From positions 1-64,000 of the forward strand of contig LDWW01000020.1 of the NCBI GenBank assembly GCA_001045525.1: a stretch of 64,000 bases of DNA, written 5' to 3'. Every line of letters starts with the position of its first letter. Within the stretch, counting starts at the first letter, position 1. Positions 1-64,000 of this stretch are shown piece after piece. The stretch comes from Chitinispirillum alkaliphilum (lineage in GTDB: Bacteria > Fibrobacterota > Chitinivibrionia > Chitinivibrionales > Chitinispirillaceae). Below the pieces are notes generated by a model, which saw only the letters and a list, made by a program, of their open reading frames with translations, did not search any database and was not told the origin of the DNA. A program made the translations under genes and the position numbers.

Positions 1-604
1 GGAAAAAGCGTAAAAGCGTTTTCGCTTTCCTGTCTTTACCAATCCATAACAGACGGCGGCAACCGGCATCAATCTGGTATACTACGGTAGCATACTTATG
101 ACCAGATTTGATGGCAATTTCGTCGACACCTATAGCTTGTACTGCAGAAAGGTCTCTTTTTTCCAAGCCATGGTCAACGACATACTTGATTGATTCAAAA
201 ATACTGTCCCATGATACTCCAAAGCGGTCTGCAACTTGTGACCAGCTAATCAACCGTGCCCATTGTGATAAGAAAATTCTGAAAGCATTACATAACGAAC
301 TCTTGCCTTTTGCCCATGGTAAGTGCTCCACCACAACTCCGTGAACATTGCAGTTTACCCGACGGGGACGGTATCGGAAAAGTACAGGTATGTTCCACAT
401 CGGGACAAACATGAAAAGCCTTTCCGGCAATCGATCATAGCCAGGTGATTTCTTGCAGCATTTGGAGCATGTGGCTCTGCTGTTTTCCCTCGGTTCTATA
501 TCAATGATGATTCTGTCTCTGCCAATGGATTGATCAATTTGTACTGACTTGTAAATAAATCCCTTGTAATGCTGAATGCGATTTAGTATTGTTTTTAAGA
601 CCAT
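1..604 (-). CDS. ISL3 family transposase, N-terminal part
   Basis: The translated reverse strand gives an ISL3-type transposase N-terminus cut by the window edge. Residues about 47-100 carry a small zinc-binding region (CSKCC, later a single C and H around VNCNVHGVVVEHLPWA). Residues about 165-200 hold the start of the DDE nuclease domain, with VDEIAIKSGHKY giving the first acidic pair. ISL3 enzymes move DNA by a DDE mechanism. I chose the ATG at 604 because GAGAAAGG sits just upstream; an in-frame ATG at 619 would overlap that site. No stop or frameshift is visible in the part present, so the copy may be intact beyond the edge. Confidence 0.8.
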   Translation of the reverse strand, partial: MVLKTILNRIQHYKGFIYKSVQIDQSIGRDRIIIDIEPRENSRATCSKCCKKSPGYDRLPERLFMFVPMWNIPVLFRYRPRRVNCNVHGVVVEHLPWAKGKSSLCNAFRIFLSQWARLISWSQVADRFGVSWDSIFESIKYVVDHGLEKRDLSAVQAIGVDEIAIKSGHKYATVVYQIDAGCRRLLWIGKDRKAKTLLRFF

Positions 605-674
605 GGTACCTTTCTCCATATTTTGGTTGTGCAAAACTTAAAATACAGAAAAGTACACATGCTCACTTTTTTTT

Positions 675-698
675 ACCCACAAATTATTCTGAATACCC
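675..698. repeat. Putative terminal inverted repeat of the ISL3 element
   Basis: On the reverse strand this reads GGGTATTCAG, then an AT-rich stretch ending in TTTGTGGGT. ISL3-family ends commonly begin with a GG and carry a TTTGTGGG-like core, and the position about 70 bases upstream of the transposase start is right. The partner repeat is outside the window, so this rests on motif resemblance and location. Confidence 0.55.
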
Positions 699-837
699 GT
701 TTTTACTTTATCTATAAAATACCGTCAAATAATTTGGGTAATACAAAGTTAACCAAAAGTGTTGAATAGAACTTCGAAATCAAAGATATCACCAGCTCTC
801 AAAGCACTATTTACATACGGCACAGGAGTTGATTTCA

Positions 838-1475
838 TGAAAAATTCATATTATCTATTTGCGATTGTTTCTATTGGCTTTCTCTTACCGATTACAGGGT
901 GCTTTATGGGCTATCAGATAAATACTCTGGAGGACTCGGCATCAAAAAGAAAAAGTACTTTTTCATGCAACTAAAGAGAAACAAAATACTCGCAGAATCG
1001 CAATAATCTACGAAAGTATGCCAGCAGATACGGTTATTCCTACCCTCAACCGGTGTTGCATCTGGTTTTCGGAAATAATACAGTTACTGATGCGAGTCCT
1101 TTTATCGCTCCACTATTTGTATCAAATTATACTCATATGAACTTCAGTCCGAGATATGGAATTTTTAATGTGGCTACCAGCTGGATGAAACCCCAATAAC
1201 ACGATGCTCATCGGGTTGGGCATGAATTCTTTACTGTAACTCTTCATATCCGGGCTGAAATTCAGGATGGTACCATATTTTCCTCATACCGTGGTGGTAT
1301 TGGCCGTTCTGAAGTGGGGTGGAATATTCAGCTGGAGGATGGGTCTGGAAATTTAGGAGGGGAGGATGCATATGATTCGGGAGTAAGGTTTGATATGTCA
1401 GATGGTCAGAATGGCCGCTGGAATGTTGTTTCCACAGGTCAAAGATTCAAAAAATATCGACAGACCGATAATTAA
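838..1475 (+). pseudogene. Decayed lipoprotein with LamG/concanavalin-like domain, two in-frame stops
   Basis: A single reading frame runs from the ATG at 838 to the stop at 1473-1475, broken only by TAA at 972-974 and TAA at 1197-1199. The start encodes a lipoprotein signal with lipobox LPITGC. The end, from about 1227, encodes a beta-rich segment (FTVTLHIRAE, then IFSSYRGG, GWNIQLEDG and VRFDMSDGQNGRWNVV) of the LamG/concanavalin A-like lectin type. Both stops could come from single C-to-T changes in CAA codons, and the frame is otherwise kept, so inactivation looks recent. Next to an insertion sequence. An in-frame ATG-like extension back to 759 lacks a signal peptide and was not used. Stop readthrough cannot be ruled out but is less likely. 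Confidence 0.65.
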
Positions 1476-1553
1476 GCATTCCGGTGCAAACCTCACCTGG
1501 CAGAGATTGCACTAATAATTTCTTAAACCTAACTGCAGCTACAACTACATTGT

Positions 1554-1976
1554 TTATATATTCTTTACTGACAAAGTTATCTCGGTTTTATACTTCTTAT
1601 ACAAAGAATCCACTGAGTGATCGAAAAGTTCTTTCACTTTCGCTTTCACCTCTTCAATTGCAACCAAGTCAAAACTCTTACTCACCGTTTTTTTTCCAAA
1701 GAGATTCATAAAACCAGGCTTTAAGACTACACTCAGATCCAAGAGACCTTTGTGGTGTTCCATTGGGACAAGCTGATAAGTGGCACTCTTGTTTTTTGGA
1801 TTGCCAAGAATAAACCAAAAACCTCCCCCCTCTCCCATTTCTTCACTTAAGACCAGCTCTGAGGACCATGGGTAATTGTCAACTATTTGGCATACTTCCT
1901 CATGTGAATTTACCACACTTTCATGTTCAACTAAATCTGCGTCATCTTTTCTGCATGTATAAATCACCGTAATCAC
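1554..1976 (-). CDS. Hypothetical protein, 140 aa
   Basis: I do not recognise this family. The product is a small soluble acidic protein without signal peptide or membrane segment. It begins as a beta strand (GTG start, ITVIYTC), has a glycine-rich turn EMGEGGGFWFILGN in the middle, and ends in a lysine/glutamate-rich helix (VAIEEVKAKVKELFD). The size and mixed strand/helix pattern recall small immunity-type or house-keeping proteins, but nothing shows that. The GTG start has AGGTGG a few bases upstream. It stands alone between the decayed LamG gene and the barrel-protein terminator, in a stretch next to an insertion sequence, so it may be accessory. Confidence 0.6.
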   Translation of the reverse strand: MITVIYTCRKDDADLVEHESVVNSHEEVCQIVDNYPWSSELVLSEEMGEGGGFWFILGNPKNKSATYQLVPMEHHKGLLDLSVVLKPGFMNLFGKKTVSKSFDLVAIEEVKAKVKELFDHSVDSLYKKYKTEITLSVKNI

Positions 1977-2190
1977 AAAGCCACCTTTGAAAAGTTTGAT
2001 ACTTTTTTCTTAGTCACCTTATTTTCGACAGATAGTAAATTATACCCTTGACTGAATAGTATCCATTTTTGACTCATAGTAAAAACACAAACTGATATAT
2101 AACTCTTATCTTCAGTTTTTTCTATTTATATTTATCTGATCAAAATTCTTTTCCATACGGTTCCTTTTATTTCTGTTGTTAATATTTGTT

Positions 2191-2226
2191 AAAATAAAAA
2201 AGGGAGACATAAAAAATATCCCTTTT
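2191..2226 (-). terminator. Rho-independent terminator of the envelope operon
   Basis: AAAAGGGA (2198-2205) pairs with TCCCTTTT (2219-2226), an 8-bp stem with a 13-base loop. On the reverse strand it is followed by TTTTTATTTT. It lies 24 bases past the stop of the barrel gene at 2250. Confidence 0.7.
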
Positions 2227-2249
2227 GCCATACATTTACCAGATTATTT

Positions 2250-3536
2250 TCAAAAATACCCCGTAACCGTAAGTAACAGGTTTGGAAACATTCCTCCGTA
2301 CTCACTTGTTTCCTTGTCTCCGACACCGATCTGTGCACCAAGTTCAACAGTGATATTATCGCTCATATCGTAGCCTATAGAGGGCAGAAGCATTACAGAG
2401 CCATCCACAAGATTCCCAAGGGCAAATGCAGAGAGGAAATATTTTGTGTTGATATCGTAAGTAAACCCTCCAAAAAGATAGTGCCTGGCAAATCCTGCCA
2501 TCTCCCCTGATAACAGGTACAAGAGTTCCCTTGCACCGTAATCTTCAGGATCTGTTCTGCCAAGCCCGTTGTAATAGTACTCCAAAATCATGTAAAGGCC
2601 ATTGATAAAGGTGTAATCGAGTCCAAAATCAGCCTGCAGATACAGTGAGTCAAAATCGGTGTACTCTATTCCTTCATAAAGTGGATTGTTTGCCGCAACT
2701 TCTGCCCAAACACCAATCTCACCTATCTGACCAGCCAAATCAGCTCCGGCCATAATTTTTCTCGGTAGCCCCAGAAGAGCCCTGTCAGCATTCATCACCG
2801 ACATCCCGCTGATTGACATATCAAATCCAGCGGCATTGGTCTTAAGTCTGAAGCCTCCGGAAGAGTATTCGAAATTTCTTCCTGGAGTTGCAACAAGCGA
2901 AAGACCGGACAGGACACCAAAGGGAATTTCTGCCCTCAGTGCATTGACACCCGACCTTGGAGCATCAGGGTCGAGAGGATTTTTGCGGTTCCAGATATCT
3001 GTGGGGTTAAATGCATACCCGGTTCCCCAGGCTATCATCTGTCGTCCCACAAAAAGGTCAAACCGGTCGAAATACATTTTTACAAGTGCACGGTCAAGCA
3101 TGGTTCTTTCGGACGGGTAAAAAGAAGAGTATGGAAGAAATCTTATTATGTGCTCTAAATTCAAATCTGACATTAACATCATTAGCTCTTCATTGGCCGC
3201 AGCAAGAGTGTCTGTCTCAGCTGTAAGCTCACCGATAGTCTCAATTAACGGAAGCATAAGTTCCTGAAGGGCCCTGTCCATAACAGAACCTTCCCTTATA
3301 GTCTCAAAGGGGTCAAGCGGTTTGAATCCTGCGGAAAGAATGATATTTGTTTCAATACCCCCCCTGTCATAATCCCACCTTCCTTCAAGTCTCACCTGCG
3401 ACAGATCAGAGAAAATCTCTTCATCTGCAAGTGTAAGGGTTGTCCTGTTCTGAAGATATCCTCCGAACTGAAGATCTGAGGCTTGGGTGGTGAGGATTGC
3501 TGCGGCAATCAAAATACTCATTGTTTTACAAGTCAT
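2250..3536 (-). CDS. Outer-membrane beta-barrel protein, 428 aa
   Basis: A predicted outer-membrane barrel. Residues 1-20 form a signal peptide ending near QASDLQ. The rest is rich in alternating aromatic/polar strands (for example YLFGGFTYDI, MILEYYYNG), and the chain ends in VTGYF, a terminal aromatic residue typical of barrels inserted by the BAM machinery. A helix around residues 80-120 (IETIGELTAETDTLAAANEELM) looks like a coiled insert. In other bacteria MMPL pumps and LolA-like carriers occur with such barrels (the DUF1302-type context), which suggests this is the outer-membrane part of the same route. It is the last gene of the reverse-strand operon but is cut off from the LolA-like gene by 626 bases of palindromic repeats, so it may need its own promoter. 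Confidence 0.75.
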   Translation of the reverse strand: MTCKTMSILIAAAILTTQASDLQFGGYLQNRTTLTLADEEIFSDLSQVRLEGRWDYDRGGIETNIILSAGFKPLDPFETIREGSVMDRALQELMLPLIETIGELTAETDTLAAANEELMMLMSDLNLEHIIRFLPYSSFYPSERTMLDRALVKMYFDRFDLFVGRQMIAWGTGYAFNPTDIWNRKNPLDPDAPRSGVNALRAEIPFGVLSGLSLVATPGRNFEYSSGGFRLKTNAAGFDMSISGMSVMNADRALLGLPRKIMAGADLAGQIGEIGVWAEVAANNPLYEGIEYTDFDSLYLQADFGLDYTFINGLYMILEYYYNGLGRTDPEDYGARELLYLLSGEMAGFARHYLFGGFTYDINTKYFLSAFALGNLVDGSVMLLPSIGYDMSDNITVELGAQIGVGDKETSEYGGMFPNLLLTVTGYF

Positions 3537-3701
3537 GGTTTCCTCCGGGTTGTTCTGCTGCTAAAAATGAGATTTTTGAATTTTGTTTCTTTACCTGTCC
3601 TGGTCGACTTCTCGGAATCGAAGGGGCTTCCTCGTCCCGCTCACCCTGCCTGTATTGAAATTACCGATGGGATATTCCGATCTTCTGGTTCCTTTCCCCT
3701 T

Positions 3702-4156
3702 CCGCTCACACTGAGTGAAGGTCCGCCGGAATCGAAGGGTTCCTGCTCTGTTTTTTGAATTAGAATTAGGAACACTTCGATACGGGCAATCGGAATCCCG
3801 ATGTAAAATCGGGACTCAGTGTGAGCGGAGCAAAACACACTTAACACATCCTTGGCTACCAAAATCCTCCTCCCGCTCACACTGAGTGAAGGTCCGCCGG
3901 AATCGAAGGGTTCCTGCTCCTTTTTTTTGAATTAGAATTAGGAACACTTCGATACGGGCAATCGGAATCCCGATGTAAAACAGTGTGAGCGGAGCAAAAC
4001 ACACTAACACATCCTTGGCTGCCAAAATCCTCCTCCCGCTCACACTGAGTGAAGGTCCGCCGGAATCGAAGGGTTCCTGCTCCTTTTTATAAATCATATC
4101 AGAAAGGAACACTTCGACTGCCCCGATTCGGAAATCGGGGCGCTCAGTGTGAGCGG
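3702..4156. repeat. Three tandem long palindromic repeats
   Basis: Three units at 3702-3828, 3873-3992 and 4036-4156, period 171 then 163 bases. Each starts CCGCTCACACTGAGT and ends with its reverse complement (15-bp perfect ends in unit 1, the right end shortened in unit 2, one variant base in unit 3). Inside, ATCGAAGGGTTCC near the left pairs with GGAACACTTCGA near the right, so each unit can fold into one long hairpin with small nested hairpins such as TCCCGAT/ATCGGGA. Units are joined by a nearly identical 43-base linker containing ACACATCCTTGGCT. A degraded fourth copy may lie at 3605-3650 (GGAATCGAAGGGGCTTCC, CCCGCTCACCCTG). The rest of 3537-4162 holds no gene. The core resembles palindromic dispersed repeats seen in many environmental genomes. 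Confidence 0.85.
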
Positions 4157-4162
4157 AGCCAC

Positions 4163-4900
4163 CTACCTGCTCAAATGCCGCTCAGAAAACATCCCCACAT
4201 CAAGCTCAATATCATTCTCAATTTTCTCCTTCTCCATAACGGTCCTGCTACCCCTGAGGACATTCTGCATCGTTATCTTCTCAAAACTCCAGTACTCCCC
4301 TACCTTTTTTACTCCATCCACAGTAAGTTTCTTCCACAACTCGCCATCTTCATCAAAGTAATGAACCTCTACCGGAATAAATCTTTCCTTATCTATCCAG
4401 TTGATAACTTTAGAGTAGGAAATACCCTCTTTCTGAGGTATAGCAACAAGCCTGTAGCAGTCAACTCCGTTTTTTTCCTCTTCTCCATCAAGGGTGATAG
4501 TGTAATCCTCTCTCATGTCCTTTGCAGACATATCTTCATAGGAAAAATCGCTGTTATTGATCGACTGGTTTTTCTGGTGACTTGCGATTTTTCTCACACG
4601 TGCAGTGCGGGGAGAATAGAACCAAATATCGTCTCCTTCGTTAAGCATAAGTATTTTCATTCCCCTTATGCGCGCTGGTTCAACATACTCCATAAGAGAC
4701 TTTTCGCCCCTGTTAAACGAGTAGCTAACAAGTTTTGAAACATTCTCCCGTCCATCGGCCTGTATAACCCTCTGAGTCATTTCAGAGCGTGAAGTTTGAG
4801 GATTCTGGTTTGCCTCTACTTTGTCCAGTATTTCATCGACAGTTAATGCAAACCCGCTGAGTGAAATCAGTGCAATTATGGCCATGATTTTTATACGCAT
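4163..4900 (-). CDS. LolA-like outer membrane lipoprotein-sorting protein
   Basis: A periplasmic carrier of the LolA-like superfamily (the PF17131-type group often called outer membrane lipoprotein-sorting protein). Residues 1-19 are a signal peptide. The mature part has the typical order of long antiparallel strands: SKLVSYSFNRGEKSLMEYVEP, then RGMKILMLNEGDDIWFYSPRTARVRKIA split over two strands, then DCYRLVAIPQKEG and VEVHYFDEDGELWKKLTV. These proteins bind lipid or lipid-like cargo in a half-barrel groove. The ATG overlaps the last codons of the MMPL gene by 10 bases, with GAGGAG inside that gene as its ribosome-binding site, so the two are co-translated. By context it would take cargo from the pump; the cargo is unknown. 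Confidence 0.85.
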   Translation of the reverse strand: MRIKIMAIIALISLSGFALTVDEILDKVEANQNPQTSRSEMTQRVIQADGRENVSKLVSYSFNRGEKSLMEYVEPARIRGMKILMLNEGDDIWFYSPRTARVRKIASHQKNQSINNSDFSYEDMSAKDMREDYTITLDGEEEKNGVDCYRLVAIPQKEGISYSKVINWIDKERFIPVEVHYFDEDGELWKKLTVDGVKKVGEYWSFEKITMQNVLRGSRTVMEKEKIENDIELDVGMFSERHLSR

Positions 4901-7851
4901 TCTTTTCTCCTCTGATCAGCTGAAATGTTTTCCGTTTTTGGTTGTGGCGTTTCTTTTTTATTTCCTGAGAATTTTTCGATAACTGTAATTATCGCGGGTA
5001 AAACATAAGCACTGCTCACAAAGCATGCCCCAACCCCATAAAAGAGGGTAAGACCAAACATTGCAATCCCCACATGTGATGCAAGCCCCATAGAACCAAA
5101 ACCGATCATGGTTGTAAGGGATGTCAGAAGAATTGCACGCCCTGTAAACCTGAGAACAACCGGTACCGAACCTTTTCCTTCGATTCTGTATCTGTGAAGC
5201 ATATGCACCCCGTCATCTATTCCTATACCGATGATAAGCGGAAGCGCGGTAAAATTCATTATGCTTAGTTTCATCCCGCTTGCAGCCATCAATCCCACCA
5301 TCCACACAGCTCCAACCGCAAGTGGTATAACGGCCAAAAGAGTGAATTTCAAAGATCCAAAATCAATGAACAGAAATAGTATGATCGCAATTGCTCCGAT
5401 AATCAATGCATCTCTTCCCTTCTCAGCCATAAGATCCATGAGCAGCTGAATAATTGCGGGCATTCCTGTTATGCGCTCAGATATTCCTGAAGTCTGCTCA
5501 TTGAAGGTATTAAGAGTGTTTTCATCCCAGATATACCCTTTTGGAAACACCGTTATAAGCAGATCATCATTGTTTGGATTAACATATCGTTTACGGATAT
5601 CTTCCGGAAGATTATCAAGTGTCACGATGCTGGTACCCGCCATGGTTAACAATCTGTCCTTTAAAACTTCCGAAGCTATCATTTGGTATCTTTCTATTTT
5701 GCTTAAATCACCAGTATATTCCGGTAGTTTATCTGCAAGGGCCAAGACAAAACTCTCTTCATCCACCCGGCCAACAATCTGGTCACATTTACGGATAATC
5801 TTATTGTCTTCACCACTTGACATTACCGACATTTCACCAATTTCCACAATGTTCTGGTGAAGTCTGATGAGTTCCTGCTTAAGTTTTTGCATACCCTGTT
5901 CAGTTATAGCAGGAGCTGTGGGGGTGTTAAGAAGATTTTCCCTGAACTCCTCTATTATGACAATATTTTCAATCTGAGTAGACTCTTCGGGGAGAAACTC
6001 CGTAATTGCATCAACAGCACCGATTAGTCCGGTACGATTGCCGACCCGCTTAAATTCCTCAACAAGAAACCGACACTCCTCAATATCGCGAGCCTTTACC
6101 ATTGCATAATCAGGGGACAGTTCAAACTTCTCGATTATGTTATTCTGTGCGACCATGCTTGGAGTTCCTTCTGGCTGCAGTTTCATAAGATCGTATTCCC
6201 ACTCCATGTTCAACCCGCCAAAGATGGAGAAAACCATCAGTACTGCTGATACAGCGAGCACCCCAATCGCAACGGGCATCTTACCAAGCAGCCTTCCCGA
6301 AGTTCCCAAAAACCCAAACTGAAGAGGTTTACACACGTAATCAAAGAATGGTAATCTGAAAAAAGAGAAAACCTTACCCCAAAAACCACTCCACACTGCA
6401 ACCACAAATCCAAGCTTTGCCCGGTTTAGAACACCGGCAGTAACAGAGTAGCCTTTATGATCCCACACAATGAGAGCCGGAAGCAGAATCATCTGGGCAA
6501 GAAGAACAGAGATTATTCCTATACCGGTGGAAACCCCCAATTGTGAATAAGCTTCAAACTGCGTGAACTGCAGACAGAAAAAAACAATTGCAGTGGTCAA
6601 TGCACCGGTCACTACCCCGGCGCCTACTCTATCGTACATGTAGGAAAGTGATTCACCTACACTTTTTCCATGCTCTCTTCCATCACGAAAACCAGATATA
6701 AAGTGAATACCAAAGTCGATTCCAAGCCCGACAAGCACAATACCAAACCCGGCTGACATCACATTGAGATATCCAAATACAAGGGCAAGAATTCCAGTGG
6801 TCCATATAATTCCTGCGACAAGAGCTACCACCGTCAAAAGCGGGTATTTCCAGTCGCGGAAAGCACCTATGAGAAGTACCAGAATAAGGCCCAGAGCAAT
6901 TAGACTTGGCCACCCAAAATCATTTGCCAATGCATTGTTTTCATCTATCTGCACCATCACAAGACCGGTACGGCCGATTTGGATGTCCGGGTAAAGATCC
7001 CCCACCACACTGAGTGTATCATCAATTCTGTATCCCAGATACATTATGTCTTCAAAGTCATTAAAACTTATTGACGGCTGAAGCATCATAAGAAGCATAC
7101 TGTTATCAGAAGAAACCATATACTGTGGTCCGGAAACAAACTCAGAAACAGCCTCAGCAGCAAAAGCTGAATCACCACTTTCAAGAAAAAGCTCCATGCT
7201 TTGTAAAAAGCGGTTTATTCCTTCGAGTCCCTGTACAGCCTGTGCCTCACCGTCAAGGGATGTCAGATTGTCGGAGTCTTCGATAAACTCCTGTTCAAAA
7301 TTGTTGTTTATATTTTCCAGAAGATCGGGCAGGTCAAGTGAACCAAACATGGTCAACATGTTCTCCAGGTCATTAGGCTTCTGGATTATCATGCCATGCT
7401 CACTGAAGAAATCATTGTCCAGCTTGTAATCGATACGACGCACAAGATTGAGCGTGTCGTAACTGATTTCAGGAGGAAATTTACCATTCATAAGAGCGAT
7501 TCTCTGCCCAAAAGACAGTTTCACTCCCTCTGACGGCTTGACCAGATAAACAGATTCCAAACGGGAGGCCAGATCCTCGGCAACCTCATGCATACGGTTT
7601 GTGTTTTTATCTTCACTTTCGATGGTTATCATCACCGTCGCATCGGATGAATAATCCTCAATGATCTCAAGGTATTCCTGGATCATAGGAATATCTGCGG
7701 GCATCATATCTGCAATCTGGGTCTTAAAACCAAGCCGTGTAGCCGCAGCAATCATTGCAATTGTCAGAAGCAGGCAGCCAACAAGAACCTTACCGCTATG
7801 ATTTGTCAAAAGCGCCGCAAGTGATTCAAAAAAACGTTCCCTAAGTTTCAT
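4891..7851 (-). CDS. MMPL/RND family transporter, HpnN-like
   Basis: A two-half RND exporter of about 986 residues, the usual size. Each half has one membrane segment, a large periplasmic loop, then five membrane segments. The acidic residues of the proton path are visible in both halves: GLGIDFGIHF near residue 380 and GIGIDDGVHM near residue 880. Such MMPL proteins (HpnN in hopanoid producers) move lipids or other hydrophobic compounds using the proton gradient. I prefer the ATG at 7851 over the one at 7863 because GGAG lies 6 bases upstream of it; the earlier ATG has no such site. It lies 21 bases after the slipin gene and overlaps the LolA-like gene. No outer-membrane TolC or adaptor gene is nearby, which again points to a lipid-type pump. 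Confidence 0.88.
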   Translation of the reverse strand: MKLRERFFESLAALLTNHSGKVLVGCLLLTIAMIAAATRLGFKTQIADMMPADIPMIQEYLEIIEDYSSDATVMITIESEDKNTNRMHEVAEDLASRLESVYLVKPSEGVKLSFGQRIALMNGKFPPEISYDTLNLVRRIDYKLDNDFFSEHGMIIQKPNDLENMLTMFGSLDLPDLLENINNNFEQEFIEDSDNLTSLDGEAQAVQGLEGINRFLQSMELFLESGDSAFAAEAVSEFVSGPQYMVSSDNSMLLMMLQPSISFNDFEDIMYLGYRIDDTLSVVGDLYPDIQIGRTGLVMVQIDENNALANDFGWPSLIALGLILVLLIGAFRDWKYPLLTVVALVAGIIWTTGILALVFGYLNVMSAGFGIVLVGLGIDFGIHFISGFRDGREHGKSVGESLSYMYDRVGAGVVTGALTTAIVFFCLQFTQFEAYSQLGVSTGIGIISVLLAQMILLPALIVWDHKGYSVTAGVLNRAKLGFVVAVWSGFWGKVFSFFRLPFFDYVCKPLQFGFLGTSGRLLGKMPVAIGVLAVSAVLMVFSIFGGLNMEWEYDLMKLQPEGTPSMVAQNNIIEKFELSPDYAMVKARDIEECRFLVEEFKRVGNRTGLIGAVDAITEFLPEESTQIENIVIIEEFRENLLNTPTAPAITEQGMQKLKQELIRLHQNIVEIGEMSVMSSGEDNKIIRKCDQIVGRVDEESFVLALADKLPEYTGDLSKIERYQMIASEVLKDRLLTMAGTSIVTLDNLPEDIRKRYVNPNNDDLLITVFPKGYIWDENTLNTFNEQTSGISERITGMPAIIQLLMDLMAEKGRDALIIGAIAIILFLFIDFGSLKFTLLAVIPLAVGAVWMVGLMAASGMKLSIMNFTALPLIIGIGIDDGVHMLHRYRIEGKGSVPVVLRFTGRAILLTSLTTMIGFGSMGLASHVGIAMFGLTLFYGVGACFVSSAYVLPAIITVIEKFSGNKKETPQPKTENISADQRRKECV

Positions 7852-7872
7852 TTGTTTCTCCATAAAAAGATG

Positions 7873-8832
7873 TCAATTACCCAGTTCCAGGTTATTCTCC
7901 TCAAGTACCCCGGTACTTTTTGCCATTGCAGCTGCGACCGCCTTGTTCATCAAATGAGGTACTTCTGAAGGAACAAGGATCATCGAACCCTTATTTTTAA
8001 CTGAATCAAGCAGCAAATTCAGGGAACGCAGGGTCATAGCTTCTTCATTATCCTTATACTTCTCTGCTGCAAGTGCGTATTTCTCTGAAAGTTCAATCTC
8101 GGCTGATCCCAGAATAACCCGGGCATTTTTCTCCCGTTCCGCCTGTGCCTCACGACTTATAGCGTCTTCAAGCTCCTGAGGCACCACTATATCCTTTATC
8201 TCAACAGATAATGAAGTGATTCCCCATGGATTTGTCTTTGCATCAAGAATTTTCTGCAATTCCTGGCCAATCTCATCACGGTTGGTTAGAAGCTCGGCAA
8301 GTGTGGTTTTACCAATGATATCCCTGAGTGCCGTCTTTGCACTCAGAGGAACTGCTGCACCGAAATTTTCAACCTCAAGCTTTGCCTTTGCAGCATCCCA
8401 TATCATCCAGAAAATGATCGCATCAAAGAAAATCGGAACAGCATCCTTTGTAAGAACCTTCTCTGCAGAAAAATCTGTTACCGTGATCCTGCAATCAACA
8501 TAACCACAGGGTACATCTGCAAAAGGCACAACGAAAAACAGACCCGGCCCCTTTGTTTTTGTAAACTTCCCGAAACGAAGCAGCGGAACCCTCTCCCACT
8601 CAAACGCTATCCGGATACAAAATGCTGCTATAAAAAGCAGAATACTGACAACAACTGTCAGCTCAGAAGGAACGGCAATTAAGTCTTTTACTATGTATAA
8701 AACAACAGCCACAACCAAAAGTGCAAGGTTCAAAAAGTAGCGCTGAAGCGCAAACAGACGTTTTTTTACAGCACTGAGCAGCGGGTTAAAATCATTGCTC
8801 TCCCTGTATTCTCTTTTATTTCCAAGTCTCAT
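7873..8832 (-). CDS. Slipin-type SPFH/band 7 membrane protein
   Basis: A stomatin/slipin-like protein. Residues about 28-80 form two membrane segments (FLNLALLVVAVVLYIV and LTVVVSILLFIAAFCIRIAF). The SPFH domain follows (WERVPLLRFGKFTKTKGPGLFFVVPF, split in two strands, then CRITVTDFSAEKVLTKDAVPI). A charged helix near residues 235-275 (EAQAEREKNARVIL) drives oligomer formation in this family. Slipins organise membrane microdomains and often sit beside proteases or transporters. Its stop lies 21 bases before the pump start and its ATG overlaps the regulator stop by 4 bases (ATGA), so it belongs to the same operon. No NfeD-type partner is present. Confidence 0.85.
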   Translation of the reverse strand: MRLGNKREYRESNDFNPLLSAVKKRLFALQRYFLNLALLVVAVVLYIVKDLIAVPSELTVVVSILLFIAAFCIRIAFEWERVPLLRFGKFTKTKGPGLFFVVPFADVPCGYVDCRITVTDFSAEKVLTKDAVPIFFDAIIFWMIWDAAKAKLEVENFGAAVPLSAKTALRDIIGKTTLAELLTNRDEIGQELQKILDAKTNPWGITSLSVEIKDIVVPQELEDAISREAQAEREKNARVILGSAEIELSEKYALAAEKYKDNEEAMTLRSLNLLLDSVKNKGSMILVPSEVPHLMNKAVAAAMAKSTGVLEENNLELGN

Positions 8833-9239
8833 CTTTTTTTGTCCCCTTTCTTAGGTAATGAGCGCTCGTTTACAATTCTTTCAAGTGTGGAAAAAATCTC
8901 TTCTGTATGTATCCCCAAAGATGCCACTTCGTCAAGAAAACTGTAGCAAAGTCTTTCCAATCCCTGTTCTTTCTCTTTGGGATCAATTTTCAACCGGTTT
9001 TCGGAAACAAAAGTCCCCGTACCCTGCTGGGTGTTTATTACACCCCTTATCTCAAGTTCATTATAGGCTTTTACAATAGTGTTAAGATTAACCTGTAAAT
9101 CCACCGCGAGCTGACGTACTGTGGGTAATCTTTCCCCGGGCTTAAGCATACCGTTGACCACCGCATAGGTGACCTGATTGACTATTTGCCGGTAATAGGG
9201 TACTCCGCTTGAATTGCTGAGTGAAAATGAAAATGCCAA
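8829..9239 (-). CDS. YtrA-type GntR family transcriptional regulator
   Basis: A short GntR regulator of the YtrA subgroup: an N-terminal winged helix-turn-helix (GVPYYRQIVNQV, GMLKPGERLPTVRQLAVDL, VNLNTIVKAYNELEIRGVI, GTGTFV) and only a short helical tail for dimer contact. YtrA regulators usually repress a neighbouring export operon and their own gene. Start choice: the in-frame ATG at 9260 has no ribosome site, while a TTG at 9239 sits 8 bases after AGGAG and gives the family-typical N-terminus MAFSFSLSNSSGVPYYRQ. I therefore prefer TTG. First gene of the slipin/pump/LolA-like/barrel operon, with a palindromic operator candidate in its promoter. Confidence 0.85.
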   Translation of the reverse strand: MAFSFSLSNSSGVPYYRQIVNQVTYAVVNGMLKPGERLPTVRQLAVDLQVNLNTIVKAYNELEIRGVINTQQGTGTFVSENRLKIDPKEKEQGLERLCYSFLDEVASLGIHTEEIFSTLERIVNERSLPKKGDKKR

Positions 9240-9271
9240 AAAGGTTCTCCTGTGTAGCATTGTTATAGTGA

Positions 9272-9288
9272 ACTATTACAATAATAGT
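9272..9288. promoter_or_regulatory. Palindromic operator candidate for the YtrA-type regulator
   Basis: ACTATTACAATAATAGT is a perfect inverted repeat with 7-base arms and a CAA centre. It overlaps the downstream end of the -10 box and the start region of the transcript. This is where a YtrA-type repressor would be expected to bind its own promoter. Binding itself is inferred. Confidence 0.6.
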
Positions 9289-9315
9289 ATAGCACACTCA
9301 CACAGGGTTTGTCAA
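9286..9315 (-). promoter_or_regulatory. Sigma-70 promoter of the gntR-slipin-pump operon
   Basis: On the reverse strand TTGACA (9315-9310) is followed by 18 bases and TATACT (9291-9286), a near-consensus pair. Transcription would start near 9279, about 40 bases before the TTG start at 9239 and just inside the palindrome. Confidence 0.75.
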
Positions 9316-9382
9316 TGGTTTTTTTGACGAGTTTTCAGTTTTTCAAGAAAATTTATGGACAGGTATCAACTGCGGGGAATAC

Positions 9383-9414
9383 AAAAAAAGGGGTTCTGTA
9401 TAAACCAGAACCCC
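9383..9414 (-). terminator. Rho-independent terminator
   Basis: GGGGTTCTG (9390-9398) pairs with CAGAACCCC (9406-9414), followed on the reverse strand by seven T. It lies about 95 bases past the stop of the reverse-strand barrel gene at 9508 and serves that gene. Confidence 0.8.
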
Positions 9415-9507
9415 TCAAAGAAGATTTTCGGGATGGCAGATTATCACCACCAATTAGATCACAAACGGCAGATTGTTGTAGCAACAATAGCTATTCATTT
9501 ATCAGAA

Positions 9508-10113
9508 TCACAAGAAATACCGAACACCAAGTCCGCCGTTAAGAATTAAATTAAACCGTGGTACAAAAATCAAAACCGGAGCAAGCTCAAAAAACAAATT
9601 GAAATGATCAGCACTATGAACCCAGTCAAATCCAACAGGGAAACGAATACCCAAACGATACTGAGAATAATACCTGTCACGATAGCGGTATTGATACTCA
9701 TTGTTGCTAAAATTAAGCATCATTCCTGACCCGAAATACATAGCTACATTTTCTGTTGTATTGAACACCTCAGAATGATGAAACAGGTAGTCTATGTGAA
9801 AATGAATACTTCTCCATGCGGAGAAATACCTCCCATCACAGCGATAAAGCCTGTCACAATATGTTCTGTTATTCCTGTAATACCAATCCTCGTAACACCG
9901 GGAGTCCTCGTACCAGCATTCTCCGTAACTTCTGCCCACGATATTCCAGCCCAGAGCAAAATTCAATGCCTGGCTTTGATTTACCCACAATTTTGCATTG
10001 AAAGCAATAGGTTCTCCGAGGATTAAACCAAATCCAAATTGATTTTCCTGCGCAATAATACCCGAAGATATCGTTAAAAGTGAAATTGTTGTCATCAATA
10101 TTTTTCTTAGCAT
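9508..10113 (-). CDS. Hypothetical secreted/outer-membrane beta-barrel protein
   Basis: Residues 1-21 form a signal peptide (LRKILMTTISLLTISSGIIAQ is its core region). The mature chain has repeated short amphipathic strands (FGFGLILGEPIAFNAKLWV, FALGWNIVG, YRLGIRFPVGFDWV, LILNGGLGVRYFL) that suggest a small 8-strand barrel like those in DUF3996 or OmpA-type folds. Unusual is a tyrosine/arginine-rich loop with four cysteines (CWYEDSRCYEDWYYRNNR, then CDRLYRC). The start was taken as the ATG at 10113, 8 bases after an AGG site; a GTG three codons earlier is possible. It is a single-gene unit with its own terminator. Function unknown. Confidence 0.65.
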   Translation of the reverse strand: MLRKILMTTISLLTISSGIIAQENQFGFGLILGEPIAFNAKLWVNQSQALNFALGWNIVGRSYGECWYEDSRCYEDWYYRNNRTYCDRLYRCDGRYFSAWRSIHFHIDYLFHHSEVFNTTENVAMYFGSGMMLNFSNNEYQYRYRDRYYSQYRLGIRFPVGFDWVHSADHFNLFFELAPVLIFVPRFNLILNGGLGVRYFL

Positions 10114-10423
10114 GTCGTCCACCTGTTAAAAACTAAAGTTCTGGTTATCGATAATATACCAAAAAAATCATCTTTTCTCTTAGATATGTTATGTTTGTTC
10201 AAAGATTTTCAAGCATTAAAACGGATCTAATCCACAGGCTTGTTGAGCACAAGTGAAACAAGAAAATAAATCAGTACTATCCACGATAGGATAAAATCGC
10301 TAAGACGCAGTTGCGGCTACAAAGAGTATTTCATTTTTCTTTTATTGCAGATATTTTGGCCAAACAATATAATGTATTTATTGAATAAAAATAAAATAAT
10401 TTAACTGCAGAGGCGACACCAGG
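10114..10423. other. Gene-free divergent intergenic region
   Basis: 310 bases between the reverse-strand barrel gene and the forward rubrerythrin-like gene. It is AT-rich and must hold both promoters. TATATTAT near 10150 on the reverse strand could be a -10 box for the barrel gene, but I see no clear -35. I see no reading frame or stable RNA structure. Confidence 0.5.
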
Positions 10424-10900
10424 ATGAGTAAAAAAGTCCTTCAAACACTGAGGAAAATGGTGTTACTTGAAAGAAAGATTGGTCTGCTCTACTCATATTT
10501 TCAGGACATATTTACTGAAGACAAGGCGTTCTGGCAACAGCTGACCAAAGAGGAGACAGAGCACGCTACTTTAATAGAGACACATATAGAATATATCAAC
10601 GATTTCAGAGACAAATTCAAGATACTCCTTGAATCATCAGAAGATAATGTCGAAGAGATCATTAACAAAATTACTGTTATCATAAACGACCTTGGGAAGC
10701 ATGTCAAAACAAGAGAAGATGCCCTTCTTTTAGCCCTTCAAATGGAACAGTCAGCCGGTGAACTGCATTTCCAAAACACAGCCGATTTCCAGGATTATGA
10801 AAGTGAAATTCCCATTCCAATTCAGATCTTTCAATCCCTCGCCCAATCCGACAAGGATCATGCAATAAAAATATCGAAATACTTGGAATCAATCAGGTAA
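10424..10900 (+). CDS. Rubrerythrin/ferritin-like diiron protein
   Basis: A four-helix ferritin-like protein of 158 residues without the C-terminal rubredoxin domain. Candidate diiron ligands are visible at the expected spacing: E in LLERKIGLLYSYF (helix 1), E and H in EETEHATLI (helix 2), E in LQMEQSAGELHF (helix 3), and D with H in SDKDHAIKI (helix 4). In classic rubrerythrin the last motif is ExxH; here it is DxxH, which can still bind iron. Such proteins detoxify peroxide in anaerobes or act in iron handling. Start supported by AGAGG about 10 bases upstream. It stands alone, upstream of the AEC transporter. Confidence 0.7.
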   Translation: MSKKVLQTLRKMVLLERKIGLLYSYFQDIFTEDKAFWQQLTKEETEHATLIETHIEYINDFRDKFKILLESSEDNVEEIINKITVIINDLGKHVKTREDALLLALQMEQSAGELHFQNTADFQDYESEIPIPIQIFQSLAQSDKDHAIKISKYLESIR

Positions 10901-11069
10901 ATTGGGATTCATTTAATTAGGAGAACAAACCAAAATCAGGCATTACAACTCACAGCCCGTTCAGGAATGTGTCTTCAGAAAATACTCACACCTTTAATCA
11001 TGCACATCTAAACGGTCCCTGCAATAAATTAATCCCAAAGCCATTTTTCACCCATTGAACTTTCTATTT

Positions 11070-11085
11070 TGGCATACAATTTGCA
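11070..11085 (+). promoter_or_regulatory. Sigma-54 (RpoN) promoter upstream of the AEC transporter
   Basis: TTGGCATACAATTTGCA (11069-11085) matches the sigma-54 pattern TGGCAYR-N4-TTGCW at every position. The GG and GC doublets are 12 bases apart, as needed for the -24/-12 boxes. Transcription would begin near 11096, about 43 bases before the ATG at 11139. An enhancer-binding activator would be required; none is encoded in the window. Confidence 0.7.
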
Positions 11086-11138
11086 CAAAAAGGGAAGAAA
11101 ACAAACAGATGAATTATCATGGGTCAGGATAGGAAAAG

Positions 11139-12158
11139 ATGAGTAATGAAATCATAAACGAAGAGATTCTTCAGGTCATTGAGACCATTGTGATGCTGTT
11201 TCTTGTAATTTTGGCAGGATATTTTCTGCGAAGAATAAAACTTTTCGATAAACATTCAACAGAAAGACTCAGTCGTTTTGTTGTTGATATTGCACTTCCA
11301 GCACTGATTTTTACCACTTTGCTCGAAAGCATTGCACCTCAGACTGTTCTTGCAAGCTGGTATCTGCCGATTATCGGTATTGCCATTCTTCTTCTGGGTA
11401 TTGGAGTGGGTTATCTGCTATCTCCTTTTATGGGGATGAAAAAGCAACCGGGTCGGGGTTCGGCAGCCTTTTCGATTGGAACACCGAACTGGCTTTTTAT
11501 CCCTCTGCCTATTGCAACGGCGCTTTATGGAGTTGAGGGCGAGAGGATCGTACTTTTGGTCAATGTGGGAGCACTTCTTGTTTTCTGGACTGTTGGAGTA
11601 TGGGTTGTTAAGGGCGGAAAACCAGATTTTTCATCAGTTAAGCAACTGGCTAAAAATCCTGGTCTGCTTGCTACAATTTTTGGCATTATAGCCGCCTTAT
11701 TATTTCCCTGGGCACGGGAGCTTCATCAATTTGAGCTGGCAGAGACAAATATTTTACTCGCAGCCTTAAGTCTGATCATTGCTGCAGTAAGATTCATAGG
11801 GGATGTGACAATACCACTCTCAATGATTGTAACAGGGTCGATGCTTGCGGTCACCGGACCTGCTGTTGCATTCAAGGGAAAAGTGCTTGGAGTATCATTT
11901 TTGCGACTCATTGCGCTTCCCCTGATTACAGTTCTCATTTTTTATCTTCTTCAACTTTTTGGAATAGAAGTGGAGGGAATGCTTAGTCTGACCATAATTA
12001 TCATTTCGGCAATGCCTGTAGCAGTAACCTGCTCCATTGTTGCTGAAAAATATAACGGTGATGAGATTTTGGTATCGAGTTCAATATTCACTACCACACT
12101 GATCAGTGTAGTGACTGTTCCGGTTATCGTTTACCTGATAGATCTGTTGGGTATATGA
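11139..12158 (+). CDS. AEC family transporter (auxin efflux carrier type permease)
   Basis: A 339-residue inner-membrane permease with about ten membrane segments in two inverted halves, as in the AEC family. Features include the early FVVDIALPALIFTTLL segment with its helix-breaking proline, IGTPNWLFIPLPIATALYG in the first crossover region and IPLSMIVTGSML opening the second half. Family members carry organic anions such as malate or amino-acid-derived acids out of or into the cell; the substrate cannot be read from sequence. A sigma-54 promoter precedes it and a terminator follows, so it is a single-gene unit. Sigma-54 control would fit a nitrogen- or carbon-status response. Confidence 0.85.
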   Translation: MSNEIINEEILQVIETIVMLFLVILAGYFLRRIKLFDKHSTERLSRFVVDIALPALIFTTLLESIAPQTVLASWYLPIIGIAILLLGIGVGYLLSPFMGMKKQPGRGSAAFSIGTPNWLFIPLPIATALYGVEGERIVLLVNVGALLVFWTVGVWVVKGGKPDFSSVKQLAKNPGLLATIFGIIAALLFPWARELHQFELAETNILLAALSLIIAAVRFIGDVTIPLSMIVTGSMLAVTGPAVAFKGKVLGVSFLRLIALPLITVLIFYLLQLFGIEVEGMLSLTIIIISAMPVAVTCSIVAEKYNGDEILVSSSIFTTTLISVVTVPVIVYLIDLLGI

Positions 12159-12173
12159 GAACAAATGTTTTTG

Positions 12174-12212
12174 GGGAGTCAATGCTTTAGATCTGGCTAT
12201 TAACTCCCTTTT
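12174..12212 (+). terminator. Rho-independent terminator of the AEC gene
   Basis: GGGAGT (12174-12179) pairs with ACTCCC (12203-12208); after one mismatch three more pairs extend the stem. TTTT follows. It lies 16 bases past the AEC stop. Confidence 0.6.
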
Positions 12213-12264
12213 AATTAAAGATCTGAAGCTTTCAAGGTAGATTTTTCTTTGTAGTGCTCTTAGT

Positions 12265-12549
12265 TTACTTTCTTTTAACCAGTTTAAAAAAGGTACTGTC
12301 CTCACCACTTTTTTTCTCCACCTGGTAGAGAAAGGCCAGATGATTCTCTTCAAACTTATCAAACCAGTCTTCCCAGGGGATTTTTTCAAATGTCTCTTCA
12401 CCAGCACCTCCTGGAAAATCTATTCTCAAAAGCCCGGGATCGCCCCCATTACCAGTCCCCCTGACTCTGACCGGTTTGCCATTATGTTCCTCAACCCATC
12501 GTTGGATTTCATGATGATCTGTTGTGATTCGTGATTTAGCTTTAGCCAT
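12265..12549 (-). CDS. Conserved hypothetical protein, 94 aa
   Basis: A small soluble protein of a family found in many bacteria, recognised by a helix ITTDHHEIQRWVEEHNGKPV, then RVRGTGNGGDPGLLRIDFPGG and EKIPWEDWFDKFEENHLAFLYQ. Some databases carry such proteins under misleading enzyme names; no catalytic function is known to me. I placed the start at the ATG at 12549 because GAGGAG lies 6 bases upstream; the longer form from 12582 has no such site. No signal peptide. Stands alone on the reverse strand between the AEC terminator and proA. Confidence 0.75.
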   Translation of the reverse strand: MAKAKSRITTDHHEIQRWVEEHNGKPVRVRGTGNGGDPGLLRIDFPGGAGEETFEKIPWEDWFDKFEENHLAFLYQVEKKSGEDSTFFKLVKRK

Positions 12550-12922
12550 GATTTGCTCCTCGATTGTTGACCTTAACCCCACTTAAGACCAAATTGCAAC
12601 GTTTGTGCCAAAAGAGAGCATTTCATTCTAAAACATCGGTACGAACTTTTCACCTATCACCCGAAGTAGAAAAGCTGCTTGGGGATAAGTTTGAATGGTA
12701 AAAGTTCTGCAGCAATCTTACCATTGCAACCACCACCTCTAAGCACCAGAGCTAAGAGGATACCAAAAACCCACATATCCTTCCAGACTGCTCTGTTGAC
12801 TGCTTAATTCGTTTTTAACCATATTGTGATAAACTGTGACAAAAAGTAGATTCATATGCTGGTGAAAAATATCCGACCCAAAACAAAGCTATATACTTCA
12901 AAATCAAACGAGGGACAACCTT
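12550..12922. other. Gene-free divergent region upstream of proA
   Basis: 373 bases between the small reverse-strand gene and proA. I see no reading frame with a ribosome site, no RNA gene and no clear repeat. It should hold the proA promoter, but no strong -35/-10 pair stands out. Confidence 0.5.
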
Positions 12923-14185
12923 ATGGCTGAACACTCCGTAGAACAGATAGTTACAGATCTTACCATTAAAAGCAGAGAAGCCTCCAGGTTACTTCAAAAT
13001 GAACCTGTGGAGAAGATTAATCGCGCGCTAATTACCATGGCAAAGCTGGTTTCGGATCAGAAAAACTGGCTTAAGGATGAGAACAGCAAAGATCTGAAAG
13101 CAGGAGCTGAAAAAGGGCTCTCAAGTGCAATGCTTGACCGCCTTACACTTTCAGACAAAACACTGGATTCTATAATAAAAAGTTTACATGAGGTAGCCGG
13201 GCTTAGTACTTCTGTTGGAAAAACAAGTGATGAAAGAGTGCGCCCCAACGGACTTAAAATCTACAAAACAAGAGTTCCTATCGGAGTTATTGGTATAATC
13301 TATGAATCACGCCCCAATGTGACAGTTGATGCTGCTGCAATTTGCCTTAAATCTATGAATGCAGTTATCCTCCGGGGCGGCTCAGAGGCATTCCATTCAA
13401 ACACTGCACTGGCTGCGCTTTTCTCCAAAGCTCTTGAGCAGGAAGGACTACCTTCATCTGCAGTGCAACTGGTCCCCACCATTGACCGAAGCGCCATAGA
13501 GTTTCTCCTGCACAGAGAGGAGGAGATTGATCTGATTATCCCCCGCGGCGGTGAAGGACTCATAAGGATGGTTGTAGAAAAAAGCCGCATACCTGTTATC
13601 AAACACTATAAGGGTATCTGTCATGTATACATTTCAGAACATGCGGATATGGAAAAAGCGGTAAACATTGCGGTTAATGCAAAAGTCCACCGACCAGGCG
13701 TATGTAATGCGATGGAAACACTTCTCCTTGACAGCAGCTTAGAAACAGAAAACCGCAGAAAGATTCTTTTTGCACTCAGAGAAAAAAATGTGACGATTAT
13801 AGGTGATGAGGAAGCTCAGTTACTCGATCCATCTATACAAAAGGCAACAGATCAGGACTGGAGTGAAGAATACCTTGATCTTCGCCTTGCAGTAAAAACT
13901 GTCAATGGATTGGATGATGCAATTCAGCACATAAACAAGTACGGCTCCCATCATACAGATTCAATTGTTACAGAATCAAAGGAGGAAGCTAAGAAGTTCC
14001 TCAAACTGGTAGACTCTTCCTCTGTTATTCATAACGCAAGTACACGGTTTGCAGATGGTGGAGAGTATGGAATGGGATGCGAGATCGGGATCTCTACAGA
14101 TAAACTCCACTCCCGTGGTCCAATGGGTATAGAGGATCTTACTACCTACAAATGGGTGGTTGAAGGTGATGGACAGGTGAGATAA
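12923..14185 (+). CDS. proA: Glutamate-5-semialdehyde dehydrogenase (gamma-glutamyl phosphate reductase)
   Basis: Second enzyme of proline synthesis: it reduces gamma-glutamyl phosphate with NADPH to glutamate-5-semialdehyde. The 420-residue chain has the family length. Typical motifs are YKTRVPIGVIGIIYESRPNV near residue 118, AVILRGGSEAFHSN, the catalytic cysteine in HRPGVCNAMETLL near residue 260, and the C-terminal GCEIGISTDKLHSRGPMGIE with LTTYKWVV. The ATG is preceded by GAGGGACAACCTT, a weak but acceptable ribosome site. The usual partner proB is not adjacent. The gene stands alone with a perfect terminator. Confidence 0.96.
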   Translation: MAEHSVEQIVTDLTIKSREASRLLQNEPVEKINRALITMAKLVSDQKNWLKDENSKDLKAGAEKGLSSAMLDRLTLSDKTLDSIIKSLHEVAGLSTSVGKTSDERVRPNGLKIYKTRVPIGVIGIIYESRPNVTVDAAAICLKSMNAVILRGGSEAFHSNTALAALFSKALEQEGLPSSAVQLVPTIDRSAIEFLLHREEEIDLIIPRGGEGLIRMVVEKSRIPVIKHYKGICHVYISEHADMEKAVNIAVNAKVHRPGVCNAMETLLLDSSLETENRRKILFALREKNVTIIGDEEAQLLDPSIQKATDQDWSEEYLDLRLAVKTVNGLDDAIQHINKYGSHHTDSIVTESKEEAKKFLKLVDSSSVIHNASTRFADGGEYGMGCEIGISTDKLHSRGPMGIEDLTTYKWVVEGDGQVR

Positions 14186-14220
14186 TTAATTCTAACAGGA
14201 ATGCCTTTTTGACCGAAGAC

Positions 14221-14254
14221 ACGTCACTGTAACAATTTACAGTGACGTTTTTTT
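14221..14254 (+). terminator. Rho-independent terminator of proA
   Basis: ACGTCACTGTAA (14221-14232) and its exact complement TTACAGTGACGT (14237-14248) form a 12-bp stem with a CAAT loop, followed by a run of T. It lies between proA and the reverse-strand metH stop; the reverse strand lacks a T run. Confidence 0.85.
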
Positions 14255-14261
14255 ACCGCTT

Positions 14262-17200
14262 TCAAACGATATATTGCGCATCCGGGTGATGGATAAAGAT
14301 TCCAATGGTCGAGTGTTCAGGATCCATCTGAAAACCTGAAGTCAACTGGATTCCAAGTCTCTCCCCTACACCGGCGATCTCAAAGAGCGTTTTCTGCTCC
14401 TCAAGCCCGGGCATACCAGTATATCCAAAGCTGTACCTTCTTCCCTGGTTACGAGGTATTTCAAATGCTCTGCGGATTTCAGTTGTGATTTTTTCGGCAA
14501 GAAGTTCAACAATATAATTTCCTATTCCATTCAGATAAAACCCATCACTGTACTTGTTCTCATCCTTAAAAAGCTCACTTATCCGCTTACCTAATTTAAA
14601 ACCCACAGTAACAGCCTGAACCGCAATCACATCACCAAGAGGACGGATGTAATCAGTTATGGCACGGCCACTTTTCTTTCCTCTTGGGAATTTGAACGAG
14701 GCAAGCTCTGAATGAAAATCGCCGGGATCGAGAAGTATCATCTCTTCTTTGTCAGCAAATACGGGAAAGAAACCATAAAATCCCCGCGGATCAAGCAACT
14801 CATCATTTATTATTTCTGTTCGGAGACGATCATATACAGGACCAAACTCTTCGATCTCTGCACTTTTGTATGAGGTTTGTGAAAGTTTCCCCCCTCCCCA
14901 CCATGCTTTAAAGAGTTTGCTTTTGTCAATATCACCAAGAAGCTGTTCACTATCCCAGATCAGCACCTCCCCGGTTCCATAGAACGGTGGTTCAAGGTAT
15001 TCGCTTTCATGTGAAATTTCCGGAGCTTGTACAATCACCTCCGCAGCTGACAGTTTTGCTTCCCTATCTTCACTTTTAATTTTTTCGTTTTTTATGCTCT
15101 CAAGAATTTTTCCCGCTTCAAAAGCATCACGAGCGTAGTAAACCCCTCCCGGATATTTCTCCCCATTTTCAAGGGTTGATATGCGATTGGCAAAGTCTCT
15201 ATTTACTGCTGCACCTCCGATAATTACCGGTATCCTGATCCCCTCGCGGTGAAATACCTTTACGCATTGAGCCATTTCCCTTGAGGTCGTAACCAGAAGT
15301 GCTGATAATCCTACAGCATCCGGATTTTTCTCCCGCACAGAACTGACAATTTCGTCAACTGATACCTGTTTGCCCAGATCAAATATCTCATAGCCCTGGT
15401 TGGAAAGAATAGATCCCACGAGGTTTTTTCCTATATCATGAACATCACCATAGACAGTTGCAAGAATCATTTTTCCCTTTACCGACGAATCTCCGCCCTT
15501 GAGATGGGGTTCCAGTATTGCAACAGCCTCTTTCATAACTTCCGCAGCCTGAAGCACAAAAGGTAAAATCATCTCTCCCTTTGCCATCTTCTCTCCAACC
15601 TCGCTCATTGCAGGAAGAAGTATTTTATTAAGAATATCTTTGGCCTGTTTATTGTAAAGAGTCTCTTCGATTATTTCCTTTAATCCCCTTCGGTCTCTCT
15701 CGATAACTGCACGCCTCAGATTATCTTCGGGGCTGAGCGTTTTTTGCATGTTGGCCACATTAATGCTGGTGGTATCTTTTCTCTTGCTTTCAAAATAGTT
15801 GACAAAATCATTCAAAGCATCAGGGTTACTGTTAAAAAGCAACTCCTCTCCAAGTTTCTTTTCCTCAGAGTTGTAACTGCTGATATCATCGATGTGGTGA
15901 GGGTTAAAAATTGCCGCATCCAGCCCGGCTTCAACAGCATGGCTGAGCATAAGATTATTTAACACTCGTCTTGCAGCGGGTCTTAATCCAAATGATACAT
16001 TACTTACACCCATGACAGTTCGTACACCCGGAAGTGTTTTCTTTATCCCCCTTAACGCCTCCAGACTCTCGATTGCAGCCCCAGCAGAAGCCTCATCCCC
16101 GGTCGCAAGAGTAAAAACAAGCGGGTCTATGTAGACAAAATGTTCTGGTAATCCATATTCCTTACAGGCAAGATCCCTGATTCTTTTTGCGAGTTCTATT
16201 TTTCTCTGTGCAGTTGAAGCCATCCCCTCATCATCAATTGTCAATGCAACCACGGGACAACCAAATTCAGCCGCAAGAGCAAGCACTTCTTTTGCCTTTT
16301 TTTCTTTATATTCAAGATTGATTGAATTCAACAAAACGGATCCTGGGTTTTGTCTTAAAACAGCCCTCATCACATCCGGTTCTGTAGTGTCAACACAAAA
16401 AGGAATGTTGATTCTGTCTTTAAGACAATCAACCAAAGCAAGCATCGATTCAGATTCATTGTCAAGTTCGTTTGCAGCCATACAGATATCAATAAGAGTA
16501 CTTCCCCGCTCTGCCTGTTGCGATGCTATCTGGCAAAGTTCATCATAGTCCTTTTTAATTGCAAATTCTCTGGTCTTCTTTGATCCCTGCGTATTGAGCC
16601 GTTCGCCTATTATCAATGGCCTTTTTACGGTTTCAAGATCAAGCCCTGAAATACCAGTCGAAAGATAACAGACCCTTTGGGGAACGTTACGCTTAAACAC
16701 CCTTTCACCACTTAAGTTTTCTGAAAGACTGCGGATATGTTCAGGTGTTGTCCCGCAGCATCCGCCCACAACACTTACCCCCCATTGGGAAACCATGGGA
16801 GCAAGTTTTTGAGCAAATGTCAAAGGATCCATAGTGTAAACTGCTTCTCCATCCACGTTGCACGGCAATCCTGCATTTGGAAGCACAGATACCGGTAATG
16901 GAGAAAGTTCAAGGAGTTTTTTTACAATGGGAGCCATTTCATCTGGCCCGGTACTACAGTTTAATCCTATTACATCAACACCAAGAGCAGACACCGCGCC
17001 CAAAAAAGATTTCACATCGCTTCCAAGCAACATGTGTCCCGCAGAATCCATTGTAACCTGTACCTGTAAAGGTACGCGGAGTGCTTTTTTTCTGAGCATG
17101 CGCTTTATCCCAAATACCGCAGCCCTGACTTCAAGTAAATCCTGCGAGGTTTCGATAAGAAGAATATCTGCACCACCATCCACAAGTGCACTTGCCTGCT

Positions 17201-17639
17201 CTTCAAATATATCCCCAAGCTCATCAAATGTGATATTTGAAAGTTCACTGTCCGAAGATGAAGGAAGATAACCGGTAGGACCAATTGAACCACACACAAA
17301 CTGTTGCTCACTGATTTTGCTTTCTTGTACACACTTTTTGGCTAAACTTGCGGCCTCTTTGTTAATCTCATACACTTTATCCTCAAGACCAAACTCTTTC
17401 AATTTAGGCCTGCTGCCTCCGAATGTATTTGTTTCAATTACATTCGCACCGGCATCAAGATAGCTTCTGTGTATACTTTGTAAAATGTCAGGGCGACTAA
17501 GGTTAAGATATTCATTACACCCTTTATGATCAGCAAAGTCTTTATCAGCAGGTCCCATTTTCTGAATTTCAGTACCAGTGGCACCATCAAAAATCATAGG
17601 AACTCTGTTTTTGATAAATTCCAGATAAGATGAACTCAT
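14262..17639 (-). CDS. metH: Cobalamin-dependent methionine synthase
   Basis: Transfers the methyl group of 5-methyltetrahydrofolate to homocysteine through bound cobalamin. All four modules are present in 1125 residues. The homocysteine domain (1-310) has zinc ligands in GLNCSTGPDEM and GGCCGTTPEH. The pterin domain is about 345-600 (PLIIGERLNTQGSKKTREF). The cobalamin module (610-850) carries the lower-ligand motif VYGDVHDIGKNLVG near residue 730. The reactivation domain is about 880-1125 (YIRPLGDVIAVQAV, RRYSFGYTGMPGLEEQ). The last domain is somewhat shorter than in E. coli (total 1227). I see no cobalamin riboswitch in the 123 bases upstream. It follows purU, another one-carbon gene, on the same strand. 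Confidence 0.96.
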   Translation of the reverse strand: MSSSYLEFIKNRVPMIFDGATGTEIQKMGPADKDFADHKGCNEYLNLSRPDILQSIHRSYLDAGANVIETNTFGGSRPKLKEFGLEDKVYEINKEAASLAKKCVQESKISEQQFVCGSIGPTGYLPSSSDSELSNITFDELGDIFEEQASALVDGGADILLIETSQDLLEVRAAVFGIKRMLRKKALRVPLQVQVTMDSAGHMLLGSDVKSFLGAVSALGVDVIGLNCSTGPDEMAPIVKKLLELSPLPVSVLPNAGLPCNVDGEAVYTMDPLTFAQKLAPMVSQWGVSVVGGCCGTTPEHIRSLSENLSGERVFKRNVPQRVCYLSTGISGLDLETVKRPLIIGERLNTQGSKKTREFAIKKDYDELCQIASQQAERGSTLIDICMAANELDNESESMLALVDCLKDRINIPFCVDTTEPDVMRAVLRQNPGSVLLNSINLEYKEKKAKEVLALAAEFGCPVVALTIDDEGMASTAQRKIELAKRIRDLACKEYGLPEHFVYIDPLVFTLATGDEASAGAAIESLEALRGIKKTLPGVRTVMGVSNVSFGLRPAARRVLNNLMLSHAVEAGLDAAIFNPHHIDDISSYNSEEKKLGEELLFNSNPDALNDFVNYFESKRKDTTSINVANMQKTLSPEDNLRRAVIERDRRGLKEIIEETLYNKQAKDILNKILLPAMSEVGEKMAKGEMILPFVLQAAEVMKEAVAILEPHLKGGDSSVKGKMILATVYGDVHDIGKNLVGSILSNQGYEIFDLGKQVSVDEIVSSVREKNPDAVGLSALLVTTSREMAQCVKVFHREGIRIPVIIGGAAVNRDFANRISTLENGEKYPGGVYYARDAFEAGKILESIKNEKIKSEDREAKLSAAEVIVQAPEISHESEYLEPPFYGTGEVLIWDSEQLLGDIDKSKLFKAWWGGGKLSQTSYKSAEIEEFGPVYDRLRTEIINDELLDPRGFYGFFPVFADKEEMILLDPGDFHSELASFKFPRGKKSGRAITDYIRPLGDVIAVQAVTVGFKLGKRISELFKDENKYSDGFYLNGIGNYIVELLAEKITTEIRRAFEIPRNQGRRYSFGYTGMPGLEEQKTLFEIAGVGERLGIQLTSGFQMDPEHSTIGIFIHHPDAQYIV

Positions 17640-17762
17640 TCTTCTATACCCAGGGATTAAGTGTATATTGCCTCTGATTTATTGAAGGCAGGGAAAAAAG
17701 TAGGTTGAAAATTCACCGATTTACGTTTTAAAATACATTCTGACACTCTTTTTGGCATAGTT

Positions 17763-18614
17763 TCAGGAAAACACAACAGTCCGATTACGGTATCTGATGA
17801 TTCTGTGCTCAAGATAATCAGCTACAGCATTGAACAGGGCATGCTTCTCAAGACTCTTTCCCTTTATCCTCATAGCCTCCTCATTATCTCTGTGAGAGAC
17901 ACGTTCAACAAGCTGTTCTATTATTGGTCCCTCATCAAGCTCTTCGGTTACAAAATGCGCTGTGGCACCGATGAGTTTAACGCCCCTCTCATAGGCTTGA
18001 CGGTAGGGGTTGGCTCCTTTGAAGGATGGTAGGAAACTGTGGTGAATGTTAATAACATCTCCATCATATGAGGAAAGAAAATCCGCTGATAAAATCTGCA
18101 TGTAACGGGCGAGTACAAGAAGATCGGTCTTACCGCTTACGATTTCGAGGATTTTCTTTTCCTGTGTATGTTTGTTTTCCCTGTTAATTGGAATATGATA
18201 GAAATCAATACCGAAATGGTTTACCAGATCACCAACCTGTGCATGGTTACTTATTACAAATGGTATATTAACCCGAAGATCACCACTTTTCCATCTGTAT
18301 AACAGTTCGTATAAGCAATGATCCTGTTTGGAAACAAAAATACCCATATTTTGCACATGATCACTGTAAAATATTTGGCACTGCGCCTCAATTTGGGTGC
18401 ATAATTTTCCACACTTTTCCTGAAAATCTTCGCAGTCAATAGCCTGCCCTTCAAAACAAAACTCTACGCGCATAAAAAAAACACCACCCTGAGGATCAGT
18501 GGTGTGCTGATCGGACTGAATAATGTTTGCACCGTTTTCAAATAGAAATTCGGAAATCTTTGCCACTATTCCCTTTTTATCGGGACACTGCACAAGAAGA
18601 ACTGCTGCTTCCAT
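17763..18614 (-). CDS. purU: Formyltetrahydrofolate deformylase
   Basis: Hydrolyses 10-formyltetrahydrofolate to formate and tetrahydrofolate, which supplies formate to purine synthesis and balances the one-carbon pool. Residues 1-85 form an ACT domain (LLVQCPDKKGIVAKISEFL, with a glycine-rich turn). Residues 90-283 are the formyltransferase-like catalytic domain with NIHHSFLPSFKGANPYRQAY and ATAHFVTEELDEGPIIEQ, which hold the H and D residues of the active site. Length 283 fits the family. It begins 4 bases after the BatA-like gene, so it is likely co-transcribed with it, and metH follows after 123 bases. Confidence 0.95.
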   Translation of the reverse strand: MEAAVLLVQCPDKKGIVAKISEFLFENGANIIQSDQHTTDPQGGVFFMRVEFCFEGQAIDCEDFQEKCGKLCTQIEAQCQIFYSDHVQNMGIFVSKQDHCLYELLYRWKSGDLRVNIPFVISNHAQVGDLVNHFGIDFYHIPINRENKHTQEKKILEIVSGKTDLLVLARYMQILSADFLSSYDGDVINIHHSFLPSFKGANPYRQAYERGVKLIGATAHFVTEELDEGPIIEQLVERVSHRDNEEAMRIKGKSLEKHALFNAVADYLEHRIIRYRNRTVVFS

Positions 18615-18617
18615 TTG

Positions 18618-20618
18618 CTAATTACCCTTTTCAGTTTGTCTCTTTTCGGATCTGTCAAAACCCCACAAAAATATTTCTGTCAATAACAAAAAGATGATTA
18701 TAAACCATAGCCCATAGTTCAGCAACCAATTTTGCCTGTTAAGAAACTGATCAAAGAATGCATCCGTTTCAAAATAAAACAAGGCATCTCCTGTTACATT
18801 GCCCGGAAATCGGTAGTTAACAGAAAACTCATCTACAGGATAATGTACTGCCATGCTTTTGTGCATTTCACCATCCGGAACCACTTTGTAGATACCGGGT
18901 TGATCTATTGCTACAACCGGCTGATTCTCCCATCGGGATATAAGCAACTCATCAGCGCTGAAAATCTCCGCCCCCGATTGCTCTCCAAAGAAAGGATTAC
19001 GCCTTGGGACACCGGCATACCACACCTCATCCCGGTTAATCTGATCAGAGGACAATGCAAATTTAGATATCCTGTCCAGCATTGGGATGTAAAAACCGGT
19101 CTGAAAAAAATTGTTTGATCTGCTCAATCCAATAGGTGTAGAGCTTAACACCCACCTTCTGCCGCTTTCACTTGTAAAAAAAGTAAAAACAGGTGATGCA
19201 TTACCTGACGATAAAAGGGGGCTTCCGCCAAGATTTACAAATTTTCTGTTTATAACCGTATTTCTGGAAATTTTTTCAGGAAAACCGCTCCATAACTGAC
19301 TCACATTTTCTGATAGTACAGGGTGTGTACCATCCTGATGTTCAGTATCCTTAAGGTCTGATATGTAAGGGGCGATTTTTTCTACAACATCGCTCCCCAT
19401 TACCGCAATATCCTGCTCTGGATCAAGAGCGAGCACGATAGACTTTTCAGGAAAAGAACGTCCGGAGAGAAGCATATCAACAGGACGGCATCTTTGAGAG
19501 AGTGAATTGATCACGATTAGATCTGAATTTTCTATATCCTGAAATGTAATGTTTCCCGCAGAGCGCATTGTCACAGGATACCACTCGTGTTCACCCAACG
19601 AACGGAATGCAGAGCTTATCACCCTGTTTCTGTTCTCATCACCAACAATCAAAACACTGCGATTCTTTAACTTTGAAACGGTAAAGAAATCCCGGTTATC
19701 GTAAGGTAAGGGATCTTCACTCAACAGCTCTACAAATCCATCCCTGAAGTTAAGGTCGGAAGGGATTTCAATCGTATATTCAGCAGAATCACCACTGTTT
19801 ACAGAAACAATCATTTCACCTGCCCGCATATTATCTATTACTACCACAGCCTGAGCTTCTTCAAGATCTTTACCATCCGCAAACAGCTTGAAGGTAACCG
19901 CGCCCGAAGACCCTTCAGCTCCCGTAACTCTTACAGAATAATTGAAAGGATTCTGCGGTGCAACAGATACACAGATAACATTTCTGTTCTCAAGATGTTT
20001 TTCTGCCAGAGATTCAAATTCTTTCATTGTGAGTTCCTGAAAATCACTCACCAAAACCAAAACAGAGTGATGGTCCTTTTCCACTTCGCTGAAAGCGTGT
20101 ATAACTTCGTCAATGCCGGAAGATCCGTAGCGTCCCTTAAAATCATTTTGACCGAAAAATCTTGTGTAAATAAACTCCCCGCTCATATCATCATAATGAA
20201 AGTGACGGGCAGCCTGCGGTACCACCCTTAACAATGAGTCGGTAAAAACAATACCTCTCTGCCCAACAGAAAAGCCCTCATCCCTGTATTCCATGCTCAT
20301 AGAGGGATCAATCCAGGTGTACATTGTCAGGGAGGGATTATGAAGAATTTGCAGCGGATTGCTACGATCATGCACCCCGGTAAAAAGAAGAATAATTGCT
20401 ATCACACCCAAGGTTCTGGTCACAACAAGCAAAATCTTTCTCAGTTTTTTCAGTCTCGATGTGCTCACAGCAGTGCTGTCAAAGAATCGCAGGGTTGAAA
20501 ACTCTATAAAGCTCAACCTTCTTTTCCTAAAAAAGTGAATTGCCAGCAAAACCGCCAAAAAGGAAAGGGCCCAAAGATAAAGAGGCTGAAACAATCCAAT
20601 ATTGCTCAATACAGACAT
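18618..20618 (-). CDS. BatA-type membrane protein with von Willebrand-like domain
   Basis: Begins with the BatA (aerotolerance regulator N-terminal) module: two membrane segments around residues 12-30 and 62-82 with the FFRKRRLSFIEFSTLRFF link. A periplasm-facing or cytoplasmic domain follows with a MIDAS-like WIDPSMSM near residue 103, then beta-rich domains, and a final membrane segment near 635-655 (LWFIIIFLLLTEIFLWGF). Such proteins occur with DUF58 proteins in Bat-type loci of Bacteroidota and relatives; their exact role is unsettled. The start overlaps the DUF58 gene by 13 bases. No MoxR ATPase is next to the pair here. Confidence 0.78.
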   Translation of the reverse strand: MSVLSNIGLFQPLYLWALSFLAVLLAIHFFRKRRLSFIEFSTLRFFDSTAVSTSRLKKLRKILLVVTRTLGVIAIILLFTGVHDRSNPLQILHNPSLTMYTWIDPSMSMEYRDEGFSVGQRGIVFTDSLLRVVPQAARHFHYDDMSGEFIYTRFFGQNDFKGRYGSSGIDEVIHAFSEVEKDHHSVLVLVSDFQELTMKEFESLAEKHLENRNVICVSVAPQNPFNYSVRVTGAEGSSGAVTFKLFADGKDLEEAQAVVVIDNMRAGEMIVSVNSGDSAEYTIEIPSDLNFRDGFVELLSEDPLPYDNRDFFTVSKLKNRSVLIVGDENRNRVISSAFRSLGEHEWYPVTMRSAGNITFQDIENSDLIVINSLSQRCRPVDMLLSGRSFPEKSIVLALDPEQDIAVMGSDVVEKIAPYISDLKDTEHQDGTHPVLSENVSQLWSGFPEKISRNTVINRKFVNLGGSPLLSSGNASPVFTFFTSESGRRWVLSSTPIGLSRSNNFFQTGFYIPMLDRISKFALSSDQINRDEVWYAGVPRRNPFFGEQSGAEIFSADELLISRWENQPVVAIDQPGIYKVVPDGEMHKSMAVHYPVDEFSVNYRFPGNVTGDALFYFETDAFFDQFLNRQNWLLNYGLWFIIIFLLLTEIFLWGFDRSEKRQTEKGN

Positions 20619-21490
20619 CTGCGCTTCTCCATTACCCTCAGCAGTGCCTTTTGGAAAGGCTCTGAAGTAGAGACAAACTCCATATCGACCCGCATCTCCC
20701 GGGCCGCCTCTGTGATCTGTGAAAAATGGGAAGATATTCCCTGTCTGAAAAAACGTGCTGCAACTGCAGGGTCAAGCGTAATCTCACGCCCTGTTTCCAT
20801 ATCTTTTATTCTCCGGACAGAATCACTCTTAAACTCCTTCTCCATAGGATCAGTTACACAAATGACAATAGTGTCCTGGCCTTTGAATCTCAGGTGTTTG
20901 AGCCCCCTTATTATCTCTGATGAATCATCAAGAAGGTCTGAAATGATTATGCACATTCCTCTTTTTTTAAGAGAAACAGCGAGCTGATCAATTGCTCTGC
21001 CACATCTGGTGGTTGCCCCGGAATTGAAAGATTCAAGGTTGGAGAGGATGTTTTTGAGTTGAATGTTGGTAGAACCGGGAGGGAGATAGGTGCTTATATT
21101 TTCATCGAACGCGGCAATACCAACAGCGTCCTTTTGACGAATAAAAATCCAGGCAATACAGGCAGCAAGAGTTTTCGCATACTCAAACTTTTTAATCCTT
21201 GAAGAATGAAATCCCATTGAACCACTTTTATCAATTAGGATATGTGCGCGGAGATTCGTTTCATCTTCAAAAAGCCTCACAACAGCCTTTTCCGTTCTGG
21301 CGAATTTTCTCCAATCGATTTTTTTTGCCGGTTCACCGGTTAAATAGGGTCGGTACTCCAAAAACTCAGACGAAAAGCCATGGAAAGGGCTTTTGTGAAG
21401 ACCTGCTATCATGCCCTCCACGATTAATTTTGCTCTAAGCGAAAGATTGCGAATGGAACCTATCTCCTCTGGTCCGGGTATACCGCTCAT
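20606..21490 (-). CDS. DUF58 domain protein (MoxR/Bat-associated, vWA fold)
   Basis: A 294-residue DUF58 protein. The signature FHGFSSEFLEYRPYLTGE and KIDWRKFARTEKAVVRLFED is present, followed by a von Willebrand A-type fold with the metal site DKSGSMGF near residue 108, and GRAIDQLAVSLKKRG plus ISDLLDD. DUF58 proteins work with MoxR AAA ATPases and BatA-like membrane proteins, probably in cofactor insertion or envelope stress. Here the BatA-like gene overlaps the end and hflX lies 13 bases upstream; the usual moxR gene is not in this window. Confidence 0.85.
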   Translation of the reverse strand: MSGIPGPEEIGSIRNLSLRAKLIVEGMIAGLHKSPFHGFSSEFLEYRPYLTGEPAKKIDWRKFARTEKAVVRLFEDETNLRAHILIDKSGSMGFHSSRIKKFEYAKTLAACIAWIFIRQKDAVGIAAFDENISTYLPPGSTNIQLKNILSNLESFNSGATTRCGRAIDQLAVSLKKRGMCIIISDLLDDSSEIIRGLKHLRFKGQDTIVICVTDPMEKEFKSDSVRRIKDMETGREITLDPAVAARFFRQGISSHFSQITEAAREMRVDMEFVSTSEPFQKALLRVMEKRRCLY

Positions 21491-21503
21491 ATCTCCTTAC
21501 CCT

Positions 21504-22676
21504 TCAGAACAAATGATGCTCAATGTCACGCATTATTTTCTTTGTACCTGTTTTTATAATACTTTCTGCCTGCTCTTCACGCTTATGCTGTTTTATATAT
21601 TCTGAAATCCTCTCCTTTAATCTATCCATATCCTCTTTGCTGAAAGCAGAAACAAACATTGCCTCTGGATAGGCAAGGCTAAGCTTTTTTCGTGTGAAGG
21701 GATCCTGAACCAGATCAAATTTATTGAAAACCAGAATTTTTGGAATTTTCTCTGCCTTAAGTTCTTCCAGTACTTTTTCTACAGTTGCCAGTTGCTGATC
21801 AAAAAATTCGCTCGAAGCATCAAGCACAACCAACAACAACTGTGCCTCTGAAACAACCCTTAAGGTACTCCTGAATGAAGCCACCAGATGGTGGGGTAAT
21901 TTCCTTAAAAATCCCACAGTATCAGAAATCACTATAGACCCAGCCCCGGGAATATATGTTCTTCTTGTGGAAGTGTCCAAAGTGGCAAAGAGCTTGTTTT
22001 CAACCAAAACATCGGATCCACTAAGTGCATTGAGAACCGAAGACTTCCCCACATTGGTATACCCAACCAGTGACGCCTTAAACACTTTACTTCTACCCTT
22101 TCCCTGCACTTCCCTGTTTCTCTCTATTTTTTGAAGTCTCTGCTTAAGGTCACGGATTTTTTTCTGCACAAGTCTCCGGTCAACTTCGAGCTGCTTTTCC
22201 CCTGGCCCTCTTGTACCTATACCTCCCACCTGCTGGGAAAAGTGAGTCCAGGCATGCGTGAGTCTTGGGTAAAGGGTGCGCATCTGAGCAAGCTCAACCT
22301 GCACCTTCGCTTCAACCGTCCTTGCATGGAGTGCGAAAATGTCGAGTATGACCTGGCCCCGATCCAGAACTTTAGCATTTATAAGTTTTTCCACATTGCG
22401 TACCTGCCCGGGAGAAAGGTGCGCATCAACAACAAGTGTTTTGGCTCCCTTTTGCCGCATGAGGGCACGCAATTCTACCAATTTCCCTTCACCAAGGTAA
22501 GTGGATGCTTCAGGCCGAAGTCTCTTCTGAACCACCACATCAGCCACTTCCGCACCTGCGGTGGTACAAAGCATCACCATTTCCTCTATATCCTCTTCAA
22601 ACAACTTGGGATTTTCATCCTTTATCAGAAGACCGGCTATAATAACTTTTTCATGTATATGTTTATTTTCTATCAT
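21504..22676 (-). CDS. hflX: GTPase HflX
   Basis: A ribosome-binding GTPase that splits stalled or heat-damaged 70S ribosomes. The N-terminal HflX domain (1-180) has RPEASTYLGEGKLVEL and the hallmark GGIGTRGPGEKQLEVDRR. The G domain has the P-loop GYTNVGKSS near residue 207, DTVGF (G3) and NKFD (G4). Length 390 is normal. A coiled region (KKIRDLKQRLQKIERNREV) joins the two. It sits between map and the DUF58 gene on the same strand, with 76 and 13 bases of spacing, consistent with one operon. Confidence 0.95.
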   Translation of the reverse strand: MIENKHIHEKVIIAGLLIKDENPKLFEEDIEEMVMLCTTAGAEVADVVVQKRLRPEASTYLGEGKLVELRALMRQKGAKTLVVDAHLSPGQVRNVEKLINAKVLDRGQVILDIFALHARTVEAKVQVELAQMRTLYPRLTHAWTHFSQQVGGIGTRGPGEKQLEVDRRLVQKKIRDLKQRLQKIERNREVQGKGRSKVFKASLVGYTNVGKSSVLNALSGSDVLVENKLFATLDTSTRRTYIPGAGSIVISDTVGFLRKLPHHLVASFRSTLRVVSEAQLLLVVLDASSEFFDQQLATVEKVLEELKAEKIPKILVFNKFDLVQDPFTRKKLSLAYPEAMFVSAFSKEDMDRLKERISEYIKQHKREEQAESIIKTGTKKIMRDIEHHLF

Positions 22677-22752
22677 ACACTTAATACGATTTCCAACTGT
22701 TAATAGTAAACAGTGTATCAGGTTTATTCATACCCCGTCCCCGGCACAGCAA

Positions 22753-23676
22753 CTACTGAAAATCCTTGCCATCTACGTGAAGCCTGATGCCCTTGGCCCT
22801 TTGAAAAGGTGTTAGGGTCAGAATTTCTGCACCATCATCTGTTACGGCTATCGTATGCTCAAACTGCGCTGACAGTGAGCCGTCTTTGGTTCTTACTGTC
22901 CATTTGTCTTTTTTGTCTGTTACGACCTGATATCCACCAAGATTTACCATCGGCTCTATTGTGAATGTCATTCCTGGTTCCATTACTATATGTTCACAAT
23001 AAGGTTCTAAATGATGGTAAACAGTATAGTCCTCGTGGAAATTCAGCCCTATACCATGACCGGTGTATTGTTTTACCACAGAACATCCCTGTGATTTGAC
23101 AAATGGCTCTATAGCCTCAGCTATAGCCCTGAGAGAAGCTCCCGGCCTGACGGCATCAATACCTAAGAGCAAAGCTCTGGCAGTGACATCCACCAGATGA
23201 GCAGCATCTTCTGATACTTCACCAATGAAAAAGGTTTCCGAACTGTCGCCATAATAACCATTTACAATTGTAGTAAGGTCAACATTGACAATATCTCCAT
23301 CACGAAGGATCTCTTCGGGACTGGGGATACCGTGACATACTACATTGTTGCGCGAGGTGCATACTGATTTGGGATAACCCCTGTATCCCAGACAGGCTGG
23401 GGTGTGCCCATGGCTGAGAGTGAAATCGTGTGCAAGACGGTTTATCTCCTCTGTACTGACACCCTCCTTTACATGGGGCCTTATGTAGTCCATAAGCACA
23501 CCATTGAATTCACCGGCTTTTCTCATTCCCCCGATCTGTTCACTGTTCTTTACAAATCTTTTTTTTGCAGGAGCAGGAGATGACTTACCTTTTGCCCTGT
23601 CCTGATCACTGAACAAGTGACATTTCTTGTATTTTTTCCCACTGCCACACCAGCATAAATCATTTCTCTCTATCAT
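22753..23676 (-). CDS. map: Methionine aminopeptidase, type I, with SEC-C zinc motif
   Basis: Removes the initiator methionine from new proteins. Residues 1-25 form a SEC-C-type zinc motif, NDLCWCGSGKKYKKCHLF, which binds ribosome-associated zinc sites in other proteins. The peptidase domain (45-307) has all five metal ligands: two D in VDLTTIVNGYYGDSS, H in GHGIGLNFHED, E in FTIEPMV and E in QFEHTIAV. The SEC-C extension occurs in one class of bacterial Map proteins. It follows suhB after about 147 bases and precedes hflX. Confidence 0.95.
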   Translation of the reverse strand: MIERNDLCWCGSGKKYKKCHLFSDQDRAKGKSSPAPAKKRFVKNSEQIGGMRKAGEFNGVLMDYIRPHVKEGVSTEEINRLAHDFTLSHGHTPACLGYRGYPKSVCTSRNNVVCHGIPSPEEILRDGDIVNVDLTTIVNGYYGDSSETFFIGEVSEDAAHLVDVTARALLLGIDAVRPGASLRAIAEAIEPFVKSQGCSVVKQYTGHGIGLNFHEDYTVYHHLEPYCEHIVMEPGMTFTIEPMVNLGGYQVVTDKKDKWTVRTKDGSLSAQFEHTIAVTDDGAEILTLTPFQRAKGIRLHVDGKDFQ

Positions 23677-23823
23677 AATTTAATCGTTATAATGCCTTTC
23701 AGCTGAAAAGTAATCGATAAACTGAGGTAACGGAACTGAATATATAATTTCAACATCGAGTTATAAAGCATTTCGGGTAAAGTACGATGTTATTATACAT
23801 AAAAGAGCGAAGTGCTTTACATA

Positions 23824-24609
23824 TCAGCTATAGCGAACATGCTCCAGGAGATGATTGTGGATTTTTTCATTTGATGCCACTATACCAGTGGAATCGAGAG
23901 TGAAATCCCCGCCATTTCTGTCGTGAGCCCTGCCACCAGCCTCCTGTAAAATCAGGGATGCAGCCGCAAAGTCCCAGGGAGAGAGCATATATTCGAAGTA
24001 CCCGTCAAACCTTCCGCACGAAAGCCAGCAAAGGTCTATTGCCGCACTTCCGGTTCTTCTGATACCTCTGATGTTGTTTCTGAACAGACGCCGCACAGAG
24101 TCCAGCGTCTTCTCCATGAGTTCTCCCCTGTCATAGTAGAAACCGGTTGTAACGATTGCCTCCTGAAGAGAATCACAATCGGTGACATGGATAGCAGAGC
24201 CATTGAGAAATGCCCCTGCCCCCTTTTGTGCCCAAAAAAGCTCATCCCGTTCCGGATCGTAAACAGCCCCGCACTTTACCTCTCCCATTTCCGCATAAGC
24301 AATGGATACACAGTATATGGGGATACCGTGGGCGAAATTATTGGTTCCGTCGAGAGGATCTATAAGCCATAAACTGGGGGCCTTTAATGCCCCCCGGCTT
24401 TCATCCTCTTCGCCGTAAAAAAGCGATTCAGGATAGTCTTTATGAAGCAGGCTGACAATCTGCTGCTCTGATTTGATATCCGCCTCAGTAACCAGATTGT
24501 TGAGCGCTTTTTGAGTTACTTCAGCTCTGCCTTTCATTTCCCTGATCAGTTTACCTGCCTGCAGAGCTGCGGACTTTGCACTTTCAAGCTGTCTGTCTGT
24601 AGTAATCAG
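23824..24609 (-). CDS. suhB: Inositol-1-monophosphatase family phosphatase, apparent non-AUG start
   Basis: A magnesium-dependent phosphatase of the inositol monophosphatase family. Metal-site motifs are YGEEDE, WLIDPLDGTNNFAHGIP and SPWDFAAASLILQEAGG. The first ATG (24537) would give only 237 residues and lose the first helix. In-frame upstream sequence encodes LESAKSAALQAGKLIREM, which is that helix. No ATG, GTG or TTG exists there; AGGGAG (24620-24615) is followed by CTG at 24609 (5 bases) and ATT at 24606 (8 bases). I place the start at CTG, with ATT as the alternative. The gene starts about 25 bases after the aconitase stop. A base-call error could also explain this. Confidence 0.85.
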   Translation of the reverse strand: MITTDRQLESAKSAALQAGKLIREMKGRAEVTQKALNNLVTEADIKSEQQIVSLLHKDYPESLFYGEEDESRGALKAPSLWLIDPLDGTNNFAHGIPIYCVSIAYAEMGEVKCGAVYDPERDELFWAQKGAGAFLNGSAIHVTDCDSLQEAIVTTGFYYDRGELMEKTLDSVRRLFRNNIRGIRRTGSAAIDLCWLSCGRFDGYFEYMLSPWDFAAASLILQEAGGRAHDRNGGDFTLDSTGIVASNEKIHNHLLEHVRYS

Positions 24610-24634
24610 ATCTTCTCCCTGTTTTCTCTGGATT

Positions 24635-26575
24635 TCAACTCTTTTTGGTGGAATTTATCAGACCACCAGCCAGTACAAGCTCCTTCTCACGTTCCGTAAG
24701 ATCCACTTTCAGCTTAAACACCGCTCCGTCGGATTCTCGCCTGAGCTCCAGGTCCTCACCGCTTTCTATTTTTTTGCGGATATCAGACACCAAAAGCACA
24801 TCCCCCTGCTGAAGCGATTCATAATTTTCCCTGCTTTCAAAAAGAGCAGGAACTATGCCGAAATTGATAAGATTTGCGCGATGAATCCTTTCCATAGAAC
24901 ACGCTATCACCATTTTAACCCCAAGATACATGGGACAAATCGCTGCATGCTCACGTGAAGAACCCTGGCCATAAGAATCACCTGCCACGATTACATTGTG
25001 GGTCCCCTTCTCTTTGTTCTGCAGGGCTCTGGATGAGAATTCGGGTGCTTCCCGCTCAAAAACAAACTCTGCATACTTTGGGATATTGGAACGATATTTC
25101 AGACGATTCCCGGCAGGCATTATATGATCGGTGGTAATCTTGTCCCCGACTTTAACAGTAACCTCTCCGCTTATCTCCCCGGGCAGAGAAACATTTGACG
25201 GTGGCTCCCCGATATTTGGTCCGCGAAACACTTCTACAGAGTCGGGGTTCTTTGATGGCGGCAGAATCATGCTGTCATCGATAATGAACTGTGCGGGCAT
25301 ACTGATCTCTGGATACTGTTCATTTTTGAAATACTCCGAAGGGTCACACAACTCCCCGCTAAGCGCCGCAGCCACCGCCGCTTCAGGAGAACCAAGATAC
25401 ACCTGAGCGCTGTTGGTTCCGCTTCGGCCGAAAAAGTTGCGGTTAGATGTTCTGAAAGAAACCGCATCGGTGCCAGGTGCAACTGAATTTCCAATACAGA
25501 ATCCACACGCACTTTCAAGTATTCTGGCTCCCGAAGAGATAATATGTGCCAGTGCACCATTGGCACTTACCATCTCAAGAACCTGCCGTGAGCCGCATGC
25601 AACACCGAGAGTAACATTGGGCGCAACTTTTTTGTCCTTAAGCATGTTTGCCACAAGCATAATATCCCGGTAAGAAGCATTGGTACAGGAGCCAACCAAC
25701 ACCTGATCGACCTTTGTCCCTTTCAGCTCACCTAGTTTTTTGATATTTCCGGGAGAATGGGGACATGCAGCACGGGGTTCAAGAGTGGAGAGATCAATTT
25801 TTATAACCCTGTCATATTCAGCGTCTTTATCAGCGTAAAGTTCTCTGTACCCCTCTTCTCTGCCCTGAGCAGCCATGAAAGCCAGAGTCTTGTTGTCGGA
25901 GGGAAATACTGAAGTGGTTACACCCAGCTCTGCTCCCATATTGGTGATTGTGGATCTTTCCGGTACGCTTAAAGTCTCAACTCCACTTCCGCCATATTCG
26001 ACAACTGTACCTACATTGCCTTTGGTGGAGAGAATCTCAAGCAGTGCAAGGATAACATCTTTTGCGGTGACCCATGGTCTTAACTTCCCTTCCAGTTCCA
26101 CCTTGATCACTTTGGGGTAAGTCAGGAAGAACGGCCCGCCACCCATCGCAACAGCAACATCCAGTCCGCCGGCACCAATTGCAAGCATTCCTATGCCCCC
26201 GCCTGTGGGTGTGTGAGAATCACTTCCAAGCAAAGTTTTACCCGGGATACCAAATCTTTCGAGATGAACCTGGTGACAGATTCCATTACCCGGCTTGGAG
26301 AAAAGGATCCCATATTTTGATGCTACAGTCTGAAGGTATTTATGGTCATCACTGTTTTCAAAACCTTCCTGAATTGTATTATGATCTACATAAGAAACTG
26401 ACACTTCGGTTTTTACCTTTTTAAAACCCATCGCTTCAAACTGAAGATAAGCCATAGTTCCGGTGGCATCCTGTGTGAGAGTCTGGTCTATTTTGATACC
26501 TGCTTCCTCTCCGGTTTTACCCGTTCCGCTTACCAAATGCTCATCAAGAATCTTCTGCACGATGTTTTTACCCAT
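24635..26575 (-). CDS. Aconitate hydratase, short bacterial/archaeal-type form
   Basis: Interconverts citrate and isocitrate. The 646-residue chain belongs to the shorter putative-aconitase group (TIGR01342-like) rather than AcnA or AcnB of about 900 residues. The three cysteines of the 4Fe-4S cluster are visible in GSCTNASY and SACGFCIGNSVAPGT. Substrate motifs include LLGSDSHTPTGGGIGMLAIG in the large domain and GDSYGQGSSREHAA in the swivelling small domain. It gives 2-oxoglutarate precursors in an anaerobe with a partial citric acid cycle. First gene of the reverse-strand run ahead of suhB. The ATG at 26575 has AAGG nearby. Confidence 0.92.
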   Translation of the reverse strand: MGKNIVQKILDEHLVSGTGKTGEEAGIKIDQTLTQDATGTMAYLQFEAMGFKKVKTEVSVSYVDHNTIQEGFENSDDHKYLQTVASKYGILFSKPGNGICHQVHLERFGIPGKTLLGSDSHTPTGGGIGMLAIGAGGLDVAVAMGGGPFFLTYPKVIKVELEGKLRPWVTAKDVILALLEILSTKGNVGTVVEYGGSGVETLSVPERSTITNMGAELGVTTSVFPSDNKTLAFMAAQGREEGYRELYADKDAEYDRVIKIDLSTLEPRAACPHSPGNIKKLGELKGTKVDQVLVGSCTNASYRDIMLVANMLKDKKVAPNVTLGVACGSRQVLEMVSANGALAHIISSGARILESACGFCIGNSVAPGTDAVSFRTSNRNFFGRSGTNSAQVYLGSPEAAVAAALSGELCDPSEYFKNEQYPEISMPAQFIIDDSMILPPSKNPDSVEVFRGPNIGEPPSNVSLPGEISGEVTVKVGDKITTDHIMPAGNRLKYRSNIPKYAEFVFEREAPEFSSRALQNKEKGTHNVIVAGDSYGQGSSREHAAICPMYLGVKMVIACSMERIHRANLINFGIVPALFESRENYESLQQGDVLLVSDIRKKIESGEDLELRRESDGAVFKLKVDLTEREKELVLAGGLINSTKKS

Positions 26576-26709
26576 ATAAACCTTACCTTTTTGAATGAAA
26601 CTGATATGGAAGTGGAAAATAGAAGATTAATACGATTTGAACAACAATTTATCGCACCGAGACTAAATATTTACCATCCTCAACTGGTTAAAAACTCCTA
26701 TCACCTATT

Positions 26710-26737
26710 TTGAGACTCCGTCTGAACGTATTATATT
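26710..26737 (+). promoter_or_regulatory. Sigma-70 promoter of the TPR protein gene
   Basis: TTGAGA (26710-26715), 16 bases, TATATT (26732-26737). Each box matches the consensus at five of six positions. It lies 43 bases before the ATG at 26780. Confidence 0.55.
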
Positions 26738-26779
26738 ATATTGGATGACCTTAGCAGCACTTAATTCCCGGAGAAAAAT

Positions 26780-27547
26780 ATGGATCCAGAAAAAAAGGAC
26801 AAATATGTCCAGGAAAACATCAAAGCCGAAGAAGCTATTGCTTCCGGTAACTTAGCAGATGCAGCCGCAATCCTGATCTCTCTGGTTGAAAAAGATCCGG
26901 AAAACTGGCGGGCTTTCAACAGTATGGGGATTATTGCATGGTTACAGAAATCATGGCAGGATGCCTACACTATGTTTCTCCGCTCCGTTAATCTCAATCC
27001 TTTTTACACCGATGCACTTATAAATCTGTTTGATGCTGCTCTTAAACTAAAAAAGGTTGATCAGGTCACTCCCTTTTTACAAAATGCTGCCCAGGCCAGT
27101 AACGCTTCCAAAGAAGTCAAAATTATCCTGGAGAGCATATTGGAACATAAAGAGGATATCTATTACACTCCCAGAGGATTATCCATTGGGATCTATTATC
27201 CTCTTGTGGAAGAAGGCAGCCAACTGCTCGATGAGGGAAATCTAAACAGTGCACTCGACAAATTTATCAAATCTCTTGAAACCGACGGACCAAATCCGGG
27301 AGCATACTGTGGCCTTGGCATAGTATCCTACTACCAGAAACGTTATGAAGACGCCTACACCTTTTTTAAAGAATCAATAAGGCTCAACCCCTTTGACCAT
27401 GACACATTCCTTAACCTGTTGGATGCAGCTATAGCGGCTGGTTTGGAGCTTGAAGCTTACGAGCTTTTCAACCTCTATAAAAAGGAATATCCGTCACTTG
27501 ATCCCCTCAGCGGAGAGTTTGAAAAACTGGCTCCCAAAAAAAGTTAA
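26780..27547 (+). CDS. TPR-repeat protein, 255 aa
   Basis: A soluble protein built of tetratricopeptide repeats in a twofold internal duplication. One half is EAIASGNLADAAAILISLVE with WRAFNSMGIIAWLQKSWQDA and MFLRSVNLNPFYTDALINLFD. The other half is QLLDEGNLNSALDKFIKSLE with AYCGLGIVSYYQKRYEDAYT and FKESIRLNPFDHDTFLNLLD. A short link lies between, near residues 120-145. TPRs bind other proteins; nothing here shows the partner. No signal peptide, so it is cytoplasmic. A promoter and a strong terminator flank it, so it is transcribed alone. Confidence 0.8.
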   Translation: MDPEKKDKYVQENIKAEEAIASGNLADAAAILISLVEKDPENWRAFNSMGIIAWLQKSWQDAYTMFLRSVNLNPFYTDALINLFDAALKLKKVDQVTPFLQNAAQASNASKEVKIILESILEHKEDIYYTPRGLSIGIYYPLVEEGSQLLDEGNLNSALDKFIKSLETDGPNPGAYCGLGIVSYYQKRYEDAYTFFKESIRLNPFDHDTFLNLLDAAIAAGLELEAYELFNLYKKEYPSLDPLSGEFEKLAPKKS

Positions 27548-27700
27548 AAAAATTGTTAAGTGCTGCTCTTCTTGTGCCGATACAATTAATGAAAATACCC
27601 AAAAGCTCAATGCACCTCCCTTGTGTGCGAAAGTCTGCTTAATCTTCCCCAAATTTTACAGCAGACCAAACGAGTAAAAATGGGTTTATTGTTCATATGA

Positions 27701-27731
27701 AAACGGGTGCTCCATGCACCCGTTTTTTTTT
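27701..27731 (+). terminator. Rho-independent terminator of the TPR gene
   Basis: AAACGGGTGC (27701-27710) and GCACCCGTTT (27716-27725) form a 10-bp stem with a TCCAT loop, followed by at least seven T. The rest of the 314-base gap (27548-27861) shows nothing else; small frames there have no ribosome site. Confidence 0.88.
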
Positions 27732-27861
27732 GATCAAAAGATCACCTTTTCTTTTACACCCAATCCTGCACTGAGTATTTTTCCCTTCAAAAAGGTTTTC
27801 TTTGATTAAAAAGCGGTGAAAACCATCATCCCCCTTCTTCTGATTACAGAAAAAATTCAGT

Positions 27862-30195
27862 ATGCAAAAAATCTTTCATCCGGTTCTGATTTTATATCTG
27901 CTGCTCTTTTCCTCCACACCCGTGTTGTCCAAAACCCGTCCTTTCGAAACCAGTCCTCCACAACGGGTGTCAAACGTACGATCAGGCATAGATGTTAGGG
28001 AATTTGAAAACCGGATGCGCCCCTTTTTCGATCAGCGCATAAGAGCTGCCGGGGAAGAGAGAAAAAATGTTGCAGAAATCCCTGAAGAGTCTGATTTTCT
28101 TCTGATTGCACAAATATGGGACGAGCTCTCTCCTCAATTCAGGGCTCTCTATGAAAGCGCCGCAACCATCCCCCAAGATTTCAAACGACACATCTCCCCG
28201 ATGGGCCGGTTTGAAATTTTCTACACAACTTCAGGATTCGACAGCATCTCCATTACAGATACAATGAGTTATCTTAGCGGAGAAAACTGGCGTCAGCCAG
28301 TTAACACACCAAATGGTGTACCGGATTATGTGGATGAAGTAGCCTTTGCACTGGACAGTTCATGGTCCATGATGGTGGATAGATTTGGATTCCCGCCACC
28401 CATCCCCATAAAGCCCGACTCACACCCTTCAGACAGGTATAAAGTAGTCATAAGAAAACTTCCCTCCCGCTTCTATGGACTTACGTACGTACATGGAAGG
28501 GACCCGGAATCAGCAAACCGGGGGTTCAGAAGCTTCATAGAAATAAACAGCGATTGGTCAGATCCCATATGGTCTGGACCTGGCTATGATCAGCACCCGG
28601 GGGATGCGGTGAGAATAACCAGTGCACATGAACTATTCCATGCAATACAGTACGCAATGACCTGGGATATAGATTCCCTCGATGGCAGGTTTATGGACAA
28701 TTTTCCAATCTCCTGGACTGAAGGTACTGCTGTGCTTATGGAGGATCTTGCATTCCCTAATGTTAAAGACTACCTGCAATACGTTAATGATTTCTTTTTA
28801 AACCCGAGTATCCCATTTCTCGATGCCAGCTTTTTTGGCAACATTATGTACTCAAATACTCTTCTGACAAAATTTCTGACAGAAAAAGTAGACACTTCAG
28901 ACAATCTTGATTTTATAAGAAGTATTTACATGAACAATTTCAATGAAAAGATATCATTTCATCAGAATCTAAGCTCTGTTGCGCACGACTTCAACCGCAA
29001 CTGGGCCTGCATTCTCAATGATTTTCACACCCAGAGCTACTTTACAGGTCAACGATCTGACCCTTCACTTTTTATAAGTGACGCCGAGCTGATGAACTCC
29101 TGGAATACCGGACCGGCGGATGCTGCCTTTACCACCAAAACTGCAAACCCCTACGCAATGCAGCACTTCCGATTCCAGCCCCGGGCATATCACAACGATA
29201 CCCTCGTTGTAACAGTCAGAGGTGAATCTGGCGAGTATAGCTCTTCCTTAAACCCTCCTACCTGGGCCGCAAGGGCTATACTTCTAAAAGAAAACACCCA
29301 CGAAATAGTCACAATACCAATGAATGAAAGTGCCAGCGGTGACATCATTATAGCAGACTGGCTAAGCCATCAGGACATTCTCATAATCGCTACAAACGCT
29401 GATACTGCAGCACAGAAGGATGTAGCGGTTTACTTCCAGGCTGATACAGTGTCCTATCAGGAAGGGGAAACTGATTACTTTGCCGCACATTTCCCAAACA
29501 GATCCCAGGCCTCTGTTTTTATTGAAGCACTCAGGCCACTTCGGGGCAAACTCAGCCTCTCATCAGAACAAAGCGATTCACTGCTACAACGCTCTGACCA
29601 AAGCTTCACTTCCATTTCAGGTGTTTACGACCTGACGTTTCCGCCCATTTGGGATGAGAAGGCTGAAATTGAATTGTCATTAGCTGTATACAATCACATT
29701 TTCAGCAACCACAGGGTTTCATCTGATCTGGCAAACCTTTACTTTTGGGATGACCTCAGTGAAACCTGGGAACAAGTGGAAGCCAAAGTATCAGGCACTC
29801 CGGAGTCAAAAGTATGGAGCTCAAAAATCCTCCGCCCGGGATATTACTCAGTGATGGCTCCAATACCGACCGATATAGAAACAGATAAGCAAATTGTTGT
29901 ATTTCCAAACAAGGCACGGGTTTCCGGAGATAGCCCGATAAGGATACAGGGAGAGGGTATTTACCAGATAAAGATTTTCAGTATTGACGGCTCTCTCATT
30001 GTCAACTATGTAAACGAATCAACCAGTGGCCACGGTACAATCGCCAGATTATCTGAAGAGGGCTTCGCGTGGCATATTCAAAACAGTTCCGGATCGGAGA
30101 TTATCCCTGGGATTTACTATATGATAATCAAAAGAAGAAAAAACTTCAACTCAGCTTCAGAACGATTTCAGAGAAAAATCATTATTCTCCCTTAA
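27862..30195 (+). CDS. Secreted zinc metalloprotease, MXAN_6640-like, with T9SS-like C-terminal domain
   Basis: A predicted exported protease of 777 residues. A signal peptide spans residues 1-24. The zinc site is HELFH (HExxH) near residue 255 in SAHELFHAIQYAM, with a likely third ligand in SWTEGTAVLMED near residue 286; this is the pattern of the MXAN_6640-type putative metalloproteases. The middle is beta-rich. The last about 95 residues (VVFPNKARVSGDSPIRI, IKIFSIDGSLI, PGIYYMIIKR, FQRKIIILP) follow the layout of a type IX secretion type A sorting domain: FPN opening, IxSIDG middle, GxYYxxI end and a hydrophobic last strand. It would then be carried to the cell surface. The start at 27862 lacks a strong ribosome site. 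It stands alone between two terminator/promoter gaps. Confidence 0.8.
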   Translation: MQKIFHPVLILYLLLFSSTPVLSKTRPFETSPPQRVSNVRSGIDVREFENRMRPFFDQRIRAAGEERKNVAEIPEESDFLLIAQIWDELSPQFRALYESAATIPQDFKRHISPMGRFEIFYTTSGFDSISITDTMSYLSGENWRQPVNTPNGVPDYVDEVAFALDSSWSMMVDRFGFPPPIPIKPDSHPSDRYKVVIRKLPSRFYGLTYVHGRDPESANRGFRSFIEINSDWSDPIWSGPGYDQHPGDAVRITSAHELFHAIQYAMTWDIDSLDGRFMDNFPISWTEGTAVLMEDLAFPNVKDYLQYVNDFFLNPSIPFLDASFFGNIMYSNTLLTKFLTEKVDTSDNLDFIRSIYMNNFNEKISFHQNLSSVAHDFNRNWACILNDFHTQSYFTGQRSDPSLFISDAELMNSWNTGPADAAFTTKTANPYAMQHFRFQPRAYHNDTLVVTVRGESGEYSSSLNPPTWAARAILLKENTHEIVTIPMNESASGDIIIADWLSHQDILIIATNADTAAQKDVAVYFQADTVSYQEGETDYFAAHFPNRSQASVFIEALRPLRGKLSLSSEQSDSLLQRSDQSFTSISGVYDLTFPPIWDEKAEIELSLAVYNHIFSNHRVSSDLANLYFWDDLSETWEQVEAKVSGTPESKVWSSKILRPGYYSVMAPIPTDIETDKQIVVFPNKARVSGDSPIRIQGEGIYQIKIFSIDGSLIVNYVNESTSGHGTIARLSEEGFAWHIQNSSGSEIIPGIYYMIIKRRKNFNSASERFQRKIIILP

Positions 30196-30222
30196 ACTAA
30201 CATAGTGATTCCAGTTGCAGAC

Positions 30223-30705
30223 TTAGTCTCTCCTGCATGCAGACACTATTACCAGCGCCTGTATTCCTTCACCACGTCCACAGGCTGTAAGACCTTCACC
30301 AGTTGTAGCTGTGAGGCCCACATGCTCTGCAGGAAGGGATAAAAGCTGAGAAAGTGATTTTTTAATTTTGGCCATATGCTTTGACAAATGCGGCCTTGAG
30401 GCTTCAACTGATATCGACACATGAAGCAGGCGATAGTTGTGGGCTGTTTCAATTGCTTTGTGAAGATAGATTTTGCTGTCGGTTATGCCTCTCTCAAGAC
30501 ACAGCTCATCACTCACTGCGCCCAATACATTCACACCACTGATTCCCGATATTGCATTTGTCAGGGCATGAAGTATCACATCCGCATCACTGTTACCATC
30601 AAGACCGGGACAACCTTCAATTTCAACTCCACCAAGCACCAGCGGTTTGGTTGTTTCCTCTGCTTCAAACCTATGGGAATCCTGCCCTATTGCACTGATA
30701 TACAT
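30223..30705 (-). CDS. ispF: 2-C-methyl-D-erythritol 2,4-cyclodiphosphate synthase
   Basis: Fifth enzyme of the non-mevalonate isoprenoid pathway; it closes CDP-methylerythritol phosphate to the cyclic diphosphate. Zinc and active-site motifs are GQDSHRFE (usually DVHRF; here S replaces V), GNSDADVILHALTNAI, and the C-terminal VGLTATTGEGLTACGRGEGI with the family lysine/threonine region. Length 160 is normal. The fused or adjacent ispD is missing here. The DUF4416 gene lies 55 bases upstream on the same strand. Confidence 0.95.
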   Translation of the reverse strand: MYISAIGQDSHRFEAEETTKPLVLGGVEIEGCPGLDGNSDADVILHALTNAISGISGVNVLGAVSDELCLERGITDSKIYLHKAIETAHNYRLLHVSISVEASRPHLSKHMAKIKKSLSQLLSLPAEHVGLTATTGEGLTACGRGEGIQALVIVSACRRD

Positions 30706-30760
30706 TTACATCTCCCCTGTTTTTGCACAAATTGATCGTATGAATATAATTCCCCTGTCA

Positions 30761-31291
30761 TCAGGCTTCTTTGCGTAACTTATAAACCAGATCCGCACGC
30801 GCCATCGAGAGGAAATCCTGAAATTCAGATTCCTTATAGTCGGGATATGACCATGAGAAGTGCCTGAAAACCCCCCTTCTGTAGTGAAGAGTAACTTCCC
30901 CGTAGATGCCGCGTCCAAGATAGAGCCGGTGAAAGAAATCCTTGGTGGATGCCAGTACCAGCTTATCTCTGGCCAGATATCCGGGATCAAGATTGATAGT
31001 CCTTTTACCTTCTAAAGCCCATTTTTTTTCCAGTTCGTTGGTAAAATTCTTTATCTCAGGGAGCTGCTCCCGTTTGAAGGGAAAGGGATACACTGCGTAG
31101 TATTTTAACAGGTCCTCACCCATTTCGTCACTGTAATAATCTGACCAGGAGAAAGGCACCGGGCCATATAGCCGATCCGGCTCCCCATACTCAGTACAAA
31201 GCAGGTCCCGGATAGATTCAAAGCTCCTGTGTTTACAATACGTAACCGCAATAAAAAACTTTACCGCGAGTGGATCTTTCTCAACGCCCAT
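30761..31291 (-). CDS. DUF4416 family protein
   Basis: A 176-residue soluble protein of the DUF4416 family, recognised by KFFIAVTYCKHRSFESIRDLL, FSWSDYYSDEMGEDLLKYY and TINLDPGYLARDKLVLAST with GRGIYGEVTLHYRRGVF. The family is widespread in anaerobic and delta-type bacteria and has no proven function. The conserved NLDPGY and Y/F-rich ends suggest a nucleotide- or metal-linked role, but that is a guess. It precedes ispF on the same strand with 55 bases between, so the two may share a transcript. Confidence 0.85.
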   Translation of the reverse strand: MGVEKDPLAVKFFIAVTYCKHRSFESIRDLLCTEYGEPDRLYGPVPFSWSDYYSDEMGEDLLKYYAVYPFPFKREQLPEIKNFTNELEKKWALEGKRTINLDPGYLARDKLVLASTKDFFHRLYLGRGIYGEVTLHYRRGVFRHFSWSYPDYKESEFQDFLSMARADLVYKLRKEA

Positions 31292-31609
31292 ATATTCTCT
31301 CGCCTTAGAAATTATTTGTCAAATAAATTAAAACATATGCATCAATTTAGTTCTTGTTTTGGGCAAAGCAATCAGTGCTGCACTCACAAGAGAATAAAAT
31401 ATAAGTTATTACAATTCGAAATTCCTTTTCAGCCCTGCATTTAATGCATTTCAACATGTATCTCAGGGGTAAATGGAGCACAAGGTTTCCCTTGACTGAG
31501 CCACTGGTTTGGTTGTACTTTATTATTCCTCAGACTTGCTTCGAGCAGGGGGTTAAATTGGACTCTCAAACATTTCTAAATGAGGTAGAAGTAGAACAGG
31601 AGCCTCTCT
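31292..31609. other. Divergent region between DUF4416 gene and rnfC
   Basis: 318 bases without a gene. It must hold the promoter of the rnf operon. TTGACT at 31492-31497 followed 18 bases later by TACTTT is a weak candidate. No riboswitch-like or repeat structure was seen. Confidence 0.45.
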
Positions 31610-32944
31610 TTGTCTAAGAAATTTCACTTTATAGGCGGAATTCACCCAGACCATAACAAATCTCAGAGTGAAGCACTTGCGGTCGAGCATTTTCCAGCTC
31701 CGGAGCGCATAACCGTTCCCCTTTCGCAACACATCGGTGCTCCTGCCAAACCAGTGGTTAAAAGGGGGGATAAAGTAGTTATAGGACAGTTGCTTGGGGA
31801 AAGCAGCGGGTTTGTTTCCTCTCCTGTTCATTCTCCGGTTTCCGGAACAGTTCTTTCTGTTGGACCCTTTCCACACCCTTTGGGAAAACAGAGCATAGCG
31901 ATTGAAATTCAAAACGACAATAACGATGAATATGCCGTTTTCCCTCCGTTTGAAAAACCCTGGCGTGAAGCTGCACCCGGGGAGCTTGTTCAAAAAATCG
32001 CCTCCTGTGGCATAGTTGGAATGGGTGGAGCCAGTTTCCCTACTCATGTAAAACTCTCCCCTCCCAGCAACAAACCTATCGACACACTCATAATCAACGG
32101 TGCAGAGTGTGAACCATTCCTTACAGCAGATCACCGTGTAATGCTTGAATGCACGGATAATCTTCTCGAAGGAATTCTCATACTGAGAAAGATTCTTGGT
32201 GCTGAAAAGTGTGTCATAGGAATCGAGGAAAATAAGCAGGATGCTATAAATATCATAAATGAAAAGATATCAGAACACAAATTCAGGATCACGGTGGCTG
32301 TTCTTAAGGCAAAATATCCTCAGGGTGGTGAAAAACAGCTTATCCAGGCTATTACTTCACGCCAGGTGCCCTCAGGAGGCCTTCCCATGGATGTTGGTTG
32401 CGTGGTAGACAATGTTAATACCGCACTTGCAGTAAGGGAAGCAATAATTTCAGGCATGCCCCTCTTTCAGCGAGTTATGACAATCACAGGACCAACAGTT
32501 AAAAACCCCAAAAACCTTCTTGTCCGGTTAGGTACACCCATGAGAGACATTCTCCAGGCCTGCGATGTTGATTTCACCAGAACAAAAAAGGTGATCATGG
32601 GGGGACCGATGATGGGGCTTGCTCAGTCAGACCTCAATGCACCGGTGATCAAATCCACTTCCGGACTTCTCTGCTATGATAAGAGTTACCCCGGGGTACG
32701 GCAACACCCATGCATCAATTGTGGAAAGTGCGTAAATGTATGCCCGATTCGACTTATTCCGTCACGCATCGCAAAGTTTGTGGAACACGATCATATGGAT
32801 GATGCGGTTGAGTGGAACCTTATGGACTGCATGGAGTGTGGATCATGTACCTACGTGTGCCCATCAAAAATCAATCTGGTCAATTTCATAAAACTGGGCA
32901 AATATAGAGTTCAAGCCGAACGTACAGCCGCTAAGAAAAAGTAA
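31610..32944 (+). CDS. rnfC: Rnf complex subunit RnfC
   Basis: Peripheral flavin/iron-sulfur subunit of the ion-translocating ferredoxin:NAD+ oxidoreductase, where NAD(H) is bound. The N-terminal barrel-sandwich part (30-110) has the RnfC motif PLSQHIGAPAKPVVKRGDKV. The NAD/FMN-binding core is about 130-340 (GIVGMGGASFPTHVKL, INGAECEPFLTADHRVM). Two 4Fe-4S clusters sit near the end: CINCGKCVNVCP and CMECGSCTYVCP. The start is a TTG with AGGAG 9 bases upstream. First gene of rnfCDGEAB, in the order known from clostridia and Bacteroidota. Confidence 0.95.
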   Translation: MSKKFHFIGGIHPDHNKSQSEALAVEHFPAPERITVPLSQHIGAPAKPVVKRGDKVVIGQLLGESSGFVSSPVHSPVSGTVLSVGPFPHPLGKQSIAIEIQNDNNDEYAVFPPFEKPWREAAPGELVQKIASCGIVGMGGASFPTHVKLSPPSNKPIDTLIINGAECEPFLTADHRVMLECTDNLLEGILILRKILGAEKCVIGIEENKQDAINIINEKISEHKFRITVAVLKAKYPQGGEKQLIQAITSRQVPSGGLPMDVGCVVDNVNTALAVREAIISGMPLFQRVMTITGPTVKNPKNLLVRLGTPMRDILQACDVDFTRTKKVIMGGPMMGLAQSDLNAPVIKSTSGLLCYDKSYPGVRQHPCINCGKCVNVCPIRLIPSRIAKFVEHDHMDDAVEWNLMDCMECGSCTYVCPSKINLVNFIKLGKYRVQAERTAAKKK

Positions 32945-32974
32945 GATTTAGATACAGAGGAAAAAAACATTTCT

Positions 32975-34054
32975 ATGCCGACACTACCCGATACAGAATC
33001 AAAAAAATCAAAAGCACAGGGCCCCACCGGTGCCACTCAGGAAAGTACAGAGCTGCTTCACATCTCCTCTTCTCCTCACATAAGAGATACACAGACAGTT
33101 CCATCCATGATGAAATGGGTCATAATTGCTCTTATTCCGGCATTTGTTTCATCCCTTGTATTTTTCAGCTGGCGGGCAGTAATTATTACGGTTGTCAGTG
33201 TTCTTGCTGCAGTGGGAACGGAATGGGCCATAAATAAATATTTTAAACGTCCCGAAACAATCACAGACTTCAGTGCCGCTCTTACAGGGCTTCTTCTTGC
33301 ATTTAACCTCCCGTCATCTATACCATGGTGGATGCCTGTAGTGGGATCAGTGTTCGCTATAGCTGTTGCGAAGCTGGCATTTGGAGGATTGGGATCCAAT
33401 TTCATAAATCCGGCACTGGCAGGCAGGGCATTCCTTATTGCAAACTACCCTGCAGCTATGACAAATTTTGCCCCACCAAATTTTGGAACTCTAAGCGGTG
33501 GGCTTGATGCGATATCCGCAGCAACACCCCTTGGGGTAATTAAAGATTCTCTTGCCAACGGTACATTTGACCCTTCAATGTACGGTGAAACCATAAGTGC
33601 ACTTTTTTTGGGTAATGTGGGTGGAAGTCTGGGAGAAACATCCGCTCTTGCACTGCTTATCGGCGGTTTCATACTGGTCTGGAAAAAAATTATTGATTTT
33701 AGAATACCCCTGTTCTACATCGGAACCGTTTTTCTTCTCTTTTGGATAAGCAACGGCAGCGGTTATTCACATTTCTCTTCTCAGGCGATGGTCTTACCGC
33801 TGATACACGTTCTTGGAGGAGGGCTGATGCTTGGCGCCATTTTTATGGCTACAGACATGGTCACTTCACCAATTACCTCAAAGGGGCGAATTATTTTCGC
33901 CGTAGGATGCGGATTTTTAACTTTTATAATCAGAAAATTTGGCGGCTATCCTGAAGGTGTAACCTATTCGATTCTTCTTATGAACCTGACAGTACCGCTT
34001 ATAGACAGATACACCAGACCAACAATTTACGGTGAGGTAAAAAAAGGTGATTGA
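32975..34054 (+). CDS. rnfD: Rnf complex subunit RnfD
   Basis: Membrane subunit that carries a covalently bound FMN and takes part in ion transfer. About eight to ten membrane segments are visible over 359 residues (for example WVIIALIPAFVSSLVFFS and VAKLAFGGLGSNFINPALAG). The FMN is expected on the threonine of DAISAATPLGVIK near residue 187. The N-terminal 40 residues are polar and rich in T/S/K, longer than in many homologues. It begins 30 bases after rnfC and its stop overlaps the rnfG start by 8 bases. Confidence 0.93.
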   Translation: MPTLPDTESKKSKAQGPTGATQESTELLHISSSPHIRDTQTVPSMMKWVIIALIPAFVSSLVFFSWRAVIITVVSVLAAVGTEWAINKYFKRPETITDFSAALTGLLLAFNLPSSIPWWMPVVGSVFAIAVAKLAFGGLGSNFINPALAGRAFLIANYPAAMTNFAPPNFGTLSGGLDAISAATPLGVIKDSLANGTFDPSMYGETISALFLGNVGGSLGETSALALLIGGFILVWKKIIDFRIPLFYIGTVFLLFWISNGSGYSHFSSQAMVLPLIHVLGGGLMLGAIFMATDMVTSPITSKGRIIFAVGCGFLTFIIRKFGGYPEGVTYSILLMNLTVPLIDRYTRPTIYGEVKKGD

Positions 34055-34703
34055 TATTTTAAAGCTCGCAATTGCCCTTATGGTAATTTCTCTTGCAGCA
34101 GGGCTGGCAATCGGTGTAACCAATTCCAGAACAAAGGATAAAATTGCAGAGCAGAATGAACTCAGACTTCAAAGTTCTCTGGAGATGGTTTTCGGAAACA
34201 GTGTTGAAATAAAAGAAGAGCAGGGTGATGACGATCTCCCCGATCTATACTGGTCCGCTCACTCTGAAGATGGTCTGCAGGGATATGCCTTCGAAGTTGC
34301 AAGCAGAGGCTATGCCGGGGAAATCCGCTATATCGTTGGAGTTGATGCAACCGGAACCATCACAGGCATCACAATCCTTGAGCAAAGTGAAACTCCTGGC
34401 TTGGGGTCAAGGATCGAAGAAGCGGCATCTGAAGATTATATCTGGACCTTTCTTTTCAGTTCTTCCGAAAAATCAAAACCATGGTTTACCCAACAGTTCG
34501 AAGGGTTGTCACTAACCAAACCTATAGGCATCGAAAGCTCTGCGGGTGAGTGGCATACTCTTGATTCTGAAAAACGCAACAAACTGAACGAACAAAACAA
34601 AATAACTGCTATAACTGGTTCCACCATCTCAACCCGGGCAGTAATAAACGGTCTGGAGCAAGATGTGGCACCTTATATTAAAGCACTGAAAGGAACAAAC
34701 TAA
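34047..34703 (+). CDS. rnfG: Rnf complex subunit RnfG
   Basis: Membrane-anchored flavoprotein subunit on the outer face of the cytoplasmic membrane. One N-terminal membrane segment (ILKLAIALMVISLAAGLAIGV) is followed by an FMN-binding domain. The covalent FMN site is the threonine or serine of ITGSTISTRAV near residue 190 (consensus SGATxST). The motif ETPGLGSRIEE is also typical. Start is a GTG at 34047, overlapping the last 8 bases of rnfD, so translation is coupled. The next gene rnfE starts 3 bases after its stop. Confidence 0.93.
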   Translation: MIDILKLAIALMVISLAAGLAIGVTNSRTKDKIAEQNELRLQSSLEMVFGNSVEIKEEQGDDDLPDLYWSAHSEDGLQGYAFEVASRGYAGEIRYIVGVDATGTITGITILEQSETPGLGSRIEEAASEDYIWTFLFSSSEKSKPWFTQQFEGLSLTKPIGIESSAGEWHTLDSEKRNKLNEQNKITAITGSTISTRAVINGLEQDVAPYIKALKGTN

Positions 34704-34706
34704 CCT

Positions 34707-35306
34707 ATGTTCACAGGAGAAATCAAAAGGGGGGTAGTTACAGAAAACCCGATACTGATACTGGCGCTGGGATTGTGTCCGGCACTGGCAGTCAGCACTT
34801 CTGTGCAAAACGGTGTTGGGATGGGGCTTGCTGCCACATTTGTACTGATATGCTCCAATGTGATTGTTTCTATTATTAAGGGATGGATTCCGGAAAAGGT
34901 ACGCATACCCTGCTACATTGTAATCATTGCTACATTTGTCTCCATACTTCAGCTTATTCTCCAGGCCAATTTTCCGGCACTGAACCGACAGTTGGGAATT
35001 TTTATTCCTCTTATTGTGGTAAACTGTATGATACTTGGCAGAGCTGAAGCATTTGCCTCGAAAAGCAATCCGTTCCGCTCACTTCTGGATGGTCTGGTTA
35101 TGGGGCTTGGGTTTACCTTTGCGCTTTTGATTCTTAGCGCCATTCGAGAACTTCTGGGAAGCAATAAACTTGCAGGCCTTCTTGTAATACCCAGATTTGA
35201 ACCAATGACCGCTTTCATCCTTGCTCCGGGAGGCTTTTTTGCCATAGCACTGGTTATGGGGTTGATTAACCATTTCAGGTTAAAGAAAGAAGGGGTAAGC
35301 CCATGA
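34707..35306 (+). CDS. rnfE: Rnf complex subunit RnfE
   Basis: One of two homologous six-helix membrane subunits that form the ion path and hold a 2Fe-2S cluster shared with RnfA. Family motifs are [40 protein letters not shown] and [19 protein letters not shown]; the cysteines in the first and third carry the cluster by homology. Length 199 is normal. Starts 3 bases after rnfG and its last 4 bases overlap rnfA. Confidence 0.95.
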
Positions 35307-35926
35307 CGAGTTTCATGAGTATCATTCAGATATCAATTGCTGCTGTTTTCATTCAAAACTTTGTCCTTGCACGATTTCTTGGACTATGCCCCTTCTTCGG
35401 AGTTTCAAAAAAACTCTCCAGCGCCACAGGTATGGGCATGGCTGTCGTGTTTGTAATGACTGTAGCTTCTATGTTTACCTGGATCATAAACCGTTATATC
35501 CTTATAGGACTGGAACTCACCTATCTTAGGACGATAGTTTTTATTCTCGTCATAGCCTCACTTGTTCAGCTGCTTGAGATGGCACTTCAGAAGTTCTCCC
35601 CTGCACTTTATGAGGCGTTGGGGATTTTTCTTCCACTGATCACCACAAACTGTGCGATTCTCGGTGTTGCCATATTGAATACAGGTATAAACGAATTTAC
35701 GGGTGAAAACTACACTTTCATCGAAAGCATCATAAATGGCATAGCTTCAGGAGTAGGGTTCACTCTCGCACTGGTATTAATGGCCGGACTCAGGGAAAAA
35801 CTTGAACTGGCAAACGTACCCAAAGCCCTTGAAGGTCTTCCCATCTCCTTTATAACCGGTGGGCTGATGGCACTTGCATTCCTGGGCTTTTCAGGACTCT
35901 CATTTTTTGCATCGGTTGGAGGATAA
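35303..35926 (+). CDS. rnfA: Rnf complex subunit RnfA
   Basis: Homologue of RnfE with opposite membrane orientation. It has the matching motifs [16 protein letters not shown] and [15 protein letters not shown], whose cysteines hold the shared 2Fe-2S cluster in the membrane. Six membrane segments over 207 residues. ATGA overlap with rnfE at the start; rnfB begins 2 bases after its stop. Confidence 0.95.
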
Positions 35927-35928
35927 AC

Positions 35929-36966
35929 GTGGAGATTTTTCTGCCAGTAATGATAGTGGGATTGATAGGGCTTCTGTTTGGGGTGGGGCTTGGAATTGCA
36001 TCCAAAAAGCTTCATGTGTTCGTTGATCCCAAAATCGCCAAAATACAGGATGCACTCCCCAATGCTAACTGCGGAGCGTGCGCATATCCCGGATGCAGTG
36101 CTTTTGCAAAAGCCGTAGCACAGGGAAAGGCAGATCCTACTGGCTGTATACCGGGGGGTGCCAAAACTGCACATGAAATTTCCGACATTCTTGGCGTAGC
36201 CGCTCAAGACGCGCTGGAACCCATGATGGCTGTAGTCCACTGTAAGGGTGGAAAAGCTGAAGCACTTGAAAGAGCTAAGTATGACGGCATAGAAGATTGT
36301 CACTCTGCAACTCTTGTTGGAAATGGACCAAAAGTTTGCGCTCAGGGTTGTTTTGGTCTTGGAAGTTGCAGTAGAGCTTGTCCATTCGATGCAATAGAGA
36401 TGAATGAAAACGGTTTAGCAGTCGTTGACCCAGAGAAGTGCACAGGGTGCGGAAAATGTGTTCCCGCCTGCCCAAGGGGAATTATCTCCATGATTCCAAA
36501 AGTACATAAGATTTTTTTGGCCTGCTCCAATACCGACCGGGGGGGGAAAGTAAAGAAATATTGCTCTGTTGGATGTACCGCATGTACGCTTTGTGTCAAA
36601 GCAACTCCTTCCGGAGCTATAGCTATGAATAACAATTTGCCCGTACTTGATTACACTCAGGATGAAAATTTTATACCAGCGGTACACAAATGTCCCTCAA
36701 ACTGTTTTGTTGACCTGGTTAAGGCCAGACCAAAGGTAAATATTGGAACAAGCTGTGACGGGTGCGGAGAGTGTGTCAAAGCATGCCCCGTTCCAGGCGC
36801 GATAGTTGGAGAGCCAGGTCAGAGGCATATCATAGATAAAAACAAATGTATAGGCTGTGGGATCTGTTTGAATAAATGCCATGCACGCGCTATTTCCCTT
36901 TGGGGAGGGCTTGGATACAATCACCACACAAAAATTGGCAAAAAACAGCGAAACACCTCTGAATAA
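35929..36966 (+). CDS. rnfB: Rnf complex subunit RnfB, long multi-cluster form
   Basis: Electron-entry subunit that takes electrons from reduced ferredoxin. An N-terminal membrane anchor (1-26) is followed by the Fe-S domain CGACAYPGCSAFAKAVAQ with a fourth cysteine later, then several ferredoxin-type motifs: CAQGCFGLGSCSRACP, CTGCGKCVPACP, CSVGCTACTLCVKATP, CDGCGECVKACP and CIGCGICLNKCHARA. In the fourth motif the usual last cysteine is threonine (codon ACT), and the partner motif after it is reduced to CPSNCF. The chain of 345 residues is longer than proteobacterial RnfB, as in other anaerobes. Start is GTG. Last gene of the operon. Confidence 0.94.
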   Translation: MEIFLPVMIVGLIGLLFGVGLGIASKKLHVFVDPKIAKIQDALPNANCGACAYPGCSAFAKAVAQGKADPTGCIPGGAKTAHEISDILGVAAQDALEPMMAVVHCKGGKAEALERAKYDGIEDCHSATLVGNGPKVCAQGCFGLGSCSRACPFDAIEMNENGLAVVDPEKCTGCGKCVPACPRGIISMIPKVHKIFLACSNTDRGGKVKKYCSVGCTACTLCVKATPSGAIAMNNNLPVLDYTQDENFIPAVHKCPSNCFVDLVKARPKVNIGTSCDGCGECVKACPVPGAIVGEPGQRHIIDKNKCIGCGICLNKCHARAISLWGGLGYNHHTKIGKKQRNTSE

Positions 36967-37126
36967 CCCATCGGCGTGCATCATAGAGTGCACGCATTCC
37001 AATACCCCTTTCAGATATCACTTCTCATTTAATCTCACTTAACTTCATGATTTACTCAACATAGAGCCACTCAGCATAAACGGTTTTGTCAAAAGAAGTT
37101 CTGAAGTCATTGTATTATAACAAGCT

Positions 37127-37158
37127 ACCCCGACCACAATTTATTGGGGTGTTTTTTT
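37127..37158 (+). terminator. Weak rho-independent terminator after rnf
   Basis: ACCCC (37127-37131) pairs with GGGGT (37146-37150) over a 14-base loop, followed by G and seven T. The stem is short. A second hairpin at 36972-36995 (GCGTGCA with TGCACGC) lacks a T run. Confidence 0.45.
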
Positions 37159-37159
37159 C

Positions 37160-37188
37160 TTGACACACCACCCATAGTTGTTTATACT
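37160..37188 (+). promoter_or_regulatory. Strong sigma-70 promoter of the cysteine-rich mini-protein
   Basis: TTGACA (37160-37165), 17 bases, TATACT (37183-37188): consensus -35, optimal spacing, five of six matches at -10. Transcription would start near 37195, 50 bases before the ATG at 37245. Confidence 0.8.
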
Positions 37189-37244
37189 ATAATAAGAACA
37201 GTTGTGGAGGCACTGTCATAAACCCCCTAACAGGAGAGAACGCT

Positions 37245-37478
37245 ATGCAGTTTCTCAAGACTTCTTGTTCACAATGTCCCCACCATGATGAGTGTTCACA
37301 GAAGACCCGCATGTATGTCAATTATTGCGGTTCCAACAGAAAAGGGGTTGAGGCTCAAATAAAAAGTGCTGAAACAGAGTGCAGAAACCGCAAACGCTTT
37401 TTGTTTCGCAAGGAATATCCGTTCCCACCCCTGCCAGGATATCTTACCGGCAGTTTGAAGCCAACAGTCAGTTCCTGA
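37245..37478 (+). CDS. Small cysteine-rich protein of unknown function, 77 aa
   Basis: I do not recognise a named family. The 77-residue product has six cysteines: C-x2-C-x5-C in SCSQCPHHDECSQK, one in YVNYCGSN and one in AETECRNRK, plus histidines next to the first group, which looks like a zinc or Fe-S site. The second half is basic (NRKRFLFRKEYPF) with no signal peptide or membrane segment. Reality is well supported: consensus promoter, AGGAGAG 8 bases before the ATG, and its own long hairpin terminator. Such a strong single-gene unit suggests an abundant small protein. It follows the rnf operon on the same strand but has its own promoter. Confidence 0.8.
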   Translation: MQFLKTSCSQCPHHDECSQKTRMYVNYCGSNRKGVEAQIKSAETECRNRKRFLFRKEYPFPPLPGYLTGSLKPTVSS

Positions 37479-37499
37479 GATCTTCTTGCTGTTATGACT

Positions 37500-37554
37500 G
37501 GTGCATGATATAATTTTATAATCTATGTATTTAATCTGATATCATGCACCTTTT
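37500..37554 (+). terminator. Long inverted repeat, terminator of the mini-protein gene
   Basis: GGTGCATGATAT (37500-37511) and ATATCATGCACC (37539-37550) are perfect 12-base arms around a 27-base AT-rich loop, followed by TTTT. The wide loop is unusual for a terminator; it could also be a binding site ahead of mltD, whose ATG is 29 bases further on. Confidence 0.6.
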
Positions 37555-37578
37555 AGAACAGTTGGAATATTTCTTTTT

Positions 37579-39645
37579 ATGAGCATTTCTCGTTTTTATA
37601 AAATCGGTCTGCTGTTTTCTGCTACTGCCGGGCTTGTTCTCACCGGTTGCGCCACCCAAAATCGTTCGGATCAAAAACTCGCCCCAATATGTACCACCAT
37701 AAATGAAATAGTGATAATCGAACCGGATACTGATTCATCACACGTCTATGAAGAACAGCTTGAAAGAGAAAACATTGACCACCTTCTTGATGAGGCTCTC
37801 AAAGCAGGTCAGGAGGAGAACTTTTCCAAAGCTGACACAATCTTAAGAAATGCAGTTAAACTGGTTGAGACAAGCAGAGAATATGCAGAGCTTAGCTGGT
37901 TTCCGGTTGAGAACTATTTAAACAGAATTGTTGAGATATATTCCAACTATATGCCTGAGGATTATGTTATTCCTGATGAGATCTCTGCACTTGTCTTTCA
38001 GCAACGGCTCCTTGATGCGCTCGGTACTCTTGAGGTTAAACCCGAAGACAGCGTTCTGCTTTATCGACTATCCAGAGAAAGAAACAACTATGATATACCT
38101 GTGGTATGGAATGACAGAGTCCAGCACTCACTTCTCTTCTTTATGAGAAGCCGAAGAGGTATATTCGACCGATGGCTCCACAGAGCAGGATACTACCTTC
38201 CGGTCAAAAAGCAGATGTTTGCAGATGCCGGACTTCCTCAGGATCTTGCCTATCTTCCTATTCTGGAAAGTGGATACAATCCGCATGCCTACTCAAGAGC
38301 TCACGCCTCAGGCATATGGCAGTTTATTCCCTCTACCGGGCGGGCTTACGGATTACGCCAGAATTACTGGATTGATGAAAGAAGAGACCCGCTTAAGAGT
38401 GCTGACGCAGCAATCAGGTATCTTTCAAAGCTTTATAACGACTTTGGAGACTGGTACCTTGCTCTTGCTGCATACAACTGTGGTGAAGGCAGATTAGGGC
38501 GAACGATAAGAAGAGATGGTACAAATGACTACTGGGAACTGTCACTGCCCAGAGAAACTATGAATTATGTGCCATTGTATCTGGCTTCGATGATTATTGC
38601 AAAAAACCCCGATATCTTTGATTTCTCCTTTTCAGAGGATTTCAGATTTAACCTTGATACCGTTTATGTGCATGACTGTATACAGCTCTCAACCATAGCC
38701 AATGGGTTGGATATATCATTAGACACACTGAGGCGTATAAACCCCCATCTGCTTCAATTCAGCACACCTCCCGATCTGAGCGACGTTCTTCTCTATCTGC
38801 CTAACGGATATGGAAACAAATTCAGAGAATTTTATGCAAATCTTCCTGAAGAGGAACGGGTCAGATGGTACCGCTACAGAGTACGCAGAGGTGACAATCT
38901 TATACAGATCGCCAGGAATTTCGGCGTTACTGTTGAAGGAATCCGAGCAGTAAACAACATTCGGGGCAATACTATCATTGCAGGAAACCATCTCTACATA
39001 CCGCTTCCGTTGAATGTAAAAACACCTAATCAGAAAACCAGCAGATCTGGTTCTGCTCCCTCTTCCCAACCCAGGGGTCAAAGGGTAACCTACACAGTAA
39101 GACAAGGTGATGTTGTGGGCAGAATAGCGCGGCAGTTTAATGTGACAGTGGAAGAGATATGTCGCTGGAATAATCTTTCAAGACCGGAAGACCTCAGGGC
39201 TGGTCAGGTAATTTCTATCTACAGACAAGAATCCCGGGCAACAACACAGAACAGGCCCCAAAATGGTAATCTGGGCCAATACACCGTTAAAAGCGGAGAT
39301 TCTCCCTATTCCATAGCTAAAGAACTTGGTATTAGTGTAAATCAGTTGCTAAGGGCTAATAATTTCAGTTCGGGGAACCCAAGAATTTTCCCCGGGGATG
39401 TGCTTTTTTATCCTCTGCATTCACAAACCTCTGAGCAGAGCAGCCCGGAAAACACCCCTTCAACGGAGAGTCCAAATCAACGGGTAATCGAATACCGCGT
39501 TGTTCAGGGAGACAGTTTAAGCCGCATAGCGCAGCTATTCTCGGTATCTATCAAAACTATAAAGGAATTGAACGGCCTCACTGAAAGCTCTATTCTCAGG
39601 GTCGGTGATAGGATAAAGATCCCGAAAAATGGTAACAACTCCTGA
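37579..39645 (+). CDS. mltD: Membrane-bound lytic murein transglycosylase D with four LysM domains
   Basis: A lipoprotein enzyme that cleaves the glycan strands of peptidoglycan to 1,6-anhydromuropeptides. The lipobox is LTGCA near residue 25. The SLT domain lies near residues 205-330 with the catalytic glutamate in LPILESGYNPHAYSRAHASG and the motifs GIWQFIPSTGRAYGL and LALAAYNCGEGR. Four LysM peptidoglycan-binding domains follow (YRVRRGDNLIQIA, YTVRQGDVVGRIA, YTVKSGDSPYSIA, YRVVQGDSLSRIA), separated by S/N/Q-rich links. E. coli MltD has two LysM; four is common in Bacteroidota-like phyla. An N-terminal helical region (60-190) is extra. Confidence 0.93.
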   Translation: MSISRFYKIGLLFSATAGLVLTGCATQNRSDQKLAPICTTINEIVIIEPDTDSSHVYEEQLERENIDHLLDEALKAGQEENFSKADTILRNAVKLVETSREYAELSWFPVENYLNRIVEIYSNYMPEDYVIPDEISALVFQQRLLDALGTLEVKPEDSVLLYRLSRERNNYDIPVVWNDRVQHSLLFFMRSRRGIFDRWLHRAGYYLPVKKQMFADAGLPQDLAYLPILESGYNPHAYSRAHASGIWQFIPSTGRAYGLRQNYWIDERRDPLKSADAAIRYLSKLYNDFGDWYLALAAYNCGEGRLGRTIRRDGTNDYWELSLPRETMNYVPLYLASMIIAKNPDIFDFSFSEDFRFNLDTVYVHDCIQLSTIANGLDISLDTLRRINPHLLQFSTPPDLSDVLLYLPNGYGNKFREFYANLPEEERVRWYRYRVRRGDNLIQIARNFGVTVEGIRAVNNIRGNTIIAGNHLYIPLPLNVKTPNQKTSRSGSAPSSQPRGQRVTYTVRQGDVVGRIARQFNVTVEEICRWNNLSRPEDLRAGQVISIYRQESRATTQNRPQNGNLGQYTVKSGDSPYSIAKELGISVNQLLRANNFSSGNPRIFPGDVLFYPLHSQTSEQSSPENTPSTESPNQRVIEYRVVQGDSLSRIAQLFSVSIKTIKELNGLTESSILRVGDRIKIPKNGNNS

Positions 39646-39724
39646 TACAGATCGCAACTTTCGTAATCTGAAAATAACCGGAACTGTCTGGTTACAACAC
39701 AAAAAGTAACACTGGAAAAGAGAT

Positions 39725-40615
39725 ATGAAATTTCAAAAAGCCGTAATTATTGCAGTGATTCTGTTACCGGTACTTGCCGGAGTTGTTCTTTCGATAAGCA
39801 GCAGAACAGGTTCGGGGGGCAGGTTTATTCAAACAGGATCATTCCAGAAACTCGCTGTGATCAGGGTAAACGGAGTAATTACAGAATCAGAGAATATTGT
39901 ACATAACCTCAGATCTTACCGCCAGAACAGAAATATTGCCGGAGTTTTGCTCAGACTTGAATCCCAGGGAGGCGGAGTAGCTCCTTCGCAGGAAATCTAT
40001 AATGAAATTCTTTCCTACAGGGATGAGAATAAGCCCCTTGTAATAAGCATGGGAAACCTCGCAGCATCAGGCGCATACTATCTTGCATCTCCTGCAGAGC
40101 GGATTTTTGCTCTCCCGGGCACGATAACGGGTTCAATCGGAGTCACATTCAGCACTCCAATGATAAGAGAGCTCAGCGAAAAGATCGGAATAGAATTTCG
40201 CACCTATAAGGCTGGTAACTTAAAGGATATCGGCAGTCCCCACAGGGAGATAACTGATCTTGAGGAGAGTATCATACAAAGCCTTCTTGATGATACCCAT
40301 GATCAGTTTATTGAAGATATTGCCCGGGCACGGGGGCTTGAGAGGGACAGTATTGAGCTGATTGCCGATGGCAGGATTTTTACCGGTCGACAGGCACTGC
40401 AGTATGGTTTAGTCGATACTCTGGGCGGTTATGAGGATGCCCTGGACTATCTTCGGTTCAAAACGGGGCTGCCAGGAGATGTCCGCATTATCGAAGAAGA
40501 CAAAAAGCGTTCACTCGTCTCAACCCTTTTCACAGAGATTATAGCCGACCAGATTCCATTCATTTCAACACTTTTCAGGCCCGCTGGTATGTACTATATT
40601 TTCAATCCAAACTGA
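39725..40615 (+). CDS. sppA: Signal peptide peptidase SppA, short form
   Basis: An inner-membrane serine protease that degrades left-over signal peptides. An N-terminal membrane anchor (residues 7-24) is followed by one ClpP-like domain of the short 67K-half type (296 residues). The catalytic serine is in MGNLAASGAYYLA near residue 114 and the catalytic lysine in TYKAGNLKDIGSP near residue 161. AKKSAC-type ends are absent. Ribosome site weak (GGAAAAGAG upstream). It follows mltD after 79 bases and may share its transcript. Confidence 0.93.
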   Translation: MKFQKAVIIAVILLPVLAGVVLSISSRTGSGGRFIQTGSFQKLAVIRVNGVITESENIVHNLRSYRQNRNIAGVLLRLESQGGGVAPSQEIYNEILSYRDENKPLVISMGNLAASGAYYLASPAERIFALPGTITGSIGVTFSTPMIRELSEKIGIEFRTYKAGNLKDIGSPHREITDLEESIIQSLLDDTHDQFIEDIARARGLERDSIELIADGRIFTGRQALQYGLVDTLGGYEDALDYLRFKTGLPGDVRIIEEDKKRSLVSTLFTEIIADQIPFISTLFRPAGMYYIFNPN

Positions 40616-40619
40616 AAAG

Positions 40620-40658
40620 CCGCTTTTTTTTAATTAAAATGTGGAGAAAAAAAAGCGG
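40620..40658. repeat. Inverted repeat after sppA, possible terminator
   Basis: CCGCTTTTTTTT (40620-40631) and AAAAAAAAGCGG (40647-40658) are perfect 12-base arms with a 15-base loop. The T run lies inside the stem rather than after it, so termination is possible in either direction, but it is not a textbook form. Confidence 0.5.
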
Positions 40659-40763
40659 ACATATTAAATTATGATACATAGAAAAAATGATGCGATCATA
40701 GCTCACTTACAATGACATAAATATCTTTAATACTTTTCATTCAAATTTGCCCAAGGAGGAAAA

Positions 40764-40940
40764 ATGAGTGGTCTTCAGGAATTTCTTAACGAAGTAGAAC
40801 TACTGAAAGAAGAATATGAAAAATTCGAGCGCGGGAACAAGTCAGCCGGTACCCGTGCAAGGAAAAGTCTTCAGAACATAAAGAAAATGGCTCAGGATCT
40901 TCGTATACAGATCCAGGATGCGAAAAAAACTGAAGGTTAA
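40764..40940 (+). CDS. Histone H1-like (Hc1-type) nucleoid protein, 58 aa
   Basis: A short gene with a perfect ribosome site (AAGGAGG, 5 bases before ATG). The product starts SGLQEFLNEVELLKEEYEKF and continues with ERGNKSAGTRARKSLQNIKK and MAQDLRIQIQDAKK. This is the conserved core of the histone H1-like family found in chlamydiae and many other phyla (E-Y-E-K-F, GNK-AGTRARK-L, KK-A-ELR), here without the lysine-rich tail. These proteins bind DNA or take part in nucleoid packing. It has its own strong terminator directly downstream. The lysine content is modest, so a different binding role is possible. Confidence 0.82.
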   Translation: MSGLQEFLNEVELLKEEYEKFERGNKSAGTRARKSLQNIKKMAQDLRIQIQDAKKTEG

Positions 40941-40970
40941 AATTTATCTTCATTTTCGGCCTTTTCGATT

Positions 40971-41001
40971 AGAGGGGATTTCCAATCCCCTCTTTTTTTT
41001 T
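40971..41001 (+). terminator. Rho-independent terminator of the H1-like gene
   Basis: AGAGGGGATT (40971-40980) and AATCCCCTCT (40984-40993) form a perfect 10-bp stem with a TCC loop, followed by a run of T. Confidence 0.9.
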
Positions 41002-41147
41002 ATCTTCTTACAATAATTCAGAGTACAATTCGTAGTAGGATCAAATCCAGTTACTCTGGTCAGTTTTGTATATATGATATAACTGATGTATTTTAAAATT
41101 TCTTTTACTAACAATTCATCTTCATGCTTTTCTAACGGCGGTATTTT

Positions 41148-42101
41148 ATGAACTCATCTAATGGTAGATTAATGCTGAAGGTCGACAACCTCAGTAAGAG
41201 GTTCGGGGATTTTTATGCTGTGAAAAATCTCAACTTTCACATCAAAAAGGGTGAAATTTTCGGGTTTTTAGGCCCCAATGGTGCAGGCAAAACCACTACC
41301 ATGCGTATCATCAACTGCTTTATGCCAGCTTCCAACGGCTCGGTAATGGTAGATGGACTTGAAACAACTCAAAATACTTTGGAGGTGCGAAAGAAAATTG
41401 GTTATCTGCCGGAAAGCACCCCTCTGTATAACGACATGACCGTAAAGGAGTATCTCAAGTTTGCAGGACAGGTAAGAGATATTCAAGGCCATAGTCTGGA
41501 AAGAAGAATCGATGAGATGTTTACAATCTGCGGTCTTGCAAAAATGGCCACAAGACAGATTGGAAAACTCTCCAAGGGATACCGCCAGCGTGTCAGCCTT
41601 GCTCAGGCCATAATTCACAATCCTGACCTTTTAATTTTAGATGAGCCCATGTCCGGTCTTGATCCAAATCAGATTATCGAAATTCGCCAACTGATCAAAA
41701 AAATCGGAAAAGAAAAAACCGTCATTTACTGCTCCCACATTCTTTCTGAGGTCAGTGCAACATGTGACAGAATCCTCATCATCAATGATGGTTCAATTGT
41801 AGCCACCGGAACCCCCGATGAACTTACAAGCGGCTCTCAGCAAGGAAGCAGATATGTGGCAAAAATCAAGGGTGAGAAAAAAGCGATTAAAAATTCTCTC
41901 TCCAAACTGCCCGACATAACCTCCGTACAACTCAACGAGTTTGATTCTCAATGGTACAAAACCGACATTATCTCCACACGCAAGGATGATATCGGTGAAG
42001 AACTTTTTAAATGTGCCGTTGACAACGGATGGAGTCTGTCTGAACTGAAAAGAGAGTCCGCAAGTCTGGAAGATGTTTTTACCCAACTCACAAGGAGCTA
42101 A
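41148..42101 (+). CDS. ABC transporter ATP-binding protein, GldA-like
   Basis: The ATPase of an ABC-2-type exporter. Walker A is GPNGAGKTTTM near residue 41, the signature is LSKGYRQRVSLAQA near 141, and Walker B is LLILDEPMSG near 161, followed by the switch histidine in YCSHILSEV. The C-terminal 80 residues are the small domain typical of GldA/NosF-type ATPases. It lies 3 bases before the permease gene and is followed by a GldG-like and a DUF4340 gene, the set called the gliding-motility auxiliary transporter in Bacteroidota, also found in non-gliding bacteria. Cargo unknown. Confidence 0.9.
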   Translation: MNSSNGRLMLKVDNLSKRFGDFYAVKNLNFHIKKGEIFGFLGPNGAGKTTTMRIINCFMPASNGSVMVDGLETTQNTLEVRKKIGYLPESTPLYNDMTVKEYLKFAGQVRDIQGHSLERRIDEMFTICGLAKMATRQIGKLSKGYRQRVSLAQAIIHNPDLLILDEPMSGLDPNQIIEIRQLIKKIGKEKTVIYCSHILSEVSATCDRILIINDGSIVATGTPDELTSGSQQGSRYVAKIKGEKKAIKNSLSKLPDITSVQLNEFDSQWYKTDIISTRKDDIGEELFKCAVDNGWSLSELKRESASLEDVFTQLTRS

Positions 42102-42104
42102 TTC

Positions 42105-42821
42105 ATGAACACCGTACTGGCGATTTTCAAGAAGGAATTTGTATCGTTTTTCATATCGCCTATTGCATATGTGTTTATCACTGTGTATCTGGTCGTTACA
42201 AATTTCATGTTTTTCCAATCATTTTTCCTGATTAATCAGGTAGAAATGAGGGCCTATTTTCAACTACTGCCCTGGGTCTTTCTATTCTTCATTCCCGCAA
42301 TCACCATGAGAACATGGGCAGAAGAGAAAAAGGGCAAAACACTCGAACTACTGCTTACCTGGCCTGTAAGTGATCTGCAGGTGGTAATGGGAAAATTCCT
42401 GGCCACTTTTGCATTCCTGCTTACCGTAATACTGATGTCGATCACCATACCCATAACACTGAATATTATTGGAAGTCCCGATCCGGGACCAATCTGGGGC
42501 GGGTATATCGGTGCAATCCTTATGGGGGCTGCTTACCTGTCTATTGGATTATGGATCTCATCACTCACCGAAAACCAGATCAATGCTTTTATTTTGTCAT
42601 TGGTTGTGATCTTTGCCCTGATGATGATCGGCGACCCCTTTGTCACTATGCAAATGCCATCATTCATTGTTCCGATACTCAGTCATCTGGGGCTCTCAAA
42701 CCATTTTGAAAGTTTGGGACGTGGGGTAGTTGATAGCAGAAATATTATCTATTATTTATCTGTTATCGGATTTTTCCTTTTCTTGAATGTACAGTCTCTG
42801 AGCAGCAGAAAATACGAATAA
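42105..42821 (+). CDS. ABC-2 type permease, GldF-like
   Basis: A 238-residue permease with six membrane segments. The start MNTVLAIFKKEFVSFFISPI and YVFITVYLVV is the usual opening of GldF/NosY-type permeases, and the WAEEKKGKTLELLLTWPVS loop is the coupling helix region that contacts the ATPase. It begins 3 bases after the ATPase gene. With that gene and the GldG-like gene downstream it forms the membrane part of the exporter. Confidence 0.9.
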   Translation: MNTVLAIFKKEFVSFFISPIAYVFITVYLVVTNFMFFQSFFLINQVEMRAYFQLLPWVFLFFIPAITMRTWAEEKKGKTLELLLTWPVSDLQVVMGKFLATFAFLLTVILMSITIPITLNIIGSPDPGPIWGGYIGAILMGAAYLSIGLWISSLTENQINAFILSLVVIFALMMIGDPFVTMQMPSFIVPILSHLGLSNHFESLGRGVVDSRNIIYYLSVIGFFLFLNVQSLSSRKYE

Positions 42822-42851
42822 CACATTTCAAAAAAAAAATGGATTAATGAT

Positions 42852-44588
42852 ATGGAAACAAAAAAAATAAAAAACCGCACAGAATTACTGATATTTATCT
42901 TATCTGTTCTGGCAATCCTGATCGCTGTCAATTATATCGGCACCCGTTGGTTCAGTCGCTTCGATATGACAGAAAACAAGCAGTACAGTATTTCAGATGC
43001 GACAAAAAATGTACTTAGAGATCTTGACGACATTGTAAACATCAGAGTTTTCTTCTCTGAAGATCTTCCAGCACATTTGAATCCTATCGTTGCGGATGTA
43101 AAAGACATTCTTTCTGAATACAGTGCCTACGGTGGGAGAAACCTGAGAATTACATGGATAGATCCTTCGGAAAGTGAAGAGTACAGAAGTGAAGCCCAGG
43201 CTCTTGGAATTCAACCCATACCAATCAATAACCCTGCACGGGACAGAATCCAGCTCATGAACGTGTTTCTTGGTATTGCAGTTCTTTTCGAGAATGAGAA
43301 AGAAGTGATACCTGTAGTGATTAATCAAAATCTGGAATATGACCTAACCCAAAGAATTATGAGGGTAGTACGCACATCTGTTCCCAAAGTGGGTGTACTG
43401 AGAACCGATGACGGCACTCCCCCACGCCCTACAAATCCAAATTTCCCACCACCACCAAACAAAACGGAACAACAGTTTTCTCCGCTGTTTCAGGTTCTTG
43501 GAGAAAACTATGATGTAAAAACCATAGATCTCTCAGATGGTTCAGCTATTGACAGGGATATTCAAACACTTATTATTCCGGGCGTAGCAAACTTAACTGA
43601 GGACATGCTGTATGAAGTAGATCAGTACTTTATGGAAGGTGGCAATCTGATTGTACTTGCAAACGGAGTACAAGTATCACTGGAAAGAGGAGCTGAAGCA
43701 AGAGCAATGAATTCACCTGTTTTCGATATGCTTGAGCATTATGGTGTGAGAGTGCAAAAAAACCTTATACTCGACCCCTCCTGTGGCAAGATACAAATTC
43801 CTTTTGAAATTGGTGGAAGAGAAATGCACAGAGCTGTGCCATACCCGTATTTTGTGAAAGTTGGGAATAAGGGATTTGACAAGTTTACCCCTGCAGTTTC
43901 TTCATTATCAGATGTTCAGCTTCCATGGGTAAGTGCTCTCCAGATACTTGCCGGTAATTATTCACAGAACGAAGTTACTGCAACAATCCTTGCCTCTTCA
44001 AGTCCATACAGTTGGACTGTAGAGGGTAGCTTTGATTTGAATCCAATGCAACAGTGGATGCAACCGCATGAGGATAATCTTACATCCTACCCTATTGCAG
44101 CTTATCTAACCGGAAATTTCACAAGTTATTTTAACGATGATGTACAGAAGGAGCTTGCGATTTCAGATAATCAGGACAGTGATGATCCGATAAACCAAAT
44201 CAGTCTGCTGCAGGAAAATCAAAAGCAGGCAGCTGTTTCTTCAAATATCAATGGCAACCTTGTAGTCGTGGGAAATTCAGATTTCATTTCTCAACGAAGT
44301 GCCTCTTTCGCCAATGTTACATTTATGAGTAACATCGTAGATTGGCTAACTCAGGATAATAACCTCATATCTCTCCGCTCACGTGAGATAAGAGACAACA
44401 CAGTCGATAGTGATCTTCTTAGTGAGGAACATTCTTTCAAACCAAACCTAATCAGGTTTGCCAATATTTTCCTGATGCCTTCTTTGATTATACTGATTGG
44501 TCTGGTGATTTTCCTAAAAAGACGGGAAGTGATTCCGGCCACAACTAAAGCTAAACCAGTAGCTTCGAAAAACAAGGAGGAGAAATGA
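42852..44588 (+). CDS. GldG-like ABC auxiliary protein
   Basis: A 578-residue protein of the ABC-type uncharacterised auxiliary family (PF09822-type, GldG). Membrane segments lie at residues 11-32 and near 545-563 (FLMPSLIILIGLVIFLKRR). Between them is a large periplasmic domain that begins FDMTENKQYSISDATKNVL and RDLDDIVNIRVFFSEDLP, the family hallmark. A proline-rich insert (PTNPNFPPPPNKTE) lies near residue 195. In Flavobacterium the homologue belongs to the gliding machinery; here motility cannot be concluded. It ends with ATGA overlap with the DUF4340 gene. Confidence 0.9.
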   Translation: METKKIKNRTELLIFILSVLAILIAVNYIGTRWFSRFDMTENKQYSISDATKNVLRDLDDIVNIRVFFSEDLPAHLNPIVADVKDILSEYSAYGGRNLRITWIDPSESEEYRSEAQALGIQPIPINNPARDRIQLMNVFLGIAVLFENEKEVIPVVINQNLEYDLTQRIMRVVRTSVPKVGVLRTDDGTPPRPTNPNFPPPPNKTEQQFSPLFQVLGENYDVKTIDLSDGSAIDRDIQTLIIPGVANLTEDMLYEVDQYFMEGGNLIVLANGVQVSLERGAEARAMNSPVFDMLEHYGVRVQKNLILDPSCGKIQIPFEIGGREMHRAVPYPYFVKVGNKGFDKFTPAVSSLSDVQLPWVSALQILAGNYSQNEVTATILASSSPYSWTVEGSFDLNPMQQWMQPHEDNLTSYPIAAYLTGNFTSYFNDDVQKELAISDNQDSDDPINQISLLQENQKQAAVSSNINGNLVVVGNSDFISQRSASFANVTFMSNIVDWLTQDNNLISLRSREIRDNTVDSDLLSEEHSFKPNLIRFANIFLMPSLIILIGLVIFLKRREVIPATTKAKPVASKNKEEK

Positions 44589-45604
44589 ATAGTAAAAAAA
44601 TCATAATCAGTCTGGGGGTAATAGTTGTTGTTGCCCTGACAATCTTTGTGGCCGAGCGGCTCAGTAACCAGGCTCCGCCTGATCATAAGTTAAGATTTTT
44701 TCCCGGAGTAACTGAATCCTCAATTTCCGGTATTCATATAAGCGAAGGCGAGAATTCTGTGATCCTTACCAAAGACGGAAACAGATGGTTTGTCAAGTCC
44801 GGGGATGAGGAACATAAAACAGAATCATTCGAAAATGCGGATTCTGAATCTCCAGAACGTTTTCTCGCTGACAGCGCCTCCGTACAGGTTGTATTGGAGA
44901 AAATCGTAAATCTGAGAAAAAACACCCTGGTTTCAGAAAACCCGGAAAGACAATCCTCCTTTGAAGTTGATGAAGAATCGGGTGTTTTTGTCAGTATGTG
45001 GGATGAGAGGGAAAAATCTTTGGGAGCATTCAGAATAGGGAAAACCGCTATAGACTGGAACACCCATTATGTGCGACAAATGGGATCTAATTCGGTTTAT
45101 TCCATAGCCGGCGGGGTCCGCTACCCTTTCTTTTCAGAAGTGAACAGATGGCGTGACAGGCGTATCATGAGTTTTAACAGAAATGATGTTCTAAGAATCA
45201 ACATCGACAAACAGGGTGAGGAGGAATTCACCATTGAGAAAGTCGGACAGGAATGGATGATTACTCATCCTGTTTCCCATGTTGCCAATATTGATACTGT
45301 TGCCAGTATTTTGGCAACCGCAACAACACTGAGAACATCCGGTTTCGAAAACGAACTCACAGACTATGATGAAATGGGTTTGACTGAACCTGAACTGAGA
45401 TTCTCTGTTGATCTTTCAGATGGAACAAGGAGAGAGGTCATCGTTGGTGATGAAAATGAAAAAACGCAGCGATGGACTAAAGCAGAAGGAAGAAATGACC
45501 TGTTTTTGATATCAACATTTGATTTCAACAGACTCAACAGAGGACTTGAAAACGTTAAAGCTGCAGCTGCTGAGGTTATCGAAAGTCCCGATGAACTGAT
45601 GTAG
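44585..45604 (+). CDS. DUF4340 domain protein
   Basis: A periplasm-facing membrane-anchored protein of 339 residues. One N-terminal membrane segment (IIISLGVIVVVALTIFVA) is followed by beta-rich DUF4340 repeats (GIHISEGENSVILTKDGNRW, then DVLRINIDKQGEEEFTIEK, then WMITHPVSHVANIDTVASIL). DUF4340 genes regularly follow GldG-like genes, and here the ATG overlaps that stop by 4 bases. Its role in the transporter is not known. A perfect hairpin terminator follows. Confidence 0.87.
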   Translation: MNSKKIIISLGVIVVVALTIFVAERLSNQAPPDHKLRFFPGVTESSISGIHISEGENSVILTKDGNRWFVKSGDEEHKTESFENADSESPERFLADSASVQVVLEKIVNLRKNTLVSENPERQSSFEVDEESGVFVSMWDEREKSLGAFRIGKTAIDWNTHYVRQMGSNSVYSIAGGVRYPFFSEVNRWRDRRIMSFNRNDVLRINIDKQGEEEFTIEKVGQEWMITHPVSHVANIDTVASILATATTLRTSGFENELTDYDEMGLTEPELRFSVDLSDGTRREVIVGDENEKTQRWTKAEGRNDLFLISTFDFNRLNRGLENVKAAAAEVIESPDELM

Positions 45605-45634
45605 TAATTTACACCCAATATGTTAAAGTCCTGG

Positions 45635-45673
45635 AAGAGCCTGTACTGATATTTCAGAACAGGCTCTTGTTTT
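45635..45673 (+). terminator. Rho-independent terminator of the Gld-type ABC operon
   Basis: AAGAGCCTGT (45635-45644) and ACAGGCTCTT (45659-45668) form a perfect 10-bp stem, followed by GTTTT. It overlaps the end of the convergent Hsp70 gene. Confidence 0.78.
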
Positions 45674-48506
45674 AACCACTTATCCTCAAACCCTTTGGAA
45701 GCGATTCACCAAAAGCTGCACTCCGCTCTTCTTCATCAAGACTTCCGCCATCTTTTACCAGAGCGATATAATGAGCCGGTGCCTGATTACCGTTCAGGTA
45801 GCTGGCAACTTTTTCCCTGAGCTCCGCACTGAGATCCCTGTATCGATCTCCAGTAAACCTCCCCATCTGCATGATGCTGAAAAACAGATTTACTCCCGGA
45901 CGCCCTTTACTCATCAGCAGCTCAACCCATGAACTTACAGTTTCTGGATCAACCAGTTTATTTAGAGGACCATACATCGGGACTCTGGCACCAAGTCTGC
46001 CAAGAGACCAAATAACGGCATCAGAAAGGGAATCTTTTCTGTTGATGAGATTCAGTGCAATTTCACCCAGTTCTTTCTTTACCGATGACTCAAGATTTTC
46101 AAGCGATGCCAGAAGACGCCATATCTCGCACAACTCATGCAACCCATATCTCTCATCTTCTGATTTACCCTGTTTTCTTTTCTTCTTTACAGCTTGTTGC
46201 GCCCCAAAACGAACTCTGAGCGATTTAAGAAGGGGTTGTGCCAGAGTATTCTGCTGTCCGTAAGTAAGTCCCCCTGCCAGACGTCGCCACAGTATCCACC
46301 ACTCCGAACGACAGGACTGATTGCGGGGATGATTAACTCCTAAGCGGTATATCTGCCAGGTCTGTTTAACTCTCCAATCATCAATCGCCATTCCATAGCC
46401 CGGGCGAAGAGAGAACCCCAGAAGATTAAGCCAACGGGTTTCATATTGTATGTCGATACTGCGCCCGCTTTCGTTTTCCAGAATAGCTTCCCACATAGAA
46501 CGCAGGAATGAAGGCGGCCAGTTTAGACGTTCAATACCGGAAATGTGCTCAAGTCTTTTCATCAAATTCCGCGGATCCCCGGTACGTTCAGAATCAGTTC
46601 TGAAAGTATTAACAATGGTTTCAAGGCATTCGTTAACGGTATCTATGTCTAGAACCCCGGCCTTTTCGCCCTCTCCCCTGTGAGCAGAAATATCTGTTCT
46701 GGTAGCCGATCGAACATCGAACTGAAGTTTCCAGCTCCGGTTACCACCCTTCTCCGTGCACCACAAATCCAGTGTACCAATTTCGGTAAGCCGCACGTGA
46801 AGTACCACTTCTACACTTCCTGCCTCCATACTTTTTCCCGAGCGCAGAACAGTTCGTATCGGTGGTAAAGAGTGCATTTCAAGAGGATCAATTTCAACCA
46901 ATTCACCCGATGAGTCAGTGGTGCGTATACTCGACACATAGAGAGGGAATTCCACCGGCTGACGGATAAGTAAACTGAATGTTCTCCCTGACATGTCAAC
47001 ACTCTGTCCTTCCTGCAGACCGGCAGGAGCAAGACACAGTGCAGAAAGAGCAACCCTGTCATCCTCTGGGACCTCAACTCCGATATAATATGAACGGGCA
47101 AGCCCCGCTGAAATTCTTACCCCCGTACCTCTTCTTACCAGACCAAAATATGCCGCACCCCGGCTCACAGCCAGCTCCGGTCGCATATTCGACAATACAT
47201 CAGGGCTCCAGGTGGGATCCTCTTGTGAGAACCATTTTTTTAGCACCATCAGCACTCTGTTCTGAATTGTTTCAGAAGATAAAACCCCGCCGTTGAAAAG
47301 GATTATATCCGGCCTCACGGCATTAAGCTGTCCCTGATCTTCAGCATTCTGTGCATGCGAAGTAAGGAATGAAGCTAAATACCGGGTCACAGCAGCATCA
47401 GGAGCGTATGGCAATCCAAACTCCTGAAATCCGGATTGACGTGTTTCAGGTTTTTCATTTATATCAACAACAGGAAAAAAACCATCTATCAAGATCTGCT
47501 GCGCTTCTTCCCTGGTCAGAGTTGCCTGTATGGAAGAACCAATAAGAGAGGTTCCGGTTCCTGCAATGTTTACAGTCACACTTGCTGGTGAAGATTCCCC
47601 CAGAAGCTTTTCCTTGGCAAATTGGCAACTGCGTACAAGAGAGGTGAATTGCCGCGGGGTGAGACGTTTGCCCTCGAGTAGTTTTTTTTCGATGTAATAG
47701 GCAAGAGCAAGGTCCTGATTATCCCCTCCAAGTATCAGATGGTCCCCCACCGCTATACGGTGAAATCTTACTCCTCCATTCTCCGGTTTAACCTCGATGA
47801 GAGTAAAATCTGTTGTACCTCCCCCGATATCACAGATCAGAATTTTCTGACCGGCACTAACCTTCTGCTGCCAATCTGTTGAGTTTGTGTTTATCCATGA
47901 ATAGAATGCAGCTTGTGGCTCCTCGAGTAACACTAGATTTGAAAAACCCGCTTTTATGGCAGCTTCAACGGTTAGCTCTCTTGCAATTTCATCAAAAGAG
48001 GCAGGTACAGTGATGATTACTTCCTGATCCTGAAGCAGTTCCTGAGGATGCTCATGATTCCAGGCCTGAAGAATATGGTTGAGGTAACGGGAGGTAACCT
48101 CTACGGGTGAAATCTTCTCCACATCTTCAGCTGCATGCCATGGAAGCAGGGGTGCTGTGCGGTCAACACCAGAATGACTTAGCCATGATTTTGCAGAAAC
48201 AACCAGACGTCCGGGTACATTGGCACCATGGTTCCTGGCAAAGATCCCTGTTGTCACACGGGAAGATTCTGCACTCCAGGGCAACCTGAGAGCACCTTCG
48301 GAAAACTCAGCCCTGGCCGATTCATAATGAAACGAGGGAAACAAATCCCTTTTTTCAAACTCCCCGGGGGCAACAGCCTGAAAAACCGGGAAATCCTCTA
48401 TTTTCTTTTCTGCAGAAAATGTATCAACAAACGATACCGCAGAGTTTGTTGTCCCCAGGTCTATTCCTACGATAAATCTTTTCTCCTGCTCCTTTTCCTC
48501 CATCAT
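45672..48506 (-). CDS. Atypical Hsp70 family protein with long C-terminal region (DUF3731 type)
   Basis: An Hsp70-like ATPase of 944 residues. Phosphate-loop motifs are FIVGIDLGTTNSAVSFVD near residue 12, ILICDIGGGTTDFTLIEV near 228 and LFNGGVLSS with SRGAAYFGLV near 400-445. The usual peptide-binding domain is replaced by a beta region (500-610) and a long helical C-terminal region (640-944) of the DUF3731 type (for example WRRLAGGLTYGQQNTLAQPL). It lies 2 bases after the shorter Hsp70 gene and shares long stretches with it, so the pair arose by tandem duplication. No DnaJ or GrpE gene is nearby. Confidence 0.9.
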   Translation of the reverse strand: MMEEKEQEKRFIVGIDLGTTNSAVSFVDTFSAEKKIEDFPVFQAVAPGEFEKRDLFPSFHYESARAEFSEGALRLPWSAESSRVTTGIFARNHGANVPGRLVVSAKSWLSHSGVDRTAPLLPWHAAEDVEKISPVEVTSRYLNHILQAWNHEHPQELLQDQEVIITVPASFDEIARELTVEAAIKAGFSNLVLLEEPQAAFYSWINTNSTDWQQKVSAGQKILICDIGGGTTDFTLIEVKPENGGVRFHRIAVGDHLILGGDNQDLALAYYIEKKLLEGKRLTPRQFTSLVRSCQFAKEKLLGESSPASVTVNIAGTGTSLIGSSIQATLTREEAQQILIDGFFPVVDINEKPETRQSGFQEFGLPYAPDAAVTRYLASFLTSHAQNAEDQGQLNAVRPDIILFNGGVLSSETIQNRVLMVLKKWFSQEDPTWSPDVLSNMRPELAVSRGAAYFGLVRRGTGVRISAGLARSYYIGVEVPEDDRVALSALCLAPAGLQEGQSVDMSGRTFSLLIRQPVEFPLYVSSIRTTDSSGELVEIDPLEMHSLPPIRTVLRSGKSMEAGSVEVVLHVRLTEIGTLDLWCTEKGGNRSWKLQFDVRSATRTDISAHRGEGEKAGVLDIDTVNECLETIVNTFRTDSERTGDPRNLMKRLEHISGIERLNWPPSFLRSMWEAILENESGRSIDIQYETRWLNLLGFSLRPGYGMAIDDWRVKQTWQIYRLGVNHPRNQSCRSEWWILWRRLAGGLTYGQQNTLAQPLLKSLRVRFGAQQAVKKKRKQGKSEDERYGLHELCEIWRLLASLENLESSVKKELGEIALNLINRKDSLSDAVIWSLGRLGARVPMYGPLNKLVDPETVSSWVELLMSKGRPGVNLFFSIMQMGRFTGDRYRDLSAELREKVASYLNGNQAPAHYIALVKDGGSLDEEERSAAFGESLPKGLRISG

Positions 48507-48508
48507 TT

Positions 48509-50284
48509 CTAAGCTTCCCTTACACTAAATTCCAATTTCCAGGAGTCATCAGATATTGTACTGTTGCACCATAGTTCAAAAACACCCAGTTCAGTTATAC
48601 GTGACCTGAACCTGACAGGCACATAACCTTCCTGGAATTTCTCATCACCCGGCAGGTTAACTTCAAGAGAATCAGTCTCCTCAAGGTCACTCTCCCCTAA
48701 GATGGTCAGCAAATCCCCGGCAACGTCATTCTTACGTACCGAAGAGCTAAAAAAGCGGAATCTTGCCTGCTCTCCCACCACAAGCCCTATCTCTTCACCC
48801 GGCACCTCTATCTCACTACCCTCTTCCATTCCAAACGGTACAACACAGAGCGCTGTCAGGGGTCTTTCCATTCCTGGCACAGCAGGACCAGATGTCTCTA
48901 TTCCGATGTAGTAAGAGCGGCCCGTTCCACCTCTTATTCTCAACCCGCCAGTCTTCTTTACATAAGAGTAATAGGCTGCACCGCGTGACACTGCATAATC
49001 TAAATCCGGCGACTGCTCAAGAGCTATAACTTCATTTTCAAACCACGACTGCACAACTTCCAAAGTACGATGTTTTAGAGCATCAGCCTTAAAAACACCA
49101 CCATTAAAGAGCACATGCGTAGGGTAAGCAGGTTTGCCATTTTCGCCCTGAACAGAAAGGAAATGAGCAAGATGCCTTGTAATACCTGTGTCAGTTTCAA
49201 AGGGAAGGCCGATCTGTTTAAACCCAGATACGCCACGCCTTGCAGGAGTGGCATCAATTCCACATGGGGGCATAAAACCATCCAGCAGAATTCCTCTTAC
49301 CTGATCGATTTCCAAATCGATGGAAATCGTACCTCCGATCAGTTTCGCCCCTCTCCCAAGGACTGTGACCGGAGCAGTTGACTGCCCATCGGAGGTGAGC
49401 AGCTTTTCTTTGGCATTTCTGCATGCATGCCAAAGTGAGACAGACTGCCAGGGGTCAAGCTCAATTCCCTTCTCTGCAAAAGCATTCCGGGCTAAGTGAG
49501 CCAGTGTAAGATCCATATTATCTCCGCCTACCAGAATATGGTTTCCCACTGCTATACGTTTAAGTACAAGGTCACCCTCCTCCTCCTCTACGCCTATAAG
49601 GGTAAAGTCGGTAGTACCTCCCCCTACATCAAAGATCAAAATAGTCTCACCGACTTTCAGACGTTTTCTCCATTCTTCACCTACATCTGCGAGCCAGGAA
49701 TAGACCGCAGACTGAGGCTCTTCGAGAAGCACCAGATCATCAGGAAGCCCGGAGAGCCGTGCTGCTTCCATCGTTAGTTCCCGTGCACTTGCATCAAATG
49801 AAGCCGGTACCGTTAAGACGACCTGTTGCTCCTGTATAGGTGCCTGGGGAAATTCCCTGTTCCATACTTGCGCCATATGAGACAAATAGCGCCTCGAAGC
49901 TTCAACCGGTGAAATTTTATCCACATCCTCAGGAGCACCCCAGGGCAGGATCGCATCTCTTCGATCCACGCGGGTGTGAGCAAGCCAGGATTTCGCTGCA
50001 GAGACCGTCCGGGTGGGAACATCTGCAGATTGCTGTCTTGCGCATTCCCCGACGGCATAGTTTTTCTCATTATCCCATGGAAGCTCATATGCTCCGCTCT
50101 CTTTTTCAGCTGAAGTTGCCAAATAACAGAAAGAGGGCAGAGAAGAGCGGTTTTCGATTGTTGAAGGTGTTACCAGTTGAGGAATCTGAAGAATCGAAAC
50201 TTCTGCATTCTCCCCTAAAGGGGTATAAGCCATAACACTATTTGTTGTTCCCAGATCTATCCCTATAGCATATTGAGAGGACAT
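48509..50284 (-). CDS. Atypical Hsp70 family protein, short form
   Basis: An Hsp70-like ATPase of about 591 residues. Motifs: YAIGIDLGTTNSVMAYTP at the start, ILIFDVGGGTTDFTLIGV near residue 225 and VLFNGGVFKADAL with SRGAAYYSYV further on. After the ATPase domain only a short beta region remains (residues 490-590), with no helical lid, unlike DnaK. I prefer the ATG at 50284 because AAGGAG lies 10 bases upstream; a TTG 8 codons earlier overlaps that site. It is in one operon with DUF2760 (upstream) and the long Hsp70 (downstream), a set also seen in proteobacteria. Confidence 0.9.
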   Translation of the reverse strand: MSSQYAIGIDLGTTNSVMAYTPLGENAEVSILQIPQLVTPSTIENRSSLPSFCYLATSAEKESGAYELPWDNEKNYAVGECARQQSADVPTRTVSAAKSWLAHTRVDRRDAILPWGAPEDVDKISPVEASRRYLSHMAQVWNREFPQAPIQEQQVVLTVPASFDASARELTMEAARLSGLPDDLVLLEEPQSAVYSWLADVGEEWRKRLKVGETILIFDVGGGTTDFTLIGVEEEEGDLVLKRIAVGNHILVGGDNMDLTLAHLARNAFAEKGIELDPWQSVSLWHACRNAKEKLLTSDGQSTAPVTVLGRGAKLIGGTISIDLEIDQVRGILLDGFMPPCGIDATPARRGVSGFKQIGLPFETDTGITRHLAHFLSVQGENGKPAYPTHVLFNGGVFKADALKHRTLEVVQSWFENEVIALEQSPDLDYAVSRGAAYYSYVKKTGGLRIRGGTGRSYYIGIETSGPAVPGMERPLTALCVVPFGMEEGSEIEVPGEEIGLVVGEQARFRFFSSSVRKNDVAGDLLTILGESDLEETDSLEVNLPGDEKFQEGYVPVRFRSRITELGVFELWCNSTISDDSWKLEFSVREA

Positions 50285-50355
50285 ATTCTTCTCACTCCTT
50301 ATTAACAAGTTTTTTAACTCTGTGGTGAAAGAAAAAAAGAGTTACTCACTGTTAC

Positions 50356-50892
50356 TCAGGTCAACTCCATTTCTGCCGGTGCGATCACATCTGAACTCTC
50401 CTCCTTACCCTGCCAGATGGGAAGTTCACATTTTGTAGCTTTCCACCCTCTGTGCCTCAGAACACCATCATAAGGAGGATTTCCGGTGACATTTCCAGTA
50501 AGCCTGTATTTTTCGGGATCAAACTCCCCGGTAATATGTATTTTCTCCCCTTCCTCTTTCTCCTCAACAGGTTCTATGCCCAAGGTTTTCTCCAACACAG
50601 CAGCACACCCTCTGTGCACATCCCTTACCGCAGCTCCGATCTGAGCATCAGTGTAGGCATCAATAGGCTCTTTGAAAAAATCAACCAGTCGTCCCTCTCT
50701 CTGCAGCATTGCCATAAGTTGTACGGCTTCAGACCTTTTTGGTTTATCCTCTTCTACGGGAGGTGGTGGTTCCTCCTGGGGGATCTGAAGCGGTTCCTTT
50801 TGGAAATAGGGTTGTATTTCACCCCTGAACTGTTTGTTTAACAGGACCCAGAAAAATGTGCGCAATGCTAATTCTACTCTGTTCATTCTCAT
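50356..50892 (-). CDS. DUF2760 domain protein
   Basis: A 178-residue protein of the DUF2760 family: N-terminal helix (RVELALRTFFWVLLNKQF), a proline/glutamate-rich link (residues 36-55), then the conserved core AVQLMAMLQREGRLVDFFKE and YTDAQIGAAVRDVHRGC, and the end with LTGNVTGNPPYDGVLRHRGW. The family regularly precedes Hsp70 pairs like the one downstream (72 bases to the chosen Hsp70 start), so it is probably their partner or substrate adapter; that role is inferred from context. First gene of the operon, with a palindrome in its leader. Confidence 0.88.
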   Translation of the reverse strand: MRMNRVELALRTFFWVLLNKQFRGEIQPYFQKEPLQIPQEEPPPPVEEDKPKRSEAVQLMAMLQREGRLVDFFKEPIDAYTDAQIGAAVRDVHRGCAAVLEKTLGIEPVEEKEEGEKIHITGEFDPEKYRLTGNVTGNPPYDGVLRHRGWKATKCELPIWQGKEESSDVIAPAEMELT

Positions 50893-50918
50893 ATCCTTTC
50901 ACACGTTTAGAAAAACTT

Positions 50919-50933
50919 TTGTCATTCTGACAA
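50919..50933. promoter_or_regulatory. Palindrome in the leader of the DUF2760-Hsp70 operon
   Basis: TTGTCATTCTGACAA: two perfect 6-base arms around TTC, 27 bases upstream of the DUF2760 ATG. It is shorter than, and different from, the CIRCE heat-shock element. A repressor site is plausible but unproven. The rest of 50893-51120 holds no gene. Confidence 0.45.
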
Positions 50934-51126
50934 GGCATACTATACAGACAAATGCTGTTGCAGAATTAAAAAAGGGGTCAACCCGGCAGAATGCTTGAAA
51001 ACAAGCTAATATAAAAAAAAACCATCTCAGAGTGGTAAAACAGCAGGGATTAAACCCAAAGCTGGCATAGCAGTTGCAATTTCTGTGCCACAGATAAGGA
51101 AGTTTGGGGAGAAAATGGGGGGAGAG

Positions 51127-51161
51127 AAATTGCCCGAACCCCCAGGAGGTTCGGACAATTT
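51127..51161 (-). terminator. Hairpin terminator after the DUF4168 gene
   Basis: Two 14-base arms (51127-51140 and 51148-51161) pair with one mismatch around a 7-base loop; the core is GAACC/GGTTC. Only a short T run (AATTTCTC) follows on the reverse strand. It begins 8 bases past the gene's stop. Confidence 0.55.
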
Positions 51162-51168
51162 TGTTTTC

Positions 51169-51654
51169 CTACTGCTGTTCCTGCAGCAGTTCATGTAAGC
51201 GCTGCTGTAGTTCCGGGGAAGTCTGAAGAGTCATCCCAATTTCCTGAAACCGTTCAGGTGTGAGTTGAGAGCGCTCAATGATACTCAGTGCATTTTCCTG
51301 AAGGCTGTATTGAATGGCATGGATTTTCTCAGATATTTGCCTTGCAGTCTCCAACTCCTGGGGTGAGGCATCAGATTCCATCTGAGGGTTGTTCTCCATC
51401 ATAGCGATTTCGTTATACCTCTCAGGAGTCATCCCATGCTCCTCTATCACTCCAAGCATCTCCTGCTCAGCCTCATTTTGCAGCTCCATCAACTCCTCAT
51501 TTACCCTTATAAACTCCAAAAGCTCCTCATCACTGATTTCGGCGGTGACACGAACAGAGCGATCAGCAGAAAATGCCATGAATATAGCTCCACACATCAA
51601 AACCGCTATCATAAAAACCTTGCCTCGTTTCAGACTATCTATACCACTGGGCAT
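51169..51654 (-). CDS. DUF4168 domain protein, exported
   Basis: A 161-residue protein. A signal peptide or anchor covers residues 8-30 (RGKVFMIAVLMCGAIFMAFS). The mature part is almost all helical and acidic, with two copies of a T-P-E-R-[FY]-x-E-I motif: HGMTPERYNEIAMM near residue 84 and SQLTPERFQEIGMTL near 145. This matches the DUF4168 family of small periplasmic helical proteins with no known function. A good ribosome site (AGGAGG) precedes the ATG. Divergent from the SpmA-SpmB fusion gene; the shared 205-base gap holds both promoters. Confidence 0.82.
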   Translation of the reverse strand: MPSGIDSLKRGKVFMIAVLMCGAIFMAFSADRSVRVTAEISDEELLEFIRVNEELMELQNEAEQEMLGVIEEHGMTPERYNEIAMMENNPQMESDASPQELETARQISEKIHAIQYSLQENALSIIERSQLTPERFQEIGMTLQTSPELQQRLHELLQEQQ

Positions 51655-51859
51655 TATTCCTCCTTTAACAAGGGATTCAAACCAAATACCAACCCAAATT
51701 CAAAACCTCACCCCCTATTAACCCGCAAGGACCATTCCATCCCCCAGTAAATGGTTTAAAAAACCACTACCCTACTGCCTATTTCTTTTATTAAATCCCT
51801 GCACTATACTATTTTTCCCATCATATACCTGGCGTACACATAGTCCCCGGAGGCTTATC

Positions 51860-53923
51860 CTGAAACTAACCAGATCATCACAGAAAAAACAGAACAAACC
51901 GGCTGCAATAAATATAATCTGGCTCTACATGATTCTAATTAGTATCGTTGTGGCCGCCTATACCGGGAATATGGATTCCCTCACTACCGCCTCATTCGAT
52001 TCTGCAAGAAGCGCCGTAACGCTGGCTATAGGACTGATTGGAGCTATGGCTCTCTGGCTTGGGATCATGAAAGTGGCGGAAACTGCCGGTATCATGAAAT
52101 CTATCGCCAAAGCTATCCGCCCACTTATGATACGACTGTTTCCTGATGTCCCCTCGGACCATCCCGCTATGTCAGCTATTATTATGAACATGGCCGCCAA
52201 TATGCTTGGACTGGGAAATGCTGCAACACCCATGGGCATCAAGGCAATGTCGGAACTGGACAAGCTGAATACAGAAAAAGATACTGCCTCAAACTCTATG
52301 TGCCTCTTTCTGGCAATTAATACTTCCAGTGTCACTATACTGCCCCTGGGAGTAATAGCGGTAAGAGCCTCTGCTGGAGCCAGAGGGCCTGCAGACATAT
52401 TACTTCCGGCAATACTGGCCACACTCTGCTCCACAATCGCCGCAATCTTTATTTCAAAACTTCTGGCTAAAAGATCACCAAACCCCAAACAGCTCAGCTG
52501 TTCTGAAATCAAAGAAACCGTTTCTGAGAAAGAACATTCAGTCCCAGAAAACAAAATACCGCTGGTAAAGCCTGGGTTTATTGGCAAAATCGCTGCATAC
52601 CTGCTCATTGCAGCATTTCTGGTCTCTATTGTCTACTCCAGCAACTCAGCAAGGATCACTCACTCACACGACCTGAAACTATTTTACTCAGCCCAAACAA
52701 ATGAGTCGATTCAAGTTTTCAGGGTGGTAACAGAGGAAAACAATAATATACTGAGTTGGAGAACTCAAACTGAAGACTCCTCCTCAACCATTAATATTTT
52801 CAGAAGAGTCAACCCTTTACTCCTGAGCGGTGATGATGATTTGAATCTCAACAATCAATGGCAGCAAATAAATTCAGAACCACTCTCCGCGTTTGCCGGT
52901 CCGTTCACATTTACAGACAGCTCCCTTGAAGCGGATGTAAAGTATCAGTACAAATTGGTCAGTTCAGACGAAAACACCATTGCATACGCCAAACCCGTAC
53001 CGATTTCAGGAGTACAGAGTGCATCAACCAGCAGTTTTATTCCCTATAACCCGGATCTACCCCTGAACATATTTATAGTCAACTCGATGGGTACCGATAC
53101 TGCCAACTCTCTAACCTGGCAAGCCAATTTGAACCAGGGTGACAACCATTTTCATCTGTATAGAAAACCCAAAGAAGCTCAGGCCAATATAAACGACACC
53201 GTCTGGAAACGGATAAGTACAACCACCATACCACAGGAGAGTGCCTCCGCCGAAACTCAGCTGATCAGTTTTGAAGACAGAAATTTTAACCACGGTACCA
53301 TCTATCAATACGCACTGATCATTTCTGATGAAAATGATCACCACGTGGCCGGGTATGCAGAGATTGAGTCGGCCCCGAAGCCTTTGGGATTTCTCGATTA
53401 TGTGAGCAGTGCAACCGGATGGCTAATCCCGATCATCATGGGCGGGCTTCTTCTTTTAGGCTATCTTAAAGGAGTGAAGGTCTATGAGGTCCTTACCGAC
53501 GGAGCCAAGGAAGGGTTTCAGGTAGCAGTAAGAATTATTCCATTCCTGGTAGCCATATTTGTAGCGATAGGTATGTTCAGAGCAAGCGGTGCACTCGAAC
53601 TTTTCACCCAACTCCTTAGCCCCCTTACAAGACTCATCGGTATGCCCGCAGAGGTGCTTCCAATGGCTTTATTGCGCCCGCTTTCCGGAACCGGTGCCTA
53701 CGGCTACATGGCAGAAATTGTGACTCAGGCACCCGACAGTTTCAGTGCCTTCATTTCATCTGTAATGCAGGGATCGACAGAAACCACCTTTTATGTGCTG
53801 GCTGTATATTTTGGAAGCATTGGAATAAGAAAAACCCGCCACGCTTTGCCTGCAGCACTGAGCGCAGATGCAATAGGTATTTTATCCGCACTGTTCTTTT
53901 CACATATCTTCTTCAACATGTGA
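51860..53923 (+). CDS. SpmA-SpmB fusion (nucleoside recognition domain) with inserted Fn3-like domains, apparent CTG start
   Basis: A 687-residue membrane protein. Residues 20-215 match SpmA (TGNMDSLTTASFDSARSAV, MNMAANMLGLGNAATPMGIK), and 510-687 match SpmB (ITPFL-type gate region, RPLSGTGAYGYMAEIV, GSTETTFYVLAVYFGSIGIR). Between them one more membrane segment (LLIAAFLVSIVYS) leads to about 235 polar residues with two Fn3-like repeats (NILSWRTQ with YQYKLVSSDE; NSLTWQAN with YQYALIISDE). The first ATG (51929) cuts the first membrane helix: upstream codons give AINIIWLY, as in SpmA. GGAGG (51849-51853) stands 6 bases before CTG at 51860, the only plausible start. Spm proteins aid core dehydration in spore formers; in others the role is unknown. 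Confidence 0.85.
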   Translation: MKLTRSSQKKQNKPAAINIIWLYMILISIVVAAYTGNMDSLTTASFDSARSAVTLAIGLIGAMALWLGIMKVAETAGIMKSIAKAIRPLMIRLFPDVPSDHPAMSAIIMNMAANMLGLGNAATPMGIKAMSELDKLNTEKDTASNSMCLFLAINTSSVTILPLGVIAVRASAGARGPADILLPAILATLCSTIAAIFISKLLAKRSPNPKQLSCSEIKETVSEKEHSVPENKIPLVKPGFIGKIAAYLLIAAFLVSIVYSSNSARITHSHDLKLFYSAQTNESIQVFRVVTEENNNILSWRTQTEDSSSTINIFRRVNPLLLSGDDDLNLNNQWQQINSEPLSAFAGPFTFTDSSLEADVKYQYKLVSSDENTIAYAKPVPISGVQSASTSSFIPYNPDLPLNIFIVNSMGTDTANSLTWQANLNQGDNHFHLYRKPKEAQANINDTVWKRISTTTIPQESASAETQLISFEDRNFNHGTIYQYALIISDENDHHVAGYAEIESAPKPLGFLDYVSSATGWLIPIIMGGLLLLGYLKGVKVYEVLTDGAKEGFQVAVRIIPFLVAIFVAIGMFRASGALELFTQLLSPLTRLIGMPAEVLPMALLRPLSGTGAYGYMAEIVTQAPDSFSAFISSVMQGSTETTFYVLAVYFGSIGIRKTRHALPAALSADAIGILSALFFSHIFFNM

Positions 53924-53932
53924 GGTAAAGAA

Positions 53933-54598
53933 GTGAGCCAATTGGAAAATGAGAGAAAAATCAACAACTGGAAACAATCAGTCTCAGAGGCCGGATGTAC
54001 CGTTAACTCTATTAGCTCCATAAAGGAAGTGAGAAAAAGAGATGGAAGTCTTTTATTTGCGCTGCTTGAAACCGATGTGATATCACCTGAGGGTACCAAA
54101 CTCCCACATATTCTCTTTGTCAGAGGTGATGCCTGTGTAATAATCACACTACTTAAAAACAGCCAGACAAAAGAGGAAAAATTTCTCATGGTAAAGCAGA
54201 GGAGAATCGGAAACGGACAACTAACTCTGGAGTTTCCAGCCGGGATGCTTGATGAAAACCAAGACCCAAAAGATGTAGCGGTCAGGGAACTTCAGGAAGA
54301 AACGGGCCTGTCCATTGATAAGTCAGATCTCTTTAGCCTTACAGAGGGTAAACTCTACAGCAGCGCCGGTGCAAGTGATGAAGGAATTTTCTATTTTGCA
54401 TTGACTAAAGAACTGGATCATGCTGAGTTTGAAAAACTTAAAAACAGCAAAGGTGGGTGCTGTGATGAAAACGAACATATTACAACCGTACTCATGACGA
54501 GAAACGAAGCGCTGAAATTAACCACTTCTTTACAGGTAATGCTTGGTTTCTATCTCTTTGATAAATACCAGAAAGAAAAAGGAACCGTTTCTCAATGA
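53933..54598 (+). CDS. Nudix hydrolase, ADP-ribose pyrophosphatase-like
   Basis: A 221-residue hydrolase of nucleoside diphosphate derivatives. The Nudix box is near residues 100-122, GMLDENQDPKDVAVRELQEE followed by TGL; the metal-binding REU-x-EE core is intact, but the first glutamate of the consensus is glutamine here. Before it comes LTLEFPAG, as in ADP-ribose pyrophosphatases. The N-terminal 50 residues are a beta sheet typical of the dimeric NudF group. GTG start at 53933, 9 bases after the SpmA-SpmB gene; the next gene overlaps by 4 bases, so it is part of one transcript. Confidence 0.87.
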   Translation: MSQLENERKINNWKQSVSEAGCTVNSISSIKEVRKRDGSLLFALLETDVISPEGTKLPHILFVRGDACVIITLLKNSQTKEEKFLMVKQRRIGNGQLTLEFPAGMLDENQDPKDVAVRELQEETGLSIDKSDLFSLTEGKLYSSAGASDEGIFYFALTKELDHAEFEKLKNSKGGCCDENEHITTVLMTRNEALKLTTSLQVMLGFYLFDKYQKEKGTVSQ

Positions 54599-56133
54599 AA
54601 TCAGTAGCAGACAGGAACACCATTCTGAATGAATATTCCGAACTGCTTAGTGATGAATCAAAATTCACTCTTGGAACACCTCAGAAAATCTTCTTCCCTG
54701 AATCCCCAGACGATATCTCAGAAATCCTTCGTGAAGCATCGATTAGTGCTACACCAGTTATCTTATGCGGTGCAAGAACCGGAATCACCGGAGGGGCTGT
54801 ACCTGTTGAAAACTGTATCCTTATCAGCTTTTCCAAAATGAACAAAATTCTTGAATGTGTCTGGGAGGATGGAACACCCGTACTAACATGTCAACCTGGG
54901 GTTACCCTCACTGAAATTCGATCATTTCTTCAGGATCCATCTAAGTGGCCATACGAGGTTAAGGGAGATCTTCCTGTGGCCGAAGAGTTTTTCTACCCCC
55001 CTGACCCTACAGAACTAACAGCACAACTGGGTGGTACCGCAGCGACAAATGCTTCAGGTGCACGCTCCTTTTTTTATGGTGCCACAAGGGATCATATCAG
55101 TTCTCTTCAGTTGGTACTCCCTACGGGCCACATTGAACATCTGGAAAGAAGCAAAAATAAATTCAGTACAGTAAAGCTTGAAAAATCCGGTATAGAATTC
55201 GATCCCCCGCACTATTCAATGCCTGATGTAAAAAATGCTACCGGCTATTACTCCTCATCAAAGCCCGACCCGGTTGACCTTTTTATCGGCTCAGAAGGTA
55301 CTCTGGCAGTCTTTTCGAAAATAGGGATAAGACTAAGCAGGCGTCCGCGAATAATTGCGGGACTCTGCTTTTTACCCTCGAGAAATGCATCCTTTAACTT
55401 TGCGGACTTCTTAAGAACCCAGAAAAATGTTGCTGCCATTGAATACTTTGACAGCAGCACGCTTGAGCTGCTCAAGAACAGCAAATTCTCCCACCTTTCT
55501 TCACTCCCAGATTTTCCGGAAAACATGAGCTGCGCACTCTTTTGGGAATTAATCGAAGATGAAGGAATTTCCTTTGAAAACCTCTTTGAACAGTGGGAAA
55601 AACAACTCAATACCCACGGATCATCTTTTGACCTGAGCTGGAGCGGTTTTGAACCAAATGAACTGGCTAAACTTAAAGCAATCCGCCACGCAGTTCCCGA
55701 ATCGATAAACCTTCTCATGACACAAAATAAACAATCATGCCCCGCAGTAAGAAAAATAAGTACCGATTCCGCTCTGCCATCATTATATTTCAGGCCATGG
55801 TTTAACAGGTGCATATCAGCCCTTGAAAAAGAAAACCTCAGATATGCCGTTTTCGGACATATAGGGGATTATCATTTGCATATAAATATCCTGCCCGGTA
55901 ATGAAACCGAACTCAGCAAATCTATAAATCTGTACAATTCATTTATGTATGATGCTGTATCGAAGGGAGGAACCTTGTCAGCGGAACATGGAATCGGTAA
56001 GTTAAAAAGTGATCTATTGGAAAAATTTTATCCCAAAAATGTTCTTAATGAAATGAGAAGGATAAAAAATGTTTTCGACTCCAAATGGTTGCTTAACAGA
56101 GGTACTTTGCTTGAGAAAAAAGCTCATCAATAA
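54595..56133 (+). CDS. FAD-linked oxidase, GlcD/D-lactate dehydrogenase-like
   Basis: A 512-residue flavoprotein. The N-terminal FAD-binding domain (35-270) has the glycine-rich nucleotide motif CGARTGITGGAVPVENCILI and LGGTAATNASGARSFFYG. The C-terminal domain has FGHIGDYHLHINILPG and GGTLSAEHGIGKLKSDLLEK, the substrate/metal region of the D-2-hydroxyacid dehydrogenase group (D-lactate or glycolate oxidation). Substrate cannot be named with certainty. No Fe-S partner (GlcF) gene is adjacent and no C-terminal Fe-S domain is present, so it would use another electron acceptor. ATGA overlap with the Nudix gene. Confidence 0.87.
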   Translation: MKSVADRNTILNEYSELLSDESKFTLGTPQKIFFPESPDDISEILREASISATPVILCGARTGITGGAVPVENCILISFSKMNKILECVWEDGTPVLTCQPGVTLTEIRSFLQDPSKWPYEVKGDLPVAEEFFYPPDPTELTAQLGGTAATNASGARSFFYGATRDHISSLQLVLPTGHIEHLERSKNKFSTVKLEKSGIEFDPPHYSMPDVKNATGYYSSSKPDPVDLFIGSEGTLAVFSKIGIRLSRRPRIIAGLCFLPSRNASFNFADFLRTQKNVAAIEYFDSSTLELLKNSKFSHLSSLPDFPENMSCALFWELIEDEGISFENLFEQWEKQLNTHGSSFDLSWSGFEPNELAKLKAIRHAVPESINLLMTQNKQSCPAVRKISTDSALPSLYFRPWFNRCISALEKENLRYAVFGHIGDYHLHINILPGNETELSKSINLYNSFMYDAVSKGGTLSAEHGIGKLKSDLLEKFYPKNVLNEMRRIKNVFDSKWLLNRGTLLEKKAHQ

Positions 56134-56213
56134 ACGTCCCTCTCTTCAGATTTGAAAGCGGGATTGTTTTTGTCCAGATTCTTAACCCTGTTTTGCCCAA
56201 CACCCTTAAAATT

Positions 56214-57041
56214 TTAATGCCTGCTGGTGAAGCGTTTCCCTTTTTCTCTCCACAACAGAGAATCGGGAAGAACAAACTCCGGGTAGCGGTCCATCAGATC
56301 GATAAGTTCTTTTCGGGCAAGATTTACGTCAAGATCACCTACCGGATTGAGGTTGAGATATCTGTTAAACCATACCATAGATGATTCGGGTTCAAATAAA
56401 TGATACCGATAGAGAAAGGCAAGATTTTTTGCCACATCAGGATTGCTCGTGTCAATACCCCATGCTTTTCTCAAGATATCTTCTGAGCGGGTGAATTGAT
56501 CCGTTTCGGAAAAAAGGACTGCAAGTGATAAAAGGACTTCTATATCTTCAGGATAAAGCTCACTGACATAACGCAACTTTCTCAGTGCTTTTTCAAAACG
56601 TCCCTGACGCTTGTAGAGATTTCCAAGAAGAAACAGTGCATCCCTGTTGTGCGGCTGCTCTTCAAGTGCAAGTATCAGACTCTGCTGCGCATCAGCAGCA
56701 AGTGGTGATGGAATCCAGTTTTGAGGATCCTGTCCGTATGAGCCCCACTGTTCTTCCTTCAGCTCATCATGCAACATTGAAAGTAAAATTTTTGCTCTAA
56801 GAATGTAAAGTTCAGCGTTTGAACGGTTATCAAGCGGAATCTTCTCAATATTTGAAAGCGCATCCTCATACCTGCCTCTTTCAAAAAGACGCTGAGAGCT
56901 TCGTAAAGAAGGAGAGAAATTGTGATAGAGATGATTAATTGCAAAAAGGGTTACAGAAAACAGTACCGCGCAAACAAGACCCACCATTGCAATAACAGTA
57001 AAGGACAACCCCTTCTCTGAAGTCTTTTCATTCTTCTTCAA
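56214..57041 (-). CDS. Membrane-anchored TPR protein
   Basis: A 275-residue protein. One N-terminal membrane segment (VIAMVGLVCAVLFSVTLFAI, residues 16-36) is followed by TPR repeats on the periplasmic side: LFERGRYEDALSNIEKIP, RDALFLLGNLYKRQGRFEKA, VLLSLAVLFSETDQFTRSED and VAKNLAFLYRYHLFEPESSM. The first repeat is separated from the others by about 45 residues. It starts 1 base after the small lipoprotein gene, so the two are in one operon with the STAS gene. Partner unknown; an assembly or scaffold role is usual for such proteins. Confidence 0.78.
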   Translation of the reverse strand: MKKNEKTSEKGLSFTVIAMVGLVCAVLFSVTLFAINHLYHNFSPSLRSSQRLFERGRYEDALSNIEKIPLDNRSNAELYILRAKILLSMLHDELKEEQWGSYGQDPQNWIPSPLAADAQQSLILALEEQPHNRDALFLLGNLYKRQGRFEKALRKLRYVSELYPEDIEVLLSLAVLFSETDQFTRSEDILRKAWGIDTSNPDVAKNLAFLYRYHLFEPESSMVWFNRYLNLNPVGDLDVNLARKELIDLMDRYPEFVLPDSLLWREKGKRFTSRH

Positions 57042-57042
57042 A

Positions 57043-57447
57043 CTAATCGACCTCTAATCTGATGATATTATCAACAGAAATACTGTAAACCCCATTTGAA
57101 GATTTCCCGGTTATGGTGTTATTCACCGAAACGAAACTGCGTTTATCACTGTTTCTTCCGGAAGCGACTTTACGGGTTCCATCTTTTAGCGTAATACTTG
57201 CACTCATAAAAAACTCCCCGCCATAATTCATGCTCTCTTCACCATCTATTTCGAGAGTCTTTATCGATTCAAGTGGGATTAGATGCAAAGCACCACCGTG
57301 ATAGACCTTCAGTGCAGGATCCCCGGCAAGTTGCATTTTGCCGACCTGCACTGCAAATTCCGATCTATCAACTACTGTCCCGGATAAGGAACACCCAGTT
57401 AAAAGCAGTGCAGGCAGAACAATAATGAGTGCTGTAAGTCTGCTCAT
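57043..57447 (-). CDS. Small lipoprotein, beta-rich
   Basis: A 134-residue lipoprotein: signal with lipobox LLTGC near residue 19, then an all-beta domain (LHLIPLESIKTLEIDGEESM, FMSASITLKDGTRKVASGRN, SISVDNIIRLEVD). The pattern resembles the PRC/YjbE-like or polymer-response type of small beta domain, but I cannot name a family. Its start overlaps the STAS gene stop by 4 bases and the TPR gene follows after 1 base, which indicates translational coupling. Confidence 0.7.
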   Translation of the reverse strand: MSRLTALIIVLPALLLTGCSLSGTVVDRSEFAVQVGKMQLAGDPALKVYHGGALHLIPLESIKTLEIDGEESMNYGGEFFMSASITLKDGTRKVASGRNSDKRSFVSVNNTITGKSSNGVYSISVDNIIRLEVD

Positions 57448-57794
57448 TGACTGACATTTTCCATGGCTTTTAAAAAATCATGTTTGGACCCATAGGTCTC
57501 AATCAATCTGTTTATACCAACCATTTCCAATACCCTTCTGACCTGATTGTCTTCAGCAATGATGTAGACAGATCCGTTGTTTTGCTGCACATCGCAAAGA
57601 CAGTGTATAAAGATACTTATCCCAGCACTATCAAGGTAAGTTGTCCGTTCCAGATTGAATACGAAGTGATGGTGTCCCTCTTCGATCAGTCTGCTCACCT
57701 CATTGTCAAGTATTTTGGTGCTGGTCTCTGTGTCAATATTACCAATAATATGAATCATTTTGAAATGCATTACAGATTCAATCTCAAATTTCAT
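57444..57794 (-). CDS. STAS-domain protein, anti-sigma factor antagonist type
   Basis: A 116-residue STAS protein of the SpoIIAA/RsbV type. The fold is visible (MKFEIESVMHFKMIHIIGNI, then the T/S loop TTYLDSAGISIFIHCLCDVQ). The phosphorylated serine expected in the family is the S of YLDSAGI near residue 57. Such proteins release a sigma factor when unphosphorylated. No anti-sigma kinase or sigma gene is next to it. Instead it starts the operon of a lipoprotein and a TPR protein, which suggests it controls or senses envelope state; that is inference. Confidence 0.85.
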   Translation of the reverse strand: MKFEIESVMHFKMIHIIGNIDTETSTKILDNEVSRLIEEGHHHFVFNLERTTYLDSAGISIFIHCLCDVQQNNGSVYIIAEDNQVRRVLEMVGINRLIETYGSKHDFLKAMENVSQ

Positions 57795-57882
57795 TTCTCC
57801 TCCGTATGTTTTGTAACTTTTTATAATTTAGCTTTAACTTGTAAGTTTCAATATATGTAAATCACGACAAAAAGCCCAATTT

Positions 57883-58065
57883 TCAAATTTCCAGATCACG
57901 TTCAAAAAAAAGATGAATACAGCCTAACCCATCCTCAACACAGGATTCCTTTAACAGCCATCCATTTCTGATCATTTCAGCAGAAACCCTCTCAACTTCA
58001 TCAACAACCTTTTTAGCGCTTTTTGAAAATCCAACTTTCACTACCCGCTCAGCAGTTTCCTTCAT
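57883..58065 (-). CDS. Small hypothetical protein, 60 aa
   Basis: A 60-residue cytoplasmic protein, no named family known to me. It has a basic first half (ERVVKVGFSKSAKKVVDEVE) and a last strand NGWLLKESCVEDGLGCIHLF, in which the W-x-L...hydrophobic end resembles the small DUF4177-type fold. I chose the ATG at 58065 because AGGGAG lies 5 bases upstream; the stop of the upstream lipoprotein gene overlaps the start (TAATG). The STAS gene follows after 88 bases. Confidence 0.65.
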   Translation of the reverse strand: MKETAERVVKVGFSKSAKKVVDEVERVSAEMIRNGWLLKESCVEDGLGCIHLFFERDLEI

Positions 58066-58703
58066 TACCACTCCCTGTAACCTACACCAGGCTGTACCTG
58101 AGGCAGTGAATCACAAAGTGCGGCAATTCCATTCCCTATAATAGTACAGTCGGTTTCTTTAAAATCCAAGCTCAAAACATTTACCGCAGCCCTCCACACA
58201 ACCTCCGGCCCATCGGAGCGCCACAACTCCCCTTCAATCCTCAGCCGCCTGCTCTGGGAACCATCAAGAGCCCTGACACTGGCAGCATTTGTAACCCTTG
58301 TAACAAAGAAAAACTGTCCATGAAAATTGTCCCAAACATTTTGGGCCGATTGAACATCCAGTAATTCTGAGTTGAATAAATTATGATAAAAAAGATTGAG
58401 TTCTTCTATACCGTGTCTCTCTTTGAAAGAACGCTCAAACTCATATACCGATACCAGTTGCAGATCAGACCTGTTTCTCCTTAGTTTCCTCAAAAGTTTG
58501 CCGGATTCAAGATTACCTGCAGATATGGGTCTGCCCTGCATCAATACCGGCCCAACCACTATATCGGCTCCACTGAGATCGCGTCCCGAAAACTGAGGAT
58601 CTGTATAAAGATCATGGAACGCAATTCCCGTTTTACCTGAGCAGAATGACAGAAAAAGCATCAGTATCACCAAACCCAAACGATTACTTTTCCGTTTTGT
58701 CAC
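58065..58703 (-). CDS. Putative lipoprotein, 212 aa
   Basis: A predicted lipoprotein: signal peptide with lipobox LSFCS near residue 21. The mature part begins DLYTDPQFSGRDLSGADIVV, then alternates helices and strands to HGQFFFVTRVTNAASVRALD and LRIEGELWRSDGPEVVWRAA. This layout recalls curli-assembly CsgG- or GNA1162-like periplasmic domains, which share a CGxxL-type lipid anchor and the same strand order, but the match is weak. It starts with GTG directly after the AraC-regulator stop and ends overlapping the 60-residue gene, so it is part of the regulator's transcript. Confidence 0.68.
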   Translation of the reverse strand: MTKRKSNRLGLVILMLFLSFCSGKTGIAFHDLYTDPQFSGRDLSGADIVVGPVLMQGRPISAGNLESGKLLRKLRRNRSDLQLVSVYEFERSFKERHGIEELNLFYHNLFNSELLDVQSAQNVWDNFHGQFFFVTRVTNAASVRALDGSQSRRLRIEGELWRSDGPEVVWRAAVNVLSLDFKETDCTIIGNGIAALCDSLPQVQPGVGYREW

Positions 58704-59840
58704 CTAAGAGCGTTCCTCTCCGTCACTTGGCTCCCCCGTTAACTGACCACTTCTCTGATTGCGATATTTTGTGGGGGTAACATCGAGCCTCTGTTTGAAC
58801 TCTCTGTTGAAATGATTTGGTGTTGCATAGCCTATTGTGTAGGCTATCTCTGCAATATTAAAATCTGTTTCACTTAGAAGTCTTTTTGCCTCTTCTATTC
58901 TAAGATCATGAATGAGAGAGCGAAAACCCTCCTGGTGATTGTTCCTTATCAGTCTCGATAGTCTCGACTCCGAAAATCCCAGCTCATTTGCAGCCTTTTT
59001 AAGGTTTAACTCGGAATTGGAGTAATTCTTCTGAAAATAGTCCAGTACCCGCTGCCATTCTGTCGGTCCGGTCTCTATTGGCTTTGGCTGAAGAATTTTG
59101 GTATCTGACTCTATTTCACCACTTTTGGGAGTACCACTCTGTGGTTTCTCTTTTTTCCTCAAAAGTCTGAGAATAACTATCGAAGCCAACAGGGCAATCA
59201 AAAACAGAGGCCACAACAGGCTGATATTTTTCTTACTGTTTGAAACAAAGTAGAGATTTTCCAAAATTAATGTATCAGCCTGACCGATCCTTGAAGTATC
59301 AGAAAAAACCCAATCGATTCGCGTCAAAGAATCAAGGTGAAGATCATGATCCTCAGAAACAGCTCCATATTGCAATTTCCACCAATTAGCCACCCTGAAC
59401 TGGCCTAAAGGCACCGAAAAACGCCGGGTCTTCTCTGCTATATACAGAGAAGTTTCAAGAACTCTGTAACTGGATGGATCCTCTGAGCTGGTGTACACCG
59501 GATCATATGTAGCAAGCTGCAGATGCAAATGCCCGCTTCTGTTGCTTCGCATATGAATGACAAGAGAGTCGTTTTCAGAATACCTTCGGGCTGATTCCGG
59601 TTTCACATGCAAGTGATGCATCAACCCAACGTAGGGATATCTGTTATGACCTTCAAGTCGAAATACCCACACTACCCTGTTTGAATCCACACTAAGCTCT
59701 ACCGTACCGGAACCACCATAGGCCCCTGAATCACCAAAAGAACTCCAGAGAGCATCATCCCCGGGGAAATGCCCCAAAACATCTGAAAAACAAATCGTTA
59801 ATATAAAGGCTATAAACAATTGGATAATCAATTTCAACAC
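58704..59840 (-). CDS. Membrane-bound AraC-family regulator with extracytoplasmic carbohydrate-binding-like domain
   Basis: A one-component sensor of 378 residues. An N-terminal export signal or anchor (1-23) is followed by a beta jelly-roll of about 185 residues (WSSFGDSGAYGGSGTVELSV, WVFRLEGHNRYPYVGL, RFSVPLGQFRVANWWKL, RIDWVFSDTS) that resembles CBM11/CIA30-type galactose-binding-like domains. A membrane segment (LLWPLFLIALLASIVILRLL) lies near 208-226, and an AraC helix-turn-helix pair near 270-365 (LNLKKAANELGFSESRLSRL; FNIAEIAYTIGYATPNHFNR). It is transcribed away from a GH9 cellulase gene, so it may sense cell-surface sugars and drive that gene. Start GTG at 59840. Confidence 0.85.
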   Translation of the reverse strand: MLKLIIQLFIAFILTICFSDVLGHFPGDDALWSSFGDSGAYGGSGTVELSVDSNRVVWVFRLEGHNRYPYVGLMHHLHVKPESARRYSENDSLVIHMRSNRSGHLHLQLATYDPVYTSSEDPSSYRVLETSLYIAEKTRRFSVPLGQFRVANWWKLQYGAVSEDHDLHLDSLTRIDWVFSDTSRIGQADTLILENLYFVSNSKKNISLLWPLFLIALLASIVILRLLRKKEKPQSGTPKSGEIESDTKILQPKPIETGPTEWQRVLDYFQKNYSNSELNLKKAANELGFSESRLSRLIRNNHQEGFRSLIHDLRIEEAKRLLSETDFNIAEIAYTIGYATPNHFNREFKQRLDVTPTKYRNQRSGQLTGEPSDGEERS

Positions 59841-59965
59841 GGTCCTTTCACAACTGTTTTGTACAGAGCAACCATATCATCTGTTAAATCTGACCTGAAA
59901 TCAACAGTTTATATTAAATTTACCATTTTGATAATGCCTGTGTAACATATTATTTCTTATTTATG

Positions 59966-60016
59966 AATAACAGGTGATTTTCATGGTCTGAATGTAAATA
60001 TAATTTACCTGTAATT
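59966..60016. promoter_or_regulatory. Inverted-repeat operator candidate between AraC regulator and GH9 gene
   Basis: Half-site AATAACAGGTGATT (59966-59979) and the reverse complement of AATTACAGGTAAAT (60003-60016) share AAT-ACAGGT-A-T. Spacing between centres is 37 bases, about 3.5 helical turns. AraC-type regulators often bind such paired sites. The region 59841-60134 holds no gene; the GH9 ribosome site AAGGAG lies 7 bases before its ATG. Confidence 0.5.
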
Positions 60017-60134
60017 TGTGTTTCACTCCTAATTGAAGATTCAGACAAGGATTGAACAGATTACGACAACATATTAAAAATTGAAATTATTATATTAAAC
60101 GCATAACCAAAACAACTTATTCAAGGAGCCTTTT

Positions 60135-62366
60135 ATGCACAGACTCAAAGTATTACTTGCAGCACCTCTGCTGCTGGTTTCAATGTTATCTGCAGAAATT
60201 CATATTCGGCACAACCATGCCGGATACCAACCAGTACGCCCAAAGTCGCTTGTTTTGATCTCAAATAATGATCTGCAAAACAAGGATTGGAAAATAACAA
60301 GAGATGGCGAAGTTGTCATGAGCGGCAAAGTTGATGAAAGTGTCACAGGAGCTGGCCCTCATACAAGTCACGATTTCAACCATGTAGTTGATTTCACTGA
60401 CCTTGAGGAAATCGGTGAGTACACTTTTAAAATCAATGGTGCCCAAGCAACAATAAAAATTGATGATAACCCCTATACTGTTTTTATTACCGATGCACTG
60501 CGCCACCTCAGAAATGCAAGAAGCGGAAGTGAACACGCAATACTGTACGGTTTATCACACCCCGGAGATTCTGCTGCCATAGTTCACGTCATCGATGGAG
60601 AACCAAGTGAAGGCAGATGGAAAAAAGCATCACCAAAACAAACAGTCGATGCTCTCGGTGGATGGTACGATGCCGGTGATTATATCAAGTTCACTCTAAC
60701 CATTGCCAACACCACCTATCACCTTCTGGAAGCATGGGAAGCTAACCCCAAAGCTTTTACCAAGGTAATCTCTCCAAGTGATCTGCCAGATGTACTCGAT
60801 GAAGCTCTTCATGGACTTAACTACCTGATGAAAACACATCCGGATCCAGACATTTTCATTATACAGGTGGGTGATGGCGACGACCATCGTCAGGGATACT
60901 ACAGGCTTCCAACACACGATGCTCTCGACGGCCAAAGGCCTGCGCTGACCGCTATCAGCCCTGTTCAAATGGGTGTTGCCGCAGCAAGCCTTGCCAAGGG
61001 TTCACGGGTGTTCCGCGATCTGGGTGAAACTGAAAAGGCTGATGAATTCCTGGAAATGGCGATTAAGATTTTCAACAGAGCACGTCAGCCAGATGCCCTG
61101 GATGAGCCTGCATTTGAAAGGGATGCAACAAATGACTTCTACAGGGATGATGACCTGATAGATAATATGGCACTTGGCGCAATGGAATTGTACCACGCAA
61201 CACAGGAGCAGGAATATCTGGACTACGCCAGAGTACTGGAAGCCGGTGCTGGAGAATGGATGGGCTGGACCAAATACAATTTTAATGCAAATTTCGGTCT
61301 TGCAGAATTTGATGATTTTTTCAGAGACGCGGTAATTGAAGATATTGATCACTTTGTTGGCAACATGGACCCTGTTTGGGGTATACCTCTTGCCTATGTA
61401 TGGGCATCAATGCATAACTGGAATGCAGTTGGAGCTGCTGCCGGGATTACATACCGTGATATCGAACAAAACCCTGCATATCTGGATCTTCACACCAAAA
61501 TGGTTGACCTGCTTTTCGGAAGAAGCAACTGGGGCGTGACATTCCTTGCAAACACCCGCCTCGATAATTCTGTAAGAAACATTTATAGCCAAACCTATGT
61601 TCTCACAGGCGAATTCCCTTATGGGGCTGTTGCACTTGGCCCAGGAGACCGCGAAACACATACTGCTATGGAACAGTATTTCGGAAAACCTCCAGCAAGT
61701 CATCTGGATGACTTCCAAACTGCAGCAGCATCATTCTATGACTGGAACAAAAATTTCATGACCATGGAAACATGTGTATACAGCCAGACCTATGCTATCT
61801 GGATGCTTGCTGTCGCAAGCAACCCTGAGGTGCAGGCTGAGCCGGACTCTTCACTGCCCCCATACGAAGGGGTAAGGATAAAGGAAGCCTCTATAACTCC
61901 TTTTGATGTGAATAATGTGAACTGGTATGTTTACGCCGACAATTCTGCAGGCGGAAACAGCAGAGCGAACATAAGAAATGCTGCAAGACGTGAAGCACTT
62001 CTCAGAGTAAGACCAGGAATACAGTGGCCATACACCGGTTTTGGCTTTACCTTTCCTGCAAACAAGCGTGACCTTTCTGCTTATGACGGTATGATTATCA
62101 GAGGATTTTTCGAGCCAGAGAGAACCTTTAGGATTGATCTTGGGATGGCTTCCATTACAGATCATAGCTTCCATAATAAGGTAAAGCTTGGACATGGTGA
62201 AGAAACTGAGCTTGTTCTTCTCTTCGATGATATGCACAGATCATGGGGCGGATCGATCCCACTTGATTTAACAGATATTTCTATGTTGCATATAAATTTC
62301 ACCTCACCAGGCAGAAATGCAACAGTACGTGTGGATGAGATAAAGCTCTTTAACATCGAGGAATAA
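60135..62366 (+). CDS. GH9 cellulase (endoglucanase) with CelD-type N-domain and C-terminal CBM-like domain
   Basis: A secreted glycoside hydrolase family 9 enzyme of 743 residues that cuts beta-1,4-glucan chains. A signal peptide covers 1-20. The N-terminal Ig-like CelD domain (21-110) starts HIRHNHAGYQPVRPKSLVLI. The catalytic (alpha/alpha)6 barrel (120-565) has the base aspartates in GGWYDAGDYIKF near residue 178 and the acid glutamate in TMETCVYSQTYAIW near 543. The C-terminal domain (580-743) is a jelly-roll of CIA30/CBM11-type (WYVYADNSAGGNSRANIRNA, WPYTGFGFTFPANKRDLSAY). No dockerin and no T9SS-like domain. Regulated possibly by the divergent AraC protein. Confidence 0.93.
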   Translation: MHRLKVLLAAPLLLVSMLSAEIHIRHNHAGYQPVRPKSLVLISNNDLQNKDWKITRDGEVVMSGKVDESVTGAGPHTSHDFNHVVDFTDLEEIGEYTFKINGAQATIKIDDNPYTVFITDALRHLRNARSGSEHAILYGLSHPGDSAAIVHVIDGEPSEGRWKKASPKQTVDALGGWYDAGDYIKFTLTIANTTYHLLEAWEANPKAFTKVISPSDLPDVLDEALHGLNYLMKTHPDPDIFIIQVGDGDDHRQGYYRLPTHDALDGQRPALTAISPVQMGVAAASLAKGSRVFRDLGETEKADEFLEMAIKIFNRARQPDALDEPAFERDATNDFYRDDDLIDNMALGAMELYHATQEQEYLDYARVLEAGAGEWMGWTKYNFNANFGLAEFDDFFRDAVIEDIDHFVGNMDPVWGIPLAYVWASMHNWNAVGAAAGITYRDIEQNPAYLDLHTKMVDLLFGRSNWGVTFLANTRLDNSVRNIYSQTYVLTGEFPYGAVALGPGDRETHTAMEQYFGKPPASHLDDFQTAAASFYDWNKNFMTMETCVYSQTYAIWMLAVASNPEVQAEPDSSLPPYEGVRIKEASITPFDVNNVNWYVYADNSAGGNSRANIRNAARREALLRVRPGIQWPYTGFGFTFPANKRDLSAYDGMIIRGFFEPERTFRIDLGMASITDHSFHNKVKLGHGEETELVLLFDDMHRSWGGSIPLDLTDISMLHINFTSPGRNATVRVDEIKLFNIEE

Positions 62367-62399
62367 GAAATAAGTCGAGAAGTTTTTTACAGTTACTTT

Positions 62400-62434
62400 A
62401 AGGGGCCCTCTTACAAAGAAGGGGGCCCCTTTTT
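62400..62434 (+). terminator. Rho-independent terminator of the GH9 gene
   Basis: AAGGGGCCC (62400-62408) and GGGCCCCTT (62423-62431) form a 9-bp GC-rich stem, followed by TTTT. It lies 33 bases past the stop. The reverse strand has only a weak T run, so it serves mainly the forward gene. Confidence 0.85.
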
Positions 62435-62451
62435 AAACAAACATAAAATGT

Positions 62452-63021
62452 TTAATAGTTTTCTGGAGTTTCAACGATCTGTACAGTTGAAGCCTGCGGT
62501 CCCTTTTCTCCCATTGTTTCCACAAAACGCACTCCCAAACCCTCTTTGAGTGAATCGAAGTCTCTGTTTAGTATGCTGTTTTTATGGAAAAACACCTCTC
62601 TGCCATCGATAGTTATAATAAAGCCAGTCCCATCAGCTCTGAAAATTCTTGCAATCACACCCTGCACCTCATTGTGCACATGCTTTTTGACATCTCCCCG
62701 CTGTTTTTCCATGAGCGCTTTTATTTTTCTCTCTGCGGTGTCAAAGGCCCAGCGCACTTCAGCCCCAAGATCGAGGTGCAGATCCCCTTTACCGGGATCC
62801 CGACTTACTACTATTTCATGCCCCGGGGGCATCTTTATATCCAATCTAACCTTGTAAGGTTGCCCGGAGCGCTGATGTTTCTGAAATTTTTCCACCATCA
62901 CCCTGCAACTGGTTATATGATCACACAGTATATCGAGCTTGGCAGCTCTTCTTCGGATAAGATCATCGATCTCATCAGTTTTGGTCCCATCTCTATAGGT
63001 AACTTCCAGAGGTATTTGCAT
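62452..63021 (-). CDS. Ribosome hibernation factor (HPF/RaiA) fused to a cold-shock domain
   Basis: A 189-residue two-domain protein. Residues 1-105 are the HPF/RaiA fold that blocks the decoding centre of idle ribosomes (MQIPLEVTYRDGTKTDEIDD, CRVMVEKFQKHQRSGQPYKV, then LGAEVRWAFDTAERKIKALM). Residues 120-189 are a cold-shock-type OB domain (GVIARIFRADGTGFIITIDG, then EVFFHKNSIL and LGVRFVETMGEKGPQASTVQ). This fusion is a known variant in several phyla, and differs from the long HPF with its own dimerisation domain. Single gene on the reverse strand; 98 bases separate it from the next. Confidence 0.9.
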   Translation of the reverse strand: MQIPLEVTYRDGTKTDEIDDLIRRRAAKLDILCDHITSCRVMVEKFQKHQRSGQPYKVRLDIKMPPGHEIVVSRDPGKGDLHLDLGAEVRWAFDTAERKIKALMEKQRGDVKKHVHNEVQGVIARIFRADGTGFIITIDGREVFFHKNSILNRDFDSLKEGLGVRFVETMGEKGPQASTVQIVETPENY

Positions 63022-63119
63022 AATTTATGATCCTTATTGTTTTTGATTCCGAGATTTATGCCCGCTTTCCTGAGTTCCACATCTCTTTCAATCCTCTTCT
63101 ATGTGCAAGGTTGGTCAAA

Positions 63120-63809
63120 TCATTTAAAATCCCGGCGAAAAACGCTCAGCATTCTTCCCCCAACAGCTCCGCCGCTAAGAAGATCAGCAAACCCCAGAGC
63201 CAACATTGATACAAGCACCAAAGTCACTGGGGCAATCTCCAGAAGCGCCAGTATCCCAAGCACCACAGCCCCTATTCCTATAAGAACCTGTACCCCCGAT
63301 GCTGCCTTCACCGCTTCCCTTGCCACACTGCGGGCTGTCTCCCCCTCATATCCGCTCTCAAATGTGAGAGAGTTTATTTTGGCGGTAACCGACCCACCCA
63401 TTATCAATGCCCCCCCGTAGACTATGGAAGCTATCGATACCAGGGTTATCGGGGCTATGCCCAAAAGAGCCAATATCCCAAGAGCCAAACCAACCGCACC
63501 AGCCAAAAACTCAGCAGTCATGCCGCTGCCGATCTGCTCAATATCACTTCTCTGACTGGGACTCTGCGCTATGAGAGATGAAATACGACTGGAAATCGCA
63601 CCTCCTTCAAACAAAAGAGCCGCCCCTACCGCTATTGTAGCAATATAGAGCATCAAAAACGGCACTATCCCCACAAGACCAAGGATAGACAACACTATGG
63701 CTGCAGCTCCCACTATCCCTTCAGCCAATGATCCACCGGCAACCACCCTGGCTGCCTCGCTTCTCTTGGGGGCGCCTTTATCGTAAGATTGCTGTGAAGA
63801 AATATCCAT
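63120..63809 (-). CDS. Triplicated membrane protein, HdeD/DUF308-like hairpins
   Basis: A 229-residue inner-membrane protein made of three similar units, each of two membrane helices and a glycine/serine-rich end: AEGIVGAAAIVLSILGLVGI with ATIAVGAALLFEGGAISSRI; AEFLAGAVGLALGILALLGI with ASIVYGGALIMGGSVTAKIN; VLIGIGAVVLGILALLEIAP with MLALGFADLLSGGAVGGRML. The pattern (G-x-L-L-x-ILALxGI-P) resembles DUF308/HdeD-type proteins, but no family can be fixed. The N-terminus is a short polar tail with no signal peptide. It stands alone; the 191 bases after it (63810-64000) hold no clear gene. Confidence 0.72.
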   Translation of the reverse strand: MDISSQQSYDKGAPKRSEAARVVAGGSLAEGIVGAAAIVLSILGLVGIVPFLMLYIATIAVGAALLFEGGAISSRISSLIAQSPSQRSDIEQIGSGMTAEFLAGAVGLALGILALLGIAPITLVSIASIVYGGALIMGGSVTAKINSLTFESGYEGETARSVAREAVKAASGVQVLIGIGAVVLGILALLEIAPVTLVLVSMLALGFADLLSGGAVGGRMLSVFRRDFK

Positions 63810-64000
63810 ATCAGTAATCCTCCCCTCACGTCAGTATAACCTTTAAAAGTGTGGCCCTAAACCCAGTGGGTTTTAACCCCATATCTTTAAAAGATGCAAC
63901 TGTCATGCCACCTCACTGCCCCTCCCCCCACCAGCCACTGCTACACCTATAAACACATTCTCAATCTCATTCCCAAAACTCTCAATTAAAGAGACTCTCA

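Follow-up and report, generated by a model that had tools for sequence, protein, structure and literature searches.

The locus

The window, a 64,000-nucleotide stretch of Chitinispirillum alkaliphilum DNA (contig LDWW01000020.1), contains a gene for a membrane-tethered AraC regulator and a gene for a GH9 enzyme, divergently arranged around a short intergenic region. The features, with the evidence on which each assignment is based, are the following.

58704-59840, minus strand: AraC regulator tethered to the membrane, 378 aa, with GTG as start codon (open reading frame, HTH_18, AlphaFold model)
59772-59840, minus strand: hydrophobic N-terminus, either a signal peptide or the first membrane helix, residues 1-23 (hydropathy 2.0-2.4; model helix 2-17)
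59232-59765, minus strand: CBM11/CIA30-like beta-sandwich sensor, predicted periplasmic, residues about 26-203 (Foldseek, structure comparison, hhalign)
59151-59231, minus strand: membrane helix, residues 204-230, followed by RLLRKKEK, positive-inside (hydropathy up to 2.7; model helix 203-230)
59067-59150, minus strand: flexible cytoplasmic linker, residues 231-258 (pLDDT below 50 in the AlphaFold model)
58743-59066, minus strand: AraC/XylS double helix-turn-helix DNA-binding domain, residues 259-366 (Pfam and structure matches)
59841-60134, no strand: promoter region shared by the divergent regulator and GH9 genes, 294 bp, the likely regulated stretch (position between the open reading frames)
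60135-62366, plus strand: GH9 enzyme, 743 aa, with CelD_N, GH9 catalytic and CIA30/CBM11-like C-terminal domains (Pfam)
61914-62360, plus strand: GH9 C-terminal domain, homologous to the regulator sensor (hhalign; model matches)

The initial annotation had drawn the regulator as a single feature at 58704-60134. Its coding part, 58704-59840 on the minus strand, stands, whereas 59841-60134 is the divergent promoter region and not protein. A search of this region for an operator, by direct and inverted repeats, by alignment with two relatives and by scanning for promoters, brought up no signal beyond what chance would give. The enzyme gene has clear Pfam matches to GH9 (2.1e-54) and CelD_N (2.6e-10), and a CIA30 match at residues 596-715 that falls below the gathering threshold (6.4e-4). 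A putative lipoprotein gene (58065-58703) directly follows the regulator stop codon. This gene was considered as a partner of the regulator and rejected, because it is a core gene located elsewhere in relatives: homologues occur in 25 of 31, nearly always in single copy and at other loci. Two further genes of the window have unusual domain arrangements. At 62452-63021 a domain of the S30AE ribosome-hibernation type is joined to a cold-shock domain in one protein, and 51929-53923 encodes a 664-aa membrane protein in which two transporter-like membrane halves are split by a large soluble insert.

Architecture of the regulator

Hydropathy gives two hydrophobic stretches in the regulator, residues 1-26 and 204-230. 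The AlphaFold model, built from a 4-sequence alignment (alignments of 4 and 5 sequences served for the modelling), places a beta-sandwich at about 21-199, mostly with pLDDT 77-88, and the AraC helices at 261-367. A C-terminal HTH_18 match (residues 284-362, E 3.4e-22, 79 bits against a curated cut-off of 33.6) makes the protein a member of the AraC/XylS family. Structure comparison over residues 257-374 gave Z scores of 12-16.6 to AraC-domain structures, the best being the C-terminal domain of AraT (6swi, Z 16.6) and yesN (3lsg, Z 16.5). Hydropathy, HTH_18 and the model thus bear out the arrangement that had been read from the sequence, an outward jelly roll, a membrane helix and an AraC pair.

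By this predicted topology, with sensor, membrane helix and helix-turn-helix in one chain, the regulator is a membrane-bound one-component transcription factor. Pfam names only the helix-turn-helix in it and finds no kinase or receiver (HisKA, HATPase and receiver domains are all absent), and it is therefore not a hybrid two-component system. Nor is it an RsgI protein, because its inner part is AraC and the intracellular anti-sigma-I domain is absent. In a cell with two membranes the predicted topology would have the sensor facing the periplasm, and sensing at the cell surface, as first suggested, is not upheld. Three of the seven HTH_18 genes in the window's own genome are of the tethered sensor-AraC type; the two additional paralogues lie at L032:9325-10431 (contig C6 of G000) and L045:9393-10466 (contig C3), and a GH16 gene adjoins the one on contig C6.

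Fold and kinship of the sensor domain

A fold of the CIA30/CBM11 type had been named beforehand as a point on which the initial reading should stand or fall, and a CBM11/CIA30 jelly roll is what structure prediction gave. Foldseek matched the sandwich to CBM11 (2lro, 1v0a, 6r31; E 9.8e-8 to 2.6e-7), to CIA30/NDUFAF1 (E 2.9e-6) and also to CBM30. In a DALI-like comparison (VIA) the CBM11 structures gave Z 15.2-15.5 at an rmsd of 3.3-3.4 over 161-168 residues, among them CBM11 with a bound beta-1,3-1,4 tetrasaccharide (6r31: Z 15.5, 161 residues, 3.3 A); NDUFAF1 gave Z 15.9 and CBM30 Z 12.4. The modelled sensor thus has the CBM11 fold over its whole length. Sequence models are silent by comparison. 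CBM_11 (PF03425) matched neither the window protein nor any of 42 sensor domains; CIA30 (PF08547) missed the window sensor and matched 2 of the 42 relatives (best E 0.0042). Pfam and NCBIfam give the domain no name, none of the carbohydrate-binding models in Pfam scores the sensor above the cut-off, and a search of the sensor profile against PDB sequences returned nothing believable.

The resemblance of the jelly roll to the C-terminal domain of the facing enzyme, also part of the initial annotation, was sustained by profile comparison. A profile of the 42 sensor domains aligned with one of 7 GH9 C-terminal-type domains in hhalign at 97.7% and E 1.5e-12 over 146 columns; direct BLASTP of sensor and GH9 C-terminus gave E 1.4, no signal. 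The kinship of sensor and GH9 module is therefore real, though pairwise BLASTP is blind to it. The model of the GH9 C-terminal domain (pLDDT 63) itself matches CIA30 and CBM11 at E 3e-5 to 8e-5, and the sensor profile matches the CBM11 modules of neighbouring GH9 enzymes weakly (hhalign, 80%, E 1.4e-5).

The fold by itself is no proof of sugar binding, because CIA30/NDUFAF1 ties with CBM11 (Z 15.9 against 15.5), and CIA30/NDUFAF1 is an assembly factor without a known glycan ligand. The sensor might instead have kept the assembly-factor side of the superfamily and bind protein or envelope, its inputs being, for example, exported GH9 C-terminal domains, a sensor-only partner or the state of the envelope. 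The equal fit of the CIA30/NDUFAF1 structures speaks for this possibility, as does the presence of homologous domains on both partners, which could pair with one another. It is countered by Trp154, the sole invariant position of the sensor family (42 of 42). Through two alignments, from the sensor to the neighbouring CBM11 modules and from these to the solved CtCBM11, this residue falls opposite CtCBM11 Tyr129, which we take to be a ligand-stacking tyrosine. Together with the genomic evidence below, this leads us to regard a non-sugar sensor as improbable.

Genomic neighbourhood

The expectation that homologues of the regulator would lie beside glycoside hydrolase genes was borne out by strong enrichment. 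Across 15 genomes, a GH9, GH5 or GH16 domain is found no farther than 1 kb from 13 of the 40 sensor genes, against 0.51 expected under random placement (binomial P about 2e-15, a value that overstates independence because the sensor genes are partly orthologous). Within 3 kb the count is 15 of 40 against 0.97 expected. AraC controls without the sensor are beside such domains in none of eight cases. Clustering at 35% identity yields 14 sensor groups, half of which (7) have a glycoside hydrolase neighbour when GH94 and GH2 are counted. Examples of such neighbours are GH9 at L016, L018, L023, L024 and L028; GH5 at L015, L017 and L038; GH16 at L020, L026, L027, L032 and orthologues; GH94 at L019; and GH2 at L022. 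The association extends to a second phylum, with six of nine Bacteroidota sensors near GH9 (L178, and L197 two genes away), GH10 (L058) or GH43 (L180, L195, L196) and none of these neighbours at L177, L179 and L198. Enrichment beside several unrelated families (GH9, GH5, GH16, GH10, GH43), in the majority of which the domain itself was not observed, argues against a sensor that binds protein or envelope.

The facing pair itself recurs in part in related genomes. One of the two nearest regulator orthologues (about 45%) is that of G006. Facing it is a gene for a secreted 346-aa protein that is not an enzyme but carries the C-terminal domain of the window GH9 enzyme (35%, E 1.3e-35); the link between regulator and C-terminal domain thus persists where the catalytic part has been lost or altered. 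L014, also one of the two nearest orthologues, has no such neighbour and no glycoside hydrolase beside it. In G001, of the same genus, the GH9 orthologue is kept without any such regulator, and the pairing of regulator and GH9 is therefore not obligatory.

The sensor could respond to glycans while the GH9 gene is not its main target; the regulator would then govern remote genes or its own gene alone, and would have come to its present position by inserting next to core genes. The absence of a glycoside hydrolase neighbour from about half of the homologues (lying by metG, ychF, uvrC and others) is consistent with this view, as are the GH9 gene of G001 and the downstream lipoprotein gene, whose location elsewhere in relatives suggests that the regulator is a local insertion. 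The divergent pairing over one short promoter region and the gene with an enzyme-type domain facing the G006 orthologue point the other way, and we consider this account quite unlikely. Control of the adjacent hydrolase gene remains the preferred reading.

Spread and outputs of the sensor family

The sensor domain is present in 139 of 168 Fibrobacterota genomes. The family was reached outside the phylum with a 4-sequence query, most of whose 80 loci match the AraC part only. Of the 55 outside genomes sampled through these loci, five, nearly all Bacteroidota and one with five copies, have the sensor, a fraction that gives no prevalence because the genomes were picked by AraC matches. L053 and L054 were not counted as independent of L014 and L015.

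The domain occurs alone and is fused to AraC, to diguanylate cyclase (GGDEF) and to histidine kinase outputs. GGDEF fusions were seen at L049, L050, L156, L165 and L184. Those at L049:8928-10280, L050:8939-10285 and L184:3894-5183 represent a fusion that numbers about one per Fibrobacter genome, and a CE2-type carbohydrate esterase gene adjoins that of L049. In another family of Fibrobacterota the output is a hybrid histidine kinase (L157:3284-5308), in which the sensor is joined to HisKA, HATPase and receiver domains. Such swapping of outputs onto GGDEF and HisKA/HATPase is the behaviour expected of a sensory module. Enzymes bear the domain as well, either internally or at the C-terminus: GH8 (L151, L153), GH5 (L159) and GH9.

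A common arrangement in Fibrobacter is a tandem in which one gene encodes a membrane protein consisting of the sensor alone (about 250 aa) and the other a sensor joined to half an AraC domain (about 311 aa); sister genera of Fibrobacter keep the full AraC (L164, L170, L171). Tandems were recorded at L048:9231-10933, L143:687-2328, L173:4303-5812 and L181:4004-5706. From the second sensor the first helix-turn-helix is gone (about 311 aa) or, in L173, the entire AraC domain (267 aa), and where neighbours were scanned an AI-2E-type transporter gene then follows. The tandem is possibly a heteromeric or a decaying regulator. Its sensor-only member, encoded in tandem with the sensor in Fibrobacteraceae, suggests heteromeric contacts, and to that extent favours a sensor that binds protein.

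A proposed mode of action

The evidence is best accommodated by a one-component sensor of beta-glucan fragments, tethered to the inner membrane with its sensory domain in the periplasm, that controls adjacent glycoside hydrolases, an interpretation that we hold to be likely; at this locus the regulator probably senses plant glucans and switches on the GH9 enzyme. Enzymes at the surface would release cello- or mixed-linkage oligosaccharides, which would be taken up into the periplasm and bound there by the CBM11/CIA30-type beta-sandwich. Since whatever is sensed has to reach the periplasm beforehand, fragments are a likelier signal than the polymer. Sensor and enzyme module share ancestry, so regulator and enzyme may be specific for one and the same substrate. 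Binding would alter the association of sensor domains, presumably their dimerisation, and the single membrane helix would relay the change to the cytoplasmic AraC pair, which would bind the divergent promoter and switch the GH9 gene, and perhaps its own gene, most likely on. Control of DNA from the membrane is workable, as ToxR/CadC-type membrane one-component activators show. SusR likewise shows that regulation from the membrane can work (PMC3878776).

A repressor, or a regulator freed by regulated proteolysis in the manner of RsgI, might serve in place of a membrane-bound activator. Most members of the AraC family in which the double helix-turn-helix is intact are activators, and in the model the sandwich leads to the membrane helix with no separate autoproteolytic periplasmic domain. 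The long disordered cytoplasmic linker of the model and the precedent of CBM-bearing RsgI sensors, which signal by proteolysis (PMC12203970), favour this alternative, which on balance we judge unlikely. Activation by a regulator that stays in the membrane is thus preferred.

Relation to known systems

The initial annotation was not aware of a described class of membrane-bound one-component AraC sensors with such a domain, but membrane-bound one-component AraC regulators beside cellulase genes are, as a general class, already known. In Saccharophagus degradans 2-40, 16 of 31 AraC proteins were reported in 2008 to be membrane-bound (Table 2 of PMC2386152). Sde_0324, Sde_3613 and others combine HTH_AraC with membrane regions by prediction, two of the proteins having 2 such regions, and lie beside cellulase or xylanase genes, and the authors likewise propose detection of extracellular polysaccharide (PMC2386152). 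No sensor fold is described there, however, and the phylum differs from that of the window regulator. In two Bacteroidota GH43 loci the tethered sensor is adjoined by another AraC protein, whose membrane part has several helices (L195:6652-7746, L196:6490-7584), resembling the AraC proteins with 6-7 TM listed for Saccharophagus.

The RsgI anti-sigma-I factors of Clostridium thermocellum join a CBM (CBM3, CBM42 and others), one membrane helix and an intracellular regulatory part, and control plant-fibre enzymes, as is proposed for the regulator (PMC12203970). They differ in their anti-sigma output with proteolytic release and no DNA-binding domain, in their Gram-positive host and in their CBM families. 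SusR and the hybrid two-component systems of Bacteroides control glycan-degradation genes from the inner membrane through a periplasmic oligosaccharide sensor (PMC3878776, PMC10766802). The chain of the hybrid systems closes with an AraC-type domain, but these systems need the kinase and receiver that the window regulator lacks; SusR is set apart by its published description, with a different DNA-binding domain, and the sensors of both are of other families. CBM11 of C. thermocellum Lic26A-Cel5E (1v0a, 6r31) shares the sensor's beta-sandwich fold over the whole domain and binds beta-1,4 and mixed beta-1,3-1,4 glucans (PMC5849603). It is about 11% identical to the sensor and belongs to a secreted enzyme, not a regulator.

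A description of the sensor domain or of its fusion to AraC was not found in the literature searched, from which subscription journals were excluded. A membrane-bound AraC protein beside cellulases belongs to a known class, so the regulator is not a new one. What is new, as far as that literature shows, is the CBM11/CIA30-like sensor family, its phylum-wide spread, its modular outputs and its common ancestry with the modules of adjacent enzymes. The initial observation is thus confirmed with corrections, and its interpretation is partly supported.

Implications

At this locus a binding module of the enzyme type appears to serve as the input domain of a one-protein regulator in a two-membrane bacterium, and the family may offer glucan-responsive switches for engineering. 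A wider proposal, which we put forward tentatively and at somewhat less than even probability, is that a CBM-derived periplasmic domain is a general plant-glycan sensor of Fibrobacterota, plugged into AraC, diguanylate cyclases and a hybrid kinase, and that its cyclase version is the missing c-di-GMP sensor. In Fibrobacter succinogenes c-di-GMP is about 2.5 times higher on cellulose than on glucose, and growth on cellulose induces GGDEF proteins of the inner membrane for which no stimulus is known (PMC6851124). The GGDEF-sensor version is a candidate for sensing the stimulus of these proteins. If the proposal is true, the AraC version would govern transcription of neighbouring hydrolases and the cyclase version would account for the rise of c-di-GMP on cellulose. 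Fibrobacter and its relatives are major degraders of cellulose, and a sensor akin to enzyme binding modules, coupled throughout the phylum to AraC, GGDEF or kinase, provides a concrete candidate for the means by which they sense it.
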